From Amnibacterium kyonggiense (GTDB taxonomy: Bacteria > Actinomycetota > Actinomycetes > Actinomycetales > Microbacteriaceae): a stretch of 64,000 bases of DNA. The first letter of the stretch is position 1. Every line of letters starts with the position of its first letter. Positions 1 through 64,000 of the stretch are shown here, piece after piece. A program made the translations under genes and the position numbers. The notes under the pieces are model-generated. The model was not told where the DNA came from. It searched no databases and was given only the letters and a program-made list of their open reading frames with translations. The stretch lies in NCBI RefSeq assembly GCF_004364555.1, contig NZ_SOAM01000003.1, positions 186,001 through 250,000 of the forward strand, given 5' to 3'.

Positions 1-934
1 GCTGCTGCAGCGCCTCCGTCGAGGTGATGCCGATGAAGCCGACGGTCCGCGTGCGGATCCTCCCGCCGGCGTCCTTCTGCACGACGCCGGCGTCGTTCGT
101 CACCGGGATCGTGTTCGTCGCGGGGGTGATCGCGATGCGCTCGGTGCCGCCCGCCTTCGCCGCGACCGTGAGCTCGATCCGCTTCCCGGCCGACGTCCGG
201 ATGATCCCGGTCACGTCGTCCCACGTCTGCACGGGCCTGCCGTCGATCGCCGTGATGCGGTCGCCGGGCTTCAACGCGGTGCCGGCGGCGGGCGCGGCCT
301 GATCGGACGGCGTGCAGGTGGTCCGCGTCTGCGTGGCCGGCACGATGCACTGCGAGATCGACGCGACGGTGGTCGTCGGCGTGAGCACGCCGAACCCCAT
401 GAGCAGGATGCCGGTGAAGAGCACCCCGAGGATCAGGTTGACCGTCGGCCCGCCGAGCATGATCACGACGCGCTTCCAGACCGCGAGGCGGTAGAAGGCG
501 CGGTGCTCCTCCCCCGGCTGGATCTGGTCCTGGCTCGTGTCGCGCGCGTCCTGGACGAGCGTGTTGAAGAACCCGGTCGACGCGGTGCGGGCGCGGGACG
601 GCGCCTCGACCTCCTCGACCGCGCCCTCGACGGCCTCGCCCACGGTGGCCGGGGGGCGCCCCTCGAACAGCCGCCCGCGCCTGCCCGCCTTCGCCGGCGG
701 GAACATGCCGACCATCGAGATGTACCCGCCGAGCGGGATCGCCTTCAGGCCGTACTCGGTCTCGCCCCGGGTCCGCGACCACACGGTCCGGCCGAAGCCG
801 ATCATGTACTGCGTCACCCGGACGCCGAACAGCTTCGCGGGCACGAGGTGCCCGACCTCGTGCAGGCCGATGGAGAGGACCACGCCGACGGCGATCACGA
901 GGACCCCGGCGAGGTACAGCAGGGGCTCGTTCAC
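1..934 (-). CDS. rseP: M50 site-2 protease RseP, 3' end outside window
   Basis: Intramembrane zinc metalloprotease of the RseP/site-2 protease family, which cuts anti-sigma factors and other substrates inside the membrane. Only about the first 311 codons are present; the rest lies left of base 1. From the GTG at 934 the first membrane helix carries the zinc motif HEVGH at residues 25-29, as expected for the family. A second family segment, MLGGPTVNLILG, and a PDZ domain (around GTALKPGDRITAIDG) follow. It starts 90 bp after the dxr stop on the same strand, the common actinobacterial order. Family assignment is firm; the substrate is not visible from sequence. Confidence 0.9.
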   Translation of the reverse strand, partial: MNEPLLYLAGVLVIAVGVVLSIGLHEVGHLVPAKLFGVRVTQYMIGFGRTVWSRTRGETEYGLKAIPLGGYISMVGMFPPAKAGRRGRLFEGRPPATVGEAVEGAVEEVEAPSRARTASTGFFNTLVQDARDTSQDQIQPGEEHRAFYRLAVWKRVVIMLGGPTVNLILGVLFTGILLMGFGVLTPTTTVASISQCIVPATQTRTTCTPSDQAAPAAGTALKPGDRITAIDGRPVQTWDDVTGIIRTSAGKRIELTVAAKAGGTERIAITPATNTIPVTNDAGVVQKDAGGRIRTRTVGFIGITSTEALQQ

Positions 935-1024
935 GGCGGACAGGGTACGTCCAGCGCCGATCAGGACGACGCGACCCGGCCGGTGCTCCCCATGAACCCG
1001 CTGAGCATCGCCGATGCGGGCGGG

Positions 1025-2131
1025 TCAGGCGGCGGCGATGACCCGGTCGGCGGCCTCCCGGGCGAGGCGGTCGGCCTCGAGTACCGCGTCGAGGTCGACC
1101 TCCCCCGCCGGCTCGGGCACCGCGGCGAGCGCCGCCTCGATGACGGGCACGATGTCGAGGAAGGCGAGCCGGCCCGCGTGGAACGCGTTCACGGCCTGCT
1201 CGTTCGCGGCGTTGAACACGGCCGGCCGGGTGCCGCCCGCCGCGCCGACGACCTTCGCGAGCGCGACGGCCGGGAACGCGTCCTCGTCGAGCGGTTCGAA
1301 CGTCCACGACTGCGGGAGCGTCCAGTCGATCGGCGCCCCGACCCCCGGCACCCGGTGCGGCCAGTCGAGTCCGAGCGAGATCGGCAGCCGCATGTCCGGC
1401 GGCGACGCCTGCGCGATCGTCGCGCCGTCGACGAACTCGACCATCGAGTGCACGACCGATTGCGGGTGGACCACGACGTCGATCGCGGAGAACGGGACGT
1501 CGAACAGCAGGTGCGCCTCGATGACCTCGAGCCCCTTGTTCACGAGCGTCGCGGAGTTCGTGGTGACCATGAGGCCCATGTCCCAGGTGGGGTGCGCGAG
1601 CGCCTGCGCGGGCGTCACCGCCCTCAGCTCTTCCCTCCGCTTCCCGCGGAACGGGCCGCCCGAGGCGGTGACGACCAGCCGGCGGACCTCGCCGTGCGAG
1701 CCGGAGGCGAGGCACTGGGCGATCGCGGAGTGCTCGCTGTCGACCGGGACGACCCGGCCGGGCGCCATCATCGGCTTCACCACGGGGCCGCCGATGATCA
1801 GCGACTCCTTGTTGGCGAGCGCCAGCACCGCGTCCGTCTCGAGGGCGGCGATCGTCGGCCCGAGCCCCGCGGCGCCCGTGATGCCGTTGACCACCACGTC
1901 CGCCTCGACGTCGCGGACGAGCGCCTCCGCGTCCCGGCTCCCCTGCGCCAGCGCACGGACGCCGAAGCGCTCGGCCTGCTCGTCGAGCAGCGCGCGGTTC
2001 CGTCCCGCGGCGAGTCCGACGACCTCGAACCGGTCCGGGTTCGCGGCGACGACGTCGAGGGTCTGCGTGCCGATCGAGCCCGTCGACCCGAGCAGCAGCA
2101 CGCGGCGGCGACCGCGCGACCCGGCGCTCAC
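1025..2131 (-). CDS. dxr: 1-deoxy-D-xylulose 5-phosphate reductoisomerase
   Basis: Second enzyme of the MEP isoprenoid pathway: NADPH-dependent rearrangement and reduction of DXP to MEP in the cytoplasm. The 368-residue product has the Rossmann motif GSTGSIGT near residues 15-22, the metal-site segment ALANKESLI, the [13 protein letters not shown] segment and the C-terminal NEQAVNAF helix. The start is the GTG at 2131, whose GTGA overlaps the stop of the OsmC-like gene upstream, so the two are probably translationally coupled. An in-frame opening continues further upstream but reads through the OsmC gene and is not used. Length and motifs are normal for the family. Confidence 0.95.
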
Positions 2132-2592
2132 GGCTGCACCGGCGCGTGGTGGACGGGGAAGTTCACGGAGTTCGCGATGAAGCAGAGCCGGTTCGCCTCC
2201 GCGTGGAGGGAGTCGGCGAGCTCCCTCTGCGACTCGTCCGCCAGGACCACGCGCGGGTGCAGGTCGACCCGGGTGAAGTGCCCGGCGTCGTCGTCGGTCA
2301 CGACCATCGAGCCCGTCGCCTCGACGGTGTAGCCCGTCACGACGACCCCGTGCTTGACGGCGACGTGCAGGTAGGACAGCAGGTGGCACTCGCTGAGGGC
2401 GGCGAGGAGCAGCTCCTCCGGGTTCCACCGGTCGGCGTCGCCGCGGAAGGGGCGGTCCGCGCTCGCGAGGAGGTCGGGCTTGCCGCCGATCCGCAGCACG
2501 ACGTTCCGGCCGTAGTCGCGGTACCCGCTCGTGCCGGAGCCGGCGTTCCCGGTCCATTCCGCGCTCAGCGCGTACGCGTGCTGCGATGCCAC
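2128..2592 (-). CDS. OsmC-family peroxiredoxin-like protein
   Basis: OsmC/Ohr-like thiol protein (154 aa), a family that reduces organic and fatty-acid hydroperoxides in the cytoplasm. The two family cysteines are present, in [11 protein letters not shown] and in [12 protein letters not shown]. The N-terminal half contains the substrate-pocket segment [13 protein letters not shown]. The start is the GTG at 2592 ([10 protein letters not shown]); the open frame continues upstream but loses protein-like composition. It is coupled by a GTGA overlap to dxr. It looks closer to the general OsmC branch (YhfA-like) than to classical Ohr, but that distinction is inference. Confidence 0.87.
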
Positions 2593-2606
2593 CCGTCGAG
2601 CGTAGG

Positions 2607-2933
2607 TCAGCGCTGCCGCAGGGTCGGCGGCGCCGGGTTCGGGAGGTCCCAGAGGCGGCGCGGTCCATCGATCGCGCCGAAGTCCTCCAGCTTCACCCGC
2701 ACCCGCTCGGGCCCGACCTCGACGATGCGGACCGGCTGCACCGAGCCGTCCTCGGTCTCGAGCTCCCAGCGCTCGGCGAGGTAGCCGAGGCCGAGCTCCT
2801 CGAGCGCCGCCTCCGCCTCGGCGAGGTCGGTCGTGCCCGTCACGCGGCGGCCGAGCCGGTCGAGCGCGACCCACCCGTCGCCGTGCCGCTCGATCCGGCC
2901 GAGCAGCTCGCCGTCGTCCCTGATGTGGTCCAC
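2607..2933 (-). CDS. conserved hypothetical protein, 108 aa
   Basis: Small acidic protein with no domain I recognise. The product begins [18 protein letters not shown] and is rich in charged residues with alternating hydrophobic positions, suggesting a small alpha/beta fold; no signal peptide, membrane segment or cysteines are seen. The GTG at 2933 is the only in-frame start between the FKBP stop (2951) and the conserved part. It sits between the FKBP lipoprotein and the OsmC gene on the same strand with gaps of about 15 bp, so it is probably in one transcript with them. Function unknown. Confidence 0.6.
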
Positions 2934-2950
2934 GACCCCATCGTGGACCG

Positions 2951-3976
2951 TCAGCCGCGGGAGTCGGCGAGGATGTCGATGACGAACACCATGGTGTCGG
3001 TGCCCTTGATCGTCCCGTCCTGGCTGCCGGTCGTGCCGTAGCCGTCCTTCGGCGGGATGATCGCGACCACCTGCGAGCCGACCTTCTGCCCGACGAGCGC
3101 GTCGCCGAAGCCCTTCACGACCTGCGTCGTGGCGAACGTGGTCGGGCTCTTGCCCCACGACTGGTCGAAGATCTCGCCCGTCCGCCACAGCACACCCTGG
3201 TACTGCACGGTCACGGAGTCGCCGCTCTTCACCGTCTGCCCGGTGCCGACCTTGCTCGCCGCGATCTTCAGCTCCTTCGGCGGATCGGTCGCGGGGATCT
3301 TCACGGTCGGCGCGCCGTTCGCGGCGAGGGTCACCTTCGGGAATCCGGACGGCAGCGCCTTCGCGGCGCCGGTCGCCTTCGTCGGCGAGTGGCCGTAGAT
3401 CTTCGCGACGAACACGATCGAGTCGCCGCCGGCGACCCCGATCTGCTCCGAGCCCGCGGTGCCGAAGGCCTTCGACGCCGGGATGACGGTCGCGACGAGG
3501 TCGCCCTCCTTCGCGCAGACGACCGCCTCCGCGAAGCCCGGGAGCACCTGCGCCCCGTCGACGGGGAAGACCTGCCTGCTGCTCGAGGACCAGCCGCGGC
3601 TGTCGATCTCCTTGCCGCTCTTCGCGTCGTACATGGAGTAGGCGAGCGTGACGCTGTCGCCCTGCTTCGCCTCCGCGCCGCTGCCGGACTCGATCGTCGA
3701 GCGCTGCGTCGACGACACCGTGGTCGGCGTCGGGAAGGTCACCTTCGGCGCACCGCTCTTCGACGCCGTCACCTTCACGGCGTCGGAAGCGGACCCCGAG
3801 GCCGGGCACGCGAGCGGCGCGGTCGACGTCGCCGTCGACGCGGAGGCCGACGACGAGGGCGACGGGGACGCCTTCGGCGCGGCCGTCGAGCAGCCGGCGA
3901 GGAGGGCGATGCCGCTCATCGCCACGAGAGCGGGCAGGATCCGACGCGGAAGGTGCACCGGAGCATCCTCAGGCAT
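2951..3976 (-). CDS. FKBP-type peptidyl-prolyl isomerase lipoprotein, two domains
   Basis: Secreted, lipid-anchored prolyl isomerase (341 aa). The N terminus is a lipoprotein signal with lipobox LLAGC, followed by a Ser/Ala/Thr-rich linker. Two FKBP repeats follow: the first contains GDSVTLAYSMYDAKSGKE and GDLVATVIPASKAFGT, the second GDSVTVQYQGVLWRTGE, VVKGFGDALVGQKVGS and VVAIIPPKDGYGT. The second matches the catalytic FKBP pattern better; the first is more divergent and may serve binding. The ATG at 3976 has GAGGGG about nine bases upstream; a GTG at 3958 is an alternative that keeps the signal peptide. Divergent from gabT across about 50 bp. Confidence 0.9.
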   Translation of the reverse strand: MPEDAPVHLPRRILPALVAMSGIALLAGCSTAAPKASPSPSSSASASTATSTAPLACPASGSASDAVKVTASKSGAPKVTFPTPTTVSSTQRSTIESGSGAEAKQGDSVTLAYSMYDAKSGKEIDSRGWSSSSRQVFPVDGAQVLPGFAEAVVCAKEGDLVATVIPASKAFGTAGSEQIGVAGGDSIVFVAKIYGHSPTKATGAAKALPSGFPKVTLAANGAPTVKIPATDPPKELKIAASKVGTGQTVKSGDSVTVQYQGVLWRTGEIFDQSWGKSPTTFATTQVVKGFGDALVGQKVGSQVVAIIPPKDGYGTTGSQDGTIKGTDTMVFVIDILADSRG

Positions 3977-4011
3977 CCCGGGACCCCTCGAGTGCGGGAC
4001 ACCCGAGTTCT

Positions 4012-4017
4012 TAGACT
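4012..4017 (+). promoter_or_regulatory. -10 box of leaderless gabT promoter
   Basis: TAGACT lies exactly six bases before the GTG at 4024, the geometry expected if transcription begins on the start codon. No Shine-Dalgarno sequence is seen in front of either candidate start (4018 or 4024). The same spacing recurs at other genes in this window. Confidence 0.5.
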
Positions 4018-4023
4018 GTGCCC

Positions 4024-5382
4024 GTGACATCCGTACTGCCCTCGCCCACCGCCGACGACGCCTTCACCGGGCGGAGGATCGTGACGGAGGTGCCCGGACC
4101 GCGATCGCTCGCGCTGCACGAGCGCCGACTCGCCGCGGTGCCCGTCGGCGTCTCGAGCACGCTGCCCGTCTACATCACGCGCGCGCACGGCGCCGTGATC
4201 GAGGACGTCGACGGCAACCGCTTCCTCGACCTCGGTGCCGGCATCGGCGTGACGACGATCGGCCACACGGACGACGCCGTGGTGGCGGCGGCGAAGGCGC
4301 AGCTCGGCGACTTCCTCCACACGCTCTTCACGATCACGCCCTACGAGTCGTACGTGCAGGTCGCGGAGCTCGTCGCGGCGCGCACGCCCGGCGACTTCGC
4401 GAAGAAGACCGTCCTGGTCAACTCCGGCGCCGAGGCGGTCGAGAACGGCGTGAAGATCGCCCGCAAGGCCACCCGCCGCCGCGGCGTGGCCGTGCTCGAG
4501 CACGGGTACCACGGCCGCACGAGCCTCACGATGGCGATGAACTACAAGGCGATGCCGTACGGCGCCGGCTTCGGGCCCTTCCCCGGCGACGTCTACCACG
4601 CGCCCAGCTCCTACCCCTTCCGCGACGGCCTCACCGGCGAGGAGGCGGCCGCCCGCACGATCGGGTACCTGGAGAAGCACGTCGGCGCCGAGGACCTGGC
4701 GATCCTGGTCGTCGAGCCGATCCAGGGCGAGGGCGGGTTCCACACCCCCGCGGACGGCTACCTCGCCGCGCTGCAGCGCTGGGCGAACGCGAACGGCGTC
4801 GTCATCGCCGCGGACGAGATCCAGAGCGGCATGGGCCGCACGGGCGCCTGGTTCGCGAGCGAGCACTTCGGCTTCGTGCCGGACCTCGTGTTCTTCGCGA
4901 AGGGCATCGCGGGCGGTCTGCCCCTCGCCGGCGTCACCGGGCGCGCGGAGATCATGGACGCGGCACAGCCCGGCGGCCTGGGCGGCACCTTCGGCGGCAA
5001 CCCGGTCGCGGCCGCCGCGGCGGTCGCGGTGATCGAGCAGATCGAGCAGCAGGGCCTGCTGGCCGCGGGCCGCCGCATCGAGGCGCACCTCCGCCCGGCG
5101 CTCGAGGGGCTCGCCGAGGAGTTCGACGTGATCGGCGACGTGCGCGGTCGCGGCGCGATGCTGGCGATCGAGCTCGTCGAGTCCGGCACCCGGGACACCA
5201 CGAAGGTGCCGAACGCCGCCGCCGTCAAGCGCATCGCCGACTACGCCGCGCAGCACGGCGTGCTGATCCTCACCGCCGGCACGTGGGGCAACGTCATCCG
5301 CTTCCTGCCGAGCCTCGTCATCACGGACGAGCAGCTCGACGACGCGGTGTCCGTGCTGCGGGAGGCCCTCGCGCAGCTCTGA
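4024..5382 (+). CDS. gabT: 4-aminobutyrate--2-oxoglutarate transaminase
   Basis: Class III PLP aminotransferase (452 aa) that converts GABA plus 2-oxoglutarate to succinic semialdehyde plus glutamate. Visible features are the PLP phosphate-binding VNSGAEAVENGVKIAR, the carboxylate-binding region VVEPIQGEGGF, the Asp of AADEIQSGMGRTG, and the PLP lysine in FFAKGIAGGLPLAG. Substrate is inferred from close resemblance to actinobacterial GabT and from the putrescine/4-aminobutanal genes at 10-15 kb. GTG 4024 is preferred because TAGACT stands six bases before it; GTG 4018 is the alternative. The next gene along converges, separated by a palindromic region. Confidence 0.9.
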   Translation: MTSVLPSPTADDAFTGRRIVTEVPGPRSLALHERRLAAVPVGVSSTLPVYITRAHGAVIEDVDGNRFLDLGAGIGVTTIGHTDDAVVAAAKAQLGDFLHTLFTITPYESYVQVAELVAARTPGDFAKKTVLVNSGAEAVENGVKIARKATRRRGVAVLEHGYHGRTSLTMAMNYKAMPYGAGFGPFPGDVYHAPSSYPFRDGLTGEEAAARTIGYLEKHVGAEDLAILVVEPIQGEGGFHTPADGYLAALQRWANANGVVIAADEIQSGMGRTGAWFASEHFGFVPDLVFFAKGIAGGLPLAGVTGRAEIMDAAQPGGLGGTFGGNPVAAAAAVAVIEQIEQQGLLAAGRRIEAHLRPALEGLAEEFDVIGDVRGRGAMLAIELVESGTRDTTKVPNAAAVKRIADYAAQHGVLILTAGTWGNVIRFLPSLVITDEQLDDAVSVLREALAQL

Positions 5383-5395
5383 CGCACGCGCCCGG

Positions 5396-5502
5396 AGCAC
5401 GTCAGCAGGAACCCGCGAGCACGTCAGCAGGAACCAGGCGCTTCAGCAGGAAGGATCGTGCGATTCCTTCCTGCTGAGGGACGCGCTTCCTGCTGATGTG
5501 CT
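5396..5502. repeat. palindromic repeat cluster between convergent genes
   Basis: Between gabT and the FtsK-like gene lie three forward copies of CAGCAGGAA and two reverse copies. The core is a hairpin with 13-bp perfect arms (5443-5455 with 5465-5477, nine-base loop). An outer pair, 5418-5433 with 5487-5502, matches at all but one position. GAGCACGTCAGCAGGAACC occurs twice in tandem, 22 bp apart. Position between converging genes suggests a two-way terminator, but there is no T-run. A related element lies at 45678-45739. Confidence 0.65.
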
Positions 5503-5521
5503 CCCTCGCCGACCGGGCGGA

Positions 5522-8047
5522 TCAACGCGGAAGGCGGACGCGGTGAGGCGCCGCCTCGGGCGGCAGGAGGACCGCGTCGTCCGGTTGGCCGACGGGCGGC
5601 AGCACCGGCGCCGCACCGAGGAGCGTGCGGACCTCGGCGGCGCCGCAGCCGTCCACCACGACGGCTGCGGTCCGCCGCAGCGCGCCGAGCGCCCGCCACG
5701 CCGTCTGCCAGTCCGCCGGGGAGCCGATCACGGCCGACCGCGGGCCCGGCTCGACGTCGGGATCGACGTCCTGCGCGTCGAGCACCGCCCGGCCGGCGGC
5801 GGCGAGCTGCGCGGCGCGCAGCTTCGGCCTCGCCGACACGACGACGACCGGCCCGTCGGGCAGCGGCGGCGGGACGGCCACGGGTGCCGCCGGCACGACC
5901 GGCGCGAGCGCCAGCTGCACGCGGGCCCCGCCGCACCAGCCGCGGCCCGGACCGAGTCGGGACGTCCAGGTGCTGCGCGCACCGCCGAGCGCGAGGTGGT
6001 CGTCGAGCCCGAGCGCGAGCAGCACCGTCTCGTCGAAGAGCCCCGTCACCGCCCGGAGGGGCAGCCCGGCCCAGGCGGACGGGCCGCGGGCCGTGACGAC
6101 CGTCGGTGCGGCCGCCGGGTCGCGGAGGCGGGCGGCGAGGCGCTCGATCGCCGCGGAGCGATGCGCGTCGCCGAGCCGGTCGAGCAGGTGGTCGAGGTCG
6201 TCGACGAGCAGCGGCTCGCCCGACCGCTCGAGCCGGTCCCAGAGCTCGGCGGGGTCCGCGGCGACCGGCGCGGCCGCGAGCCCGGTCGCCGCCGCCGCGA
6301 GGGCGGTCGTGCGGCCGGACCCCGGGTCCCCCACGACGAGCAGGCGCGGCTGCGCGACGGGATCCCAGGCGAGCACCGGCTGGCGCTGCTCCTCCGGCAG
6401 GTCGGTCAGTCCGAGCGCCACGAGCGGCGCGGGCGGCGTCGGCAGCGCCGCGAGCGGCACCCGCGCCGGCAGCGGCGGCAGCCACGGCGCGGCCGCCCGC
6501 CGCTCCGGTGCGACGGCCGCCGCGGCGGCGACGGCTCGGCGGACGACCGCGTCCTGCACCCCGGCGACCCGGACCCGGACGGGCCGGTCGGTCACGAGGA
6601 CCGCGCCGCCGATCGGCTCCCGCCCGAGGTGCGCGGCGGCGTCCGTGCCCACGAGCGCGCGGCTGTCCGCCGGGTCGTGCACGCGGAGGGAGATCCGGAT
6701 CGGGCAGTTCGCGAGCACGTCGTCGCGGACGCTGCCCGCGGGCCGCTGGGTGCAGAGCACGAGGTGGACGCCGAGCGACCGGCCCCGCGCGGCGAGATCC
6801 GCGAAGAGCGCGGCGAGGTCCGGCGCCCGGTCGACGAGCGCGCGGTACTCGTCGACCACGACGACGAGCCGCGGCAGCCCGGTCGCGCTCACGTCCTGGG
6901 CGCCCGCATCGCGGACCGCCCGCTCCCGGCGCCGGAGCTCGGCGCCGAGGCTCGCGACCGCGCGCTCCGCCTCCTCCGCGTCCAGGTCCGTGACGACGCC
7001 CGCGACGTGCGGGAGGTGAGCGAGCGGATCGAAGGTCGCGCCGCCCTTGCAGTCGACGAGCAGCAGGACGAGCCGCTCGGGCGGGTGCGCGGCCGCGAGC
7101 GCCAGGATCCAGGCGGTGAGCAGTGCGCTCTTGCCGCTCCCCGTCGTCCCGCCGACCGCCGCGTGCGGCCCGTCGGCGACGAGGTCGAGGTCGATCGGAC
7201 CGTCGGGGCCGAGCAGGAAGCGGGCAGCGAGCCCGCCGGTCGCGGGCTCCGCGAGCAGGTCGCCGAGCGACGCCTCGCCGCCCCGGTCGACGGCCGTGGC
7301 GTGCGCCTCCCGGGTCAGGAGGGCGGGCCGGAACGCCCTGCCGGCGAGTCCCTCGGCCGGTCCGCTGGCGTGGACCACCCGCCCGGTGGCGTCGGCGGCG
7401 AGCTCGACGACGAGGTCGGCGCCGGCGCCGGCGGTCGACGCGAGCACGGCCGCTCCGGTCGCGCTGCCGGCGCCGCGGAGGCGCGCCACGCCCACTGCCC
7501 GCGCGAAGGCGTCGGCGAGCGGCGCGGGTCCCGCGACGGCGACGCCCGTGCCGGACGGGACGGTGAAGGGCGCATCGGGCAGCACGGCACCGGCCGCGAG
7601 CAGCGCCCGGCCGCGTTCGTCCACGGCGACGCCCGCGACCATCGGCGGACACGGGTCGTCGGCGGTGCCGAGCACGAGGCGCCCGGACGGCGGCCGGCCC
7701 GCCCACGCGGCCGGATCGGCCGCGAGCACCGCGGGCGACGGGTGCTCCGCGTGCGCTGCGACCACGGCGGCGGCGCGGCGCACCGCGAGCTCGCGCTCCA
7801 CCTCCCCGAGCGCAGCCGCCTGCGCGCCGTCGTCGCGCCGCCGGCGCCGACGCAGCTGGAGTCGGCCGTCGAGGACCGCCGCGATCGCGAGCACCGGGCT
7901 GAAGACCGCGAGCAGCAGGACCGTCGGCGTCCCGAGCACCACGAACAGGCCGACGGCGAGCACGACGGGCGCGATCACCCCGACGACGGGGAACGGCGGC
8001 GGATCGGGCGGCGCGGGCCTCGCCGGCAGCGCGAGTCGGTCGGTCAC
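5522..8047 (-). CDS. FtsK/SpoIIIE-type ATPase, EccC/YukB-like
   Basis: Membrane-anchored motor ATPase of 841 residues. Two hydrophobic segments near residues 16-55 (VVGVIAPVVLAVGLFVVLG and the following stretch) are followed by a basic patch, as in type VII secretion EccC/YukB. The first ATPase domain is complete: Walker A GTTGSGKSAL, DCKGG, Walker B LVVVVDEYRAL and CTQRPAGSV. A second, degenerate ATPase domain has VGDPGSGRTT with Arg where Walker A Lys is expected. Followed upstream by PP2C and FHA genes. No WXG100 gene, eccB or eccD is nearby, so it could also be a chromosome- or signalling-related FtsK paralogue. The start is uncertain: GTG 8047 preferred, ATG 8146 possible. Confidence 0.8.
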   Translation of the reverse strand: MTDRLALPARPAPPDPPPFPVVGVIAPVVLAVGLFVVLGTPTVLLLAVFSPVLAIAAVLDGRLQLRRRRRRDDGAQAAALGEVERELAVRRAAAVVAAHAEHPSPAVLAADPAAWAGRPPSGRLVLGTADDPCPPMVAGVAVDERGRALLAAGAVLPDAPFTVPSGTGVAVAGPAPLADAFARAVGVARLRGAGSATGAAVLASTAGAGADLVVELAADATGRVVHASGPAEGLAGRAFRPALLTREAHATAVDRGGEASLGDLLAEPATGGLAARFLLGPDGPIDLDLVADGPHAAVGGTTGSGKSALLTAWILALAAAHPPERLVLLLVDCKGGATFDPLAHLPHVAGVVTDLDAEEAERAVASLGAELRRRERAVRDAGAQDVSATGLPRLVVVVDEYRALVDRAPDLAALFADLAARGRSLGVHLVLCTQRPAGSVRDDVLANCPIRISLRVHDPADSRALVGTDAAAHLGREPIGGAVLVTDRPVRVRVAGVQDAVVRRAVAAAAAVAPERRAAAPWLPPLPARVPLAALPTPPAPLVALGLTDLPEEQRQPVLAWDPVAQPRLLVVGDPGSGRTTALAAAATGLAAAPVAADPAELWDRLERSGEPLLVDDLDHLLDRLGDAHRSAAIERLAARLRDPAAAPTVVTARGPSAWAGLPLRAVTGLFDETVLLALGLDDHLALGGARSTWTSRLGPGRGWCGGARVQLALAPVVPAAPVAVPPPLPDGPVVVVSARPKLRAAQLAAAGRAVLDAQDVDPDVEPGPRSAVIGSPADWQTAWRALGALRRTAAVVVDGCGAAEVRTLLGAAPVLPPVGQPDDAVLLPPEAAPHRVRLPR

Positions 8048-8156
8048 CCGGGCAGGGTGCCGCCTCCCCGCCCCCGCCGCACGCGACCGGCCTGTGGAGG
8101 GACGGCGCACCGGCCCTGCCCCCGGCTCCGCGGAAGCGGTGCGCATCCGGGAGGGA

Positions 8157-8951
8157 TCAGGAGCGGGCGGGCTCCAGCTCGACGACGTCGACGACCACGA
8201 CGGTCACGTTGTCCCGGCCGCCGGCCTCGAGCGCCTCGCGGACGAGGGCCTGCGCGGTCGCCTCGGCGGGCGACCCGGCGGAGACGAGGGCCTGGATCCG
8301 CTCCTCGCCCACCTCCTTCGTCAGCCCGTCGGAGCAGGCGAGCATCCGCACGCCCGGCTCGACCGGCAGCATCCAGTAGTCGGGCATGGGCGGCTCGTTG
8401 AACCCGACCGCTCGGGTGATGACGTTGCTGTCCGGGTGCGTCTCCGCCTGGCTGCGCGTGATCGCACCGGCGTCCACGAGCTCCTGCACCACGGAGTGGT
8501 CGACGGTGACCTGCTCGAACTCGCCCTCGAACCAGCGGTACACCCGGGAGTCGCCGACGTTGAACACGGCGAAGTAGGGGTCGTCGCCGGACACCGTGAG
8601 CGCGACGCCGGTGACCGTGGTGCCCGCGCCGGTCAGCGCCGTCCCGTCGAGGTGCGCGATGTCGTGGGAGGCCTGCGCGAGCGCGAGCCCGATCGCCGCC
8701 GGGGTCACGAAGCCGTCCTTCGCGGCCGTCTGCAGCCGGTTCACCACGGCGTCGCTGGCCAGGTCGCCGGCAGCGTGACCGCCCATGCCGTCCGCGACGG
8801 CGAAGATCGGCGGGACGGCGATGTAGCTGTCCTCGTTCATCTGCCGGCGGTGGCCGACGTCGGTCGCGACGCCCCAGGAGAGGACCACCGCACCCGCGCC
8901 CTCGGGCAGCGCGATGCGGCGAGGGCCGCTGCTCGTTCCGATCTCCGTCAC
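8157..8951 (-). CDS. PP2C-family Ser/Thr protein phosphatase
   Basis: Metal-dependent protein phosphatase (264 aa) that removes phosphate from Ser/Thr in the cytoplasm. All metal-site motifs are visible: RRQMNEDSY, ADGMGGHAAGDLAS, NVGDSRVYR, the acidic LACSDGLTKEV and the C-terminal GGRDNVTVVVVDV. There is no membrane segment. The GTG at 8951 has AAGGAG about 12 bases upstream. It lies 43 bp after the FHA gene and before the FtsK-like ATPase on the same strand. No Ser/Thr kinase is encoded in the window, so the partner kinase is elsewhere. Confidence 0.92.
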   Translation of the reverse strand: MTEIGTSSGPRRIALPEGAGAVVLSWGVATDVGHRRQMNEDSYIAVPPIFAVADGMGGHAAGDLASDAVVNRLQTAAKDGFVTPAAIGLALAQASHDIAHLDGTALTGAGTTVTGVALTVSGDDPYFAVFNVGDSRVYRWFEGEFEQVTVDHSVVQELVDAGAITRSQAETHPDSNVITRAVGFNEPPMPDYWMLPVEPGVRMLACSDGLTKEVGEERIQALVSAGSPAEATAQALVREALEAGGRDNVTVVVVDVVELEPARS

Positions 8952-8994
8952 CGTGCGGCCTGCTCCTTCGCGGTCGGCCGCGACGTTCGGCCGG

Positions 8995-9981
8995 TCAGCG
9001 GTAGGCGAGTATCTCGATGACGTTCCCGTCACCGATGTCGATGAGCGTACCCGGAACGACCGCCAGGGACTCGCCCGACTCGAGGCGGCGCACGCCCGTG
9101 CCCGGCTGGCGGACCACGGTGCCGTTCGTCGACTCCAGGTCGGTGAGCACGAGGCCCTGGTGCGTCGGCCGCAGCTCGATGTGCGTCGCGGACACCTCAC
9201 GGCTCGGGCTGTCGACCCGCACGAGGCGCGGCAGGATGCCGCCGGTGATGCGCGGGCTGCGCGGCTGGCGCCCGACGTAGACGGGCGCGTCGACCCGCTC
9301 GGGCGCGCGGTCGCCGAGGCGGAACGCGGCCGCGATCTCGGTCTCCGGCGTCGGCGCCGTGGGCGGCGGCTCCCCGCGGTGGCGGCGGAGGGAGGCGGCG
9401 CGCCGCCCGAGGTCCCCGAGCACGTTCGTGTCGTGCGGGTCGAGGGAGGCCAATGGCGGCGCGGGGGGCTGCTGCACGGGCGTCGGCTGCGAGCGCGGCG
9501 GGGCGGCGGCCGTCTCGGCGGACCACCCGAGCCACGGCCCGAACACGACGCCGCCGTCGATCGGCAGGTCCCCCGGCTGCTGCGACAGGTCGCCCGGCGA
9601 CCGCTGCAGCGGCCCGAGGGCGAACCGCTCGACCCCGGTCAGCTCGGCCACGTACCAGGGCTCGGAGCCGCGCGCGTCGACGCGGCGCACGCGACCACCG
9701 ACCGACACGTCGGCGCAGCCGCCGCCGCGGACCACGAACGTGGTCGTGCGGCCGAGCGCCGCGATCGCGTAGGAGTCGACGACGGAGACGCCGCGCGCCG
9801 GGATGGCCGCGACGAGCGCGTCGAGGCCGAGCGTCTCGTCCGCGGCGATGCGCCAGAGGTTGCTCATCGTCGAGACGGTCGTGGCGGGCCCGAAGGCGCC
9901 GAGGAACCGATCCGTGACGAGCAGTCGCCAGTCGGCGCCGGGTCCGGGGACCTCTGCCGAGTAGAAGGCGCCTGCCACCAC
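8995..9981 (-). CDS. FHA-domain protein
   Basis: Protein of 328 residues with a C-terminal forkhead-associated domain that reads phosphothreonine. FHA landmarks are SPSREVSATHIEL (the core Ser..His), TDLESTNGTVV and the closing GDGNVIEIL. About 190 N-terminal residues form a separate globular region that I do not recognise, followed by a Pro/Gln-rich linker. The GTG at 9981 has GGGGGA about nine bases upstream. It heads the FHA-PP2C-FtsK set. FHA plus PP2C implies control by threonine phosphorylation, possibly of the ATPase; that link is inference. Confidence 0.85.
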   Translation of the reverse strand: MVAGAFYSAEVPGPGADWRLLVTDRFLGAFGPATTVSTMSNLWRIAADETLGLDALVAAIPARGVSVVDSYAIAALGRTTTFVVRGGGCADVSVGGRVRRVDARGSEPWYVAELTGVERFALGPLQRSPGDLSQQPGDLPIDGGVVFGPWLGWSAETAAAPPRSQPTPVQQPPAPPLASLDPHDTNVLGDLGRRAASLRRHRGEPPPTAPTPETEIAAAFRLGDRAPERVDAPVYVGRQPRSPRITGGILPRLVRVDSPSREVSATHIELRPTHQGLVLTDLESTNGTVVRQPGTGVRRLESGESLAVVPGTLIDIGDGNVIEILAYR

Positions 9982-10052
9982 GTGAAGCCGTCCCCCATCA
10001 CTGCCGTGCGTGCCGCCCGTCGGCCCCTCGGAACGGCGCCGCGACCGCGCGC

Positions 10053-11486
10053 TCAGGCTCCGATGTAGGACATGACGTGCTTCAGGCGAGTGTAGTCCTC
10101 GAAGCCGTAGGCCGAGAGGTCCTTGCCGTAGCCGGAGTGCTTGAAGCCGCCGTGCGGCATCTCCGCGACGATCGGGATGTGGGTGTTGATCCACACGCAG
10201 CCGAAGTCGAGCGCGCGTGACACCCGCATCGCCGTCCCGTGATCCGTCGTCCAGACCGAGGACGCGAGGCCGTACTGCACGTCGTTCGCCCACTCGATCG
10301 CCTGGGCCTCGTCGCGGAAGCGCTGCACGGTCTGCACCGGGCCGAAGATCTCCTGCTGCACGGCCTCGTCGTCCTGCCGCAGGTTCGACACGATCGTGGC
10401 GTCCCAGAAGTAGCCGGTGGCGCCGTGGCGGCGCCCGCCCGTCTCGACGCGCGCGTGGTCGGGCAGGCGGTCGACGAAGCCGGCCACGCGCGCGAACTGG
10501 TCGGCATTGTTCACCGGCCCGTACATCACGTCCTCGTCCGGCGCGCCGGTCGTCGCGTGCGTCCTCGCCTCCTCCGCGAGCGCCGCCACGAACTCGTCGT
10601 GGACGCCCTCCTGCACGAGGATGCGCGTCGCGGCGGTGCAGTCCTGCCCCGCGTTGAAGTACCCCGCGGCGACGATCCCGGCCGCGGCCGCCTCGAGGTC
10701 GGCGTCGTCGAAGACGATGACGGGCGCCTTGCCGCCCAGCTCGAGGTGGACGCGCTTCAGGTCGCCGGAGGCCGCCCTCGCGACCGCCATCCCGGCCCGG
10801 ACCGACCCGGTGATCGAGATCATGGCGGGCGTGCGGTGGTCGACCATGGCGGCGCCGGTCTCGCGCCCGCCCGTGATCACGTTGAGCACGCCCGCTGGCA
10901 GGAACTCCGCGGCGACCTCCGCGAGCAGCAGGGTCGACGACGGCGTCGTCTCCGAGGGCTTCAGCACGATCGTGTTGCCGGCCGCGATCGCGGGGGCGAA
11001 CTTCCACGTCGCCATGTTCAGCGGGTAGTTCCAGGGCGTGACCTGACCGATCACGCCGACCGGTTCGCGCCGGATGAAGGAGGTGTGGTCCTTCAGGTAC
11101 TCGCCGGCGCTCAGCCCCTCGAGGTTGCGGGCCGCTCCCGCGAAGAACCGGATCTGGTCGACGGACGGGAGGATCTCGTCCTGCACCAGGCTGCCGAGCG
11201 GCTTGCCGGTGTCCCGCGACTCGAGCGCCGCGAACTCGTCGGCGCGCGCCTCCATCGCGTCGGCGATCCGGATCAGCGCGAGCTGCCGCTCGGACGGCGT
11301 CGCGTCGCGCCAGCCGCCGAAGGCCGCCTTCGCGGCGGCGAAGGCGACGTCCACCTGCTCCGGTCCGGAGTCGACCGAGGTGCCGTACACCTCCTCCGTC
11401 ACCGGCGAGACGAGGTCGATCGTGCCCGGGCCGCCCTCCTGCAGCTCGCCGCCGATGAAGTTGCCGAGGGTCGCGGTTCCCGTCAT
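10053..11486 (-). CDS. aldehyde dehydrogenase, likely 4-aminobutanal dehydrogenase
   Basis: NAD(P)+-dependent aldehyde dehydrogenase (477 aa). Family landmarks are VTPWNYPLNMATWK, the glycine motif ISITGSVRAG, the general base in VHLELGGKAP and the nucleophile in NAGQDCTAATR. The sequence resembles gamma-aminobutyraldehyde dehydrogenases, and it stands divergent from an Lrp regulator, an amine aminotransferase and a DAO-type oxidase, so conversion of 4-aminobutanal to GABA is the best guess. GABA would then go to GabT at 4 kb. Start is the ATG at 11486. The stop lies about 70 bp from the FHA gene. Confidence 0.85.
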   Translation of the reverse strand: MTGTATLGNFIGGELQEGGPGTIDLVSPVTEEVYGTSVDSGPEQVDVAFAAAKAAFGGWRDATPSERQLALIRIADAMEARADEFAALESRDTGKPLGSLVQDEILPSVDQIRFFAGAARNLEGLSAGEYLKDHTSFIRREPVGVIGQVTPWNYPLNMATWKFAPAIAAGNTIVLKPSETTPSSTLLLAEVAAEFLPAGVLNVITGGRETGAAMVDHRTPAMISITGSVRAGMAVARAASGDLKRVHLELGGKAPVIVFDDADLEAAAAGIVAAGYFNAGQDCTAATRILVQEGVHDEFVAALAEEARTHATTGAPDEDVMYGPVNNADQFARVAGFVDRLPDHARVETGGRRHGATGYFWDATIVSNLRQDDEAVQQEIFGPVQTVQRFRDEAQAIEWANDVQYGLASSVWTTDHGTAMRVSRALDFGCVWINTHIPIVAEMPHGGFKHSGYGKDLSAYGFEDYTRLKHVMSYIGA

Positions 11487-11526
11487 GGGCACGAACCTAG
11501 TGCTCCGTCTCCGACCGCCGCGACGG

Positions 11527-11577
11527 CGGATTCCGTTGGTCGAGAGGGTTCGGAACGACGGATCCGGTGGCGGAATG
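11527..11577. promoter_or_regulatory. divergent promoter/operator region
   Basis: The short gap between the aldehyde dehydrogenase and Lrp genes holds an imperfect inverted repeat: GGATTCCG near 11528 is mirrored by CGGAAT at 11571-11576, with TTCGGAACG and GGATCCGG between. Lrp-family proteins usually bind such degenerate palindromes beside their own gene, so it is a candidate Lrp site. Boundaries are approximate. Confidence 0.4.
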
Positions 11578-11604
11578 CGCTCCGTCCTGCCAGACTCGAC
11601 CGTC

Positions 11605-12084
11605 GTGACGTCCCGCGCACGCGACCGAGCCCTGCCCCTGCACCTCGACGACGTCTCGAAGGCGATCGTCGACCAGCTGCAGGAGGACGGGCGACGGTCG
11701 TACGCCGACATCGGCAAGCACGTCGGCCTCTCGGAGGCGGCGGTGCGGCAGCGCGTCCAGCGCCTCACCGAAGCGGGCGTGATGCAGATCGTCGCCGTCA
11801 CCGACCCGATGCAGCTCGGCTTCACCCGCCAGGCGATGATCGGCGTCCGCGTCTCCGGGGACGTGCGGGAGGTCGCGGACCGCCTGGCTGAGATCTCCGC
11901 CGTCGACTACGTGGTCATGACGGCGGGCACCTTCGACCTGCTCGCCGAGGTCGTGTGCGAGAACGACGACGACCTCATCGAGCTGCTGAACGGCGAGATC
12001 CGGCGGACGCCGGGGGTGACGGCGACGGAGACGTTCGTCTACCTCCAGCTCCGCAAGCAGGCCTACCACTGGGGCGTCCGATGA
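11605..12084 (+). CDS. Lrp/AsnC-family transcriptional regulator
   Basis: DNA-binding regulator (159 aa) with an N-terminal winged HTH (VSKAIVDQLQEDGRRSYADI, then LSEAAVRQRVQRLTEAG) and a C-terminal RAM ligand-binding domain (VDYVVMTAGTFDLLAEVVC). It is divergent from the aldehyde dehydrogenase and upstream of the amine aminotransferase and oxidase, so it probably senses an amine or amino acid of this pathway. GTG 11605 is chosen because it lies eight bases after CAGACT, matching other leaderless starts here; ATG 11575 would add ten residues and has no clear ribosome site. Confidence 0.88.
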   Translation: MTSRARDRALPLHLDDVSKAIVDQLQEDGRRSYADIGKHVGLSEAAVRQRVQRLTEAGVMQIVAVTDPMQLGFTRQAMIGVRVSGDVREVADRLAEISAVDYVVMTAGTFDLLAEVVCENDDDLIELLNGEIRRTPGVTATETFVYLQLRKQAYHWGVR

Positions 12085-12094
12085 GAGCCGCCCC

Positions 12095-12153
12095 GGTTCA
12101 CGGATACGGAGATCCGCGGCGCGCAGCGTCCCGGATCTCCGTATCCGTGAACC
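12095..12153 (+). terminator. 22-bp perfect hairpin between regulator and aminotransferase
   Basis: Bases 12095-12116 are the exact reverse complement of 12132-12153, with a 15-base loop. There is no T-run afterwards. The hairpin begins ten bases after the Lrp stop and ends just before the GAGGAG ribosome site of the next gene. It may terminate the regulator transcript or act as a leader attenuator or operator for the aminotransferase. Confidence 0.6.
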
Positions 12154-12172
12154 CGTACGAGGAGGAGACACC

Positions 12173-13585
12173 ATGACCGTCACCGACCAGCTCGTGCCGG
12201 ATCCCGCGCCGGCGGTCGACGCCGACCTGCAGCGGAAGGCGAAGGACCACCTCTGGCTGCACTTCTCCCGCCAGAGCGCGATGGCGGAGCACGGCGTGCC
12301 CGTCATCGTGAAGGGCGAGGGCCACCACATCTGGGACGCCGCGGGCAAGCGCTACATCGACGGCCTGTCCGGGCTGTTCGTCGTCAACGCCGGGCACGGC
12401 CGCCGTCGGCTCGCGGAGGCGGCGGCGAAGCAGGCGGAGCAGCTCGCCTTCTTCCCCATCTGGTCCTACGCCCACCCGGCGGCGATCGAGCTCGCCGAAC
12501 GGCTCGCGCTCGCGGCGCCCGGCGACCTGAACCGCGTGTTCTTCTCCACCGGCGGCGGCGAGGCGGTCGAGACCGCGTACAAGCTCGCGAAGCAGTACTT
12601 CAAGCTCATCGGCAAACCGAGCAAGTACAAGGTCATCTCGCGGCAGTACGCCTACCACGGCACCCCGCACGGCGCGCTCGCGATCACCGGACTGCCGGGC
12701 ATGAAGGCGCCGTTCGAGCCGCTGCCCGCCGGCAGCTTCCGCGTGCCGAACACGAACTTCTACCGCGCGGAGGAGGCCGGCGGCCCGACCGACGACCTCG
12801 AGGCGTTCGGCCGCTGGGCCGCGGACCGCATCGAGCAGCAGATCCTGCTCGAGGGGCCGGAGACCGTCGCGGCCGTCTTCCTCGAGCCGGTGCAGAACTC
12901 CGGCGGCTGCTTCCCGCCCCCGCCCGGATACTTCCAGCGGGTGCGCGAGATCTGCGACCGGCACGACGTGCTGCTCGTGTCCGACGAGGTCATCTGCGCG
13001 TTCGGCCGGATCGGCTCGACCTTCGCGGCCGACGTCTTCGGCTACCGGCCGGACATGATCACGTGCGCGAAGGCGATGACCTCCGGCTACTCCCCCATCG
13101 GCGCGACGATCGTGTCGGAGCGGATCTACGAGCCGTTCTCGCACGGCTCGACGAGCTTCGCCCACGGCTACACGTTCGCCGGGCACCCGGTGTCCGCGGC
13201 GGTCGCGCTCGAGAACCTCGCGATCTTCGAGGAGGAGGGGCTGAACGAACGGGTCCGCGAGAAGAGCCCGCTGTTCCGCGCCGCGCTCGAGCGCCTGAAA
13301 GACCTCCCTATCGTCGGCGACGTGCGCGGCGACGGCTACTTCTTCGGCATCGAGCTCGTGAAGGACAAGGCGACGAAGGAGACCTTCGACGACGACGAGT
13401 CCGAGCGCCTGCTCCGAGGCTTCCTGTCCTCGGCGCTGTTCGACGCGGGCCTGTACTGCCGCGCCGACGACCGCGGCGACCCCGTCATCCAGCTCGCGCC
13501 GCCGCTCACGATCGGCGAGCGGGAGTTCGACGAGATCGAGTCGATCCTGCGCGGCGTCCTCACCGAGGCGTGGTCGCACCTGTGA
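12173..13585 (+). CDS. class III omega-aminotransferase, putrescine/diamine type
   Basis: PLP aminotransferase (470 aa) resembling pyruvate-dependent putrescine and beta-alanine transaminases (SpuC-like). Landmarks: IDGLSGLFVVNAGHG at the N terminus, VFFSTGGGEAVETAYKLAK, FLEPVQNSGGCF, the Asp in VSDEVICAFGR, and the PLP lysine in TCAKAMTSGYSPIG. The ATG at 12173 follows GAGGAGA at good spacing. Its stop overlaps the start of the DAO-type oxidase (GTGA). With the aldehyde dehydrogenase and GabT this would convert putrescine to 4-aminobutanal, GABA and succinic semialdehyde. The exact amine is inferred. Confidence 0.87.
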   Translation: MTVTDQLVPDPAPAVDADLQRKAKDHLWLHFSRQSAMAEHGVPVIVKGEGHHIWDAAGKRYIDGLSGLFVVNAGHGRRRLAEAAAKQAEQLAFFPIWSYAHPAAIELAERLALAAPGDLNRVFFSTGGGEAVETAYKLAKQYFKLIGKPSKYKVISRQYAYHGTPHGALAITGLPGMKAPFEPLPAGSFRVPNTNFYRAEEAGGPTDDLEAFGRWAADRIEQQILLEGPETVAAVFLEPVQNSGGCFPPPPGYFQRVREICDRHDVLLVSDEVICAFGRIGSTFAADVFGYRPDMITCAKAMTSGYSPIGATIVSERIYEPFSHGSTSFAHGYTFAGHPVSAAVALENLAIFEEEGLNERVREKSPLFRAALERLKDLPIVGDVRGDGYFFGIELVKDKATKETFDDDESERLLRGFLSSALFDAGLYCRADDRGDPVIQLAPPLTIGEREFDEIESILRGVLTEAWSHL

Positions 13586-14937
13586 CGGACCCGAGGTCGG
13601 TCTCCTTCTGGCTCGACGACCTCGCGGCGACGGGGTTCGACGACCTCGCGCCCCGCGCGACCCTGCCCGGTGACGTCGCGGCGGACGTCTGCATCGTCGG
13701 AGCGGGCTTCACGGGGCTCTGGACCGCGGTGTCGGTGCTCGAGCGCGAGCCCGACGCCCGGGTCGTCGTCGTCGAGCGCGAGTTCGCCGGCTTCGGCGCG
13801 TCGGGCCGCAACGGCGGCTGGGTCTCCGCGCTCTTCCCGGTCGGCCCGGCCGAGCTGGCGCGCCGGCACGGCGACGCCGCCGCCCGGGCGATGTCGGCGG
13901 CGATGCTCGACACGGTGGCGGAGGTCGGCCGCGCCGCCGGCGCGCTCGGCATCGACTGCGACTACGACCGGCAGGGCACCTTCGCACTCGTCCGGTCCGG
14001 GCTCGCGGACCGCGCGGCGGCCGCGGAGCAGCGCGAGGCGGAGGAGGCCGGGCAGCCCGTGCCCGAGCGCCGCAGCGACCCCGCGCTCGGCGAGACGCTC
14101 TGGACCGAGGCGTGCGCGAGCGTCCACCCCGGGAAGCTCGTCCGCGGCCTCGCGCGTGCGGCGGAGGAGCGCGGCACCCGCGTCTTCGAGCGCACGCACG
14201 TGACCGGCCTGGAGCCCGGCCGGGTGACGACCACCGAGGGCACCGTCGTCGCCGACCGGGTCGTCGTGGCGACGGAGGCGTGGGGGTCGGAGCTGCCCGG
14301 CGTCGGCCGCCGGATCCTCCCGCTCTACTCGCTCGTGCTCGCCACGGAGCCGCTGCCCGGATCCGTCTGGGCCGCGATCGGCCTGCCCCGGGGCGCGACC
14401 GTCACCGACTTCCGCCACAACCTCGTCTACGGCCAGCGCACCGCCGACGACCGGCTCGTCTTCGGCGGCCGCGGCGCCCGCTACCACCTCGGCAGCGCGA
14501 TCCGGCCGGCGTACGACCGGTCGGCCGTCGTGCACCGGCACCTCGAGCGCGAGCTCGCCGCGCTCTTCCCCGCGGCGGCCGGGGCGCGCGTCACGCACCG
14601 CTGGGGCGGCCCGCTCGGCGTACCGCGCGACTGGCACGCGTTCGTCTCACCGCTCGCGGGCGGACGGGTCGTGGTCGCGGGCGGCTACGTCGGCGACGGA
14701 GTCGCCACCGCGAACCTCGCGGGACGGACGGTCGCGGACCTGGTCACAGATCGCCGCACGCCCCTCACCGCGCTCCCGTGGGTCGGCAAGCGGCCGCCGC
14801 GGTGGGAGCCCGAACCGCTGCGGATGGCCGGGGTGAACGCGGTCATCGGCTCCCTGTCGGTGGCGGACGCGGAGGAGCGGCTGCTCGGGCGCCCGTCCCG
14901 CATCGCCGCGATCGCCGGGCGGCTCGGCCGCGAGTGA
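13582..14937 (+). CDS. DAO-family FAD-dependent amine oxidoreductase
   Basis: Flavoprotein of 451 residues in the D-amino-acid-oxidase fold. The Rossmann FAD motif is VCIVGAGFTGLWTAVSVLE near residue 30, followed by FGASGRNGGWVSALF, which is typical of PuuB-like gamma-glutamylputrescine and related amine oxidases. The C-terminal FAD loop is VVVAGGYVGDGVATANLAG. Translation is coupled to the aminotransferase through GTGA. Probable role: oxidative deamination of an amine or N-substituted amine in the same pathway; a gamma-glutamylputrescine substrate would need a PuuA ligase, which is not in the window. Confidence 0.83.
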   Translation: MTDPRSVSFWLDDLAATGFDDLAPRATLPGDVAADVCIVGAGFTGLWTAVSVLEREPDARVVVVEREFAGFGASGRNGGWVSALFPVGPAELARRHGDAAARAMSAAMLDTVAEVGRAAGALGIDCDYDRQGTFALVRSGLADRAAAAEQREAEEAGQPVPERRSDPALGETLWTEACASVHPGKLVRGLARAAEERGTRVFERTHVTGLEPGRVTTTEGTVVADRVVVATEAWGSELPGVGRRILPLYSLVLATEPLPGSVWAAIGLPRGATVTDFRHNLVYGQRTADDRLVFGGRGARYHLGSAIRPAYDRSAVVHRHLERELAALFPAAAGARVTHRWGGPLGVPRDWHAFVSPLAGGRVVVAGGYVGDGVATANLAGRTVADLVTDRRTPLTALPWVGKRPPRWEPEPLRMAGVNAVIGSLSVADAEERLLGRPSRIAAIAGRLGRE

Positions 14938-14991
14938 ACCCGAGCGCTGTCGGCGCGCGCCCGTAGGCTTGCGGGGACGAAGGGGTCCCAT

Positions 14992-15534
14992 CTGTCCTAC
15001 ACGACGTCCGTCCGCCGTCCGGAGCCCCAGCGGGCCCGGCGCCGCGTCACGCGACCCGATCTCGGCGTCCTCGGCGTCTTCGTCCTGATCGCGGTCGCCG
15101 TCGCGGCCTTCGGCAGCCTCGTGTCCGTCGCCGGCGTGGACGGCTGGTACGCCGACGCGCGGCACGTCACCTGGACGCCGCCCAACTGGGCGTTCGGCGT
15201 CGTCTGGAGCGTGCTCTACCTGCTCATGGCGGTGTCCGGCTGGCTGCTGTGGCTGCGCCGGGCCCGGGGGGCGCTCGGCCTCTACGTCACGCAGCTCGTC
15301 GTGAACGCGCTCTGGACGCCGGTGTTCTTCGGCGGCTATCCGCTGATCGGGACGACGGCGCTGTGGATCGGCGTCGCGATCATCGTGCTGCTCGACCTCC
15401 TCGTCACGGCCACGATCGCCACCGCCTGGCGCGTCTCCCGCCCGGCCGCGCTCCTGCTCGTCCCCTACCTCGCGTGGATCCTCTACGCGAGCACGCTGAA
15501 CTGGGGCGACGCGGTGCTCAGCTCCCTGAACTGA
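14992..15534 (+). CDS. TspO/MBR-family membrane protein, probable CTG start
   Basis: Five-helix membrane protein of the TspO/translocator family, which binds porphyrins and affects tetrapyrrole and stress responses. Family landmarks are VDGWYADARHVTWTPPNWAF, VWSVLYLLMAVSGWLLW, NALWTPVFFGG and the C-terminal YLAWILYASTLNW. The first helix (VLGVFVLIAVAVAAFG) lies upstream of the first GTG in frame (15121), so that GTG cannot be the true start. The only initiator-like codon that fits is CTG 14992, six bases after AAGGGG (14980-14985). A -10-like TAGGCT is at 14964-14969. The product is about 180 aa. Family certain, start unusual. Confidence 0.8.
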   Translation: MSYTTSVRRPEPQRARRRVTRPDLGVLGVFVLIAVAVAAFGSLVSVAGVDGWYADARHVTWTPPNWAFGVVWSVLYLLMAVSGWLLWLRRARGALGLYVTQLVVNALWTPVFFGGYPLIGTTALWIGVAIIVLLDLLVTATIATAWRVSRPAALLLVPYLAWILYASTLNWGDAVLSSLN

Positions 15535-15652
15535 CCGGCGTTCCGCTCCTCCACAGCCCGGGATCCGGCGCTGCGGGCATGCGGCGCGGTGCCGCCGGCG
15601 GGCCCGACCGTACGGTCCCTGCGTGCTCCCCGCTCCCACTACCCTCCGGATG

Positions 15653-16243
15653 ATGAACGCCGTGACCGGGCCCGACGGCCGCGCGCGCTGCGCCTGGGCG
15701 ACCGGCGACCTGTACAGCGCGTACCACGACGACGAGTGGGGCGTCCCGCTCCACGGCGACCGCGCCCTCTACGAGAAGCTCACCCTGGAGGGGTTCCAGA
15801 GCGGCCTCTCGTGGATCGTGATCCTCCGCAAGCGACCCGCGTTCCGCGAGGCGTTCGTCGGCTTCGATCCGGCCGCCGTCGCCGCGTTCGGGGAGGACGA
15901 CGTCGAGCGCCTGCTGCAGGACGCGGGCATCGTCCGGAACCGGAAGAAGATCGAGGCGGCGATCGACAACGCGAGGGCGGTGTCGGCGCTCGCCGACCGC
16001 GACGGCGAGGGCGCGCTCGACCGGCTGATCTGGTCGTTCCAGCCGGCGGCCGCGGCGGAGCACGTGCCGCCCGCGGACTACACGGACATCCCGGCGGCGA
16101 CGAGCGCGTCGAAGGCGCTCGCGAAGGCCCTCAAGCGCGAGGGCCTCCGCTTCGTCGGGCCGACGACGATCTACGCCCTGATGCAGTCGGCCGGGGTCGT
16201 CGACGACCACGTGGCCGGCTGCTGGCGCGCCGAGCATCGCTGA
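15653..16243 (+). CDS. tag: DNA-3-methyladenine glycosylase I
   Basis: Base-excision repair enzyme (196 aa) that removes 3-methyladenine from DNA. The zinc ligands are in place: Cys in RCAWATG, His in YHDDEWGVPLHG, and His plus Cys in DDHVAGCWR near the C terminus. The LEGFQSGLSWIVILRKR helix-hairpin region and the base-binding Glu are also conserved. ATG 15653 is preferred; ATG 15650 is adjacent, and TACCCT lies seven bases before 15653, again the leaderless pattern. It converges with the peptide ABC operon, separated by a nested palindrome. Confidence 0.92.
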   Translation: MNAVTGPDGRARCAWATGDLYSAYHDDEWGVPLHGDRALYEKLTLEGFQSGLSWIVILRKRPAFREAFVGFDPAAVAAFGEDDVERLLQDAGIVRNRKKIEAAIDNARAVSALADRDGEGALDRLIWSFQPAAAAEHVPPADYTDIPAATSASKALAKALKREGLRFVGPTTIYALMQSAGVVDDHVAGCWRAEHR

Positions 16244-16268
16244 CGCCTCGCCCCACCCCGATCGAAGG

Positions 16269-16326
16269 CGGGCGTGATGCGACGAGGCGGGCGTGTTCGG
16301 ACGCCCGTTTCGTCGCATCACGCCCG
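16269..16326. terminator. nested palindrome between convergent genes
   Basis: Outer arms 16269-16285 and 16310-16326 are 17-bp perfect complements; inside them CGGGCGT (16288-16294) pairs with ACGCCCG (16301-16307) around a GTTCGG loop. The element can fold on either strand, so it is a probable two-way terminator between tag and the ABC operon. It lacks T-runs. Confidence 0.7.
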
Positions 16327-16372
16327 TCTTGCGGTCGTCCCGCCCCGCGCCGCCACGGGCGAGGCCGACCGC

Positions 16373-17152
16373 TCAGACGGCGGGCAGCCGCCCCAGGCCG
16401 TCCGCGATCGGGATAGCGGCGAGCAGGCGACGCGTGTAGGGGTGCTGCGGCGACGCCCAGACCTGCTCCGCCGGGCCCTGCTCGACGATCCGGCCCGCCT
16501 GCATGACCGCGATCCGGTCCGCGATCACCCGCACGACGGCGAGGTCGTGGCTGATGAAGAGCAGCGACGCGCCCCGCTCGAGCGCGACGCGGCGCATGAG
16601 CGCCGCGACGCGCGCCTGCAGGCTCGCGTCGAGGGAGGCGATCGGCTCGTCGCCGATGAGCAGGTCCGGACCCGCCGCCATCGCGCGAGCGATCGCCACG
16701 CGCTGGCGCTGGCCGCCGGAGAACTCGTGCGGATACCGCGACCCCGCCGACGCGTCGAGGCCGACGGAGTCGAGCAGCTCCGCGACCGTCGGCGCCCCGC
16801 CGCCGGCGACGCGGCGGCCGTCCTCGATCTGCGCGCCGACCCGGCGTCGGGGGTTCAGCGACGCGTACGGGTTCTGGAACACCATCTGGATGCGACGCAG
16901 CCGCGGGTCGCGCGGTCGGAGGCCGAGCTTCTCGACCGGCTCGCCGTCGAGCAGGATCCGTCCCCCGGCGAGAGGCTCGAGACCGCACACGGCGCGTGCG
17001 AGGGTCGACTTGCCGCAGCCGGACTCCCCGACGAGGCCGACGACCTCCCCGGCGCCGACCTCGAGGTCGACGGCGTCGACGGCGGTGAGGACGTTCCGGC
17101 CGGGCTGGCGGTACGTGACGGACGCCCCCTCGATCGACAGGCGCGCGGTCAT
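16373..17152 (-). CDS. peptide/nickel ABC transporter ATPase (DppF/OppF type)
   Basis: ATP-hydrolysing subunit (259 aa) of an oligopeptide-type importer. Walker A GLVGESGCGKSTLARA, the Q-loop RIQMVFQNPYASLNPRR, the signature FSGGQRQRVAIARAM, Walker B LLIGDEP and the switch His in LLFISHDLAV are all present, as is the C-terminal HPYTRRLLAAIP segment specific to Opp/Dpp ATPases. The ATG at 17152 overlaps the stop of the previous ATPase (ATGA). It is the last gene of a five-gene operon reading leftwards from 21497. Confidence 0.92.
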   Translation of the reverse strand: MTARLSIEGASVTYRQPGRNVLTAVDAVDLEVGAGEVVGLVGESGCGKSTLARAVCGLEPLAGGRILLDGEPVEKLGLRPRDPRLRRIQMVFQNPYASLNPRRRVGAQIEDGRRVAGGGAPTVAELLDSVGLDASAGSRYPHEFSGGQRQRVAIARAMAAGPDLLIGDEPIASLDASLQARVAALMRRVALERGASLLFISHDLAVVRVIADRIAVMQAGRIVEQGPAEQVWASPQHPYTRRLLAAIPIADGLGRLPAV

Positions 17153-17961
17153 GCCTCCCCCTCCCCCGTGCCGGGCGGCGGCGTGTGCGGCAGCGACTCC
17201 ACCAGCTCCTTCGCGTACGCGGTCTGCGGGTCCGTGATGATCTGGAACCGGGAGCCGTGCTCGACGACCGAGCCGTTCCGCATGACCGCGACGGTGTCCG
17301 CGACCGCGGACATCACGCCGAGGTCGTGCGTGACGAGCAGCACCGCGAGCCCGAGGTCGTCCGTGAGCTCGCGGAGCAGCCGCAGCACGCCCGCCTGCAC
17401 GGTCACGTCGAGCGCCGTCGTCGGCTCGTCGGCGATCAGCACCTTCGGCTCGCACGCGATGGCGATCGCGAACGCGATGCGCTGCAGCTGCCCGCCCGAG
17501 AACTGGTGCGGGTAGCGCTTCAGCGCCGCCTCCGGCGACGGCACCCGGACGCGCTCGAGCAGCTCGGCCGCCCGCGTCCTCGCCGCGGACCGCGACAGGT
17601 GCAGGTGGTGCCGCATGTGGTCGGTCAGCTGGGTGCCGACCGACAGCATCGGCTGGAGGCTCGCGGTCGGGTCCTGGAACACCATCGCGATCCGGCGGCC
17701 GCGCAGGCGGTTCATCGCCCCCGGGCGGAGGGCGAGGAGGTCGGGCACCCGCACCTCCCCGTCGTCGTAGGCGACCGTGCCGGAGACCTTCGCGCCGGCG
17801 GGCGCCAGGCCGATCACGGCGAGACCGGTCATGGTCTTCCCGGAGCCGGACTCGCCGGCGAGGCCGGTGACCTGCCCGGCGGGGACCTCGACGTCGACGC
17901 CGTCGAGGATGCGCCGGCCGCCGAGCTCGAGCGTGAGGCCGCGGATGTCGAGGCCGCTCAT
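17149..17961 (-). CDS. peptide ABC transporter ATPase (DppD/OppD type)
   Basis: Second ATPase subunit (270 aa) of the same importer. Walker A is GLAGESGSGKTMTGLA, the Q-loop RIAMVFQDPTASLQPM, the signature FSGGQLQRIAFAIAI, Walker B VLIADEPTTALD and the switch His in LLVTHDLGV. It lacks the Cys-rich C-terminal extension found in some OppD proteins. Start and stop overlap its neighbours by ATGA on both sides, so the ATPases and the permease are made together. Confidence 0.92.
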   Translation of the reverse strand: MSGLDIRGLTLELGGRRILDGVDVEVPAGQVTGLAGESGSGKTMTGLAVIGLAPAGAKVSGTVAYDDGEVRVPDLLALRPGAMNRLRGRRIAMVFQDPTASLQPMLSVGTQLTDHMRHHLHLSRSAARTRAAELLERVRVPSPEAALKRYPHQFSGGQLQRIAFAIAIACEPKVLIADEPTTALDVTVQAGVLRLLRELTDDLGLAVLLVTHDLGVMSAVADTVAVMRNGSVVEHGSRFQIITDPQTAYAKELVESLPHTPPPGTGEGEA

Positions 17962-18833
17962 ATCGACGACCCCTGCACGGCGCCGGCGGTGCGCGGGTCG
18001 AGCGCATCCCGGAGCGAGTCGCCGATCAGGTTGAACGCGACGACGACCGAGAAGATCGCGAGCCCCGGGAAGGTGGCGAGCCACCAGCTCGAGAACTGCG
18101 TCACGCCGTCCGCCACCATCGAGCCCCACTCCGGCGTCGGCGGCACGGCGCCGAGCCCGAGGAACGACAGCCCGGCGAGCAGCAGGATCTGATTGCCGAA
18201 ATCGAGCATCGCGAGCACCAGCATGGGGGCGGACACGTTCGGCAGGACGTCCCGGCGGAGCGAGGTGAACGGACCGGCGCCGAGCAGGCGACCGGCCACG
18301 ACGTACTCCTGCCCGCGTGCGCCGAGCACCAGGGACCGCATGACGCGGGCGTAGTTCGGCCACGACACGACGAGCAGCGCGACGACGGCGTTGAGGAGGC
18401 TGGGGCCGAGGGCCGCCGCGACGACCATCGCGAGGATGATCGTCGGGAACGCGAACACGAGGTCCGCGATGCGCATGATGACCTCGTCCACCGCGCCGCC
18501 GAGGTAGCCGGCGACCGCGCCGAGCACCGACCCGACGACGAGCGAACCGGCGACGAGCGCGACCGCGAGCGGCAGGGAGGAGCGGACGCCCCACAGCGTG
18601 CGCGACAGCACGTCGCGGCCGAGCGCGTCGGTGCCGAACGGGTGCGCGGCCGACGGTGCGCGGAAGGCGTCTCCGACGCTCTGCTGCAGGGGGTCCTGCA
18701 GGCCGAGCAGCGGGTCGAGGAGGGCAACGAGCACCCAGGCGAGGAGGACGACCGATCCGGCGATCGCGGCGGGGCGCCGCCAGGCGACCGGCACGCGCAG
18801 CGCGCGGCGTCGCGGGAGCTGCACGGCGGTCAT
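17958..18833 (-). CDS. peptide ABC transporter permease (DppC type)
   Basis: Inner-membrane channel subunit (291 aa). A first helix near residues 22-42 precedes the domain typical of DppC/OppC (HPFGTDALGRDVLSRTLWG). Five more helices follow, and the EAA-like cytoplasmic loop EYVVAGRLLGAGPFTSLRRDVLP contacts the ATPases. The ATG at 18833 overlaps the stop of the other permease gene and its own stop overlaps the ATPase start. Confidence 0.92.
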   Translation of the reverse strand: MTAVQLPRRRALRVPVAWRRPAAIAGSVVLLAWVLVALLDPLLGLQDPLQQSVGDAFRAPSAAHPFGTDALGRDVLSRTLWGVRSSLPLAVALVAGSLVVGSVLGAVAGYLGGAVDEVIMRIADLVFAFPTIILAMVVAAALGPSLLNAVVALLVVSWPNYARVMRSLVLGARGQEYVVAGRLLGAGPFTSLRRDVLPNVSAPMLVLAMLDFGNQILLLAGLSFLGLGAVPPTPEWGSMVADGVTQFSSWWLATFPGLAIFSVVVAFNLIGDSLRDALDPRTAGAVQGSSI

Positions 18834-19930
18834 CCGACGCGCACCCGGGGGTCGACGAACCCGTAGATCACGTCGATGACGAAGTTCACGGTGATGTAGA
18901 CCAGCCCGACGATCAGCCCGACGCCCATGATCGAGGGCAGGTCGAGGGAGGTGGAGGCGCGGTAGGCGTACTGCCCGATGCCGCCCCAGGCGAAGACCTG
19001 CTCGGTCAGGACCGCGCCCGAGAGCAGCGAGCCGAACGCGAGGCCGACGATCGTGAGGATCGGCAGCAGCGCGCCGCGCAGCAGGTAGGCGGTGATGACG
19101 CGGTGCGCCGGGAGCCCCTTGGCGCGCGCGGCGCGGACGTGGTCCTGGTTCAGCACGTCGAGGATCGACGAGCGCGCGAACCGGACGAGCAGCCCGAGCG
19201 TGTACACCGCGAGGACGAGGCCGGGCAGCACGAGGTGCGCGAACGCGTCCGCGAAGACGTCCGGCTCGCCGGCGAGCAGGGCGTCGATCGTGAAGAACCC
19301 GGTCACGCGCGGCGGGGCGTCGTAGATCGCGCTGAGCCGTCCGGAGCCGGGCACCCAGTGGAGCACGAAGAAGAAGAGGAAGTACGCGGCGACCGCGAGC
19401 CAGAAGGTCGGCACCGAGATGCCGACGACGCTGACCGCGCGGATCAGCTGGTCGGAGAGCCGGTTGCGGCGCAGCGCCGCGACGAGCGCGAGGACGAGCC
19501 CGACGACGACGGCGATCACGATCGCGAAGATCGCGAGCTCGGCGGTCGCCGGGAACGCGTAGGCGAGGTCCTGCGTGACCGGGTTCCGCGTACCGATGGA
19601 CGTGCCGAGGTTCCCCTGCAGCAGGTGCCCGAGGTACACGAAGTACTGCACGGGCAGGGGCTTGTCGAGGCCCTGCGCCGCCTTGTACGCGGCGACGATC
19701 TTCGGGTCGCCGGCGGCGCGCTCGCCGAGCGCGGCCGTCACGGGACTGGCCGGGACGAGGTTGGTCAGGACGAACGTGATGATCGTGACCCCGATGAGGA
19801 GCACGACCGACAGCCCGAGCCGGATCGCGATGTAGCGCACCAGCGGCGGCAACCGCCGCCCGGGCCGTGCGGCCTGGGCGGCGGTCTCCGCGCGCTCGTC
19901 GAGTGCGCTACTCGACCGTGGCGAGGTCAA
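18830..19930 (-). CDS. peptide ABC transporter permease (DppB type)
   Basis: Inner-membrane channel subunit with the DppB N-terminal pattern YIAIRLGLSVVLLIGV followed by FVLTNLVPASPV and the EAA-type loop VRAARAKGLPAHRVITAYLL. The start is uncertain. TTG 19930 gives 366 aa and overlaps the binding-protein gene by 23 bp; GTG 19840 gives 336 aa, closer to the family norm of 310-340. Neither has a good ribosome site. It is the second gene of the operon. Confidence 0.85.
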   Translation of the reverse strand: MTSPRSSSALDERAETAAQAARPGRRLPPLVRYIAIRLGLSVVLLIGVTIITFVLTNLVPASPVTAALGERAAGDPKIVAAYKAAQGLDKPLPVQYFVYLGHLLQGNLGTSIGTRNPVTQDLAYAFPATAELAIFAIVIAVVVGLVLALVAALRRNRLSDQLIRAVSVVGISVPTFWLAVAAYFLFFFVLHWVPGSGRLSAIYDAPPRVTGFFTIDALLAGEPDVFADAFAHLVLPGLVLAVYTLGLLVRFARSSILDVLNQDHVRAARAKGLPAHRVITAYLLRGALLPILTIVGLAFGSLLSGAVLTEQVFAWGGIGQYAYRASTSLDLPSIMGVGLIVGLVYITVNFVIDVIYGFVDPRVRVG

Positions 19931-21497
19931 CCGTCCAGATCGCGTTCGGCACGTTGCCGGACACGCCGTTGGTCACCTGGTAGCGGGCGGCCTGGAGCAG
20001 CGGCACGAAGGCGCCGTCCGCGTTCGCGGCCTTCTGCCAGGCCTCGTAGGCCGAGGCGCGCGCGTCGCCCTGGGCGGCGATCGCCGCCTCCTTCGCCTTC
20101 GTGACCGACGGGGACATGTCCTTCGTCCAGCCGGCGCGGAGGCCGAGGCCCTCCCCGGGGCTGAAGGTCACGTAGTCGGAGGGGTCCGGGAAGTCCGGGC
20201 CCCAGTACATGAGCCCGGCCTGCAGCTTGCCGGCGCGGAACGAGTCGAGCAGCGTCGCGATCGGCAGGCCGTTCAGCTTGACCTTGACGCCCGCGGACTC
20301 GAGGTTCGACTGCACGGACTGCGCCATGTCGGCGAAGGAGACGCCGTCGAGCGTCGCGTCCGTCGGGTAGGACAGCGTGATCGTCTGGCCCTTGTAGCCG
20401 CTGCTCTGCAGGTCCGACTTCGCCGCGGCGGAGTCGGTCGTGTTGTTCTCGTCGCTCGCGAGTGAGCCGAGGAACTGCGACGGCACCATGCCGCCCGGCT
20501 GCGTGGAGCCGGTGCCGGCGATCGTCTGGAGCGACTTGTAGTCGATCGCGTGCCGGACGGCCTTGACGAAGTCGGGCTGGTTCGTGACGCCGCCGGAGAC
20601 CGACGCGTTCTGGTTCAGCCACAGGTAGCCGAGGTTCGAGGACGTGAACTTCGCGACCTTGATGCTGCCGGACTCGAGCCCGGACACCTGCTGCGAGTTG
20701 AGGTTCAGCGCGAGCTGCGCCTGGTTGCCTTGCACGTCGGTCTTCTGCGAGGGACCGGTGACGTTGTTCAGCACGACCCGGCCGAAGGCCGGCTTGGTGC
20801 CGACGTACTTCGGGTTGAGCTTGAACACGACCTTGCTCGTCGCGTTGTACGAGGAGAGCTCGTACGGGCCGGAGCCCGCGGAGGTGCCGTTGAGGTACTG
20901 CTCCGCCGAATCGGTCTTGTCGGTCGTGCCGCCGTGCTGCTCGAGCGTCTTCTCGTCGAGCACGCCGAGCGACGGGTTCGGGAGGATGAACGGGAGCGCC
21001 GGGTTCGCGGCGGTGTCCGTGATCGTCATCGTCGTGTCCGACGTCTTCTCGATCGCGAAGGGCTTGCCCGTGGACAGGTTGGTGAGCAGGAACGACGGGT
21101 TGCCCGCGATGCCCTGGACGCGCTTGTAGGACCAGACGATGTCGTCGATCGTCACCGGATTACCGCTCGAGAAGACGTGCTTCCCGTTCAGCGTCAGCGT
21201 GATCGTCTTGTTGTCGTCGGACATCGTGTAGGTCGTCAGCTGCGGCACCGGCTTCGTGACGTCGCTGCCCTCGAAGGTCAGCGCGGTCTCGTAGAGGGCC
21301 TTGTCGACGATGGAGCCCGTGAGCTCGAAGGCGCGGGCCGGGTCGGAGGTCTTCAGGTCGAACGTGTTGTCGACGACCAGGGTCTTGCTGCTCGAGCTCT
21401 GCGTGCTGCCGCCGCCGGCGGAGCAGCCGCTCACGATCAGCGCGACCGCTGCTGCGGTCGCGGTCAGCGCGGCGAGCCGCGCGGGCAGGTGGTTCAT
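19908..21497 (-). CDS. peptide ABC transporter substrate-binding lipoprotein (DppA type)
   Basis: Extracytoplasmic receptor (529 aa) of solute-binding family 5. The signal peptide ends in a lipobox (VALIVSGC, Cys about residue 25), followed by a Gly/Ser-rich linker. The lobe-I pattern DPARAFELTGSIVDKALYE and the family segment GPYELSSYNATSKVVFKLN are clear; FPDPSDYVTF near the C terminus matches dipeptide receptors. It opens the transporter operon. Peptide specificity cannot be read from sequence, but an M19 dipeptidase is encoded just upstream. Confidence 0.9.
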   Translation of the reverse strand: MNHLPARLAALTATAAAVALIVSGCSAGGGSTQSSSSKTLVVDNTFDLKTSDPARAFELTGSIVDKALYETALTFEGSDVTKPVPQLTTYTMSDDNKTITLTLNGKHVFSSGNPVTIDDIVWSYKRVQGIAGNPSFLLTNLSTGKPFAIEKTSDTTMTITDTAANPALPFILPNPSLGVLDEKTLEQHGGTTDKTDSAEQYLNGTSAGSGPYELSSYNATSKVVFKLNPKYVGTKPAFGRVVLNNVTGPSQKTDVQGNQAQLALNLNSQQVSGLESGSIKVAKFTSSNLGYLWLNQNASVSGGVTNQPDFVKAVRHAIDYKSLQTIAGTGSTQPGGMVPSQFLGSLASDENNTTDSAAAKSDLQSSGYKGQTITLSYPTDATLDGVSFADMAQSVQSNLESAGVKVKLNGLPIATLLDSFRAGKLQAGLMYWGPDFPDPSDYVTFSPGEGLGLRAGWTKDMSPSVTKAKEAAIAAQGDARASAYEAWQKAANADGAFVPLLQAARYQVTNGVSGNVPNAIWTVDLATVE

Positions 21498-21581
21498 TCG
21501 TCTCCTCGGTGGGCGGGCCCCCGGTTCCCCGGGCGCCCGTTCGGGAGCCGAACCTACGGGCTGCCCGTTTCAGCGGCGTTT

Positions 21582-21596
21582 CATGAACGGTTCATG
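21582..21596. promoter_or_regulatory. 15-bp palindrome upstream of peptide ABC operon
   Basis: CATGAACGGTTCATG is a perfect 7-bp inverted repeat around one central base, 85 bp upstream of the binding-protein start, in the gap after the dipeptidase gene. Such a site is typical of a dimeric repressor operator. The regulator is not obvious nearby. Confidence 0.5.
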
Positions 21597-21630
21597 TCGC
21601 GGATCGACACCGATCCGTTATTGCATGACG

Positions 21631-22725
21631 TCAGATGACGAGCTCGGTCGGCGGACGGTTCCCGGCGAACGCGTCGTCCGTCTCCCTGAGCACGCGAAGC
21701 ACGTTCGCGCCCGCGAGACCCGCGAGGTCGGCGGCGCTCCAGCCGCGGCCGGCGAGCTCGGCGAGCAGCGCCGGGTAGCCGTCGACGCCCGTAATGCCCT
21801 CCGGCATCGCGTCGACGCCGTCGAAGTCGCCGCCGAGGCCGATGTGGCCCACGCCGGCGACGTCCCTCGCGTGCTCCACGTGGTCCGCGAGGAGCGCGAG
21901 CGGCACCCGCGGCGCGGGGCCCTGCCGTCCGGCCAGGTCCCACCGCCGGTAGGAGTCGCTGAGGAACTGCGGCACGAACGTGATCATGACGACGCCGCCG
22001 TTGTCCCCGAGGCGGGCGAGGACGTCGTCCGGCACGTTCCGCGGGTGGTCGTTCAGCGCCCGGACCGAGCTGTGGCTGAAGAGCACCGGAGCGGTCGCGA
22101 CGTCGAGCGCGGCGTGCATGGTCGCGGGCGCGACGTGCGACAGGTCGACGAGCACGCCGAGCCGGTTCAACTCCCGCACGAACGCGCGCCCGCGGTCGCT
22201 GAGGCCGCCGTGGTGCGGCGCGTCGGTGGCGCTGTCCGCCCAGGTCGTCGTGCGGTTGTGCGTCAGCGTCAGGTACCGGACGCCGAGCGCGGCCAGCATC
22301 CGGAGGACGCCGGGCGACTCGTCGATCTGGTGCCCGCCCTCGGCACCGAGCAGGGACGCGATGCGACCGGTCGCCCGTGCCGCCTCGACGTCGGCCGCCG
22401 ATCGAGCCAGCACGAGGTGCTGCGGGTAGGCCTCGACGAGGCGGTGGACGACGTCGATCTGCTCGAGCGTCTCCGCGACCGCGCGCTCGTTCCGCCCCTC
22501 GGAGCCGGGCGGGAGGTCCTCGACGAACACGCTCCACAGCTGGGCGCCGACGCGGCCCGCGCGCAGCCGCGCGAAGTCCGTGTGGCCCGGGAAGCCGGAC
22601 TCGAGGCCGGCGACGGACGACCCGTGCCGCAGCCGCAGCTCCCACGGCCAGTCGTTGTGCCCGTCGACGACGGGTGCGAGCTCGAGCGCCCGTGCGACGG
22701 TCGCGGCGATGTCGTCAGCGGTCAT
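21631..22725 (-). CDS. membrane-dipeptidase family (peptidase M19)
   Basis: Zinc dipeptidase (364 aa) of the renal dipeptidase family, which splits dipeptides including those with a C-terminal D-residue. The metal ligands are visible: VVDGHNDWPWEL (HxD), LGAEGGHQ (bridging Glu), LVDLSHVAP and FSHSSVRAL (two His) and GLGGDFDGVD (Asp). There is no signal peptide, so it acts in the cytoplasm, probably on peptides brought in by the ABC system downstream. ATG 22725 is preceded by GGAAGG. Confidence 0.93.
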   Translation of the reverse strand: MTADDIAATVARALELAPVVDGHNDWPWELRLRHGSSVAGLESGFPGHTDFARLRAGRVGAQLWSVFVEDLPPGSEGRNERAVAETLEQIDVVHRLVEAYPQHLVLARSAADVEAARATGRIASLLGAEGGHQIDESPGVLRMLAALGVRYLTLTHNRTTTWADSATDAPHHGGLSDRGRAFVRELNRLGVLVDLSHVAPATMHAALDVATAPVLFSHSSVRALNDHPRNVPDDVLARLGDNGGVVMITFVPQFLSDSYRRWDLAGRQGPAPRVPLALLADHVEHARDVAGVGHIGLGGDFDGVDAMPEGITGVDGYPALLAELAGRGWSAADLAGLAGANVLRVLRETDDAFAGNRPPTELVI

Positions 22726-22840
22726 GCGCCCATCCTTCCGCCCGTCGGGCGTGGATTCGGCACGGGCGCGGAGCGCCCGGCTCAACCACCGCGGCACACC
22801 GCCGGCAGGGCGCCCGGCTCGACCATCGTGACGAGTCCCC

Positions 22841-23557
22841 TCACACGAAGAGGACGAGGTCCTCGTCGCCGCGCGGGTGGAGGGCGACGTCGTGCGCCGC
22901 CGCCCAGGCGAGCAGCTCGTCGCGCGACGCCGCTTCGGCGCGGGTCTCCGCGAGCCGGCGCACCAACTCGCCCTTCGCGTGCTTGTTGAAGTGGTTGAGC
23001 GCGCGTCCCTCCGGCGTCTCCACGTGGAGGAACGCGCTGCCGACCGGGGCCGGCCCGAGCGCGACGTAGGACTCGGAGCGGGCATCGAGCACCCACTCCC
23101 CCGTCGCCGCGATCGCCGCGGCGACGGCGTCCCGCCAGTGCGCCTTCAACGGCAGGTCGGGCAGCGTCGTCGATCCGGACAGCCGGTACGACGGGATCGC
23201 GTCGCCGGCGCGGAGCAGGCCGAACAGCGCGGACGCGATGACGACGTGCTGGTCGACCCACGCCCGCGCGTCGGCGTCGAGGGTCGCGGCACCGAGCCCG
23301 TCGTAGAGCACGCCGGTGTACCGCTCGACCGCCGGGCGCACCGGTCCGGTGGTCAGCTCGCGGTTGAGCCGGGCCTCGTGCGCGTTGCGGGCACCGAGCT
23401 TCAGCACGGCGGTCGCGTCCCGCAGCGGGACGCGCTTCAACGCGGCGGCGGCGGTCCTCCGCTTCCCGCGCAATGACGGGAACGAGAGCGCAGCGGCGTC
23501 GAGAACGCCGCTGCCGCCCTCCGATTTGGTCTCGGAGGGCGGCAGCAGGACGATCAC
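22841..23557 (-). CDS. yaaA: YaaA/DUF328 peroxide-stress protein
   Basis: Cytoplasmic protein (238 aa) of the YaaA family, which in E. coli lowers free iron during hydrogen-peroxide stress and binds DNA. The family N terminus IVLLPPSETKSEGG is followed by AVERYTGVLYDGLG, the SALFGLLRAGDAIPSYRLS segment, and the C-terminal HFNKHAKGELVR. The start is the GTG at 23557. It follows atpC by 40 bp on the same strand and may be read from the ATP synthase operon. Confidence 0.88.
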   Translation of the reverse strand: MIVLLPPSETKSEGGSGVLDAAALSFPSLRGKRRTAAAALKRVPLRDATAVLKLGARNAHEARLNRELTTGPVRPAVERYTGVLYDGLGAATLDADARAWVDQHVVIASALFGLLRAGDAIPSYRLSGSTTLPDLPLKAHWRDAVAAAIAATGEWVLDARSESYVALGPAPVGSAFLHVETPEGRALNHFNKHAKGELVRRLAETRAEAASRDELLAWAAAHDVALHPRGDEDLVLFV

Positions 23558-23597
23558 TGCTCGTTCTGGAGGAGGTCGAGTCCTACAAGACGGACGG

Positions 23598-23858
23598 TCA
23601 CACCAGGGAGGCGGCGCGCGCCGCGATGGTGACGGTGTCGTTCTCGACGGAGATGAAGCCGTCCTCCGCGTTCGCGGTGATGCGGCCGCCGTCCGTCGCC
23701 GTGATGCGCACCTCACCCGCCGACAGGATGCCGAGGAGGGGCTGGTGACCGGCGAGGATGCCGATCTCCCCCACCTTGGTGCGGGCCACGACCATGGAGG
23801 CCTGCCCGGACCACACCTGCTCGTCCGCGGAGACGACGTTCACGGTGAGATCGGCCAT
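23598..23858 (-). CDS. atpC: ATP synthase epsilon subunit
   Basis: Short epsilon subunit (86 aa) of the F1 central stalk. It contains the N-terminal beta-sandwich only (LTVNVVSADEQVWSGQASMV, then GEIGILAGHQPLLGIL); the C-terminal helical hairpin found in many bacteria is absent, which is normal for actinobacteria. It starts two bases after the atpD stop and is the last gene of the operon. Confidence 0.95.
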   Translation of the reverse strand: MADLTVNVVSADEQVWSGQASMVVARTKVGEIGILAGHQPLLGILSAGEVRITATDGGRITANAEDGFISVENDTVTIAARAASLV

Positions 23859-23860
23859 GA

Positions 23861-27873
<4,013 letters not shown>

Positions 27874-27912
27874 GAGGGTGTGTCCTTATCGAAGAGGATC
27901 GGGAGTCGTGGG

Positions 27913-28698
27913 TCAGCCCGCGAGGCGCTGACGGAGGTCGTCCAGCCGGGCGCGGACGGTGCCGTCGATCACGTCGTCACCGACGGTGATCCGCACGCCG
28001 CCGACGAGGTCCGGCTCGACGATCTGGTTGAGGACAATTTTACGCTGGTAGCCCGCCTCGAGCCGCGCCGCGAGCGCACTCGCCTGCGCCGTGGACAGCG
28101 GGGTCGCGGTCTGCACGATCGCCACGACCTGGTCGTTCGCCGCAGCGACGATCGCCTGCGCCGCGCGCAGCGCCTCGATCGGCTTGCGGCCGCGGGGCAG
28201 CTGCACGACGTGGCGCACGATCGTGCGGGTCGCGGGCTTCGCGTCCGCGAGCAGCGCATCCACGAGCTTCAGCCGCGCCTCGAGCGGCGACGCCGAGCCG
28301 CCGAGCGCGAGCTCGAGCCGGCCGTCGGAGCCGACGGTCCGCAGCACGGTGAAGAGCTCGCCGTCGAGACCCGCGGACGCGGGCTGCGCGGCGACGGCGC
28401 GGAAGCCGATCTCCTCCACGCCCTCGACGAGGTCCTCCGGGGTCGACCAGCGGCCGCTGACCAGCGTGCCGAGCAGCGAGCGCGTCTGCACGCCGAGCGA
28501 CGCGAAGACACGGTCGACCAGGCCGACCCGCTGCTCGGTCGGCACGCCAGCGTCCGCGAGCACGGCGACCAGCTGGTGCGAGGCGCCGAGGCTGCGGGCC
28601 GCGGCCAGCAGCTCCTCGCCGAGTGCGGGATCCGGCTTCTGGACCGCCGCGAGCGCGGCGATCCCGTCGGTGACGGACGTCCGGGTGGCGGCGCCCAT
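27913..28698 (-). CDS. atpH: ATP synthase delta subunit
   Basis: Peripheral-stalk subunit (261 aa) joining F1 to the b subunits. The family pattern is LGVQTRSLLGTLVSGRW in the N-terminal helical domain and the C-terminal ARLEAGYQRKIVLNQIVEPD, then GGVRITVGDDVIDGTVRARL. ATG 28698 lies 13 bp after the atpF stop. Length is typical for actinobacteria. Confidence 0.95.
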   Translation of the reverse strand: MGAATRTSVTDGIAALAAVQKPDPALGEELLAAARSLGASHQLVAVLADAGVPTEQRVGLVDRVFASLGVQTRSLLGTLVSGRWSTPEDLVEGVEEIGFRAVAAQPASAGLDGELFTVLRTVGSDGRLELALGGSASPLEARLKLVDALLADAKPATRTIVRHVVQLPRGRKPIEALRAAQAIVAAANDQVVAIVQTATPLSTAQASALAARLEAGYQRKIVLNQIVEPDLVGGVRITVGDDVIDGTVRARLDDLRQRLAG

Positions 28699-28711
28699 CA
28701 GGCACGCCCCG

Positions 28712-29269
28712 TCACTGGACGCGACCGTCGGACGCGTGCTCGATCTCGAGGTCGGCGAGGAAGCGGTCGACGAACGCGGTCGCGTTCCGGTCGGTCGCCA
28801 GGTGCTCGGCCACGACCGCGGACGCGAGGTCGAGGGCCAGCGACCCCACCTCGGCGCGGAGGCTCTGCACGGCGGCGTCGCGCTCGGACTGGATCTGCGT
28901 GCGCGCCTGGGCGACCACGCGGGCCGCCTCGGCCTGCGCCTGCTCGACCAGGTCCGCACGGATGCGCTTGGCGTCCTCGCGGGCGGCCTCACGGATGCGG
29001 CCGGCCTCCGTCCGAGCCTCGGCCAGCTGCTGCTGGTACTGCTCGAGGATGTTCTCGGCCTCTTCGCGGGCGTGCTTCGCCTCGTCGATGCGGCCTTCGA
29101 TCGCGGCGGACCGCGCGTCGAGCAGCTTGTTCAGCCTCGGCAGCGCCACGAAGATGAACGTCAGGAGGACGACGACGAAGCCGACCGTGCCCCAGATGAG
29201 GTCCGGGAGCTCGGGGATGAGCAGGCTGTGCTCCGACTCCGACGCTGCCGCGACGAGTGTCGTGTTCAT
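28712..29269 (-). CDS. atpF: ATP synthase b subunit
   Basis: Membrane-anchored peripheral stalk (185 aa). One N-terminal helix (IWGTVGFVVVLLTFIFVALP) is followed by a long charged, Ala-rich coiled coil. There is a single b gene, unlike mycobacteria where b and delta are fused. Confidence 0.96.
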   Translation of the reverse strand: MNTTLVAAASESEHSLLIPELPDLIWGTVGFVVVLLTFIFVALPRLNKLLDARSAAIEGRIDEAKHAREEAENILEQYQQQLAEARTEAGRIREAAREDAKRIRADLVEQAQAEAARVVAQARTQIQSERDAAVQSLRAEVGSLALDLASAVVAEHLATDRNATAFVDRFLADLEIEHASDGRVQ

Positions 29270-29300
29270 GTGATCAGGCTCCTTCGGCCTCGACGGCCGA

Positions 29301-29525
29301 TCAGTTCGGAGACGGGAACGGGATGAAGCCGATCGCGATCGCGATGAAGCAGAGCGCCTCGGTGAGCGCGATGCCGAGGAACATCAGCGAGGTCAGACGA
29401 CCCTGCAGCTCGGGCTGACGCGCGACCGACTCGATGGTCTTGCCGACGATGATGCCGACGCCGATACCGGAGCCGATGGCTGCGATGCCGAAGCCGAGGG
29501 CGGCGAGATAGCCGACGATGTGCAT
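29301..29525 (-). CDS. atpE: ATP synthase c subunit
   Basis: Proteolipid rotor-ring subunit (74 aa), two helices. The polar loop carries ARQPELQGRL and the ion-binding carboxylate is the Glu in IALTEALCFIAI. The first helix is Gly-rich (IGSGIGVGIIVG), as needed for ring packing. No sodium-site signature is evident, so proton coupling is likely. Confidence 0.97.
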   Translation of the reverse strand: MHIVGYLAALGFGIAAIGSGIGVGIIVGKTIESVARQPELQGRLTSLMFLGIALTEALCFIAIAIGFIPFPSPN

Positions 29526-29569
29526 TCAGGGGTTCCTTTCGTGGGGATGAGTGCCCGCGGATCGGGCGG

Positions 29570-30358
29570 TCAGTGCTCTTCCGCCATCGCGAGCTGGATG
29601 TAGATCGCGGTGAGGAAGGCGAAGACGTAGGCCTGGAGGGCGGCGACGAAGATCTCGAACACGAGGTACACGAGGCCGAACGCCACGGTGCCGACGCCGA
29701 TGAGGCCGAGGAAGTTGCCCTGGGGCAGCAGGGTGAAGAGGAAGAACGAGGACGCCGCGTAGACGAGCGCGAGGAGCAGGTGGCCGGACACCATGTTCAT
29801 CAGAAGCCGGAGCGTCAGCGTCACGGGCCGCACGATGAACGTCGAGAGGATCTCGAGCGGCGTCAGCAGGATGTAGAGCACCTTCGGCACGCCCGGCAGG
29901 AAGAGCGCGTTCTTCAGGTACGTCCAGCCGAGCTTCCGGAAGCCGGCGTAGATGAACAGCACCCACGCGATCAGGGCGAGCACGAGCGGCAGCCCGATCA
30001 CCGAGCTGCCGGGGATCAGCAGCGGCGGGATCGGCCCCGTGATGTTCGTGGCGAAGACCAGGAAGAACATCGTCATGATGACGGGGAGGAAGCGCTTCCC
30101 GTCCTTCTCACCGAGCGTCTCGATGGCGATGTTGTTGCGGACGAAGCCGAGCAGCCCCTCGACCGAGACCTGGAACCGGCCCGGGACGAGCTTCATGTTC
30201 CGGGTGCCGAGCCAGAGCCAGACGACCAGGACGATGACGGCCAGCATCCGGATGACCATGATCCGGTTCATCTCGAACGGGGTGCCCACGAAGAGGATCG
30301 GGCCGGGGAAGAACTGCTGGATGGTGGGCGCGACGAATCCGCTGTCGTCGGCGGCCAT
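29570..30358 (-). CDS. atpB: ATP synthase a subunit
   Basis: Membrane stator subunit that carries the proton half-channels. The essential Arg is in the helix segment PVTLTLRLLMNMVSGHLL; other family landmarks are FVGTPFEMNRIMVIRML and the C-terminal ALQAYVFAFLTAIYI. ATG 30358 gives 262 aa but has no ribosome site. CTG 30388, ten codons earlier in frame, has GGAGAGAG just ahead of it and may be the real start. Confidence 0.94.
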   Translation of the reverse strand: MAADDSGFVAPTIQQFFPGPILFVGTPFEMNRIMVIRMLAVIVLVVWLWLGTRNMKLVPGRFQVSVEGLLGFVRNNIAIETLGEKDGKRFLPVIMTMFFLVFATNITGPIPPLLIPGSSVIGLPLVLALIAWVLFIYAGFRKLGWTYLKNALFLPGVPKVLYILLTPLEILSTFIVRPVTLTLRLLMNMVSGHLLLALVYAASSFFLFTLLPQGNFLGLIGVGTVAFGLVYLVFEIFVAALQAYVFAFLTAIYIQLAMAEEH

Positions 30359-30447
30359 CGGCAACGAGGTGATCAGGTGCTGGAACAGCGCTCTCTCCGT
30401 ACATCTGCGCGCGTGGCGCACGCGGTGGACTTGGCGGGCGTTCGACC

Positions 30448-30453
30448 ACCCTA
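30448..30453 (-). promoter_or_regulatory. probable -10 box of the atp operon
   Basis: On the minus strand TTGATAGGGT contains an extended -10-like TAGGGT about 60-90 bp before the possible atpB starts. The 158-bp gap between the AtpI-like gene and atpB is the natural place for the main ATP synthase promoter. Assigned by pattern only. Confidence 0.4.
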
Positions 30454-30516
30454 TCAACAGGAACCGGGGTCCCGAGAGCCGCGATCCCCTGGTCCCGCCC
30501 GGGATCCGGCTCCCTA

Positions 30517-30933
30517 TCAGACCCGGTCGGTCACCGGGATCCTGGCGCGCCCGACGACGACCGCGTCGACGACGAGCGACGCGATGACCGTGCCGACGAT
30601 GCTCACGAGCAGCACGCCCGGGACGACCCACGGCTGCGACCGCAGCCCGACCATCACGAGCACGAAGACGACCAGCTTCACGAACCAGGCGAGCATGAGC
30701 ACGGCGTAGGCCGCGGTCCCGCCGCGACGGGTGACGCGCCCCGACACGAGCAGCCCGAGGGCCGTGATCCCGAGGAACAGGATCGTCAGCACGGCGCCGA
30801 CGAGGCCGGAGGCGAGGCCCGGTCCTCCGGCGATCGCGAGCCCGACCAGGCCGGTCACGAGGCCGACCGCGAAGCCGATGGAGGCGCCGAGCACGAGGGC
30901 GCGGCGCATCACGGAGGCGAGGGTGTCGAACAT
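30517..30933 (-). CDS. AtpI-like small membrane protein
   Basis: Four-helix membrane protein (138 aa) directly upstream of atpB, the place of the i/AtpI subunit thought to help c-ring assembly. Hydrophobic segments cover about residues 10-35, 38-63, 74-96 and 102-125. Its ATG overlaps the wecA stop (TGATG). Sequence similarity to classical AtpI is weak, so the call rests mainly on topology and position. Confidence 0.7.
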   Translation of the reverse strand: MFDTLASVMRRALVLGASIGFAVGLVTGLVGLAIAGGPGLASGLVGAVLTILFLGITALGLLVSGRVTRRGGTAAYAVLMLAWFVKLVVFVLVMVGLRSQPWVVPGVLLVSIVGTVIASLVVDAVVVGRARIPVTDRV

Positions 30934-32162
30934 CAGGCGGATCGCTCCTTGGGGTTCGCGCCGGCGCGGTCGAGCGGGTCGAGCACCGCAATCTCCCGCG
31001 TCGTGGTCGCGACGGGCTTCGCCTGCACCGCGTACTCGCGCCGCTTCCGGTGCGAGAGCGGCGCGAGGGTCGCCACGGCGCAGACGGCCAGGCCGCCGCC
31101 GATGAAGCTCCATGCCACGACCGGCATGGCCACGAGGAACAGGAGCGAGCCGACCGAGATCACGGCGGTCCAGGCGTAGAAGATCAGGGTGGCGTGCAGA
31201 CGGCTGTGGCCCATGTCGAGCAGCCGGTGGTGCAGGTGCTTGCGGTCGGCGCTGAACGGGCTCTTCCCCGCGCCGATGCGGCGGATCACCGCCAGGCCGA
31301 AGTCGAGCGTCGGCACGATCATGATCACGACCGGCAGGAGCAGCAGTGTGAACGCCGGCGCGTACTGGGAGCGGAAGTAGCCGCCGGAGGGGTTCGAGAA
31401 CATCTCCGGATCCATGTTCCCTGAGACGCTGATCGACGCGACCGCGAACATCAGGCCGACGAGCAGGCTCCCCGCGTCGCCCATGAACAGCCGCGCCGGA
31501 TGCCAGTTCAGCGGGAGGAAGCCGAGGCAGACGCCCGCCATCGCCGCGGACAGCAGCGTGCCGAGCGTGAAGTAGCTGGTCGACCCGGTCGTCTGCAGCG
31601 CCATGTAGCTGTAGAGGAAGAACGCCCCGTTCGCGATGATCGCGATGCCGGCGACGAGCCCGTCGAGCCCGTCGATGAAGTTCATCATGTTCATGACGAC
31701 GACCACGACGATGAGCGTCAGGGCGAGGGACGACCACGTCGAGCCGATGGTGACGCCGCCGATGGGGAGCGAGTCGAGCGCGAGGCCGCCGAGCCACGCG
31801 AGCACGCCGGCCGCGATGATCTGCCCGATGAGCTTCGTCGTCCAATCGAGGTCGAAGAAGTCGTCGAGCACGCCCATGACCACGATGAGCGTCGCGGCGA
31901 TCAGGATCGCCCAGATCGTGCGCTCGTTGCCGTCGTGGAAGACGATGTCGAAGTAGGGGTGGATCTGCGAGGCGATCAGCAGCGCCGTCAGCAGGCCGAC
32001 GTACATCGCGATGCCGCCCAGCCGGGGCGTGGGCCGCGTGTGCACGTCGCGCTCGCGGATCTCCGGGTACAGCTTGTACCGGATGCCGACCCGCCACATG
32101 ACGATCGACATCAGGAAGCTCACCACGGCGCCGGCGAGGGCGACGAGCAGCGTGACGATCAC
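30933..32162 (-). CDS. wecA: polyprenyl-phosphate GlcNAc-1-phosphate transferase (MraY/WecA family)
   Basis: Polytopic enzyme (409 aa) that moves a sugar-1-phosphate from UDP-sugar to decaprenyl/undecaprenyl phosphate, starting cell-wall glycan linkage. Catalytic landmarks: MGVLDDFFDLDWTTKLIGQ, MNFIDGLDGLVAGIA and the HHRLLDMGHS loop. RPTPRLGGIAMYVG is the usual WecA/TagO N-terminal signature. GTG 32162 overlaps the tsaC stop (GTGA). Mycobacteria have the same neighbour order, with the orthologue (rfe) feeding arabinogalactan; a role in teichoic or wall glycan is equally possible here. Confidence 0.9.
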   Translation of the reverse strand: MIVTLLVALAGAVVSFLMSIVMWRVGIRYKLYPEIRERDVHTRPTPRLGGIAMYVGLLTALLIASQIHPYFDIVFHDGNERTIWAILIAATLIVVMGVLDDFFDLDWTTKLIGQIIAAGVLAWLGGLALDSLPIGGVTIGSTWSSLALTLIVVVVVMNMMNFIDGLDGLVAGIAIIANGAFFLYSYMALQTTGSTSYFTLGTLLSAAMAGVCLGFLPLNWHPARLFMGDAGSLLVGLMFAVASISVSGNMDPEMFSNPSGGYFRSQYAPAFTLLLLPVVIMIVPTLDFGLAVIRRIGAGKSPFSADRKHLHHRLLDMGHSRLHATLIFYAWTAVISVGSLLFLVAMPVVAWSFIGGGLAVCAVATLAPLSHRKRREYAVQAKPVATTTREIAVLDPLDRAGANPKERSA

Positions 32163-32893
32163 GCGGTCGACTCCGGTTCCGCCGGCCGGGGCTCGTCGGA
32201 CTCGTCCTGCTCGTCGGGCTCGTCCTCGCGGACCGGGATCGCGAACGCCTCGGGGACGGCGGCCTCGAGCGCCTCCCGCAGGATCACGCCCTCGCGGAGG
32301 ACGAGCAGCGGACCGGACTCGTCGACGAGGCCGGTCGCGTCGACGATCGTCGACGGCAGCGGTCCCGAGGTGGCGCCGGCGTCGAGGTAGACGTCGATCG
32401 AGTCGCCGAGCTGGTCGAGCGCGTCCTGCGCGGTCTGCGCGGCCGGCTGCCCGGTGCGGTTCGCGGAGCTGACCGCGAGCGGCCCGGTCTCGGCGAGGAG
32501 CTCCAGGGCGATGCGGTCGTCGGGCATGCGGAGGGCGACGGTGCCGCCCGTGTCGCCGAGGTCCCACGCGAGCGTGGAGCGGGCGGGCAGCACGATGGTC
32601 AGCCCGCCGGGCCAGAACGCGTCGGCGAGCTTCGTGACGGCGTCGGGCACCGTCTCGGCCAGCGCGTCGAGCGTCGACCGGTTCGGCACGAGCACCGGCG
32701 GCGGGGCGCTGCGGCCGCGGCCCTTCGCGTCGAGCAGCGCCTGCACCGCGTCGGGCTGGAACGCGTCGGCGGCGATGCCGTAGACGGTGTCCGTGGGCAT
32801 GACGACGAGGTCGCCGCGAGCGATCGCGGCGCGGGCCTCGCGCATCCCCGGCAGCAGGCTCACCGGATCGGCGCAGTCCACCACGGTCGCCAT
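32159..32893 (-). CDS. tsaC: L-threonylcarbamoyladenylate synthase (Sua5/YwlC/TsaC family)
   Basis: First enzyme of tRNA t6A37 synthesis: threonine, bicarbonate and ATP give threonylcarbamoyl-AMP. The 244-residue protein has the YrdC-fold landmarks VVMPTDTVYGIAADAF, DAFWPGGLTIVLP, ALRMPDD and AVSSANRTGQPAA. After the domain comes a Glu/Asp-rich tail of about 30 residues instead of the full Sua5 domain. Start ATG 32893: TACCAT stands seven bases upstream, so the mRNA is probably leaderless. Confidence 0.9.
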   Translation of the reverse strand: MATVVDCADPVSLLPGMREARAAIARGDLVVMPTDTVYGIAADAFQPDAVQALLDAKGRGRSAPPPVLVPNRSTLDALAETVPDAVTKLADAFWPGGLTIVLPARSTLAWDLGDTGGTVALRMPDDRIALELLAETGPLAVSSANRTGQPAAQTAQDALDQLGDSIDVYLDAGATSGPLPSTIVDATGLVDESGPLLVLREGVILREALEAAVPEAFAIPVREDEPDEQDESDEPRPAEPESTA

Positions 32894-32969
32894 GCGTTCG
32901 ATGGTACTGCGACGCCCGTGCACCCCCGGGCAGGCACCCTGCGGTGTCCCTGGTCGCGTCGTCGGCGGG

Positions 32970-33830
32970 TCAGCGGAAGCGGGCGGTCGTCACGCGGTCG
33001 CGGCCGGTCAGGTCGGGGTGCGTCGCGGCGTCGTGCCAGCCGTCTCCGAGAAGGGCGCGGGTCGGCTCCCCCTGCTCCTCGCCGTGCTCCACGGCCAGGA
33101 GGCCGCCGGGCTTCAGCAGCCGCTCGGCGGTCGCGACGACCGCGCGCATCGGGTCGAGGCCGTCCGGGCCGCCGTAGAGGGCGGCGGGCGGGTCGAAGCG
33201 CTCGACCTCCGGGTCCCTCGGCACCATCCCGTCGGGGACGTAGGGCGGGTTCGACACGACGACGTCCACCGAGCCGTCCCACTCCGGCGCGGCGTCGGCG
33301 AGATCGCCCGGCACGATCCGGGCGTTCGCGACGCCGAGCCGCGCGCGGTTGCCGTCCGCCCAGGCGAAGGCCTCCGGGCTCCGCTCGACGCCGAGCACGT
33401 CGGCGTCCGGCCGCTCGTCGGCTATCGACAGCGCGATCGCGCCGCTGCCCGTGCCGAGGTCGACGACGCGGCCGCCCTCGGGCAGCGCGCGGAGGACGTG
33501 CTCGACGAGCACCTCCGTCTCGGGCCGCGGCACGAAGACGCCGGGGCCGACGGCGAGCTCGATGCGCCGGAACCCGGCGTGCCCGGTCAGGTGCTGCAGC
33601 GGCTCGCGGAGCCCGCGCCGGAGCACGAGCTCCCGGTAGCGGGCCGCGACCGGCAGCGGCAGGTCCCGGCCGACCAGGGCGAGCGCCTGCGCCCTCCCCC
33701 GGCTCGTGCCGAGCACGTGGGCGAGCAGCAGCTCCGCATCGACGCGGGGCTGCGGCACGCCGGCGAGCTGCAGGTGCCCGATCGCGGCGCGCAGCAGCTC
33801 ATCGCTTCGCCGCGGCGGCAGATCCGTCAC
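32970..33830 (-). CDS. prmC: peptide chain release factor N5-glutamine methyltransferase
   Basis: SAM-dependent methyltransferase (286 aa) that methylates the Gln of the GGQ motif in release factors. SAM motif VVDLGTGSGAIALSIA and the substrate motif VVSNPPYVPDGMV are intact, as is the N-terminal helical domain with FVPRPETEVLVEHVL. GTG 33830 is the start. It lies next to its substrate gene prfA, the usual arrangement. Confidence 0.95.
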   Translation of the reverse strand: MTDLPPRRSDELLRAAIGHLQLAGVPQPRVDAELLLAHVLGTSRGRAQALALVGRDLPLPVAARYRELVLRRGLREPLQHLTGHAGFRRIELAVGPGVFVPRPETEVLVEHVLRALPEGGRVVDLGTGSGAIALSIADERPDADVLGVERSPEAFAWADGNRARLGVANARIVPGDLADAAPEWDGSVDVVVSNPPYVPDGMVPRDPEVERFDPPAALYGGPDGLDPMRAVVATAERLLKPGGLLAVEHGEEQGEPTRALLGDGWHDAATHPDLTGRDRVTTARFR

Positions 33831-33843
33831 GATCCTTCGTTTC

Positions 33844-33862
33844 GTAGGAAGGCGCTTCCTAC
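33844..33862 (-). terminator. short hairpin between prfA and prmC
   Basis: GTAGGAAG (33844-33851) pairs exactly with CTTCCTAC (33855-33862) around a GCG loop, with weak outer pairing (CGTTT with AGAACG). It lies in the 58-bp gap and may terminate or pause transcription after prfA. Confidence 0.45.
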
Positions 33863-33888
33863 AGAACGGAGAATGCGGGGGCGAGGGG

Positions 33889-34983
33889 TCATTCGGCGAG
33901 AGCGCGGAGGCGGGCGGCCTCGTCGGCCTCGATCGCCGAGCGGACGATCGGCTCGAGCGCGCCGTCGAGCACCCGGTCGAGGTCGTACGCCTTGTACCCG
34001 GTGCGGTGGTCGCTGATCCGGTTCTCCGGGTAGTTGTAGGTGCGGATGCGCTCCGAGCGGTCGACCGTGCGCACCTGGCTGCGGCGCGCGGCGGACGCCT
34101 CGGCCTCCGCCGCCTCCTGCTGCGCGGCGAGCAGGCGCGCGCGCAGGACGCGGAGGGCGGCCTCACGGTTCTGCAGCTGGCTCTTCTCGTTCTGCATCGA
34201 GACGACGATCCCGGTCGGCAGGTGGGTGATGCGCACCGCGGAGTCCGTCGTGTTGACGCTCTGGCCGCCCGGGCCGGAGGAGCGGAAGACGTCGATCTTC
34301 AGGTCGTTCGGGTCGATCGTCACCTCCTCGGGCTCGTCGACCTCCGGGAACACGAGCACGCCGACGGCCGAGGTGTGGATGCGGCCCTGCGTCTCCGTCT
34401 TCGGCACGCGCTGCACGCGGTGCACGCCGCCCTCGTACTTGAGGTGCGCCCACACGCCCTCGGCGGGGTCGTTCGACGACCCCTTCACGGCGACCTGGAC
34501 GTCCTTGTAGCCGCCGAGGTCGCTCTCGGTGCGCTCGAGCAGCTCCGTCCGCCAGCCCTTCGACTCGGCGTAGTGGAGGTACATGCGCAGGAGGTCCGCG
34601 GCGAAGAGCGCGGACTCCTCCCCGCCCTCCCCCGCCTTGATCTCGAGGATGACGTCGCGCCCGTCGTCGGGGTCGCGCGGGATCAGGAGGCCCTGCAGCC
34701 GGTCGGCCGCGGCGGTCTCCGCGAGCTCGAGGTCCGGGATCTCCGCGGCGAACGCGGGGTCCTCCTGCGCCAGCTCCCGCGCGGCGGCCAGGTCGTCGCG
34801 GTACTGGCGGTAGGCGTCCCAGGCGCCGACGATCTGGCCGAGCTCGGCGTACCGGCGGCCGACGCGCCGGGCGCGGCCGGCGTCCGCGTGCAGCTCCGGG
34901 TCCGCGAGCTGCCGCTCGAGGTCCGCGTGCTCCGCGACGAGCGGGGCGACGGACGCGAAGCGGTCGTCCGTCTCCCCGGTCAC
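33889..34983 (-). CDS. prfA: peptide chain release factor 1
   Basis: Class I release factor (364 aa) reading UAA and UAG. The catalytic loop is [18 protein letters not shown] and the anticodon-like region includes [19 protein letters not shown]. Start GTG 34983 overlaps the rho stop (GTGA). The rpmE gene that mycobacteria carry between rho and prfA is missing here. Confidence 0.97.
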
Positions 34984-37169
34984 TTCGCGCTCGGCAGCGA
35001 CTTCTGCATCTGGACGAGGAACTCCACGTTGGTGCTCGTCTCGCGCAGCTTGCTCGTGACGACGTCGAGCGCCTCCTGCGGCGTGTGGTTCGCGATCGCG
35101 CGCCGCAGCTGCCAGGTGATCTTGACCTCGTCCGGCCCCATCAGCATCTCCTCGCGGCGGGTGCCGGAGCGGGTGATGTCGATGGCGGGGAAGATCCGCT
35201 TGTCGGCGAGGGCGCCGGACAGCACGATCTCCGAGTTCGCCGCGCCGACGAACTCGGCGAGGATCGCCTCATCGGCGGCCGAACCGGTCTCCACGTGCGC
35301 GGCGGCGAGGATCGTGAGCGAGCCGCCGTTCTCGATGTTGCGCGCGGCGCCGAAGAACTGCTTCGCGGGCAGCAGGGCCGCCGCGTCGATGCCGCCGGCG
35401 AGCGTGCGGCCGGACTGGTGCGCCGTCTGGTTGAAGGCGCGGCCGAGCCGCGTGATCGAGTCGAGCAGGATGACGACGTCGTAGCCGAGCTCGACGAGGC
35501 GCTTCGCGCGCTCGACGGCGAGATCCGCGACCGTGGTCTGGTCCTCGGCCGGGCGGTCGAACGTCGAGGCGATGACCTCGCCCTTCACGGTGCGCTGCAT
35601 CTCCGTGACGTCCTCGGGACGCTCGTCCACGAGCACCACCATGAGGTGGACCTCGGGGTTGTTCTTCGTGATCGCGTTCGCGACCGCCTGCAGCAGCAGC
35701 GTCGTGCCGGCGCGGGGCGGCGCGACGACGAGGCCGCGCTGGCCCTTGCCGATCGGGGCGACGAGGTCGATGACGCGGGCGGTGAGCTTGTTCGACTCGG
35801 TCTCGAGGCGGAGCCGCTCGGCCGGGTAGAGCGGCGTCAGCTGCTCGAACTCGAGGCGGCCCTCGGCGTCAGCGACCGGCAGGCCGTTGATCGAGTCGAC
35901 CTTGACGAGCGCGTTGTACTTCTGTCGGCTCGGCTGCTCGTTCTCGGGGATCTGGCGGATGGCGCCGACGACCGCGTCGCCGCGGCGCAGGTGGTACTTC
36001 TTCACCTGGCCGAGGGAGACGTAGACGTCGTTCGTGCCGGAGAGGTAGCCGGACGTGCGGACGAACGCGTAGTTGTCGAGCACGTCGAGGATGCCGGCGA
36101 TCGGGATGAGCACGTCGTCGTCGCGCACCTCCGGCTCGTCCCAGTCGTTGCCCTGTCCGCGTCGCTTGCGGTCGCGGTAGCGGCCACGACGGCCCTCGCC
36201 GTCCTGCTGACCCTGCTGGTTCTGGCCGTTCTGCTGACCCTGACCGTTCTGCTGGCCCTGGGCGCCCTGCTGCTCCTTGGCGGGCTGCTCCTGCTTGACC
36301 GGCTCGGCCTTCGCCGGCTCCTCGGCCTTCGGCTGCGCCTCGGTCTTCTGCGCGTCACCGTTCTGCTGCTGGCCGTTCTGACCGCCGCGGCCACGACCAC
36401 GCCCGCGACCCCGACGACCGCCGGTGCGCTCGCCCTCGGCGGGCTGCTCGTCGCCGCCCTCCTGGGCGCCCTCGCCCTGCTCGCCGCGCTGCAGCGCCTG
36501 CAGGTCCTCGGCGATGCCGGTCAGCCCGGCGTTCACGTGGTTCGCGGCCGACCGCGGTTGCGCCGTGCCGGAGCGCTCGGCGAGCTCGTCGGGGATCTCC
36601 GCGCCGCCCTCGGCCTCATCGACTCGGACGGTCTCGCTCGATCGCGCGGGCGCGTCCGTCGACGCCTCGGGGGCAGCGTCCACCGACTCGGCGGCGTCGG
36701 TCGACTCGGTGTGCGGCTCGACCGGCTCGACCTGGGCCACGCCGGACTCGTCGACCGGGGTCGGCTCGCCCGCGGCGACCGTCTCGGTCTGCTCGGCCGG
36801 GACCTCCGCGGCGGGCAGCGGCTGCTCGTCCGGCGTGCTCTGCTCGGGAGCGGCCTCGGCGCCGCCCTCGGCCGTGCCGGCGGGGACGTCGACCGCGTCC
36901 TCCGCCGGCGTCTCCGGCAGGACAGCGCCCTGCTGCTCGGTCTCCGCGCCGTCGGCGGGCGTCTGCGCCTCGTCCGTCCCGGTCGGGTTGTCGTACTGCT
37001 CGTCGATCGCGTCCACGAGGATGCCCTTTCGCATGGTGGAGGTGTTGCCGATGCCGAGGGTGCTCGCGAGCCGCCGCAGCTCGTCGACGCGCATGGCGTT
37101 CAGACGGCTTCGGGAGAGCCGCGGCACGGCGGTGCCCTCGGCTCGAGGTCGCGGTTCGACGTCGGTCAC
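34980..37169 (-). CDS. rho: transcription termination factor Rho with altered P-loop
   Basis: Hexameric RNA helicase homologue (729 aa). An N-terminal SAP-like segment ([20 protein letters not shown]) is followed by about 250 low-complexity acidic, then Arg/Gly/Gln/Asn-rich residues, as in other actinobacterial Rho proteins. The RNA-binding domain ([17 protein letters not shown]) and ATPase core follow. The P-loop reads [13 protein letters not shown]: Thr489 stands where Walker A Lys is expected and Arg replaces the preceding Lys. The Q-loop segment [12 protein letters not shown] lacks the usual Lys-Gly-Thr-Gly. The catalytic Glu ([14 protein letters not shown]), Walker B ([16 protein letters not shown]) and R-loop ([18 protein letters not shown]) are kept. 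It stands at the standard thrB-rho-prfA locus. Confidence 0.93.
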
Positions 37170-37310
37170 GGTGATGTGCTGGTCCTTACGGCCCGTGCGG
37201 GGCGGACGGGCGGAACCCGTGCCCCTGGGTGTTCACCGAGGGCGGGAGTCCGCTCCCCGGGTGAGGCTGACCCGGCCTCAGATGCGGCCGGAGGCGGTCC
37301 AAGCGCGCCG
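37170..37310 (-). promoter_or_regulatory. rho leader region
   Basis: The 141-bp gap between thrB and rho is strongly G/C-rich with several short self-complementary blocks. AAGGA lies about 14 bases before the rho GTG. Rho genes are often autoregulated in their leader; nothing more specific can be read here. Confidence 0.3.
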
Positions 37311-38261
37311 TCAGGAGTGGGCGCGCAGGGATGCCTGGTGAGTCTCGAGCGTAGCACCCTTGATGTCGACGGCCGGGAGGAGGGCGCTCCACCGCTGCTC
37401 GGCGTTCGCCATCACGAGGTCCGCCGCAGCGAGCCGCTGCGAGGGATCGCTGGCCAGCACGAGGATCGAGGGCCCCGCGCCGGAGACGACCGCCGCGTGC
37501 CCCGCCGCGCGGAGGAGGGTGATGAGGCGGTCGGTCTCCGGCATCGCGCTCGCGCGGTACGACTGGTGGAGGCGGTCCTCCGTGGCCGTGCTCAGCAGCT
37601 CCGGCGACTGGATGAGCGCCGCGATGAGCAGCGTCGACCGCGACACGTTGAAGATCGCGTCGGCGTGCGGCACGTGCTCCGGCTGGAGACTCCGGGCGAG
37701 CGCCGTCGACATCGTCTGCTCCGGCACGAGCACGAGCGGCGAGACGCTGCGGTGCGGCAGGAGGCGCTTGTGCTGCGGGCCGTCCTGGCCCGTCCAGGCG
37801 ATGGTGAGGCCACCGAACAGGGCGGGCGCGACGTTGTCGGGGTGGCCCTCCATCGCGGTCGCGATGCCGAGCAGGCGGTCGCCGTCGAGGTCGACGACGC
37901 CCTCGAGGAGCCCCTTCGCGGCCACGATCCCGGAGACGACGGCGGCGCCGGAGGAGCCGAGGCCGCGGCCGTGCGGGATCGTGTTGCGCGCGACGAGGTC
38001 GAGCCCGGGCGGCTCCTCCCCCACCTCGGTGAACACGCGGAGGATCGCCTGCGCGACGAGGTTGCGCTCGTCCGTCGGCACCTCGCCCGCGCCGACGCCG
38101 TGCACCTCGACGCGGACGCCGGGCTCATCGGAGGCCGTGACCATCAGCTGGTCGTAGACGCTGAGGGCGAGGCCGAGCGTGTCGAAGCCGGGCCCGAGGT
38201 TCGCGGTCGTCGCGGGGACCTCCACGACGACCCGGCGCCCGGCGGGGACCTTCGACGTCAC
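37311..38261 (-). CDS. thrB: homoserine kinase
   Basis: GHMP-family kinase (316 aa): ATP plus homoserine gives O-phosphohomoserine in threonine synthesis. The phosphate-binding loop is [16 protein letters not shown], with the N-terminal [14 protein letters not shown] and the C-terminal [15 protein letters not shown] 38261 overlaps the thrC stop. Confidence 0.96.
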
Positions 38262-39355
38262 GTGAGGCCCAGGGTGCCGGCGACGGCCGCGGCGTCCACG
38301 GGGACGACGGTCGGCTTCGCCTCCTCGCCCCCCGGTCCCTTCAGCGCCCACTGCGGGTCCTTGAGCCCGTGACCCGTGACCGTGAGGACGACGGTCGCGC
38401 CGGCGGGGACGGCCCCGGCCTCGGCGCGCTCGAGGAGGCCGGCGACGCTGATGGCGGAGGCGGGCTCGACGAAGATCCCGACCTCGGCGGAGAGGATGCG
38501 GTGCGCCTCGAGGATCTTCTCGTCGCTGATCGCGCCGAAGTATCCGTCGCTGTCCTCGCGTGCGGCGATCGCCAGCTGCCACGACGCGGGGTTGCCGATC
38601 CGGATCGCGGAGGCGATGGTCTCCGGGTGCCGCACCACGTGGCCGTCCACGATCGGCGCGGAGCCGGCCGCCTGGAAGCCGAACATGCGGGGCAGCTTCG
38701 TGGTCGCACCGCGCTCGAGGTCCTCGCGGTAGCCGCGGTGGTAGGCCGTGTAGTTGCCCGCGTTGCCGACGGGGACGAAGTGGAAGTCGGGGGCGTCGCC
38801 GAGGACCTCCGCGACCTCGAACGCCGCCGTCTTCTGGCCCTCGATGCGATCGTTGTTGACCGAGTTGACGAGGTGCACGGGGTACTGCGCCGCGAGCTCG
38901 CGGGCGAGGTCGAGGCAGTCGTCGAAGTTGCCCTGCACCTGCAGCAGCTGCGCGTCGTGGGCGATCGCCTGCGACAGCTTGCCGAGCGCGATCTTGCCCT
39001 CCGGCACGAGCACGGCGGCGGTGATGCCGGCGTGGGTGGCGTAGGCCGCCGCGGAGGCGGAGGTGTTGCCGGTCGAGGCGCAGATGACGGCCTTCGCGCC
39101 GTGCTCGACGGCCTTCGAGATCGCCATCGTCATGCCGCGGTCCTTGAAGGAGCCCGTCGGGTTCATCCCCTCGAACTTGACGTACACCTTCGCGCCGGTG
39201 CGGCGGGAGAGCGCGGGAGCCTCGATGAGCGGCGTGCCGCCCTCGCCGAGGGTCACGATCGGCGTCGCGTCGCTGACGTCGAGCCGGTCGGCGTACTCGC
39301 GGATGACCCCGCGCCACTGGTGGGACGTGCGGAGAGCGGTCGTCATGGTCCTCAT
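38258..39355 (-). CDS. thrC: threonine synthase
   Basis: PLP enzyme (365 aa) that makes threonine from O-phosphohomoserine. The PLP lysine is in [12 protein letters not shown], the phosphate loop is [12 protein letters not shown] and the substrate region is [19 protein letters not shown] 39355 overlaps the hom stop by ATGA; ATG 39346 is possible. Middle gene of hom-thrC-thrB. Confidence 0.96.
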
Positions 39356-40659
39356 TCGCCTTCGATGCGCAGCACGCCCGCGACGGCGTCGACCTCGGGC
39401 GCGTCGCCCAGGGCCGTCACGACGGCCGACAGCGCCGACTCCGGCGCTCGGTGCGTGCCGATCACCAGGGTAGCGGTGCCGCCGGTCGCGGCCTTCGTCT
39501 GCTGCGCGGTCTCGATCGAGACGCCGTGCTCCGCGACGATCGTCGCGAGGTGCGCGAGCACGCCCGGCTCGTCCCGAACGGTCAACGACACCTGGTAGCG
39601 GCTCGTGACGAGGCCGGGGTCGATGACGGGCAGACCCGAGGAGGGCGGCGCGGCGAGCCCGGGGCCGCCGATCACGTGGCGGCGGGCGGCGGACACGAGG
39701 TCGCCGAGCACCGCGGACGCCGTCTCGGGGCCGCCGGCGCCCGCCCCGTAGAACATGAGGTCGCCGGCGGACTCCGCTTCGACGAACACCGCGTTGTTCG
39801 CGCCGCGCACGGAGGCGAGCGGGTGGCGCCGCGGCAGCAGGGCCGGGTGCACGCGGGCGCTGACCGCCTCCACGCCGTCCGGGCCGGTGAGCCGCTCGCA
39901 GATCGCGAGCAGCTTGACGACATGACCCGTCTCGCGCGCGGCCCGGATCTGCTCGATGCTCACGCGCTCGATGCCCTCGACCGGGACGGAGGCGAGCGGG
40001 ACGCGGGTGTGGAACGCGAGGCCGGCGAGGATCGCGGCCTTCTGCGCCGCATCGGTGCCGCTCACGTCGCCGGACGGGTCGGCCTCCGCGTAGCCGCGGC
40101 GGGTCGCCTCGGCGAGCGCCTCGTCGAAGGTGTCGTCGTGCTCGTCCATGCGGTCGAGGACGAAGTTCGTCGTGCCGTTGACGACGCCGAGGATCCGGCG
40201 CACGTCGTCGCCGGCGAGGCTGTCCCGGAGCGGCCGGATGATCGGGATCGCGCCGCCGACCGCCGCCTCGTAGTTCAGCTGCGCGCCGACCCGCTCGGCC
40301 GCGGCGAACAGCTCGCTGCCGTGGGTCGCGAGCAGCGCCTTGTTGCCGGTCACCACGTCGGCGCCGCTCTCGAGGGCGAGGAGGACGAGCTCCCGCGCCC
40401 GGTCGGTGCCGCCGATGAGCTCGACGACGATGTGCGCGCCGAGCACGAGGCTCTCCGCGTCCGTCGTCAGCAGCTCCTTCGGCAGCGACGGCTGCCGCAC
40501 GGCGGTGAGGTCGCGGACGGCGACGCCGGCGAGCACGAGCGGGGCGCCGACGCGCGACTCGAGCTCCGCAGCGCGCGAGAGCAGCTGGTGCGCCACCTCG
40601 GCGCCGACGGTGCCGGCGCCGAGCACGGCGACGCGGATCGGGAGGGCTCCCGGGGTCAT
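39352..40659 (-). CDS. hom: homoserine dehydrogenase
   Basis: NAD(P)H enzyme (435 aa) reducing aspartate semialdehyde to homoserine. It has the Rossmann motif [17 protein letters not shown], the catalytic-domain segment [15 protein letters not shown], and a C-terminal ACT domain ([20 protein letters not shown]) that normally mediates threonine feedback. ATG 40659 overlaps the lysA stop. Confidence 0.96.
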
Positions 40660-42059
40660 TCGGTCTCCTCGAGGCCCGCATCGCGGGCGAACAGGTCGGC
40701 CAGGGTCTCACGGGTGATGAGCACCCGCTCCGCGCCGTCGGCGACCGCGACGACGGGCGGCCGGGTGATCAGGTTGTAGTTGCTGGCGAGGCTGTGGTGG
40801 TACGCGCCCGTCGCCGGGACGGCCAGGAGGTCGCCGCGGCCCGCATCGGCGGGCAGCAGGTCCGCCTGCACGACGACGTCGCCGGACTCGCAGTGCCTGC
40901 CGACGACGCGCACGAGCACCGGGTCGGCCGAGGACCGGCGGTTCGCGAGGCGCACCTCGTACTCGGCACCGTAGAGCGCGGTGCGGGCGTTGTCGCTCAT
41001 GCCGCCGTCCACGGAGACGTAGCGCCGGACGGCCGGTCCCTCGTCCGTCTGCAGCTCCACGTCCTTCACCGTGCCCGCGGTGTAGACGGTGACGCCGGCG
41101 GGGCCGACGATCCAGCGCCCCGGTTCGATCGCGAGGTCCGGGACCGGGATGCCGAGCTCCGCGCAGGTGGCGGCGACCGTGCCGACGATGCCGATCGCGA
41201 GGTCCTCGACGGGGACCGCCTCCTGGTCCGCCGTGTAGGCGATGCCGAAGCCGCCGCCGAGGTTCAGCTCGGGCACCTCGCCGCCCTGCAGGAGCGCGCG
41301 GTGGACGGTGAGGAGGCGGCGGGCGGCCTCCGCGAACCCGCCGACGCCGAGGATCTGCGAGCCGATGTGGCTGTGGAGGCCGAGGAGGCGCAGCTCCGGG
41401 CGCGCGCGGATCGCCTGGACGATCGCCGGCACCTGGGTCAGCGCGACGCCGAACTTCTGGTCCTCCCGCGCGGTGGCGAGGTACTCATGGGTGGAGGCGT
41501 GGACGCCGCTGTTCACGCGGAGGCGCACGCCCTGCACGGTGCCCGCGCGCCGGGCGGTGACGGCGACGCGCTCGACCTCCTCGGCGCTGTCGAGCACGAT
41601 CGAGCCGATGCCGGCCTCGACCGCGGTGGCGAGCTCGTCGTCGGACTTGTCGTTGCCGTGCAGGCCGAGCCGGGCGGCCGGGACGCCGGCCGCGAGCGCG
41701 AGGGCGAGCTCGCCGCCCGTGGCGACGTCGATGCGGAGGCCGGCGTCGCGCATCCACCGCGCGACGTGCGACGAGAGGAACGCCTTCGCGGCGTAGTAGA
41801 CGTGCACCTGCGCGCCGAGCGGCCGGGCCGCGCCGCGGAACGCCGCGACGACGCGATCCGCGCGACCGCGGACCTCCGCCTCGTCGAGCACGTAGAGCGG
41901 GGTGCCGTGCCGGGCCGCGAGGTCGGCCAGCGCGACGCCCCCGACCTCGATGGCGCCGTCGTCGTCACGGCGCGCGCTGGCGGGCCAGACGTGGGCCGGG
42001 AGCGCCTGCGGGTCGCCGGCGGCGGCGAGCCGGGCGGGCGCGAGCGGGTTCGGGGTCAC
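40656..42059 (-). CDS. lysA: diaminopimelate decarboxylase
   Basis: PLP enzyme (467 aa), last step of lysine synthesis. The PLP lysine lies in [18 protein letters not shown], the His of [15 protein letters not shown] and the glycine loop [12 protein letters not shown] follow, and the active-site Cys is in [12 protein letters not shown]. Start GTG 42059. It heads the lysA-hom-thrC-thrB run; each gene overlaps the next by four bases. Confidence 0.96.
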
Positions 42060-42133
42060 GGGAGTGGGGCCTTCGTCGGTCGATCGATCGAGTTCAGGCG
42101 AGCGGACCCGGAGTGGCCCCTGAAGCCGCTGGG

Positions 42134-42139
42134 ATCCTA
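42134..42139 (-). promoter_or_regulatory. possible -10 box of lysA-hom-thrC-thrB
   Basis: TAGGAT on the minus strand, about 75 bases before the lysA GTG, implies a leader of roughly 68 bases. It lies just downstream, in transcription sense, of the tandem repeats at 42177-42326. Assigned by pattern alone. Confidence 0.35.
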
Positions 42140-42176
42140 CCGAACCCCCTCCCCGCCCGGGATCGCCCCGTCACGA

Positions 42177-42326
42177 GCGCAGACTTGCCACTTGCCGCCC
42201 TTCCGCGGGCCGCGCACGGGCACCTGGTGGCAAGCCCGCGTCATCAGCCGGGCTTGGAGGCGCGGACTTGCCGCTTGCCGCCCTTCCGCGGGCCGCGCAC
42301 GGGCATCTGGTGGCAAGCCCGCGTCA
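42177..42326. repeat. two-copy tandem 67-bp repeat, 83-bp period
   Basis: Bases 42177-42243 and 42260-42326 differ at three of 67 positions. Within each copy CTTGCCAC/CTTGCCGC near one end is mirrored by GTGGCAAG near the other, so each unit can fold as a hairpin. The pair fills the gap between the DUF2993 gene and lysA, both on the minus strand. Confidence 0.8.
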
Positions 42327-42352
42327 CGAGGCCGCGCCGGGAGCGGCCGGGG

Positions 42353-43183
42353 TCAGCCGCAGGAGCCGGTCTGCGCCGAGTCGATGGCGTCGAGGTCCAC
42401 ACCGCGCGCCGCGAGGCCGACGACCGCCTCGCCCCGGCGGACGCCGACGCTCGTCACCTCGATGCCGCGCGGCAGGTACTCCGCCGCGCACACCGAGACG
42501 CCGTTCGGCAGCAGCTGCTGCACGATCGCGGTCGCCGGGATCGTGGCGGGCCCGGCGGTGAGCGTCGCGTCGGTCGGCCGGAGGTGCACGGTCTGCCCGG
42601 AGAGCGACGGCTTCAGCACGACGGCCACCTTGAGCGCGATGCCGAGGAACGTCCGCGACAGCGTGGTCGACACCGTGCCGTTCCCGAGCTGCGGGGTGGA
42701 GGCGCCGACGTTCCGCAGCGCCGGCACGCTCTTGAACGCCGCCTGCCCGACGGTGAACCGCGCCGTCGCCGAGTCGACCTTCCCGCCGTTCACCGGCAGC
42801 CCCGCCACGTGGACGGTCGCCGCCGCCGGCGCGCCCGCGACCTCCAGGCCTTTCGAGACGAGCGTCACGTCGTCGAACGAGCCGCGGAGGTACTGGACCA
42901 GCGCGGATCCCCCGCCGATCGTCGCCGTGACCTGCCCGGTCACGCCGCTTGGGAGGCTCTCGGAGACGCTCCGCTCGATCTGCGCCTCCGCGGTGCTGCG
43001 GAAGATCCGGTCGCCGACGACGAACGCGATCGCGGCGAGGATCACCAGCACGATCAGGGTGATCAGCAGGCCGACGAGCACGCGCCGTCGCCGGTTCCGA
43101 CGGCGGACGGCCGTCTGCACCGGGATCGGCTTCGTGGGCGGATCCTGGCGCGCTCCGAGAGAAGGCCGCGCGGAGTCCGTCAC
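42353..43183 (-). CDS. DUF2993 (LmeA-like) membrane-anchored phospholipid-binding protein
   Basis: Protein of 276 residues with a cytoplasmic basic N terminus (RRRNRRRR), one transmembrane helix (VLVGLLITLIVLVILAAIAF) and a large extracytoplasmic domain of the DUF2993 type. In mycobacteria the family member LmeA binds phospholipid and aids envelope glycolipid maturation. The domain has the typical start DRIFRSTAEAQIERSV. GTG 43183 overlaps the argS stop (GTGA), so it is coupled to argS. Family from pattern; role inferred. Confidence 0.78.
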   Translation of the reverse strand: MTDSARPSLGARQDPPTKPIPVQTAVRRRNRRRRVLVGLLITLIVLVILAAIAFVVGDRIFRSTAEAQIERSVSESLPSGVTGQVTATIGGGSALVQYLRGSFDDVTLVSKGLEVAGAPAAATVHVAGLPVNGGKVDSATARFTVGQAAFKSVPALRNVGASTPQLGNGTVSTTLSRTFLGIALKVAVVLKPSLSGQTVHLRPTDATLTAGPATIPATAIVQQLLPNGVSVCAAEYLPRGIEVTSVGVRRGEAVVGLAARGVDLDAIDSAQTGSCG

Positions 43184-44847
43184 ATGCGCTCCGGCGCACT
43201 CACCCCGAGCAGGCCGAGGCCGTTCCGCAGCACCTGCGCCACGGCGTCGTTCAGCACGAGCCGGGTGCGGTGGACGTCCTCCACCGGCTCCCCGGCGACC
43301 GGGATCACGCGACAGCTGTCGTACCAGCGGTGGTAGGCGCCGGCCAGCTGCTCGAGGTAGCGGGCGACGCGGTGGGGCTCGCGCAGGGTCGCGGCGCGCT
43401 CGACGGTGCGCGGGAACTGCTCGAGCTCGCCGAGCAGGTCGTTCTCCGTCGGGTGCACGAGCAGCGCCGGGTCGAACGCGTCCCCGCCGTCGTGCTCGCG
43501 GGTCACGTCGGCCTCCGCCGCCTTCCGCGCGACCGAGCGCGTGCGGGCGTGGGCGTATTGCACGTAGAAGACGGGGTTGTCGTTCGTGCGTCGGCGCAGC
43601 TGCTCGCCGTCGAGGTCGAGCGGGGTGTCCGCCGGGTACCGAGCGAGCCAGTACCGGAGGCTGTCCGTCCCGAGCCAGTCGAGGAGGTCGACGAGCTCGA
43701 CGATGTTCCCGGCGCGCTTCGAGAGCCGAGCCCCGTTCACCTTCACCGTCTGGCCGATCAGCACCGTGACCGAGTCGGGGTCGTCGCCCGCGGCAGCGGC
43801 GAGCGCCTTGAGCCGGCCGATGTAGCCGTGGTGATCCGCGCCGAGCAGGTAGACCTTCTCGTCGTAGCCGCGGTCGCGCTTGTCGAGGTAGTAGGCGGCG
43901 TCCGCGGCGAAGTAGGTCGTCTCGCCGTTGCTGCGGACGAGCACGCGGTCCTTGTCGTCGCCGAAGTCGCTCGTACGGAGCCAGACGGCGCCCTCGGACT
44001 CGAACACGCGACCCTGCGCGCGGAGCCGCTCGACGGCGACGTCGATGGGCGAGGGCCCCTCGGTGTCGTCGTGCAGCGTGCGCTCGCTGAACCAGACGTC
44101 GAAGTGGACGTTGAAGTCCTCCAGCGACCGCTGGATCTCGGCGAGCTGGCGCTTGTAGCCGAAGTCCTTCGCGAGGGTCCGCGCGACGTCCGTCGGCAGC
44201 TGCGTCAGCTCGGGGTTCTCGGCGACCAGCTCGGCGGCGAGATCGGCGATGTACTGGCCGGGGTAGCCGCCCTCCGGCGTCGGCTCCCCCTTCGCCGCGG
44301 CGAGCACGCTGTCGCCGAAGTGGTCCATCTGGCTGCCGGCGTCGTTGATGTAGTACTCGTCGACCACGGTCGCGCCGGAGGCGCGCAGCACCCGTGAGAT
44401 CGCGTCGCCGAGCGCGGCCCAGCGCGTGTGCGCGAGGTGCAGCGGCCCGGTCGGGTTCGCGGAGACGAACTCCATGTTCACGGAGCGGCCGGCCAGCGAG
44501 TCGCCGCGCCCGTAGGCCTCCCCCTCCGACACGATGCGGGCGGCGAGCGCGCCCGCGCTGGCCGCCTCGAGCGTGATGTTGATGAAGCCGGGGCCGGCGA
44601 CGTCGACCGCGGCGACCCCGTCGAGGGAGCCCAGGCCGGAGGCGAGCTCCTGCGCGAGGTCGCGCGGCGGCACGCCGATCTGCTTGGCCACACGCATCGC
44701 GACGGTGCTCGTCCAGTCGCCGTGCTCGCGTGAACGGGGGCGCTCGAGCACGATCTGGTCGTCGGAGAGGGACAGGTCGGCCCCGCGTCGCGCGGCGGCC
44801 GACCGCACGAGATCGCCCACGGCGACCTGGAGCTCGGCCGGAGTCAT
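43180..44847 (-). CDS. argS: arginyl-tRNA synthetase
   Basis: Class I synthetase (555 aa) charging tRNA-Arg. The HIGH-like motif is PTGPLHLAHTRWAALGDA, preceded by NMEFVSAN; the KMSKS-like loop is GARLSKRAGN. The C-terminal DALR anticodon domain ends LRNGLGLLGVSAPERM. TAGGCT (44856-44861) lies eight bases before ATG 44847, so the leader is at most a base or two. Confidence 0.96.
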   Translation of the reverse strand: MTPAELQVAVGDLVRSAAARRGADLSLSDDQIVLERPRSREHGDWTSTVAMRVAKQIGVPPRDLAQELASGLGSLDGVAAVDVAGPGFINITLEAASAGALAARIVSEGEAYGRGDSLAGRSVNMEFVSANPTGPLHLAHTRWAALGDAISRVLRASGATVVDEYYINDAGSQMDHFGDSVLAAAKGEPTPEGGYPGQYIADLAAELVAENPELTQLPTDVARTLAKDFGYKRQLAEIQRSLEDFNVHFDVWFSERTLHDDTEGPSPIDVAVERLRAQGRVFESEGAVWLRTSDFGDDKDRVLVRSNGETTYFAADAAYYLDKRDRGYDEKVYLLGADHHGYIGRLKALAAAAGDDPDSVTVLIGQTVKVNGARLSKRAGNIVELVDLLDWLGTDSLRYWLARYPADTPLDLDGEQLRRRTNDNPVFYVQYAHARTRSVARKAAEADVTREHDGGDAFDPALLVHPTENDLLGELEQFPRTVERAATLREPHRVARYLEQLAGAYHRWYDSCRVIPVAGEPVEDVHRTRLVLNDAVAQVLRNGLGLLGVSAPERM

Positions 44848-44980
44848 GGTCGACGAGCCTACCGGCGCCCAGAGCGGCGGATCCGCCGCGCCGACGAGCC
44901 GCACGGGCCGCGCGCGACCCCGTTGCTACGGTACGGCTGCCCCTCGGACGGGGGTCACGGAAGCGATGGGAGGCACCCCC

Positions 44981-45646
44981 ATGACGACGATCCGCCGCAC
45001 GGCTCAGATCGCCGCCGCACTGCTGGCGCTCGCCGCGCTCGCCGGATGCACCTCCAATCCCGTCGCCGCCAGGCCGATCACGGCGGCCCCGACCGCGGCC
45101 GCCAGCACCCCGGCCGTGGCGACGCCGACGACGCCGCCGCCGACGCAGGTCGCCGCGGACGCGACGCCGGTGCGGCTCAAGTGCCACACGCTCGTCCCGA
45201 CCGCGGTCGTGCAGAACCTCGACCCCGCCTTCACCACCGTGAAGGGCTGGGAGCCGGACGCCGGCAGCCCCTCCGCGCGACTGGAGGACCTGAAGGGCAC
45301 GACCTGCGCCTGGACGACCTCCGCGGGCGACCTGCTCGAGGTCTCCGTCGCGAAGCCGTCCGCGAAGGACGCGACGGCGCTCAAGGACGACCTCGTGCTC
45401 CGCAGCCAGTCCGTGCCGACGTTCGGCGGGGAGGCCTACTTCCAGGTCGTCGACCACGTCGGGCAGGCGGACGTGTTCCGCGGCCGCACCTGGCTGTTCC
45501 TCCGCTCGAACAAGTTCTTCGAGCCCGGCGACGCGTCCGCGATCGTCGCCGCGGCGCTCGACGCGCTCGGGTACGGCCCGAAGCCGACCGAGACGCCGAC
45601 GCCCGGCGCGACGCCGCTGCCGACGGCGACCGCCACCGCCGGCTGA
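44981..45646 (+). CDS. lipoprotein of unknown function
   Basis: Secreted lipoprotein (221 aa) with the signal QIAAALLALAALAGC (Cys about residue 22), a Thr/Ala/Pro linker to about residue 60, a globular domain of about 130 residues with a likely disulfide pair (KCHTLVPTAVV and GTTCAWTTS), and a Thr/Pro-rich tail. I do not recognise the domain. ATG 44981 has GGGAGG seven bases upstream. Divergent from argS. Confidence 0.75.
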   Translation: MTTIRRTAQIAAALLALAALAGCTSNPVAARPITAAPTAAASTPAVATPTTPPPTQVAADATPVRLKCHTLVPTAVVQNLDPAFTTVKGWEPDAGSPSARLEDLKGTTCAWTTSAGDLLEVSVAKPSAKDATALKDDLVLRSQSVPTFGGEAYFQVVDHVGQADVFRGRTWLFLRSNKFFEPGDASAIVAAALDALGYGPKPTETPTPGATPLPTATATAG

Positions 45647-45677
45647 TCGCCGCGGGCTCCGGCAGGGTCCTCGAGTC

Positions 45678-45739
45678 CGTCAGCAGGAAGCAGGCGCTGC
45701 AGCAGGAACCAGGAGCGCTCCGGTTCCTGCTGCAGCGCC
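45678..45739. terminator. 18-bp-arm palindrome between convergent genes, shared repeat
   Basis: 45693-45710 is the exact complement of 45722-45739, with an 11-base loop. The left part, from GTCAGCAGGAA near 45679, matches the element at about 5422-5455 at most of some 33 positions. It lies between the lipoprotein and transglutaminase genes, which converge. No T-run. Confidence 0.7.
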
Positions 45740-45757
45740 TCGTTCCTGCGATCGTGC

Positions 45758-46555
45758 TCAGCGCAGCCGGACGAGGTGCGTCACGTCGTCCGCGGGCAGG
45801 TCGTCGACCACGGCCGTGACCGTCAGCGACGTCAGGTCGACGAGGCCGCCGATGGTGGTGAGGAACGCGGTGTCCGCCGCGTCCCGCCCCGTCGCGATGC
45901 GGAGGAGGGTCGAGCGGGGCGCGAGCGCGGTCGCGTCGACGACGTGCCAGGCGTCCTCCACGTACGCCTCCGCGACCGCATGGAAGTCCATGGGGTCGAG
46001 GCCGGGCGCGTAGACCGCGACGAGCCGCGCCGGCACGTCGAGCGCACGGAGCAGCGCCACGACGAGGTGGGCGTAGTCGCGGCACACGCCCTGCCGCGCG
46101 AGCAGCGTCTCGGTCGCCCCGTCCGTCGGCTTGCTCGACCCGGGGATGTAGCTGAGCTGCGATCCGACCCAGGAGGACACCGCGTCGAGGAGCGCCTTCC
46201 CGGACAGCCCGGCGAACTCCGCCTGGGCGGTCGGCAGCAGCTGGTCCGACTCGCAGTACCGGCTCGGGCGGCGGTAGGCGATGAGGTCGAGCTCCTCCAC
46301 CGGCGCGGGCACCGCGGTCCCCTCGACGGTCGCGTCGTAGCGGACGCTCACCGTGCCCGTCCCCGCGTGCGCGAGGTGGAGGCGCGTGCCCGTCGCCTCC
46401 GTCAGCTCCTGCAGCGGCAGCGGTGCGCCGTCCAGCTCGACGGTCAGCGTCTCGTCGATCGAAAGACCCGGCAGCGGCGTCGCGGACACCGCCATCACGA
46501 GGTCGGAGGCGGATCGGACCTCGAGGTCCATGGCGGCGGAGACCGTGCGTCGCAT
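45758..46555 (-). CDS. transglutaminase-like domain protein
   Basis: Protein of 265 residues with an N-terminal beta domain and a C-terminal transglutaminase-like cysteine-protease core. The triad is visible: Cys in RQGVCRDYAHLVVALL, His in LDPMDFHAVAEAYVE and Asp in WHVVDATALAPR. No signal peptide, so it is probably cytoplasmic. Upstream of ATG 46555, CAGGGT stands six bases away, the leaderless pattern. Members of the family act as peptidases or amidases; the substrate is unknown. Confidence 0.85.
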   Translation of the reverse strand: MRRTVSAAMDLEVRSASDLVMAVSATPLPGLSIDETLTVELDGAPLPLQELTEATGTRLHLAHAGTGTVSVRYDATVEGTAVPAPVEELDLIAYRRPSRYCESDQLLPTAQAEFAGLSGKALLDAVSSWVGSQLSYIPGSSKPTDGATETLLARQGVCRDYAHLVVALLRALDVPARLVAVYAPGLDPMDFHAVAEAYVEDAWHVVDATALAPRSTLLRIATGRDAADTAFLTTIGGLVDLTSLTVTAVVDDLPADDVTHLVRLR

Positions 46556-46620
46556 GCAAGAACCCTGACACGTCCCCGAACCCGGGCATAGGGGGACGCC
46601 GCTTCGGCTTGGGGACCGGC

Positions 46621-47280
46621 ATGGCAGTTCAGAACATCTCCACCATCGGTCTCATCGGCGCAGGCAACATCGGCGGGCAGCTCGCGCGCCTCGCAGTGCA
46701 GCACGGCTACCGCGTCGTGATCAGCAACTCCCGCGGCCCGGAGACCCTCGGCGACCTCGTCGCGGAGCTCGGCAGCGGCGCGACCGCGGGCACGGCGGAG
46801 GAGGCGGCCGAGGCGGGCGACGTGGTGGTCGTCACCATCCCGCTCAAGAACATCGACACCGTGCCGGTCGCGCCCCTCGAGGGCAAGATCGTGATCGACA
46901 CGAACAACTACTACCCGCAGCGCGACGGGCAGATCGCCCGTCTCGACGCGAACGAGGCCACCACCGCCGGCCTGCTGCAGGAGCACTTGCCGTCGTCGAA
47001 GGTCGTCAAGGCGTTCAACCACATCATGTCGGGGGACCTGACCACGAAGAACGCGCCCTCCGGCACGGCCGGGCGGCGAGCGCTCGCGGTCTACGGCGAC
47101 GACGCGGCCGCCCGCGCGACGGTCGAGGCGATCATCGACGAGTTCGGCTTCGACACGGTCGACGGCGGCCCGCTCGCGGACAGCTGGCGCATCGAGCGCG
47201 ACCAGCCGGGCTACGTCCAGCCCGACGACAAGGCCGGTCTCGAGCGGCACCTGGCCGCAGCGACGCACGACAAGAACTGA
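46621..47280 (+). CDS. F420-dependent NADP reductase-like NAD(P)-binding protein
   Basis: Small Rossmann-fold oxidoreductase (219 aa) of the coenzyme F420-dependent NADP reductase superfamily. The dinucleotide motif is TIGLIGAGNIGGQLARLA with ISNSRGP at the phosphate-binding strand end, then VVVTIPLKNIDTVP and VIDTNNYYPQRDG. The C-terminal helical part is short. True F420 use cannot be judged from sequence; some relatives act on other substrates. Followed by a hairpin and tRNA-Arg. Confidence 0.78.
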   Translation: MAVQNISTIGLIGAGNIGGQLARLAVQHGYRVVISNSRGPETLGDLVAELGSGATAGTAEEAAEAGDVVVVTIPLKNIDTVPVAPLEGKIVIDTNNYYPQRDGQIARLDANEATTAGLLQEHLPSSKVVKAFNHIMSGDLTTKNAPSGTAGRRALAVYGDDAAARATVEAIIDEFGFDTVDGGPLADSWRIERDQPGYVQPDDKAGLERHLAAATHDKN

Positions 47281-47304
47281 CCCGCTGTCCTTCGCGCGGT
47301 CGCC

Positions 47305-47344
47305 GTGGCTTCGCGCGGTAGGAATGCGAACCGCGTGAAGCCAC
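47305..47344 (+). terminator. hairpin after the F420-type oxidoreductase
   Basis: Arms 47305-47319 and 47330-47344 match at 14 of 15 positions with a ten-base loop. TTCGCGCGGT is repeated at 47291-47300 and 47310-47319. Probable terminator upstream of the tRNA promoter; no T-run. Confidence 0.55.
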
Positions 47345-47408
47345 GCGTACCGCGCGTCGTGGTCGGCGTGACGGGACGCCCGGGCTGCTAGCCTTGGGCG
47401 TCCCACTG

Positions 47409-47480
47409 GCCCCCATAGCTCAGGGGATAGAGCACTGCCCTCCGGAGGCAGGGGCGCAAGTTCGAATCTTGCTGGGGGCG
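47409..47480 (+). tRNA. tRNA-Arg (anticodon CCG)
   Basis: A full cloverleaf can be written: acceptor GCCCCCA with TGGGGGC, D-arm GCTC/GAGC, anticodon stem CTGCC/GGCAG with loop CTCCGGA (anticodon CCG), T-arm GCAAG TTCGAAT CTTGC, discriminator G. CCA is not encoded. -10-like TAGCCT lies at 47389-47394. It reads CGG codons. A perfect terminator follows within 11 bases. Confidence 0.95.
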
Positions 47481-47490
47481 CGCCCCGAAT

Positions 47491-47529
47491 GAGGCCCGTG
47501 ATCAGGGTGTGAACCTGATCACGGGCCTC
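47491..47529 (+). terminator. strong intrinsic terminator of tRNA-Arg
   Basis: 47491-47506 pairs exactly with 47514-47529 (16 bp, loop GTGTGAA) and is followed by CACCTTTTCC, a short T-run. This is the most classical terminator in the window. Confidence 0.85.
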
Positions 47530-47549
47530 CACCTTTTCCCCGCAGCGGT

Positions 47550-47680
47550 CATGTCGCAACGAAATGGCAACGGACTCTTGCGACAGCGCGCGATCCAGTG
47601 CGGTCGAGACCGCATCGAGGTCGGTGTCGAACAGGTCGAGTAGACGTCGAGGGTTTCCGAACTCACTGGGGCGCGCACGC
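47550..47680 (-). pseudogene. possible C-terminal remnant of a tyrosine integrase
   Basis: On the minus strand, ending at the tRNA-Arg terminator, a reading frame contains LLDLFDTDLDAVSTALDRA and then SVAISLRHD, which resembles the last segment of actinobacterial tyrosine integrases (usually [YH]xxLFxxDLDAVAxxLD). No upstream catalytic domain remains; the frame is lost beyond about 47703. The location beside a tRNA fits an integrase left by an element inserted there. Short, so similarity could be chance. The remainder of 47532-47846 shows no gene. Confidence 0.4.
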
Positions 47681-47846
47681 CGTTGAAGACCTACACCATC
47701 CACGCCCGGATCACCCGCGAAGGCTTCGCGGCGGCCAGACCTCGTGTCTCAACTCACTGTCCGTGGGACGCCCCGCTGCCGTCCGGGATGGCCGAGCTTC
47801 CTGGCCGCATGATGAGGCCGTCTGGGCGCGGCCGTACTCTCCGCGG

Positions 47847-48254
47847 ATGGTCCACGTCATCGTTTCAGGCGCCCTCTTCGACGGACACCGTGTTCTGCTC
47901 GGACACCGAACCACCACGCGGCGGGACCACCCGAACTCCTGGTCTCTGCTCGGCGGACACGTCGAGCCCGGCGAGGAGCCGACTGCCGCACTCGTCCGCG
48001 AGCTCCGAGAGGAGCTCGGAGCCGGCGCCGACGTGCACGGCTCACCAGCCCTCCGAATCGAACGCGACCCCACCACCGACAGCGGCGTGATCCAAGACGT
48101 CTGGGTGATCCGCGCGTGGCGCGGACAACCACACACCCTCGCAGGGGACGAGCACGACGAACTGCGATGGGTTTCAGCAGCAGAACTGGGACAGCTGAAT
48201 CTCGCGCACGACGAGCACGCGCAACTCCTCCGGGAACTCCTGCCGGCCGGCTGA
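47847..48254 (+). CDS. Nudix hydrolase
   Basis: Cytoplasmic hydrolase (135 aa) of nucleoside diphosphate derivatives, MutT type. The complete Nudix box GGHVEPGEEPTAALVRELRE plus ELG begins near residue 36. TACTCT (47835-47840) lies exactly six bases before the ATG at 47847, so the mRNA is probably leaderless. It lies in the segment after tRNA-Arg and looks less extreme in GC than the core genes. Substrate unknown. Confidence 0.9.
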   Translation: MVHVIVSGALFDGHRVLLGHRTTTRRDHPNSWSLLGGHVEPGEEPTAALVRELREELGAGADVHGSPALRIERDPTTDSGVIQDVWVIRAWRGQPHTLAGDEHDELRWVSAAELGQLNLAHDEHAQLLRELLPAG

Positions 48255-48324
48255 CGGCAGACATCTCGCGTCCCTGCTTACGGACGTTCCACTCCGCCGC
48301 ATCGAGACATGACGGGAAGCCACT

Positions 48325-48663
48325 TCACTGATAGGGCCGACGCGACCTGTTCATCGCCGCGAGTATTCGAGACTTGACCACGAACAGAAGTACTGCGATC
48401 GCGCTGGCGAGCACCAGCGTCCACCAGATCCAGGCCTGCGCACGACTTCCAACTGCGGCGGCTACAGCCGCCAAGGCCACAAGGAGCGACACGTACAGCA
48501 GCACCGTCGCCCCGGCGTTGAGGACGAGCAATCGCGTGGGCACCGCGCGCCGAGAATTCAACGTCCCGAATCGTTGCGCTCGAACACGACTCTGATTCCA
48601 AACAAGCACCGCCACGACCACGACTAGCCCGACGGCCGGGAATGACCAGGCCACAGCTGTCAT
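48325..48663 (-). CDS. small membrane protein, unknown
   Basis: Protein of 112 residues with three predicted helices (about 5-22, 45-70 and 76-97) and a basic C terminus. No family recognised. The DNA is visibly lower in GC than the housekeeping block. GACGAT stands six bases before the ATG at 48663, compatible with a leaderless start. Confidence 0.6.
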   Translation of the reverse strand: MTAVAWSFPAVGLVVVVAVLVWNQSRVRAQRFGTLNSRRAVPTRLLVLNAGATVLLYVSLLVALAAVAAAVGSRAQAWIWWTLVLASAIAVLLFVVKSRILAAMNRSRRPYQ

Positions 48664-48765
48664 CGCGCCATCGTCTCAGATCGCCTGGCCGCGAGACGTC
48701 GACTCGAAGGTGAGCGGACGCGCCGGCGTCCCGTCGTTCGTCATGCGCTTCGCGTCTACCGGATG

Positions 48766-49278
48766 TCAGGCGACTCGTCGCACTTGCGTTCGTGCCACGC
48801 GGTCGTAGGGCGTGAGGCCGGACCCTATGAACAACGTGACGAGGTACACGATCGGAAGCGCGTAGGCCGCGCCGGTGAGCGCCCACACCCAAGGCGGTGT
48901 GGGCATCCGATCACTCGACTCGAGCACGATCGCGTAGACGGCTGCGTGGCCGAGCAGCCATGGGACACCGACCTTCAGCGCGTTCCGAAGCAGCCCCTGC
49001 GCGTACGTCGGCCTGCCGGTCGGTCCGGACACCCGCAACCGCAAAATGCGCTTGCCCGGCGTCGCCGCGCTACGCCGCGATTCGAACTCGGCCGCCGCGA
49101 TGACAACGGGGAGCACGATGACCATCGCGGCAATCGCGTTCAAAGCGAGGACCCCGCCCGGGCGCAGCACTCCAGCCAGATACAGCGGCACTCCGACGGC
49201 GGCCGTCGCCCCGACCCACACCGAGATGCAGAGCCAATCGATCAACCACGCAGCGATCCGCCGCACAGCTCCCCCCAT
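48766..49278 (-). CDS. RDD-family membrane protein
   Basis: Membrane protein (170 aa) with the RDD start RRIAAWLIDWLCISVWVG, containing the Arg and Asp of the family, and the internal TPGKRILRLRV loop typical of RDD proteins. Four hydrophobic stretches follow the usual topology. TACGGT (49285-49290) lies exactly six bases before ATG 49278. Function of this family is mostly unknown; some members transport ions or osmolytes. Confidence 0.8.
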   Translation of the reverse strand: MGGAVRRIAAWLIDWLCISVWVGATAAVGVPLYLAGVLRPGGVLALNAIAAMVIVLPVVIAAAEFESRRSAATPGKRILRLRVSGPTGRPTYAQGLLRNALKVGVPWLLGHAAVYAIVLESSDRMPTPPWVWALTGAAYALPIVYLVTLFIGSGLTPYDRVARTQVRRVA

Positions 49279-49418
49279 GGCTGAACCGTAGCGACGAGAC
49301 GCACCCGCGCAGCGCCCCGCAGGCAGCACGACTGCGGGTGGCCCCCGACACCTACGCATGGGACTTCTCATCTGCCTGCTGCCGAGACAGGTGCGATCGC
49401 TGTGATCAGACTGGTGCG

Positions 49419-49916
49419 ATGACAGGCGTGGTCGACGAGGACGTCGCATGGATCCGTCGTGCGACCGCGGTCGGCGGAACGCTCCGATCAGCGATCCCTG
49501 GAGGATTCGACGTCTACGGCCTCCTCGATGTCTCCGAGGCACGCCCGACTGAGGACGCTCTGCTCCGTGCTGTTGCTCCCGAACCCAGCACGGAGCTGAT
49601 CGCCGGGTGGATCGATCGCGGGCCCTACCCGCCGCATCCTGGCGACGAGCATGTCCTCTACTCGGGATGGCGCTACCGGTTCCAACGAATCGAGAGCGCT
49701 TGCCTCTTCGGGTTGCCCGCAGAGGGCGAGGGCGGCTTCCCCGACCTGCTGTTCCCAGACGACCGCTCGTGGCTCATCTCTCTCCTCTGGGACGACTCGT
49801 GGAGGAGCGTCGGGGCCAGCCACGAGGTGGCCGACCGGATCACGAGCGCGGTGCCGTCGTTCGAGCGAGTCGAGCCTGATCGATCGATCGCGGAAACAGG
49901 TCGCGACGTCCGGTGA
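49419..49916 (+). CDS. hypothetical protein, 165 aa
   Basis: Soluble protein rich in Trp, Asp and Arg (YSGWRYRFQRIESACLFG, then SWLISLLWDDSW), with no recognised family, signal or helix. CAGACT (49407-49412) lies exactly six bases before ATG 49419, so the start is well supported and leaderless. It is divergent from the RDD gene in the probable acquired segment. The 113 bp after its stop separate it from a convergent gene and hold nothing recognisable. Confidence 0.65.
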   Translation: MTGVVDEDVAWIRRATAVGGTLRSAIPGGFDVYGLLDVSEARPTEDALLRAVAPEPSTELIAGWIDRGPYPPHPGDEHVLYSGWRYRFQRIESACLFGLPAEGEGGFPDLLFPDDRSWLISLLWDDSWRSVGASHEVADRITSAVPSFERVEPDRSIAETGRDVR

Positions 49917-50029
49917 GCGCCCGGACCTTCATCCGCCGGTCTCGGCCTCGGTCCCCCTCCCCTGCGCCTGAGGCGGGACGACGAGATGCGAGGCGCTGCG
50001 AGACTGTGGACATGGTCATCGGCGGCGGC

Positions 50030-50578
50030 TCAGACTTCCCGGCCGTCGATCCCCGCTTCGATGTACGCCCGGCCCATCTCTTCAGCGGCGATGCCCAGTT
50101 CGGTGTCGCCCGCCGCGATGGTGTAGCGGAACGTTCCGGGGGCGATGACGGACGCAGGACCCGTTGCGAACTCCCGCTTGCCGCCGTCGTGAGCAGTCGG
50201 TGCTGCTCTCGTCGAGAGCGAGCTGGACGCGGGTCCGCCGGCGGTGGGACCGGGCCGGTGCGTCGTGTCCGTCACGGGGGCGGGCGCTCGGCCGACACCC
50301 GCGACCCAGACGCCGAGGAGCGCCGCGAGAACGACCGCTGCTGCTCCGGCCAGGACCACGAGGCGCCTGTTCCGTCTCCCCGCAGGAGCGCTGCCCGGCT
50401 CCGTCCGCTCGCCGGCCGCCGCGGAGGACTCGGCCTGCTGCGCGTCCTGCCGGGAGACGAGGTGCCGCTGGTAGCGATCGAGGTCGTGAGCGGAAGCTCG
50501 AGGGGCGTACAGCGCCGCGCGGAGCCGCCGCTCTTCCACCTCGAACGCGGAGGTCTCCGCCTCGTCGTCCCCGCCCAT
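50030..50578 (-). CDS. single-pass membrane protein with truncated LysM-like C terminus
   Basis: Protein of 182 residues: an acidic cytoplasmic N terminus of about 75 residues, one helix (LVVLAGAAAVVLAALLGVWV), a Pro/Thr/Ser linker, and an external end FRYTIAAGDTELGIAAE that resembles the first half of a LysM cell-wall-binding domain. The frame stops soon after, so the domain is cut or degenerate. The layout resembles anti-sigma or wall-anchoring proteins, but nothing more specific can be said. Its ATG overlaps the stop of a short frame (TGATG) lying downstream of the TetR gene. Confidence 0.55.
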   Translation of the reverse strand: MGGDDEAETSAFEVEERRLRAALYAPRASAHDLDRYQRHLVSRQDAQQAESSAAAGERTEPGSAPAGRRNRRLVVLAGAAAVVLAALLGVWVAGVGRAPAPVTDTTHRPGPTAGGPASSSLSTRAAPTAHDGGKREFATGPASVIAPGTFRYTIAAGDTELGIAAEEMGRAYIEAGIDGREV

Positions 50579-50784
50579 CAGTGCGCTCCTCGCCGCGTTC
50601 CCGCGTTGCCCGCGAACACTTCTCCCGTCTCCCGCACGATCGCACGACCGTCGTCGCCGAGCACGCCGAGCACGCCGAGCACGGTGACAGCGGTCGACGC
50701 CGTCCCGGTCGACGCGTCCCGGGCGCGGTCGAGCGCGGTGCGCTCGCCGTGCGCACGGGGACACGACGTCCGACGCCGAGGGGG

Positions 50785-51351
50785 TCAGGTCGTGAGGGCT
50801 CTGCGTCGCTCGTGGAGGATCAGTCGGAACACGGTCTCATCGTCGAGCGCTCGAGTGAGCACGATCGCTCCCTGCACGACGGCCACGGTCTCCAACGCCG
50901 CGGCTCGGGCATCGGGGTTGCCGGCTGCGGTGAGCGCCGAAGCCAGAGCGTCGACCCAGTGGGCGAAGAAGCCGTCGACCGCGGCGGCGAAGCGTGTCCG
51001 TTCGCGCCCGATCGCGAATAGGCCCTGCAGGCATGCACGGCGGCCGGATCGGAAGTACGCGTCCGTCGCGTCGAACATCGTCATGATCGCGGCTGCAGCG
51101 GCCGGCCGGTCCTCCGAGGCGGCTGCGCGCAGGGGCGCGAAGACGTGGACCTGGAACCAGGCGCCGATCTCATCGAGCACGGCCCGAGCCATCTCCTCCT
51201 TCCCACCGGGGAAGAAGTTGTACAGGCTGCCGCGGCCGAGGCCGCTGGCGGCCTGCAGCAGCGACATGCTGGCGCCCTCGTAGCCGTGCTCGCGGAAGGC
51301 CTCAGCGAGGACCGGGATGACCGCGTCCCGGGTCGTGGGAGCCTTCGCCAC
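50785..51351 (-). CDS. TetR/AcrR-family repressor
   Basis: Regulator of 188 residues. The N-terminal HTH reads VIPVLAEAFREHGYEGASM, SLLQAASGLGRGSLYNFF, then PGGKEEM; the C-terminal ligand domain includes a Cys (RRACLQGLFAIG). It starts at GTG 51351, three bases after the stop of the NTF2-like gene, and shares its promoter, so it probably represses itself at the palindrome 51852-51893. Confidence 0.9.
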   Translation of the reverse strand: MAKAPTTRDAVIPVLAEAFREHGYEGASMSLLQAASGLGRGSLYNFFPGGKEEMARAVLDEIGAWFQVHVFAPLRAAASEDRPAAAAAIMTMFDATDAYFRSGRRACLQGLFAIGRERTRFAAAVDGFFAHWVDALASALTAAGNPDARAAALETVAVVQGAIVLTRALDDETVFRLILHERRRALTT

Positions 51352-51354
51352 CGC

Positions 51355-51822
51355 TCAGATCCCGAGCTCGGTCAGTCCGGGGTGCCCGGCCGGGCGCGGG
51401 CCGAGCGGCCAGTGGAAGAGCCGGTCGGACTCGACGATCGGCACGTCGTTGATGGCGGCGAGGCGACGGCGCATCAGACCGTGCTCGTCGAACTCCCAGT
51501 TCTCGTTGCCGAACGAGCGGAACCACTGCCCGCTGCGATCGCGGGACTCGTACACGAACCGGACCGCGATGCGGTCGTCGCCGAACGCCCAGACCTCCTT
51601 GATGAGCCGGTACTCCAGCTCCCGCTGCCACTTGTCGGTCAGGAGCTCCACGATCTGCTCGCGGCCCGTGACGAACCGGTCTCGGTTGCGCCACCGACTG
51701 TCCGGCGTGTACGCGAACGACACGCGTTCGGGATTACGCGTGTTCCAGACGTCCTCGGCCGCCCGCGCTTTCTGCGCGGCGGTCTCAGCGGTGAACGGCG
51801 GAAGCGGGGGTCGGTTCTCCAC
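51355..51822 (-). CDS. NTF2-like protein (DUF1348 type)
   Basis: Cone-shaped NTF2-fold protein (155 aa) with DUF1348 landmarks: [57 protein letters not shown] and [12 protein letters not shown]. Members bind small molecules; some are enzymes. GTG 51822 has AGGAG eight bases upstream. Co-transcribed with its TetR neighbour, so probably induced by a small compound. Confidence 0.85.
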
Positions 51823-51851
51823 GGGTGATCTCCTGTCCACCGGCGGTCGAC

Positions 51852-51893
51852 TTGACCGTTCGGTACAAGAAGCGTGCTGTACCGGACGGTCAA
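51852..51893 (-). promoter_or_regulatory. TetR operator overlapping the NTF2-tetR promoter
   Basis: Arms 51852-51867 and 51878-51893 are 16 bp long, complementary at 15 positions, with a ten-base spacer (AGAAGCGTGC). Read on the minus strand, TTGACC at the outer end can serve as a -35 box. It lies 30 bases before the NTF2-like start. No gene diverges from it. Confidence 0.75.
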
Positions 51894-52030
51894 ATGCAAG
51901 TCGCCCCGGTCTCGCAGCGCGGCCGCCTCCACCGAGAACTCGGGAGCGCCGGGCGAGGCGGACGGCATCGGCATGACATCGAGATGAACCCGTCGCCCGC
52001 AGCGCCCTGGATTCCGGAGGATCGCGCGGC

Positions 52031-52120
52031 GGAGGGCCTCGACGACGGCTACCGTCGGAGCATCAGGGGAGCGGCGCTCGTGGGCGCCCCAGCCGGGTTC
52101 GACTCCTGGGCTCTCCACCA
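52031..52120 (+). pseudogene. tRNA-like relic with intact T-arm, acceptor and CCA
   Basis: The 3' half is tRNA-like: T-arm CCGGG TTCGACT CCTGG (52093-52109), acceptor strand GCTCTCC (52110-52116), A, then CCA. GGAGGGC at 52031-52037 can pair with that acceptor strand (one G-U), and CGAC/GTCG around GACGGCTACC resembles a D-arm. The middle 35 bases do not form an anticodon arm with a seven-base loop. Probably a pseudo-tRNA, or the 3' end left at an integration site. The rest of 51894-52370 holds no gene that I can support. Confidence 0.5.
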
Positions 52121-52370
52121 CGACCGCCGGGTTCCGATCGCTCGGCGAAGCGGCCGCTCGGGCTCCTCGGTGCGCTCGAAGGCACGCTCACGTCCTCGAG
52201 CCGTCCCTTCGTCGACGAGCCGACAAGTGCTCCCGGACGGCGGTACGGGCCCGCGATCGTCCGCGGCTCCGTCGCGCCACGGTCGCACAGCCCGCATGCA
52301 CCACCCCGGAGCGCGATCACCCCCTCCGGGCCGGTCGCAGCCCCCGCGCCGTCAGCGGTCGACGTCGCAC

Positions 52371-53393
52371 TCAGCGCTGGACAGGCTCCTCGCCTCTGAC
52401 CGCGGCCACACCCTGCGATCGGCGCCGATCCATCCACGTGACCACCGCGGTGTGGGGCGTGGTCAGCGCGGCGATGAGCAGCAGGTAGGTCCCGAGGTCG
52501 GCGCTCCGCAGCACCAGGGCGAGCGCCGCGAGCAGCACCACGGCGCACGCCGTCAGCGGCGCGGCGTCGCGGAGGAAGCGACCGAACGACCGCAGGAGGT
52601 GCCCGCGCTGCAGTGCCGCTCGCCCTCCGTCCGTGAGGAGCTCGAGCCGAACGATGTGCCGCACCGCGTGCCAGAACGTGAAGTACAGCCCGACCGCCAG
52701 CACCGGCGGCACGACGAGGAAGAAGATCGCGAGCACCGTGATCTCGCCCACGGCGGGAGCCGGGCGACCGCCAGCGCGGCGACGCACCACCAGATGCGCG
52801 GTGATCAGGGCGACGAGCACCAGCGCTGCCGTCAAACGGATCACGGGCGACTCGAGCAGCGCGCCAGCAGGAGCGCTCCGCGCACCGAGGAGGCCCGTGG
52901 TCCCGCGGAGGACCGCTGCGTACTCGCGCGCGTGCAGGAGCAGCGGTCCGAGCATCGGCAGCGCACCCCGCACGAGCACGGTCAGCGCCGCGTCGGTGCG
53001 GGAAGGCGGCGCGTCGCCGAGTGCTCGATCGAGCCACAGGTCGCCCTGCCCCCAGTGGAACCAGGTGACGAGGATGAACAGGGTGAAGCCGGCGACGGGC
53101 AGCACGATCCAGACCGCCGCGGTCGCCGCGCCGAGCACGGCGTAGAGGAGGACCACCGACGCGATCGACCGGCGACGACTGATGCCCGGGTCGAGCCGCG
53201 CCGGTACGAGGTGGTCCAGCGCACCGTGCGGGAGGCCGAAGAGCAGCACGCTCACCGCGAACGGGACCACCTGCACGGGCTCCGGGACGGCGATGCCCGC
53301 GACGTCCAGCAGCGCCACGAGCACCGCGACGGCGGCGAACGCCGCGGTCGTCGGCTGGAACAGACGGCGCCGGAGCACGTCCGGGGCTGTCAT
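52371..53393 (-). CDS. blh: Brp/Blh-family beta-carotene 15,15'-dioxygenase
   Basis: Polytopic membrane enzyme (340 aa) that cleaves beta-carotene into two retinals, the rhodopsin chromophore. The iron-binding His motifs are in place: FGLPHGALDHLVPARL, VTWFHWGQGD, YFTFWHAVRHIVRLE and LTTPHTAVVTWMDR. About eight helices. ATG 53393 lies 44 bp after the crtY stop. Last gene of the rhodopsin-crtY-blh set. The enzyme looks intact although the rhodopsin is not. Confidence 0.9.
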   Translation of the reverse strand: MTAPDVLRRRLFQPTTAAFAAVAVLVALLDVAGIAVPEPVQVVPFAVSVLLFGLPHGALDHLVPARLDPGISRRRSIASVVLLYAVLGAATAAVWIVLPVAGFTLFILVTWFHWGQGDLWLDRALGDAPPSRTDAALTVLVRGALPMLGPLLLHAREYAAVLRGTTGLLGARSAPAGALLESPVIRLTAALVLVALITAHLVVRRRAGGRPAPAVGEITVLAIFFLVVPPVLAVGLYFTFWHAVRHIVRLELLTDGGRAALQRGHLLRSFGRFLRDAAPLTACAVVLLAALALVLRSADLGTYLLLIAALTTPHTAVVTWMDRRRSQGVAAVRGEEPVQR

Positions 53394-53437
53394 GTCGGCC
53401 GGTGCGTCCACCGCCGGTCGCCCCGCCCGGGCGGCCG

Positions 53438-54706
53438 TCACGGGAGGACCGCGCGAAGCCGCTCGCGCGCGGTCGTCGCCGCGGCACGGAGGAACGGCGC
53501 CTTCGGCAGCGCGAGGACGAGCCGCAGGTCGTCGCGGAGGGTCGACCGCTCGGTGAGGAAGCGGACGGTGAGCGGACCGGGCAGGCGACCGAACAGGCGC
53601 AGGAAGACCTCGGGGGCGCGATGCGGCTGGTCGCGGAGGAACCGCAGGAAGACCGCATCGAGCACCCGTGTCCGGAAGGGGTCGCGGATGGGCGGAGCGC
53701 CCCTCCCGCCGGCGCTCGCGATCCGTCGGGCGGCGAGCTGGATGCGGGTGTACGCGTACCCGGTGCTCGGGCGGGCGGCGCCGGCGCGCAGACCGAGCGG
53801 GACGCCGCTCCGGCCGGGCCAGGGCGCCGGCGCGTCCGTCATCGGGATGCTGCCGGCCTCCTGCCCCTCGACCTGCCACTCCCCCGGGTCGAGCCCCCAC
53901 CTCGAGCGGACGTAGTCGGCGATGTGCCGTCGGAACGGCTCCGAGACGTGCTCGACGGCGGAGAAGACCGTGCACTCCACGAGCGCCAGGTCGGCGGCGA
54001 CGGGCAGCACGTAGAAGAAGCGCACGCCGGAGGGCGCCCGGGACTCGGGGAAGTCCATCAGGGTGACGGCGGCCGTGTCGAAGACGGGCCGGGTCGTGCG
54101 GATCCACTGGCCGACGAACCGCTGGTGGAGCAGCACCCGGCCGGCCGGGACCGCGACGGACGGCATCGGTCCCCGAGCATCGAACAGGCGCGGGACGTCC
54201 CGACCGCCGGGCCGTTCGTCGGCCCCGACCGAGACCCGGACGCCGTCGACGATCCGACCGGTCGCGCTCCGGGCGAGGCGCTCGCGCGCGACCGCGCGGT
54301 AGTCCCGGGCTCGCACCATCCGGTACGGATGCGCGGCATCGCTCGCGACGACCCGCCCCGCCCCGGCGCGCACCTCCCACCGGTCCCACGACCGCGAAGC
54401 GGCCTCCGGCATCACAGCCTGTCCCGTGTCCCAGTAGCACCAGGTGCGCTCGTCGCGATCACCGGTCCGCGCCTCGACGACGGCGACCGCTCCCCCGGCC
54501 TCGACGAGGGCGACGGCGAGCGCGAGCCCCGCGCAGCCGCCGCCGAGCACCACCGCTCCGGACCGCGGGAAGTCCTCCTGCCGCAGGCGACTCAGCAGCT
54601 CCGTCACGGACACCTGCGCGGCGCCGCGGACCGGGCCTCGGGCCGCGGCAGGGGTCGGCCGGAGGGACGGCCGGTCGGGCTCCGACCGGCCGACCCGAGC
54701 GGTCAC
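53438..54706 (-). CDS. crtY: lycopene beta-cyclase
   Basis: FAD/NAD-fold carotenoid cyclase (422 aa) turning lycopene into beta-carotene. The dinucleotide motif is VVLGGGCAGLALAVALVE near residue 52; other cyclase features are DERTWCYWDTG and RFFYVLPVAADLALVECTVF. GTG 54706 overlaps the ancestral stop of the rhodopsin gene (GTGA). No crtE, crtB or crtI lies in the window, so lycopene must come from genes elsewhere. The first 30 residues are poorly conserved in character; a later start is possible. Confidence 0.87.
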   Translation of the reverse strand: MTARVGRSEPDRPSLRPTPAAARGPVRGAAQVSVTELLSRLRQEDFPRSGAVVLGGGCAGLALAVALVEAGGAVAVVEARTGDRDERTWCYWDTGQAVMPEAASRSWDRWEVRAGAGRVVASDAAHPYRMVRARDYRAVARERLARSATGRIVDGVRVSVGADERPGGRDVPRLFDARGPMPSVAVPAGRVLLHQRFVGQWIRTTRPVFDTAAVTLMDFPESRAPSGVRFFYVLPVAADLALVECTVFSAVEHVSEPFRRHIADYVRSRWGLDPGEWQVEGQEAGSIPMTDAPAPWPGRSGVPLGLRAGAARPSTGYAYTRIQLAARRIASAGGRGAPPIRDPFRTRVLDAVFLRFLRDQPHRAPEVFLRLFGRLPGPLTVRFLTERSTLRDDLRLVLALPKAPFLRAAATTARERLRAVLP

Positions 54707-55553
54707 CTGGAGGCGCCGGGAGCGGTCAGGCCGCTCGTCGCGGGGCGACCGACGGCGGCCGGGGGCAGCACCGCGTCGGACTCCTTGCTGCCGGAGATGT
54801 AGATCGACTCCGGGTGATGTCGGCCGCCGACAGGATCACCTGCGCCGTGACGGTCAGGCCGCCGCTGACGCCGAGCCCCTGCAGGCCGAAGACGATCGGG
54901 TACGCGAACCAGATCACCATGAGCAGGACGGATGCGAGGAGGAACGTGCGCGAGACCGGTGCCGACAGCTGCCGGCGGGCGAGCACGACCATGGTGATGA
55001 TGATGACGTAGAGGATCACCATGAAGACGCCGCTGATGACACCCCAGAGCGCAAGCGCGGGCACGCTGCCCCCGTTGTCGATCGCGACGCCGCCGATGAA
55101 GCCGGTGAAGATCATCAACCACGCGCAGGCCATGCCGATCGTGCGGAACCTCGACGCGGCCGCCCCGATGAGGCTCGACACGACGACCAGCTGCACCATC
55201 AGCAGTGGAACGGTGATCGACCAGTCCATGTAGCGGGGCGCCCACGACCAGATCGCGTCCTTGGTCGGGCTCCACATCGCACCGCTGCCGTCCGCCGCGC
55301 CGCCCGTCTGCGTGTAGCCCAGATCGAACTTCACCGTCAGGACGACGTAGGACAGGAACGCTGCGCCCGTCACCCCGAGGCTCGCGAACATCGCCGGCCG
55401 GTACTTCGTCCCGACCTCGTTGCGTCCCACCCATGTCCGGACGAACTGCGCGAGCATCGCCAGCCCCGCGATGACGAGGAAGTAGTAGATGATCACTCGC
55501 TGCCCCTGGTCCAGCTGGGCGGCCCAGAACGGGCCCTGCACTACCTGATGCAC
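54703..55553 (-). pseudogene. microbial rhodopsin with deletion/frameshift in helix G
   Basis: Seven-helix retinal protein of the proteorhodopsin/xanthorhodopsin group. Helices A to F look normal. Helix C reads RYMDWSITVPLLMVQL: acceptor Asp110, Thr114, Leu118 (green type) and Gln121 where proton pumps have Glu. The His of helix B is replaced by Ser68. Helix F has WFAYPIVFGLQGLG. Helix G stops after SAADIT (Thr247, base 54813): the retinal Lys expected at about 249 is absent and the frame then runs to a stop at 54726. From 54816 another frame gives PESIYISGSKESDAVLPP and ends at 54703 in a GTGA overlap with crtY, evidently the original tail. About 3n+1 bases seem lost. GTG 55553 has GGGAG six bases upstream. 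Confidence 0.85.
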
Positions 55554-55578
55554 GACGCACTCCCTCTCGGACCCGACC

Positions 55579-55601
55579 GTCCATCGATCGGATCGACGGA
55601 C
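55579..55601. promoter_or_regulatory. palindrome between rhodopsin and LuxR genes
   Basis: Arms 55579-55589 and 55591-55601 (GTCCATCGATC and GATCGACGGAC) are complementary at 10 of 11 positions around one base. It lies 26 bases before the rhodopsin start in the divergent 129-bp gap. A likely operator, perhaps for the LuxR-type regulator. Confidence 0.55.
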
Positions 55602-55682
55602 ACGGCAGTGCTCTGAGCAAGGGCTGAGGGACTGCTGAACCGCCGCAGCACAGCTGCAGAATGACCTGACCAGGAGTCAGGG

Positions 55683-56375
55683 GTGTCGCACTTCACCCCC
55701 AGGGGTGAGGAGCGGGAAGTGTCAGCAGACGGCCAGGCTCGGCCCGTGCGGGTCGCGCTGCGGAACGACTACGAGATCGTGCTGGGCGGCTTCCGGCGGA
55801 TGCTCGAGCGGTATCAGCACCGCGTGGAGGTCGTGGAGGTGCTCGAGCAGCAGCGCATCGATCAGCCCGTGGACGTCGCCCTCTACGACACGTTCGCGCA
55901 GCACGAACCGGAGCACCACGTCGTCGCCGAGATGATCGCGAACCCCGCGAACGCCTCGGTCGCCGTCTACTCCTGGATCGTCGAGCAGGAGCTCATCGAC
56001 GCCGCGCTGCGGCAGGGGGTGCGCGGCTACTTCGCGAAGAGCATGACCGCGCTCGAGCTGGTCGAGGCGATCGAGCGGGTGGCGGCCGGGGAGGTCGTGT
56101 GCAGCCCACCGGACGGTCGGGTCCGCAGCAACGCCGCCCTCGACTGGCCCGGTCGCGCCGACGGCCTCTCGGATCGGGAGTCCGAGGTGCTGGCACTCAT
56201 CACGCAGGGCAAGTCGAACGCGGAGGTCGCGGCACGGACGCACCTCGCGCCGAACACGATCAAGACGCACATCCGCTCGGCGTACCGGAAGATCGGCGCG
56301 ACCAACCGCGTCGAAGCCGTGCTCTGGGGTGTGCAGAACGGGTTCCGGCCCGACCACGACGCGGCACCGCACTGA
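55683..56375 (+). CDS. LuxR-type response regulator
   Basis: Two-domain regulator (230 aa). The receiver-like domain has VALRNDYEIVLGGFRRML (one of the usual two acidic residues replaced by Asn), the phosphoacceptor Asp69 in VALYDTFA and Lys in GYFAKSM. The C-terminal HTH reads LSDRESEVLALITQGKSNAE, then VAARTHLAPNTIKTHIRSAY. GTG 55683 follows AGGAGT at good spacing. No histidine kinase is adjacent. It is divergent from the rhodopsin gene and upstream of the SDR operon; it may control both. The 228 bp to the SDR gene hold no further gene. Confidence 0.88.
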   Translation: MSHFTPRGEEREVSADGQARPVRVALRNDYEIVLGGFRRMLERYQHRVEVVEVLEQQRIDQPVDVALYDTFAQHEPEHHVVAEMIANPANASVAVYSWIVEQELIDAALRQGVRGYFAKSMTALELVEAIERVAAGEVVCSPPDGRVRSNAALDWPGRADGLSDRESEVLALITQGKSNAEVAARTHLAPNTIKTHIRSAYRKIGATNRVEAVLWGVQNGFRPDHDAAPH

Positions 56376-56603
56376 GTCCCGGAATCACCCGCGACCCGGA
56401 GGCGCCCCGGGCCCGCCGCCCCGCCTCTGCGGAGCGGCGATCCATGACCGCTCCACGAGCGCACCGGTCCCGCACACGCCTCCGTCGGCCACTGCTCAGC
56501 GGCACGCCAGGAATGACCCGTGCACGAGTGCAACTGTTCTGAGGTCGCGCGGCGCACCCGTCGGACGCGACGAACGGGACCGATGCGGAGCAGAGGGAGT
56601 GCG

Positions 56604-57617
56604 ATGAGACGGACACCGGGGGTCGCGGTGGTGACCGGAGGCAGCGCGGGGCTCGGACGGGCGATCGTCCGCGAGTTCGCAGCGCGCGGGTGGGACGTGG
56701 CGATCCTCGCCCGTGGCGAGGCCGGCCTCGAGGGCGCTGCGGCCGACGTCCGTCGAGCGGGTCGACGGGCGCTGCCCATCCCCACGGACGTCGCGGACCG
56801 CGAGCAGGTGGAGGCCGCGGCCGACCGCGTCGAGCAGGAGCTGGGTCCGATCTCGGTGTGGGTCAACGACGCGATGGTGGGCGTCTTCAGCGAGTTCCTC
56901 GACACGGACCCGGCGGACTTCGAGCGGGCGGTCGCGGTCGACTTCCTCGGCTTCGTCAACGGCACGCGCGCGGCGCTCTCCCGGATGAAGCCGAGGAACG
57001 CAGGCGGGGTGGTGCAGGTCGGATCGGCCCTCGCGCACCGCGGCATCCCGCTGCAGGCCGCGTACTGCTCGTCGAAGCACGCCATCAAGGGCTTCACCGA
57101 GTCGGTGCTGACCGAGCTGCTCCACGACGGCTCCGCGGTGACGCTCTCCGAGGTGGACATGCCGGCGATGAACACGATCCAGTTCGACTGGGTGAAGTCG
57201 AAGCTGCCGAAGCACGCGCAGCCGGTGCCGCCGATCTACCAGCCGGAGATCTGCGCGAAGGTGGTGGTCGACGTGGCGGAGCGTCCCCGTCGACGGACCT
57301 GGGTCGGCGAATCGACGGTCTTCACGATCATCGGCAACCGCCTCGGCACCCGCGTCGCCGACTGGTACCTCGCACGGTCGGGCTACTCCGGCCAGCAGGC
57401 CGACGACGTCGACCTCCCCGTGCTGCGCCCGAACCTGTACGAGCCGTCGAACGAGGGCGACCAGGGTGCGCACGGCGCGTTCGACCACCGGTCCATGCGC
57501 ATCACCCCGCAGACGTGGGCGATCCGGCATCGCCCGTTCGTCTACTCGGCGCTCGGCGTCGCGGCGGTCGCGATCGCCGCGCTCTCCGCCGGCGCAGTGG
57601 AACGGGTCGAACGATGA
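56604..57617 (+). CDS. short-chain dehydrogenase/reductase with C-terminal extension
   Basis: Classical SDR (337 aa): cofactor motif VVTGGSAGLGRAIVREF, VNDAMVGVF (Asp-Ala for the usual NAG), and the catalytic Ser...Tyr-x-x-x-Lys in QVGSALAHRG and AAYCSSKHAIKGF. About 90 extra C-terminal residues end in a hydrophobic helix (FVYSALGVAAVAIAALSAG), so the enzyme may sit at the membrane. ATG 56604 has GAGGGAG five bases upstream. First of four tightly coupled genes. Substrate unknown. Confidence 0.88.
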   Translation: MRRTPGVAVVTGGSAGLGRAIVREFAARGWDVAILARGEAGLEGAAADVRRAGRRALPIPTDVADREQVEAAADRVEQELGPISVWVNDAMVGVFSEFLDTDPADFERAVAVDFLGFVNGTRAALSRMKPRNAGGVVQVGSALAHRGIPLQAAYCSSKHAIKGFTESVLTELLHDGSAVTLSEVDMPAMNTIQFDWVKSKLPKHAQPVPPIYQPEICAKVVVDVAERPRRRTWVGESTVFTIIGNRLGTRVADWYLARSGYSGQQADDVDLPVLRPNLYEPSNEGDQGAHGAFDHRSMRITPQTWAIRHRPFVYSALGVAAVAIAALSAGAVERVER

Positions 57618-57934
57618 GCGCGGCGGCGTCCGCGCTGGAGGGCGGCCGCGTCCTCATCGGCGCCGCCGACCTCGTCGCACCCGGCGCGATCGTCCCCGGC
57701 ACCCCGTTCGCGGACGGGCTGTACCGGGCCCTCGGGATCCGGCAGATCGTCCAGGGGCTGCTCACAGGCCGTCTGCTCGGCCATCGGGCGGCGGCCGCCG
57801 TCGACGCGCTCCATGCGGCGTCGATGGTCGTGGTCGCGCTGCGCTCGACCCGCTTCCGCTCGGCCGCGCTCGTGCAGGTCGGGCTCGGATCCGCGTTCGC
57901 GGCCGCCGAGTCGGCACTGGGGAGGAGGAGCTGA
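57614..57934 (+). CDS. small hydrophobic protein, unknown
   Basis: Protein of 106 residues, Ala/Leu-rich with two or three weakly hydrophobic helices (around residues 12-27, 58-78 and 84-102). No family recognised. ATG 57614 overlaps the SDR stop (ATGA) and its stop overlaps the next ATG (TGATG), so it is translated with them. Confidence 0.7.
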   Translation: MSAAASALEGGRVLIGAADLVAPGAIVPGTPFADGLYRALGIRQIVQGLLTGRLLGHRAAAAVDALHAASMVVVALRSTRFRSAALVQVGLGSAFAAAESALGRRS

Positions 57935-58809
57935 TGGCGGGACTCACGACGACGCTGCCGTCCGGGAGCCAGGTCGGCGTCAGCGCGTTCGGGGACCCGA
58001 TGGCCGACCGGCTGGTCATCATCTGTCACCCGACGCCGGGTGCCTCGGGCTTCGACCCCGACCCGGTGCTCACCGAGCGCTGGGGCCTCCGGCTGGTCGG
58101 CCTGGACCGGCCCGGATACGGCAGCACGCCGCCCTCCACGCCGAACGACGGGACCAGCCTCACCGCGCGCGCGGACGACGTCGCCGCCTTCGTCGAGGCC
58201 GACGAGCGGAACGCCGACCGGATCTCGAACGCGGATCTGGAGCACTGCGGCGTGATCGGTTGGGGCGCTGGCGCGGTGGTCGCGGCCGCGCTCGCCGCGC
58301 GCCACCCCGGCCTGGTCGACCGCCTGGTGCTCGTGTCGCCGCTGGATCCGCGCGCCGCGCAGAGCGCCGCCGGACGCACGGTGAGCCGCGCGGACGGGGC
58401 GTCCGTGCTCGGGGTCGCCGAGGACGACACCGCGTTCGACCGGCATCTCGGGCTCGACCGCAGGCTGGCTCGCATGCTCGACGCGGCCTTCCAGCAGGGG
58501 GACGCGGGCCTCGTCGGAGACCGCCGCCTCTTCACCGACACGGGCTGGGTGGAGCACCTGGCCGACATCGACGCGGACTGCCTCGTCGTGGTCGGCGCCG
58601 AGGACTCGACCGCCGATGGGAGCGTCGAGTGGTGGCGCCGCCACCTCCCCGTCGCGACCCGGGTCGAAGAGGTCGAAGGCGGCGGGCTCGCGATCGTCGA
58701 CGCGTGGGAGACGATCCTGGGCCACGTCGCGCCGGCGCACGGGCACATCGTCGAGCGCGAACGCGACCACGGCGCGCCCCGGCTGCCCGACCTCCCGCCG
58801 CGCAGCTGA
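57934..58809 (+). CDS. alpha/beta-hydrolase fold protein lacking catalytic Ser and His
   Basis: Alpha/beta-hydrolase of 291 residues. The oxyanion-strand region LVIICHPTPGASGF and VGLDRPGYGST are normal, but the nucleophile elbow reads GVIGWGAGAVVAA: Gly111 replaces the Ser of GxSxG. Near the C terminus, where family members have GGGH, it reads EVEGGGLAIVDAWETIL, so the His is also missing. It is probably a non-catalytic binding protein or uses another chemistry. GAGGAG precedes ATG 57934, which overlaps the previous stop. Third of four coupled genes. Confidence 0.85.
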   Translation: MAGLTTTLPSGSQVGVSAFGDPMADRLVIICHPTPGASGFDPDPVLTERWGLRLVGLDRPGYGSTPPSTPNDGTSLTARADDVAAFVEADERNADRISNADLEHCGVIGWGAGAVVAAALAARHPGLVDRLVLVSPLDPRAAQSAAGRTVSRADGASVLGVAEDDTAFDRHLGLDRRLARMLDAAFQQGDAGLVGDRRLFTDTGWVEHLADIDADCLVVVGAEDSTADGSVEWWRRHLPVATRVEEVEGGGLAIVDAWETILGHVAPAHGHIVERERDHGAPRLPDLPPRS

Positions 58810-58810
58810 C

Positions 58811-59527
58811 GTGCGCACGGTCGCCGAGACGCCGTTGGGCGGCTTCCCGCTCTGGCTCACCGTCGTCGCGAGCGGCTCGCTGGTCGTCTCGATGCTCTGC
58901 GCCGCGGTGGTCGCGGTGGACGTCGCCCGACGCCCGCAGCGGATGCGCGTGATGAACATCGTCTGGCCGGTCAGCATGCTGTTCGGCGGACTGCTCTGGC
59001 TCGCGCTCTACCGGCGGCACCGTCGCGCATCGGCCGCCGACGCCGTGTCCACGCCGCTCTCCATCGCCGTCGGGTCGACGCACTGCGGAGCGGGGTGCGC
59101 GCTCGGCGACCTGATCGCCGAGTTCGCGGTGGCGACCTCTCCCGCCCTCGCGGGCGCACTCGGGTTCGGGACGGTGTTCGCCCACCGGATGTTCGCCGGG
59201 TGGATCCTCGACTTCGTGGTCGCGTACCTGCTGGGGATCGGGTTCCAGTACTTCGCGATCGCCCCGATGCGCGGTCTGTCGTTGCGCGAGGGCGTCCTCG
59301 CTGCGATGAAGGCCGACACCCTGTCGATCACGGCGTGGCAGATCGGCATGTACGGGGTGATGGCCCTGCTGCAGCTCGGTGTGGTCGCCCCCGCGTTCGG
59401 CGGGCCGGCGTCCGTGTTCACGCCCGAGTTCTGGTTCGTGATGCAGATCGCGATGCTCGGCGGATTCCTCACCGCGTACCCGGCGAACGCGTGGTTGATC
59501 CGCCTCGGCGTGAAGGAGCCGATGTAG
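58811..59527 (+). CDS. DUF4396 membrane protein
   Basis: Membrane protein (238 aa) with about six helices and the DUF4396 signature STHCGAGCALGDLIAEFAVA, a Cys/His cluster at the start of a helix that may bind a metal or haem. It begins with GTG 58811, one base after the hydrolase stop, and ends the four-gene operon. The family has no established function. Confidence 0.8.
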   Translation: MRTVAETPLGGFPLWLTVVASGSLVVSMLCAAVVAVDVARRPQRMRVMNIVWPVSMLFGGLLWLALYRRHRRASAADAVSTPLSIAVGSTHCGAGCALGDLIAEFAVATSPALAGALGFGTVFAHRMFAGWILDFVVAYLLGIGFQYFAIAPMRGLSLREGVLAAMKADTLSITAWQIGMYGVMALLQLGVVAPAFGGPASVFTPEFWFVMQIAMLGGFLTAYPANAWLIRLGVKEPM

Positions 59528-59581
59528 CGGTCTCCGCACCGCCCGCCCCCGTCCGCCTGCGACCGGAGCGGTGGTCCTCCG

Positions 59582-59731
59582 TCAGTCCGTCACGGTCCAG
59601 GCCGTGTCGCACTCGTCGCAGCGCGCGGACCACCGAGGCCCTCGCGCCTCGGTCTCGTGCGACCACGGACGGAGCGGATCGCGTTCGATCTGCACCCCGG
59701 TCGACGAACCGCAGGACGGGCAGGCGACCAT
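59582..59731 (-). CDS. small zinc-ribbon protein, 49 aa
   Basis: Short protein starting MVACPSCGSSTG with a second knuckle RCDECDTAW near the C terminus; two CxxC pairs about 35 residues apart form a zinc ribbon. ATG 59731 is preceded by GAGGA at five bases. It converges with the DUF4396 gene and is divergent from the MarR gene. Role unknown; perhaps nucleic-acid binding. Confidence 0.7.
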   Translation of the reverse strand: MVACPSCGSSTGVQIERDPLRPWSHETEARGPRWSARCDECDTAWTVTD

Positions 59732-59862
59732 CGCTTCCTCACCTTCCGATCACTGATCCGCCGGGCGCCACCGCACGACGAACCCATGCACTTCTGCAAT
59801 GGTCACACGCGGCCGCGATCTCGGCCATACGCTCGAGCACCGGAGCGAGGAAGGGCCGGAGG

Positions 59863-60315
59863 ATGGACGCCAGCACCGCGACGGCACTTCGCGCATCCCG
59901 CGCCATGCTCGGCATCGTCGCGCGCAGCGTCGCGCCGGCGCTCGAGCAGGTGTCGCTCCCCCACTTCCGCGTCCTCGTCCTGCTCGAGACCTCGGGGCCG
60001 ATGCGGGTCGGCGCCCTCGCGCAACGGCTCGGCATCGTCGCCTCGACGTTCAGCCGATCCTTGGACCGGCTCGAGGCCGGCGGCTGGGTGCGGAGGGCGG
60101 CGAGCGAGGAGAGCCGACGGGAGCGGATCGTGACCATCACCGCCGCCGGGTCGGAGCTCGTGCGCACCGTGACGAGCGCCCGTGCCGCGGAACTCGATCG
60201 CGTGCTGGCCGAGGTGGCGACGGAGGACCGCGTCGTGCTGGAGCACGCGTTCGAGGCGTTCGCCGACGCCGCGGGCGAACCCGCTCTCGGCGACATGCTG
60301 GTCCTGGGCATCTGA
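59863..60315 (+). CDS. MarR-family regulator
   Basis: Regulator of 150 residues. The winged HTH is LPHFRVLVLLETSGPMRVGA, then LAQRLGIVASTFSRSLDRLE and the wing RAASEESRRERIVTITAAG. ATG 59863 has GGAG just upstream. It is followed by 319 bp without a convincing gene (60316-60634), which include a hairpin at 60549-60570. Target and ligand unknown. Confidence 0.87.
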   Translation: MDASTATALRASRAMLGIVARSVAPALEQVSLPHFRVLVLLETSGPMRVGALAQRLGIVASTFSRSLDRLEAGGWVRRAASEESRRERIVTITAAGSELVRTVTSARAAELDRVLAEVATEDRVVLEHAFEAFADAAGEPALGDMLVLGI

Positions 60316-60548
60316 AGCCGACGCGGCCATCGGGCGACGATGGGTCCTGACGGCGAGCAGCGGCCCACGGCGACCCGCGCAATCTCCTGCTCGCTCGGAA
60401 CGCGCCGTCCTGAGCGGACGATCCCTTCGCGTCTCCCCCGCCGTCTCGTTCCGGCAGCGCGTTCCCTCGCGGGTGCGGCAGCTGCATCGAGCTGCGGACC
60501 GAACGATGGCTCCACGACTCACAGCTCTGACCCCGACCTGAACGGGGA

Positions 60549-60570
60549 CCGCCGCGCCCTGGCGCGGCGG
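60549..60570. terminator. 10-bp perfect hairpin in a gene-free stretch
   Basis: CCGCCGCGCC (60549-60558) pairs with GGCGCGGCGG (60561-60570) around CT. It lies 65 bp before the next gene and 233 bp after MarR; no T-run. Probable terminator for whatever reads through from MarR. Confidence 0.45.
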
Positions 60571-60634
60571 CTCCGCACCTCGATGATCGGGAGCAGGACC
60601 ATCGGGTCCCGGTCGAGACGACGAGGGGACGCGC

Positions 60635-61288
60635 GTGGCACGACAGCGAAGTGGGGCGATCGTTCCGCGCAGGGTGGTGCACACCGACCTCGCCTTCGTG
60701 GTCCTGACCGTCACCGGACTCGCCGCGCTGGTGATCGGCATCCGGGTCACCGCCTCGGGCCCGCCACCGATGAACGTCGAGCTGTACGCCGTCTTCGCCA
60801 TCAGCTGTGGCGCCACCGCCGTCATCGCCGGCGGCATCGGGGCTCCGCTCATCATCGGCATCGCCCGACGCGACCGGGCGGCGCTCGCGCTCGTCAACGC
60901 CCACCGACCTCGAGCGCTCGCACTGCCCGGAGCGGTCAGCAACCATGCGCTCCTCCGCAGCCTGAGAGCGCAGAACCCGTCGGCGATCACACCGCGCTCG
61001 GTGGTCTGGGCCGTCGACGAGCGGGGCATGGAGCTCTGGCAACCGGGCTACTCCGCCCCCACACTCATCGTGCCGTGGAGCACCGTCGTCGCGACGAGCA
61101 CGGCAGAGATGCCGCAGGGGCGTGCCGTGATCGCCGTCGCGGTCTTCCAGCTCAGCGACGGACATGACCTCCGTCTCGCGTTCCGAAACCGATTCGGCGG
61201 CATCACGCTCATGAGTCGGGGCCGACTGGAGGACGTCCTCGACGACTTCACCGACCTGTCCGACCGGGTCGAGAACGGCCGGAATTGA
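60635..61288 (+). CDS. membrane protein with YcxB-like C-terminal domain
   Basis: Protein of 217 residues: two N-terminal helices (about 19-38 and 48-72) and a soluble C-terminal domain, roughly residues 125-210, with VVWAVDERGMELWQPGYSAP and LIVPWSTVVATSTAE, the pattern of PH/YcxB-like domains. Start GTG 60635. The next gene has the same architecture. Function unknown. Confidence 0.7.
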   Translation: MARQRSGAIVPRRVVHTDLAFVVLTVTGLAALVIGIRVTASGPPPMNVELYAVFAISCGATAVIAGGIGAPLIIGIARRDRAALALVNAHRPRALALPGAVSNHALLRSLRAQNPSAITPRSVVWAVDERGMELWQPGYSAPTLIVPWSTVVATSTAEMPQGRAVIAVAVFQLSDGHDLRLAFRNRFGGITLMSRGRLEDVLDDFTDLSDRVENGRN

Positions 61289-61361
61289 CGCCGCACAGGT
61301 CAGCAGTCCGCTCGTGAAGGGTCGGAGTGCCGGTCGACGCCTGTTGGTCCGGACCCGCACG

Positions 61362-62048
61362 ATGAGGTCCGTGGACGAACCCCCTTCCTCGCTGCCTCGT
61401 GAGGCCCTGGCTCTCGATGACCTCGAGGTCATGCGAGCCGCGTTCGACGGCTTCGCGCAGCAGGAACCCCGATCGGGGTGGGACCCGGGCTGGTCCGACC
61501 TGCGCAGCTCCACTCCGGACGCCGAGAGCAACCGGCGTCTCGCCCGCGCACTCGTGATCGTCCGGAACACGGACGCCCGAAGCATCGCAGGGTTCTGCGC
61601 GGTGATCGCTGTCGACGTGGGGCTGTTCGTGCTCGCAGCGACGGTCCCGCGGTTCCCCGTCGTCGTAGCCGTGTTCCTCACCGCCTGCGCGGTGCTCGGT
61701 CTGATCGGGGGTGCGGCTCGCGACATCAGGACGCGGCGGGAGTCGGTCTCGAGGACTCGGCCGGTCGGTGTCCCGTGGTCCATCCGCATCGGACCGACGA
61801 TGATCTGGGTCCAGTCACCGTCGAGCGTGCTCGTCCTCCCCTACGCGGCATTCGTCGGGGTGCGGGTCAGCAGCGGCTTCACCCTCCTGCGCCTCCGCGA
61901 CCGACACGGCTACATCTCCCTCTCGAGCAGCATGTTCCCTCCAGGAGCGATCAACTGGGTGACCGGCGCCGTCAGCGAGCGCATCGGCGGACCCGCCGCG
62001 TACCGATTCCCGCTCCAGCAGCCCGCGAGCGGCACCGATCCGTCCTGA
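61362..62048 (+). CDS. membrane protein, same architecture as the preceding gene
   Basis: Protein of 228 residues with two helices (about 73-92 and 97-118) and a C-terminal domain containing RIGPTMIWVQSPSSVLVLPY and AAFVGVRVSSGFTLLRL, again PH/YcxB-like. An extra Asp/Arg-rich N terminus distinguishes it from its neighbour. ATG 61362 is preferred; GTG 61314 would add 16 basic residues. Probably an old tandem duplicate. Confidence 0.65.
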   Translation: MRSVDEPPSSLPREALALDDLEVMRAAFDGFAQQEPRSGWDPGWSDLRSSTPDAESNRRLARALVIVRNTDARSIAGFCAVIAVDVGLFVLAATVPRFPVVVAVFLTACAVLGLIGGAARDIRTRRESVSRTRPVGVPWSIRIGPTMIWVQSPSSVLVLPYAAFVGVRVSSGFTLLRLRDRHGYISLSSSMFPPGAINWVTGAVSERIGGPAAYRFPLQQPASGTDPS

Positions 62049-62143
62049 AGCACCTTCGGCGACGGATCATGTTCGGATCAGGTCGGTCGATCTGCGGTCG
62101 CCGACACTGAGCGGTCACCGGGTTCGACGAGAAGGGGATGCAC

Positions 62144-62326
62144 ATGGTGCGCGACCAGGCGGATGAGACCGAGGACGTCCACGTCTTCGATCAGACGAAC
62201 GGCATCGTCGACCTCGAGGGCGACGACAGCACGCAGACGAAGACCGACGACGACATGACGGATGCGGACCGTCGCCGCGTCGTCGGCGGCATCGCGATGC
62301 TGTCGGCCAACCGCCCGAACGGCTGA
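62144..62326 (+). CDS. small acidic protein, 60 aa
   Basis: Short, highly acidic protein (DQADETEDVHVFDQTNG, then DDSTQTKTDDDMTDADRRR) with no recognised family. ATG 62144 is chosen over ATG 62138 because AAGGGG lies six bases before the former and abuts the latter. Composition suggests a disordered or salt-tolerant peptide. Confidence 0.55.
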   Translation: MVRDQADETEDVHVFDQTNGIVDLEGDDSTQTKTDDDMTDADRRRVVGGIAMLSANRPNG

Positions 62327-62426
62327 CCGGCCCGGAAGCGTCCACCGGCCCCGCCTCGGTAGGGCCTGGATCCGTTGTGGTCGACGCGCACTGGTCACCC
62401 GCCCCTTCCGGTTCTACGGTGGAGCG

Positions 62427-62690
62427 ATGGCTGATGACCAGCAGATCACCGACGAGCTCGTGCCGCGGGACCTGCCCGGCAAGCTGGCGATCCTCGTCTT
62501 CGCCGTCGCGACGCTCGCGCTCCTGCGGGAGCTCGTCGGCATCCTCGCTCCCGGCATCTCGTACGTCCGCCCACTGGCGGACCTCGACCTCGGCGACATC
62601 GCGGGCGTCGGCCTGTTCACGGCCGGCTGGTTCGGGCTCCTCGTCGGCCTGCTGGTGCTGCGCCACCGGCGCGACGCCTCGTCCGACTGA
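62427..62690 (+). CDS. two-helix membrane protein, unknown
   Basis: Protein of 87 residues with hydrophobic stretches at about 20-42 and 58-78 and charged ends. No family recognised. TACGGT (62415-62420) lies exactly six bases before ATG 62427, identical in hexamer and spacing to the RDD gene. Confidence 0.65.
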   Translation: MADDQQITDELVPRDLPGKLAILVFAVATLALLRELVGILAPGISYVRPLADLDLGDIAGVGLFTAGWFGLLVGLLVLRHRRDASSD

Positions 62691-62758
62691 CTCCACGGGC
62701 TCGTCGCCGCGCTCCATCCGAGCGGCGCACAGCACGGCGGCGTGACGGAAGGCGGACG

Positions 62759-63616
62759 GTGACTCCACGATCCGCCCAGGCCCGGCTGCGCGCGGCGGCG
62801 GTCGCGGCGCTGCTCGTCTGCTCGGGGCTGGGCGTCAGCGGGTGCACCTCCGGCGCGGCTCCCGCCGTCCCGGACGCTGCGCCTTCGATCATGACGCCGC
62901 CGGTCCAGGGCCGCTTCGACTACCAGCTCGGCGGGGCGTACCCGCCCGCGTCGACGGTCCGGATCGTCGACCGGGACCGCACCGCCTCCCCTGCGGCCGG
63001 CACGTACACCATCTGCTACGTCAACGGGTTCCAGACCCAGGAGAGCGAAGCGGACCTCTGGACGGAGCGGCACCCCGACCTGCTGGTCGAGGACTCCGCC
63101 GGCGAGTTCGTCAAGGACCCGGACTGGCCGGAGTACGTCCTCGACATCTCGACTCCGGCGAAGCGGTCCGCGCTGCTGCGCATCGTCGGACCCTGGATCG
63201 ACGGCTGCGCCGCCGCGGGCTTCCGGGGGCTCGAGATCGACAACCTGGACTCGTACACGAGGTCGGCGGGACGGCTGACCCTGCACGACGCCGTCGAGTT
63301 CGCGACCGCGCTCGTCGCGCGCGCCCACGCCCGAGGGCTCGCGGTCGGGCAGAAGAACACGGCCGAGCTGGCAGCGACGGGGAGGAAGCGGATCGGCTTC
63401 GACTTCGCCGTCACGGAGGAGTGCCAGCGCTACGCCGAGTGCAGCGCCTACACGCGCGTCTACGGCGACCACGTGATCGAGATCGAGTACACCGACTACT
63501 CCCGCAGCGTCTTCCGCGCCGCGTGCGCGGCGCGAGGCGGACGCATCTCCGTGATCCTGCGGGACCGCGACGTCGTCACGCCGGCCAGCAGGGCCTACCG
63601 CTCCGAGACCTGCTGA
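62759..63616 (+). CDS. GH114-like endo-alpha-1,4-polygalactosaminidase lipoprotein
   Basis: Secreted lipoprotein (285 aa) with signal ALLVCSGLGVSGC and a domain of the GH114/TM1410-like family, which hydrolyses galactosamine-rich polysaccharide. Family landmarks: GRFDYQLGGAYPPASTVRIV near residue 51, ICYVNGFQTQESEADLW, the probable catalytic GLEIDNLDSY, AVGQKNTAEL and FAVTEECQRYAEC. GTG 62759 has GGAAGG seven bases upstream. Likely acts on extracellular or wall-attached glycan. Confidence 0.8.
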   Translation: MTPRSAQARLRAAAVAALLVCSGLGVSGCTSGAAPAVPDAAPSIMTPPVQGRFDYQLGGAYPPASTVRIVDRDRTASPAAGTYTICYVNGFQTQESEADLWTERHPDLLVEDSAGEFVKDPDWPEYVLDISTPAKRSALLRIVGPWIDGCAAAGFRGLEIDNLDSYTRSAGRLTLHDAVEFATALVARAHARGLAVGQKNTAELAATGRKRIGFDFAVTEECQRYAECSAYTRVYGDHVIEIEYTDYSRSVFRAACAARGGRISVILRDRDVVTPASRAYRSETC

Positions 63617-63649
63617 ACCCGCGGCGGCTCCGCACCGGCCTGTCCCGCT

Positions 63650-63689
63650 GTCCTCCGGGAGGCCGCACTCGGTCGGCCGCCCGGAGGAC
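63650..63689. terminator. two-way terminator hairpin
   Basis: Arms of about 15 bp (63650-63665 with 63674-63689, one internal mismatch, eight-base loop) lie between the GH114 gene and a converging gene. No T-run. Confidence 0.6.
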
Positions 63690-63742
63690 ACGGCGAGCAC
63701 GCGACGCGTCCAGCCTCACGGCTGAGGACGCGCCCGCGCGCA

Positions 63743-64000
63743 TCACCGGCCGACGATCTGCTTCGGGGTGCTGCCGGGGTTGCTGATCGTGACCAGGTGC
63801 CGCTGCGTCGAGGTGGCGACGACGAGCTTCCCGAATGCCGACACCGGTTCCTGCAGCCGGGAGTAGCGGCGGGTGGAGACGCTCAGCTTCCCGGAGTTCG
63901 TCCGCTGCTCCACGCGCCCGGCCTTGCAGCCGCCCGTGCTCGTCCGGTCGGTCCAGGCGATCGCCGCGGTGCGGACGGCCGGGGAGGTCGCGCACTTCTC
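63743..64000 (-). CDS. C-terminal part of a hypothetical protein, 5' end outside window
   Basis: The last 85 codons of a gene entering from the right edge. Visible sequence includes EKCATSPAVRTAAIAW, TDRTSTGGCKAGRVEQRTN and LVVATSTQRHLVTISNPGST, with two Cys that could form a disulfide, suggesting a secreted domain. No family recognised; stop TGA at 63743-63745. Confidence 0.5.
   Translation of the reverse strand, partial: EKCATSPAVRTAAIAWTDRTSTGGCKAGRVEQRTNSGKLSVSTRRYSRLQEPVSAFGKLVVATSTQRHLVTISNPGSTPKQIVGR

What the first reader, a model, noticed from the sequence alone, without database searches (positions are those of the whole stretch)
34980..37169. Rho factor with Thr in place of the Walker A lysine and an altered Q-loop
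Seen: the P-loop reads [12 protein letters not shown]; codon 35705-35703 is ACG (Thr489) where Rho proteins have Lys (PPKAGKT), and the preceding Lys is Arg. The Q-loop [12 protein letters not shown] lacks the Lys-Gly-Thr-Gly that contacts RNA. Known: these lysines are essential for ATP binding and RNA translocation in characterised Rho. Catalytic Glu, Walker B and the R-loop are intact and this is the canonical locus, with no sign of decay elsewhere. Inference: either a lineage-specific Rho that works without the classical lysine, a Rho that lost ATP-driven translocation, or a naturally drug-resistant variant.
Basis: partly seen in the sequence, partly recalled or inferred. Interest (0 to 1): 0.78.

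Follow-up and report, generated by a model that had tools for sequence, protein, structure and literature searches.

The report
Rho factors that lost their motor
In this actinobacterium, and separately in many of its relatives, the protein Rho, normally an ATP-driven motor that stops transcription, has lost key motor residues but has kept its RNA-binding half, which suggests that Rho can be useful to a cell without working as a motor.

Summary
In detail: the only rho found in this genome (window 34980-37169, minus strand; genus Amnibacterium) has Thr489 at the Walker A lysine (E. coli K184) and Arg at K181. The loop labels were wrong: FVGAAN replaces residues 335-340 (K336), and the true R-loop has also changed (K326 to Ala).

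It is not a one-off. In a sample of 199 Microbacteriaceae genomes, 30 carry a Rho that I checked to be motor-eroded, in 13 of 85 genera, with no second Rho found. A tree of neighbouring genes needs 8 changes of state, 7 forced by strong branches. The pattern recurs in family f14 of the order (4 genomes) and family f45 of the class (11 of 24).

The split is sharp: of 180 inspected Rho that cover K336, 133 keep it (128 keep all 17 other motor positions scored where covered, 5 lose one); 47 lost it, and 46 of these lose at least three others. F64, R66 and Y80 of the RNA-binding domain are kept in 47 of 47. Motor dN/dS rises (median 0.03 to 0.14) but stays below 1.

Best reading: repeated, stepwise loss of RNA translocation and then ATPase, with Rho kept as an RNA-binding, perhaps RNA-polymerase-docking, factor. 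Function is inferred; no biochemistry was done.

The parts
34980..37169 (-). rho gene, 729 codons, GTG start; downstream neighbour prfA, upstream homoserine/threonine genes
   Evidence: TIGR00767 555.2 bits (cut-off 509.45); prfA TIGR00019 at 33889-34983
37005..37091 (-). Rho_N (SAP-like) N-terminal module, residues 27-55
   Evidence: PF07498 25.6 bits (cut-off 24.9), residues 23-55
36126..36419 (-). Arg/Gly/Gln/Asn-rich extension ([13 protein letters not shown] ... [17 protein letters not shown]); M. tuberculosis Rho's counterpart binds RNA
   Evidence: PMC4167861 passages
35970..36095 (-). core of the RNA-binding domain (primary binding site), residues 359-400; key residues kept
   Evidence: PF07497 83 bits
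35688..35723 (-). degenerate Walker [13 protein letters not shown], residues 483-494; K181 to Arg486, K184 to Thr489 (codon 35703-35705)
35607..35630 (-). catalytic Glu motif VDERPEDV, intact
35439..35474 (-). Walker [13 protein letters not shown], intact
35385..35423 (-). Q-loop [13 protein letters not shown] (E. coli 278-290)
35265..35294 (-). R-loop region [11 protein letters not shown]. coli K326 is Ala631
35226..35255 (-).
35148..35168 (-). arginine-finger motif SGTRREE, intact

Best explanation
This is the ordinary, single rho gene of an Amnibacterium, at its usual place, but its product most likely no longer works as an ATP-driven RNA translocase. In this genus and in about seven other Microbacteriaceae lineages (six forced by well-supported branches) the motor was dismantled independently. 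Likely order (inferred from the least eroded forms): K336 and usually K326 go first, then Walker A, the catalytic Glu and the arginine finger, and in two lineages (g67, G023) the C-terminal end beyond about residue 345. The RNA-binding domain stays under ordinary constraint and most eroded proteins keep a long N-terminal low-complexity extension. The protein is therefore kept as an RNA-binding factor that binds nascent RNA and may still dock on the NusG/RNA polymerase elongation complex, acting without translocation (as a pause, roadblock or allosteric factor, or as an RNA scaffold). Shown: motif losses, retention of the RNA-binding residues, repeated origin, purifying selection, no second Rho found. 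Inferred: loss of ATPase and translocation, and the remaining function.
For: Genus: 6 of 7 genomes had a Rho (G005, 84% complete, none found); K184 is Thr in 3, Arg in 1, Lys in 2, and K336 is lost in 6 of 6. Tree of 57 genomes from eight neighbouring proteins: 8 changes of state, 7 forced by starred branches, 0 of 500 shuffles as low (same picture with 98 genomes). Of 186 inspected Rho, 180 cover K336: 133 keep it, and of these 128 lose none and 5 lose one of 17 other motor positions (fragments counted where covered); 47 lost it, of which 46 lose three or more others and one (G004) loses one. In those 47: K326 (K or R) kept in 10, K184 in 20, E211 in 28, R366 in 26, D265 in 46; F64, R66 and Y80 in 47. 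Of 226 sites invariant in 65 canonical Rho, RNA-binding-domain sites (39) are kept on average in 14.0 of 15 eroded groups, motor sites (173) in 9.0. Motor dN relative to prfA dN: median 2.03 in 14 eroded pairs, 0.20 in 12 canonical pairs (p 0.0002); RNA-binding domain not different (p 0.55); motor dN/dS median 0.14, maximum 0.48. The most eroded form modelled, ending near residue 345, is still predicted to fold (pLDDT 84.3) and its best solved match is Rho. Print: in the allosteric model open Rho engages the elongation complex by its NTDs and can inactivate RNA polymerase without its motor (PMC11718236, passages).
Against: No biochemistry exists here; a Thr or Arg at K184 does not by itself prove loss of ATP binding, and the window's Rho keeps E211, D265 and R366. 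Eroded genomes were first picked by low HMM score, so loss of motor residues is partly what was selected for; the sharp two-way split and the sparing of the RNA-binding half were not. F64 is not fixed in all canonical relatives: ten genomes of other families with a canonical motor have Tyr there, so its conservation in the eroded set is informative but not absolute. RNA polymerase docking is untested: NusG is found in 36 of 36 genomes, but its KOW domain also serves other partners (recalled). I found no genome-level footprint: intrinsic-terminator-like sites and base skews showed no clear difference.
Confidence: 0.63

Rival explanations
1. A working but altered Rho motor: other residues replace the lysines, so ATP hydrolysis and translocation continue by a modified mechanism.
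For: In the window's Rho the catalytic Glu, Walker B and arginine finger are intact. M. tuberculosis Rho terminates efficiently in vitro with Thr at K326 (PMC8828861 passages and section 9); two canonical relatives here also have Thr there (G328, G688). Early-stage forms (G188, G006, G004, G056, G125, G673) keep all eight core ATPase residues scored, Ser being allowed at 185.
Against: Relatives with the same signature go on to lose the Glu, the arginine finger and the C-terminal end, as expected of a decaying and not a re-tuned motor; motor constraint is relaxed overall.
Confidence: 0.2
2. Decaying gene: Rho is dispensable in these bacteria and the gene is on its way to being lost.
For: Motor dN/dS is up to 0.48; two lineages have lost the C-terminal end, and in G101 the family match runs across one TAG.
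Against: Motor dN/dS is below 1 in all 14 eroded pairs (in one, G078-G191, dN is 0 in both domains at dS 0.40 and 0.55); F64, R66 and Y80 are kept in 47 of 47; erosion is shared across the sampled species of several genera.
Confidence: 0.1
3. Drug or toxin escape: substitutions around the ATP/bicyclomycin pocket were selected by a Rho inhibitor, and loss of motor activity is the price.
For: K184 moves when bicyclomycin binds and lies at its pocket (PMC8828861 section 9); K336 and G337 as pocket residues are recalled, from no call.
Against: The change is far wider than a pocket change and includes loss of catalytic residues and truncation; the known actinobacterial case needs one residue and keeps the motor.
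Confidence: 0.05
4. Sequencing or assembly artefact.
For: None found.
Against: Same residue in other genomes of the genus, two of them also seen as named records; consistent graded series across species.
Confidence: 0.01

Closest known systems
Canonical Rho of Actinobacteria (M. tuberculosis Rho, PDB 7oqh)
   Same: Domain order, N-terminal extension, fold; best solved match of the window protein by sequence and of the most eroded modelled relative by fold.
   Different: K184, K181 and K336 equivalents are lost here; M. tuberculosis Rho is said to keep the catalytic residues and terminates transcription in vitro (PMC8828861 passages and section 9).
E. coli Rho mutants Y274D, G324D (R-loop) and N340S
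   Different: Those are single laboratory mutants in one species; here several changes are fixed across species and include the ATPase core.
Motor-independent (allosteric) action of Rho on RNA polymerase
   Same: Uses the NTDs, whose RNA-binding residues are kept here (PMC11718236 passages).
   Different: In E. coli the same protein also has the motor; here the motor seems to be gone.
[quoted passage not shown] 2024, gkae582)
   Same: Its abstract, as recalled, describes atypical Rho forms and variation in the bicyclomycin pocket.
   Different: The paper is not held (its reference was seen), so whether it notes these motor losses could not be checked.

Membership tests
Transcription termination factor Rho (TIGR00767), as a protein family | full-length match over the curated cut-off | tested here: met
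   555.2 bits against 509.45, positions 4-415 of 415; more eroded relatives fall below it
Transcription termination factor Rho (TIGR00767), as a protein family | Rho_N and Rho RNA-binding domains | tested here: met
   PF07498 and PF07497 over their cut-offs
Rho as an ATP-driven RNA translocase | Walker A lysine (K184) | tested here: not met
   Thr489
Rho as an ATP-driven RNA translocase | R-loop K326 and K336 | tested here: not met
   Ala631 and Val641; K326 alone is not decisive, since canonical relatives can have Thr
Rho as an ATP-driven RNA translocase | catalytic Glu, Walker B Asp, arginine finger | tested here: met
   E211, D265, R366 equivalents present
Rho as an ATP-driven RNA translocase | RNA-dependent ATPase and helicase activity | not testable with these tools
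   needs purified protein
Motor-independent Rho | primary RNA-binding residues F64, R66, Y80 | tested here: met
   kept in 47 of 47 eroded Rho
Motor-independent Rho | binding to NusG and RNA polymerase | not testable with these tools
   NusG present in 36 of 36 genomes but not diagnostic

The most novel reading that the evidence does not exclude
Rho has repeatedly evolved into a motor-free transcription factor: in at least three actinobacterial families natural Rho proteins have given up ATP-driven translocation and act on RNA or RNA polymerase through the RNA-binding half alone. This would be natural evidence that the motor-independent function of Rho is worth keeping by itself.
Probability: 0.45. 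Interest if true: 0.9.

Novelty: new variant of a known kind. Interest (0 to 1): 0.77.

Why it matters
Rho's catalytic residues are described as highly conserved among divergent Rho factors (PMC8828861, passage), and a tracking, motor-driven route and an allosteric, motor-free route to termination are both still argued for (PMC11718236, passage). A family in which motor residues were lost at least seven or eight times while the RNA-binding half was kept offers natural proteins, with canonical sister species as controls, on which the two routes can be told apart. It also warns that automatic annotation ('Rho') can hide loss of the motor: the window's protein passes the curated Rho cut-off.

Tried and rejected
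Intrinsic-terminator-like sites in 26 eroded and 64 canonical regions of at least 17 kb: 0.46 against 0.19 per region (block-shuffled 0.27 and 0.19), counts near chance and tracking G+C; matched G+C bins do not differ clearly. Purine content and skews of up to five neighbouring genes (31 eroded, 65 canonical): small differences, confounded by G+C. NusG KOW domain: the stretch could be printed for 13 of 19 eroded and 11 of 11 canonical genomes and looks alike; the six others did not match my pattern and were not followed up (a first pattern matched none of 30). A search for a Rho_N motif by pattern in the extensions was too crude to use (5 of 32 eroded, 8 of 65 canonical). The drug-escape, artefact and second-rho readings were considered and rejected as above. 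Number of origins in f45: prfA was usable in 10 of 24 genomes and the tree is unresolved (3 changes, 1 forced), so none is claimed. My first comparison of K336 (0 of 47 against 74 of 74) was partly circular, since 65 of the 74 had been chosen for the canonical profile; one search replaces it with all inspected Rho. An AU test of a single origin and a careful-mode tree of the Microbacteriaceae were not run; support rests on quick and FastTree values. Literature searches; no listed title or abstract start shows this pattern.

Full report
Observation. The window holds one rho gene at 34980-37169, minus strand, 729 codons, between threonine-pathway genes and prfA. The Walker A stretch reads [12 protein letters not shown]; codon 35705-35703 is ACG (Thr489) where E. 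coli Rho has K184, and Arg486 stands for K181. No other Rho was found in the genome: the next matches score 53.8 bits (a FliI-like ATPase by its sequence) and 38.2 bits (ATP synthase operon) against 554.8. FVGAAN is E. coli 335-340, with K336 to Val; it is not the Q-loop. The real R-loop has also changed, K326 to Ala631. PMC8828861 (passages and section 9) gives K326 as R-loop and K184 as Walker A.

The genus. A contig of G001 has the length of the A. setariae DD4a record (1,570,942) and their Rho hits score identically, so the genus is Amnibacterium. Of 7 genomes, 6 have a Rho; G005 (84% complete, 320 contigs) shows none. K184 is Thr in G000, G001, G002, Arg in G003, and Lys in G004 and G006, while K336 is lost in all six. 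This suggests that the loop changed before the Walker A lysine. A. flavum (L097) has a canonical Rho in the stretches shown.

The family. In a sample of 199 Microbacteriaceae genomes spread over 85 genera, 172 pass the Rho cut-off, most at E of 1e-184 or less, but a set scores far lower. I fetched the low ones (34 genomes) and 100 regions, most of them one per genus. By inspection 30 of 199 have an eroded motor: every sampled, readable species of 12 genera (in several only one species was sampled or readable) and G188 of a thirteenth. In 8 of 199 Rho is a fragment (G049, G067, G105, G150, G186; canonical where covered) or was not found (G043, G103, G160). The other 161 score in the canonical range; 88 of them were inspected, 87 canonical at all 18 motor positions and one (G066) with a single difference; 73 were judged by score alone. 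The eroded set ranges from loss of K336 with few other changes (G004, G006, G188), through loss of Walker A, catalytic Glu or arginine finger (g6, g15), to proteins that end near residue 345 (g67, G023). No eroded genome showed a second Rho; several are draft or incomplete.

How often. A tree from AtpA, AtpB, AtpD, AtpG, PrfA, PrmC, the threonylcarbamoyladenylate synthase and a WecA-like protein (98 genomes, FastTree; 57 genomes, IQ-TREE quick) needs 8 changes between canonical and eroded, 7 forced by strong branches; 0 of 500 label shuffles were as low. As the outgroups are canonical, these are most simply losses. Sister pairs include G188 (eroded) and G073 (canonical) in one genus, and g13 (eroded) beside g46 (canonical). 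The tree rests on genes linked to rho, not on whole genomes; G021 sits on a long branch; G004 and G002 are not in it.

Beyond the family. In an order-wide sample (396 genomes, 362 outside the family) 4 more eroded Rho were confirmed, all in f14: G288, G356, G469 and G449. Of the other low or middling scorers, 15 were inspected and have a canonical motor (G254, cut, and G328 with one difference each; G459 split between frames; G489, G498 and ten more); two fragments (G358, G366) are canonical where covered, and eight fragmented genomes gave no Rho. In a class-wide sample (296 genomes) f45 has 11 eroded and 13 canonical of 24, all inspected. Of 15 other low scorers there, 8 were inspected and are canonical where covered, apart from Thr at K326 in G688; 7 had no Rho or a fragment that I did not inspect. 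Genomes in the canonical score range were mostly not inspected one by one.

What is lost and kept. I looked at 186 Rho in all, low scorers being over-represented. Of the 180 that cover K336, 133 keep it, and 128 of these lose none and 5 lose one of 17 other motor positions (fragments counted where covered); 47 lost it, and 46 of these lose three or more others, one (G004) a single one. So Rho in this sample is either canonical or eroded, with almost nothing between. Within the 47 (32 Microbacteriaceae, 4 f14, 11 f45): K326 (K or R) kept in 10, K184 in 20, E211 in 28, R366 in 26, D265 in 46, and F64, R66, Y80 in 47. Of 226 sites invariant in 65 canonical Rho (three of them outgroup), the 39 of the RNA-binding domain are kept in 14.0 of 15 eroded groups on average, the 173 motor sites in 9.0. 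Seventeen motor sites are kept in all 15 groups, among them R221; an E. coli strain list pairs nusG-G146D with rho-R221C (PMC1950744, one passage), a hint, not a test, of NusG contact. A long N-terminal extension is present in most of 32 eroded proteins (median 300 residues of open frame before the domain, against 383 in 65 canonical); that of M. tuberculosis Rho binds RNA (PMC4167861 passages).

Selection. Nei-Gojobori estimates for 14 eroded and 12 canonical pairs: motor dN/dS median 0.14 (0 to 0.48) against 0.03 (0.011 to 0.053). Motor dN relative to prfA dN is ten times higher in eroded pairs (median 2.03 against 0.20, p 0.0002; one pair per genus p 0.0001), while the RNA-binding domain shows no difference (p 0.55). 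Some pairs share a genome and some dS are high or saturated. Motor dN/dS stays below 1 in every pair, which argues against pseudogenes.

Structure. AlphaFold2 gives the most eroded protein modelled (G135, 292 residues) a confident fold (pLDDT 84.3, pTM 0.86), closest to M. tuberculosis Rho (TM 0.87 by query length). The window protein's model is fair (pLDDT 79.7, pTM 0.70). Both are monomer models and say nothing on ring formation.

Mechanism. I favour a motor-free Rho: it binds RNA with the extension and RNA-binding domain, and possibly engages the NusG/RNA polymerase complex, without translocation. PMC11718236 (passages) describes the allosteric model in which open Rho engages the elongation complex through its NTDs and can inactivate RNA polymerase without its motor. 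That the eroded proteins act in this way is inference. Rivals are a re-tuned motor, a decaying gene and inhibitor escape; none fits all results as well. Terminator and skew tests gave no support either way.

Novelty. Nine answered literature searches list no paper on motor loss in natural Rho, but the library lacks the 2024 survey of Rho diversity, whose abstract, as I recall it, mentions variation in the bicyclomycin pocket, and the 2013 survey of Rho conservation was not read. The claim of novelty is therefore provisional.

Noticed in passing
L084 (JABBOB010000066.1): A record titled 'Acidobacteria bacterium isolate G2_29' matches a genome of the window's genus (G002 has a contig of the same length, 13,593, and an equal Rho score), so the MAG label looks wrong.
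   Followed up: partly
L118 (G011, genus g6): The N-terminal extension of Rho carries repeated RRRGRPRKNP stretches that look like AT-hooks (recalled motif), suggesting DNA rather than RNA contacts.
   Followed up: no
L179, L180, L181 (g67) and L134 (G023): Two separate lineages have Rho proteins that end at nearly the same place, shortly after the R-loop, losing the arginine finger and the C-terminal helices.
   Followed up: partly
The species name is not confirmed.
   Followed up: partly
L101 (G489); L286-L289, L291-L293 (f3); L283 (G328): A contrasting pattern in other families: canonical motor positions (G328 has Thr at K326) but altered primary RNA-binding residues, Asn or Gln at F62 and Tyr at F64, and Ser at Y80 in G489.
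   Followed up: partly
L107 and L109 (G459): rho is split between two overlapping frames, RNA-binding half and motor half, with a canonical motor; an error or a frame-shift.
   Followed up: no
L097 (Amnibacterium flavum): Carries a canonical-looking Rho, unlike the genus of the window, which suggests that Amnibacterium as named may not be one group.
   Followed up: no
window 47409-47480: A tRNA gene, the only Rfam match over threshold in the window.
   Followed up: no
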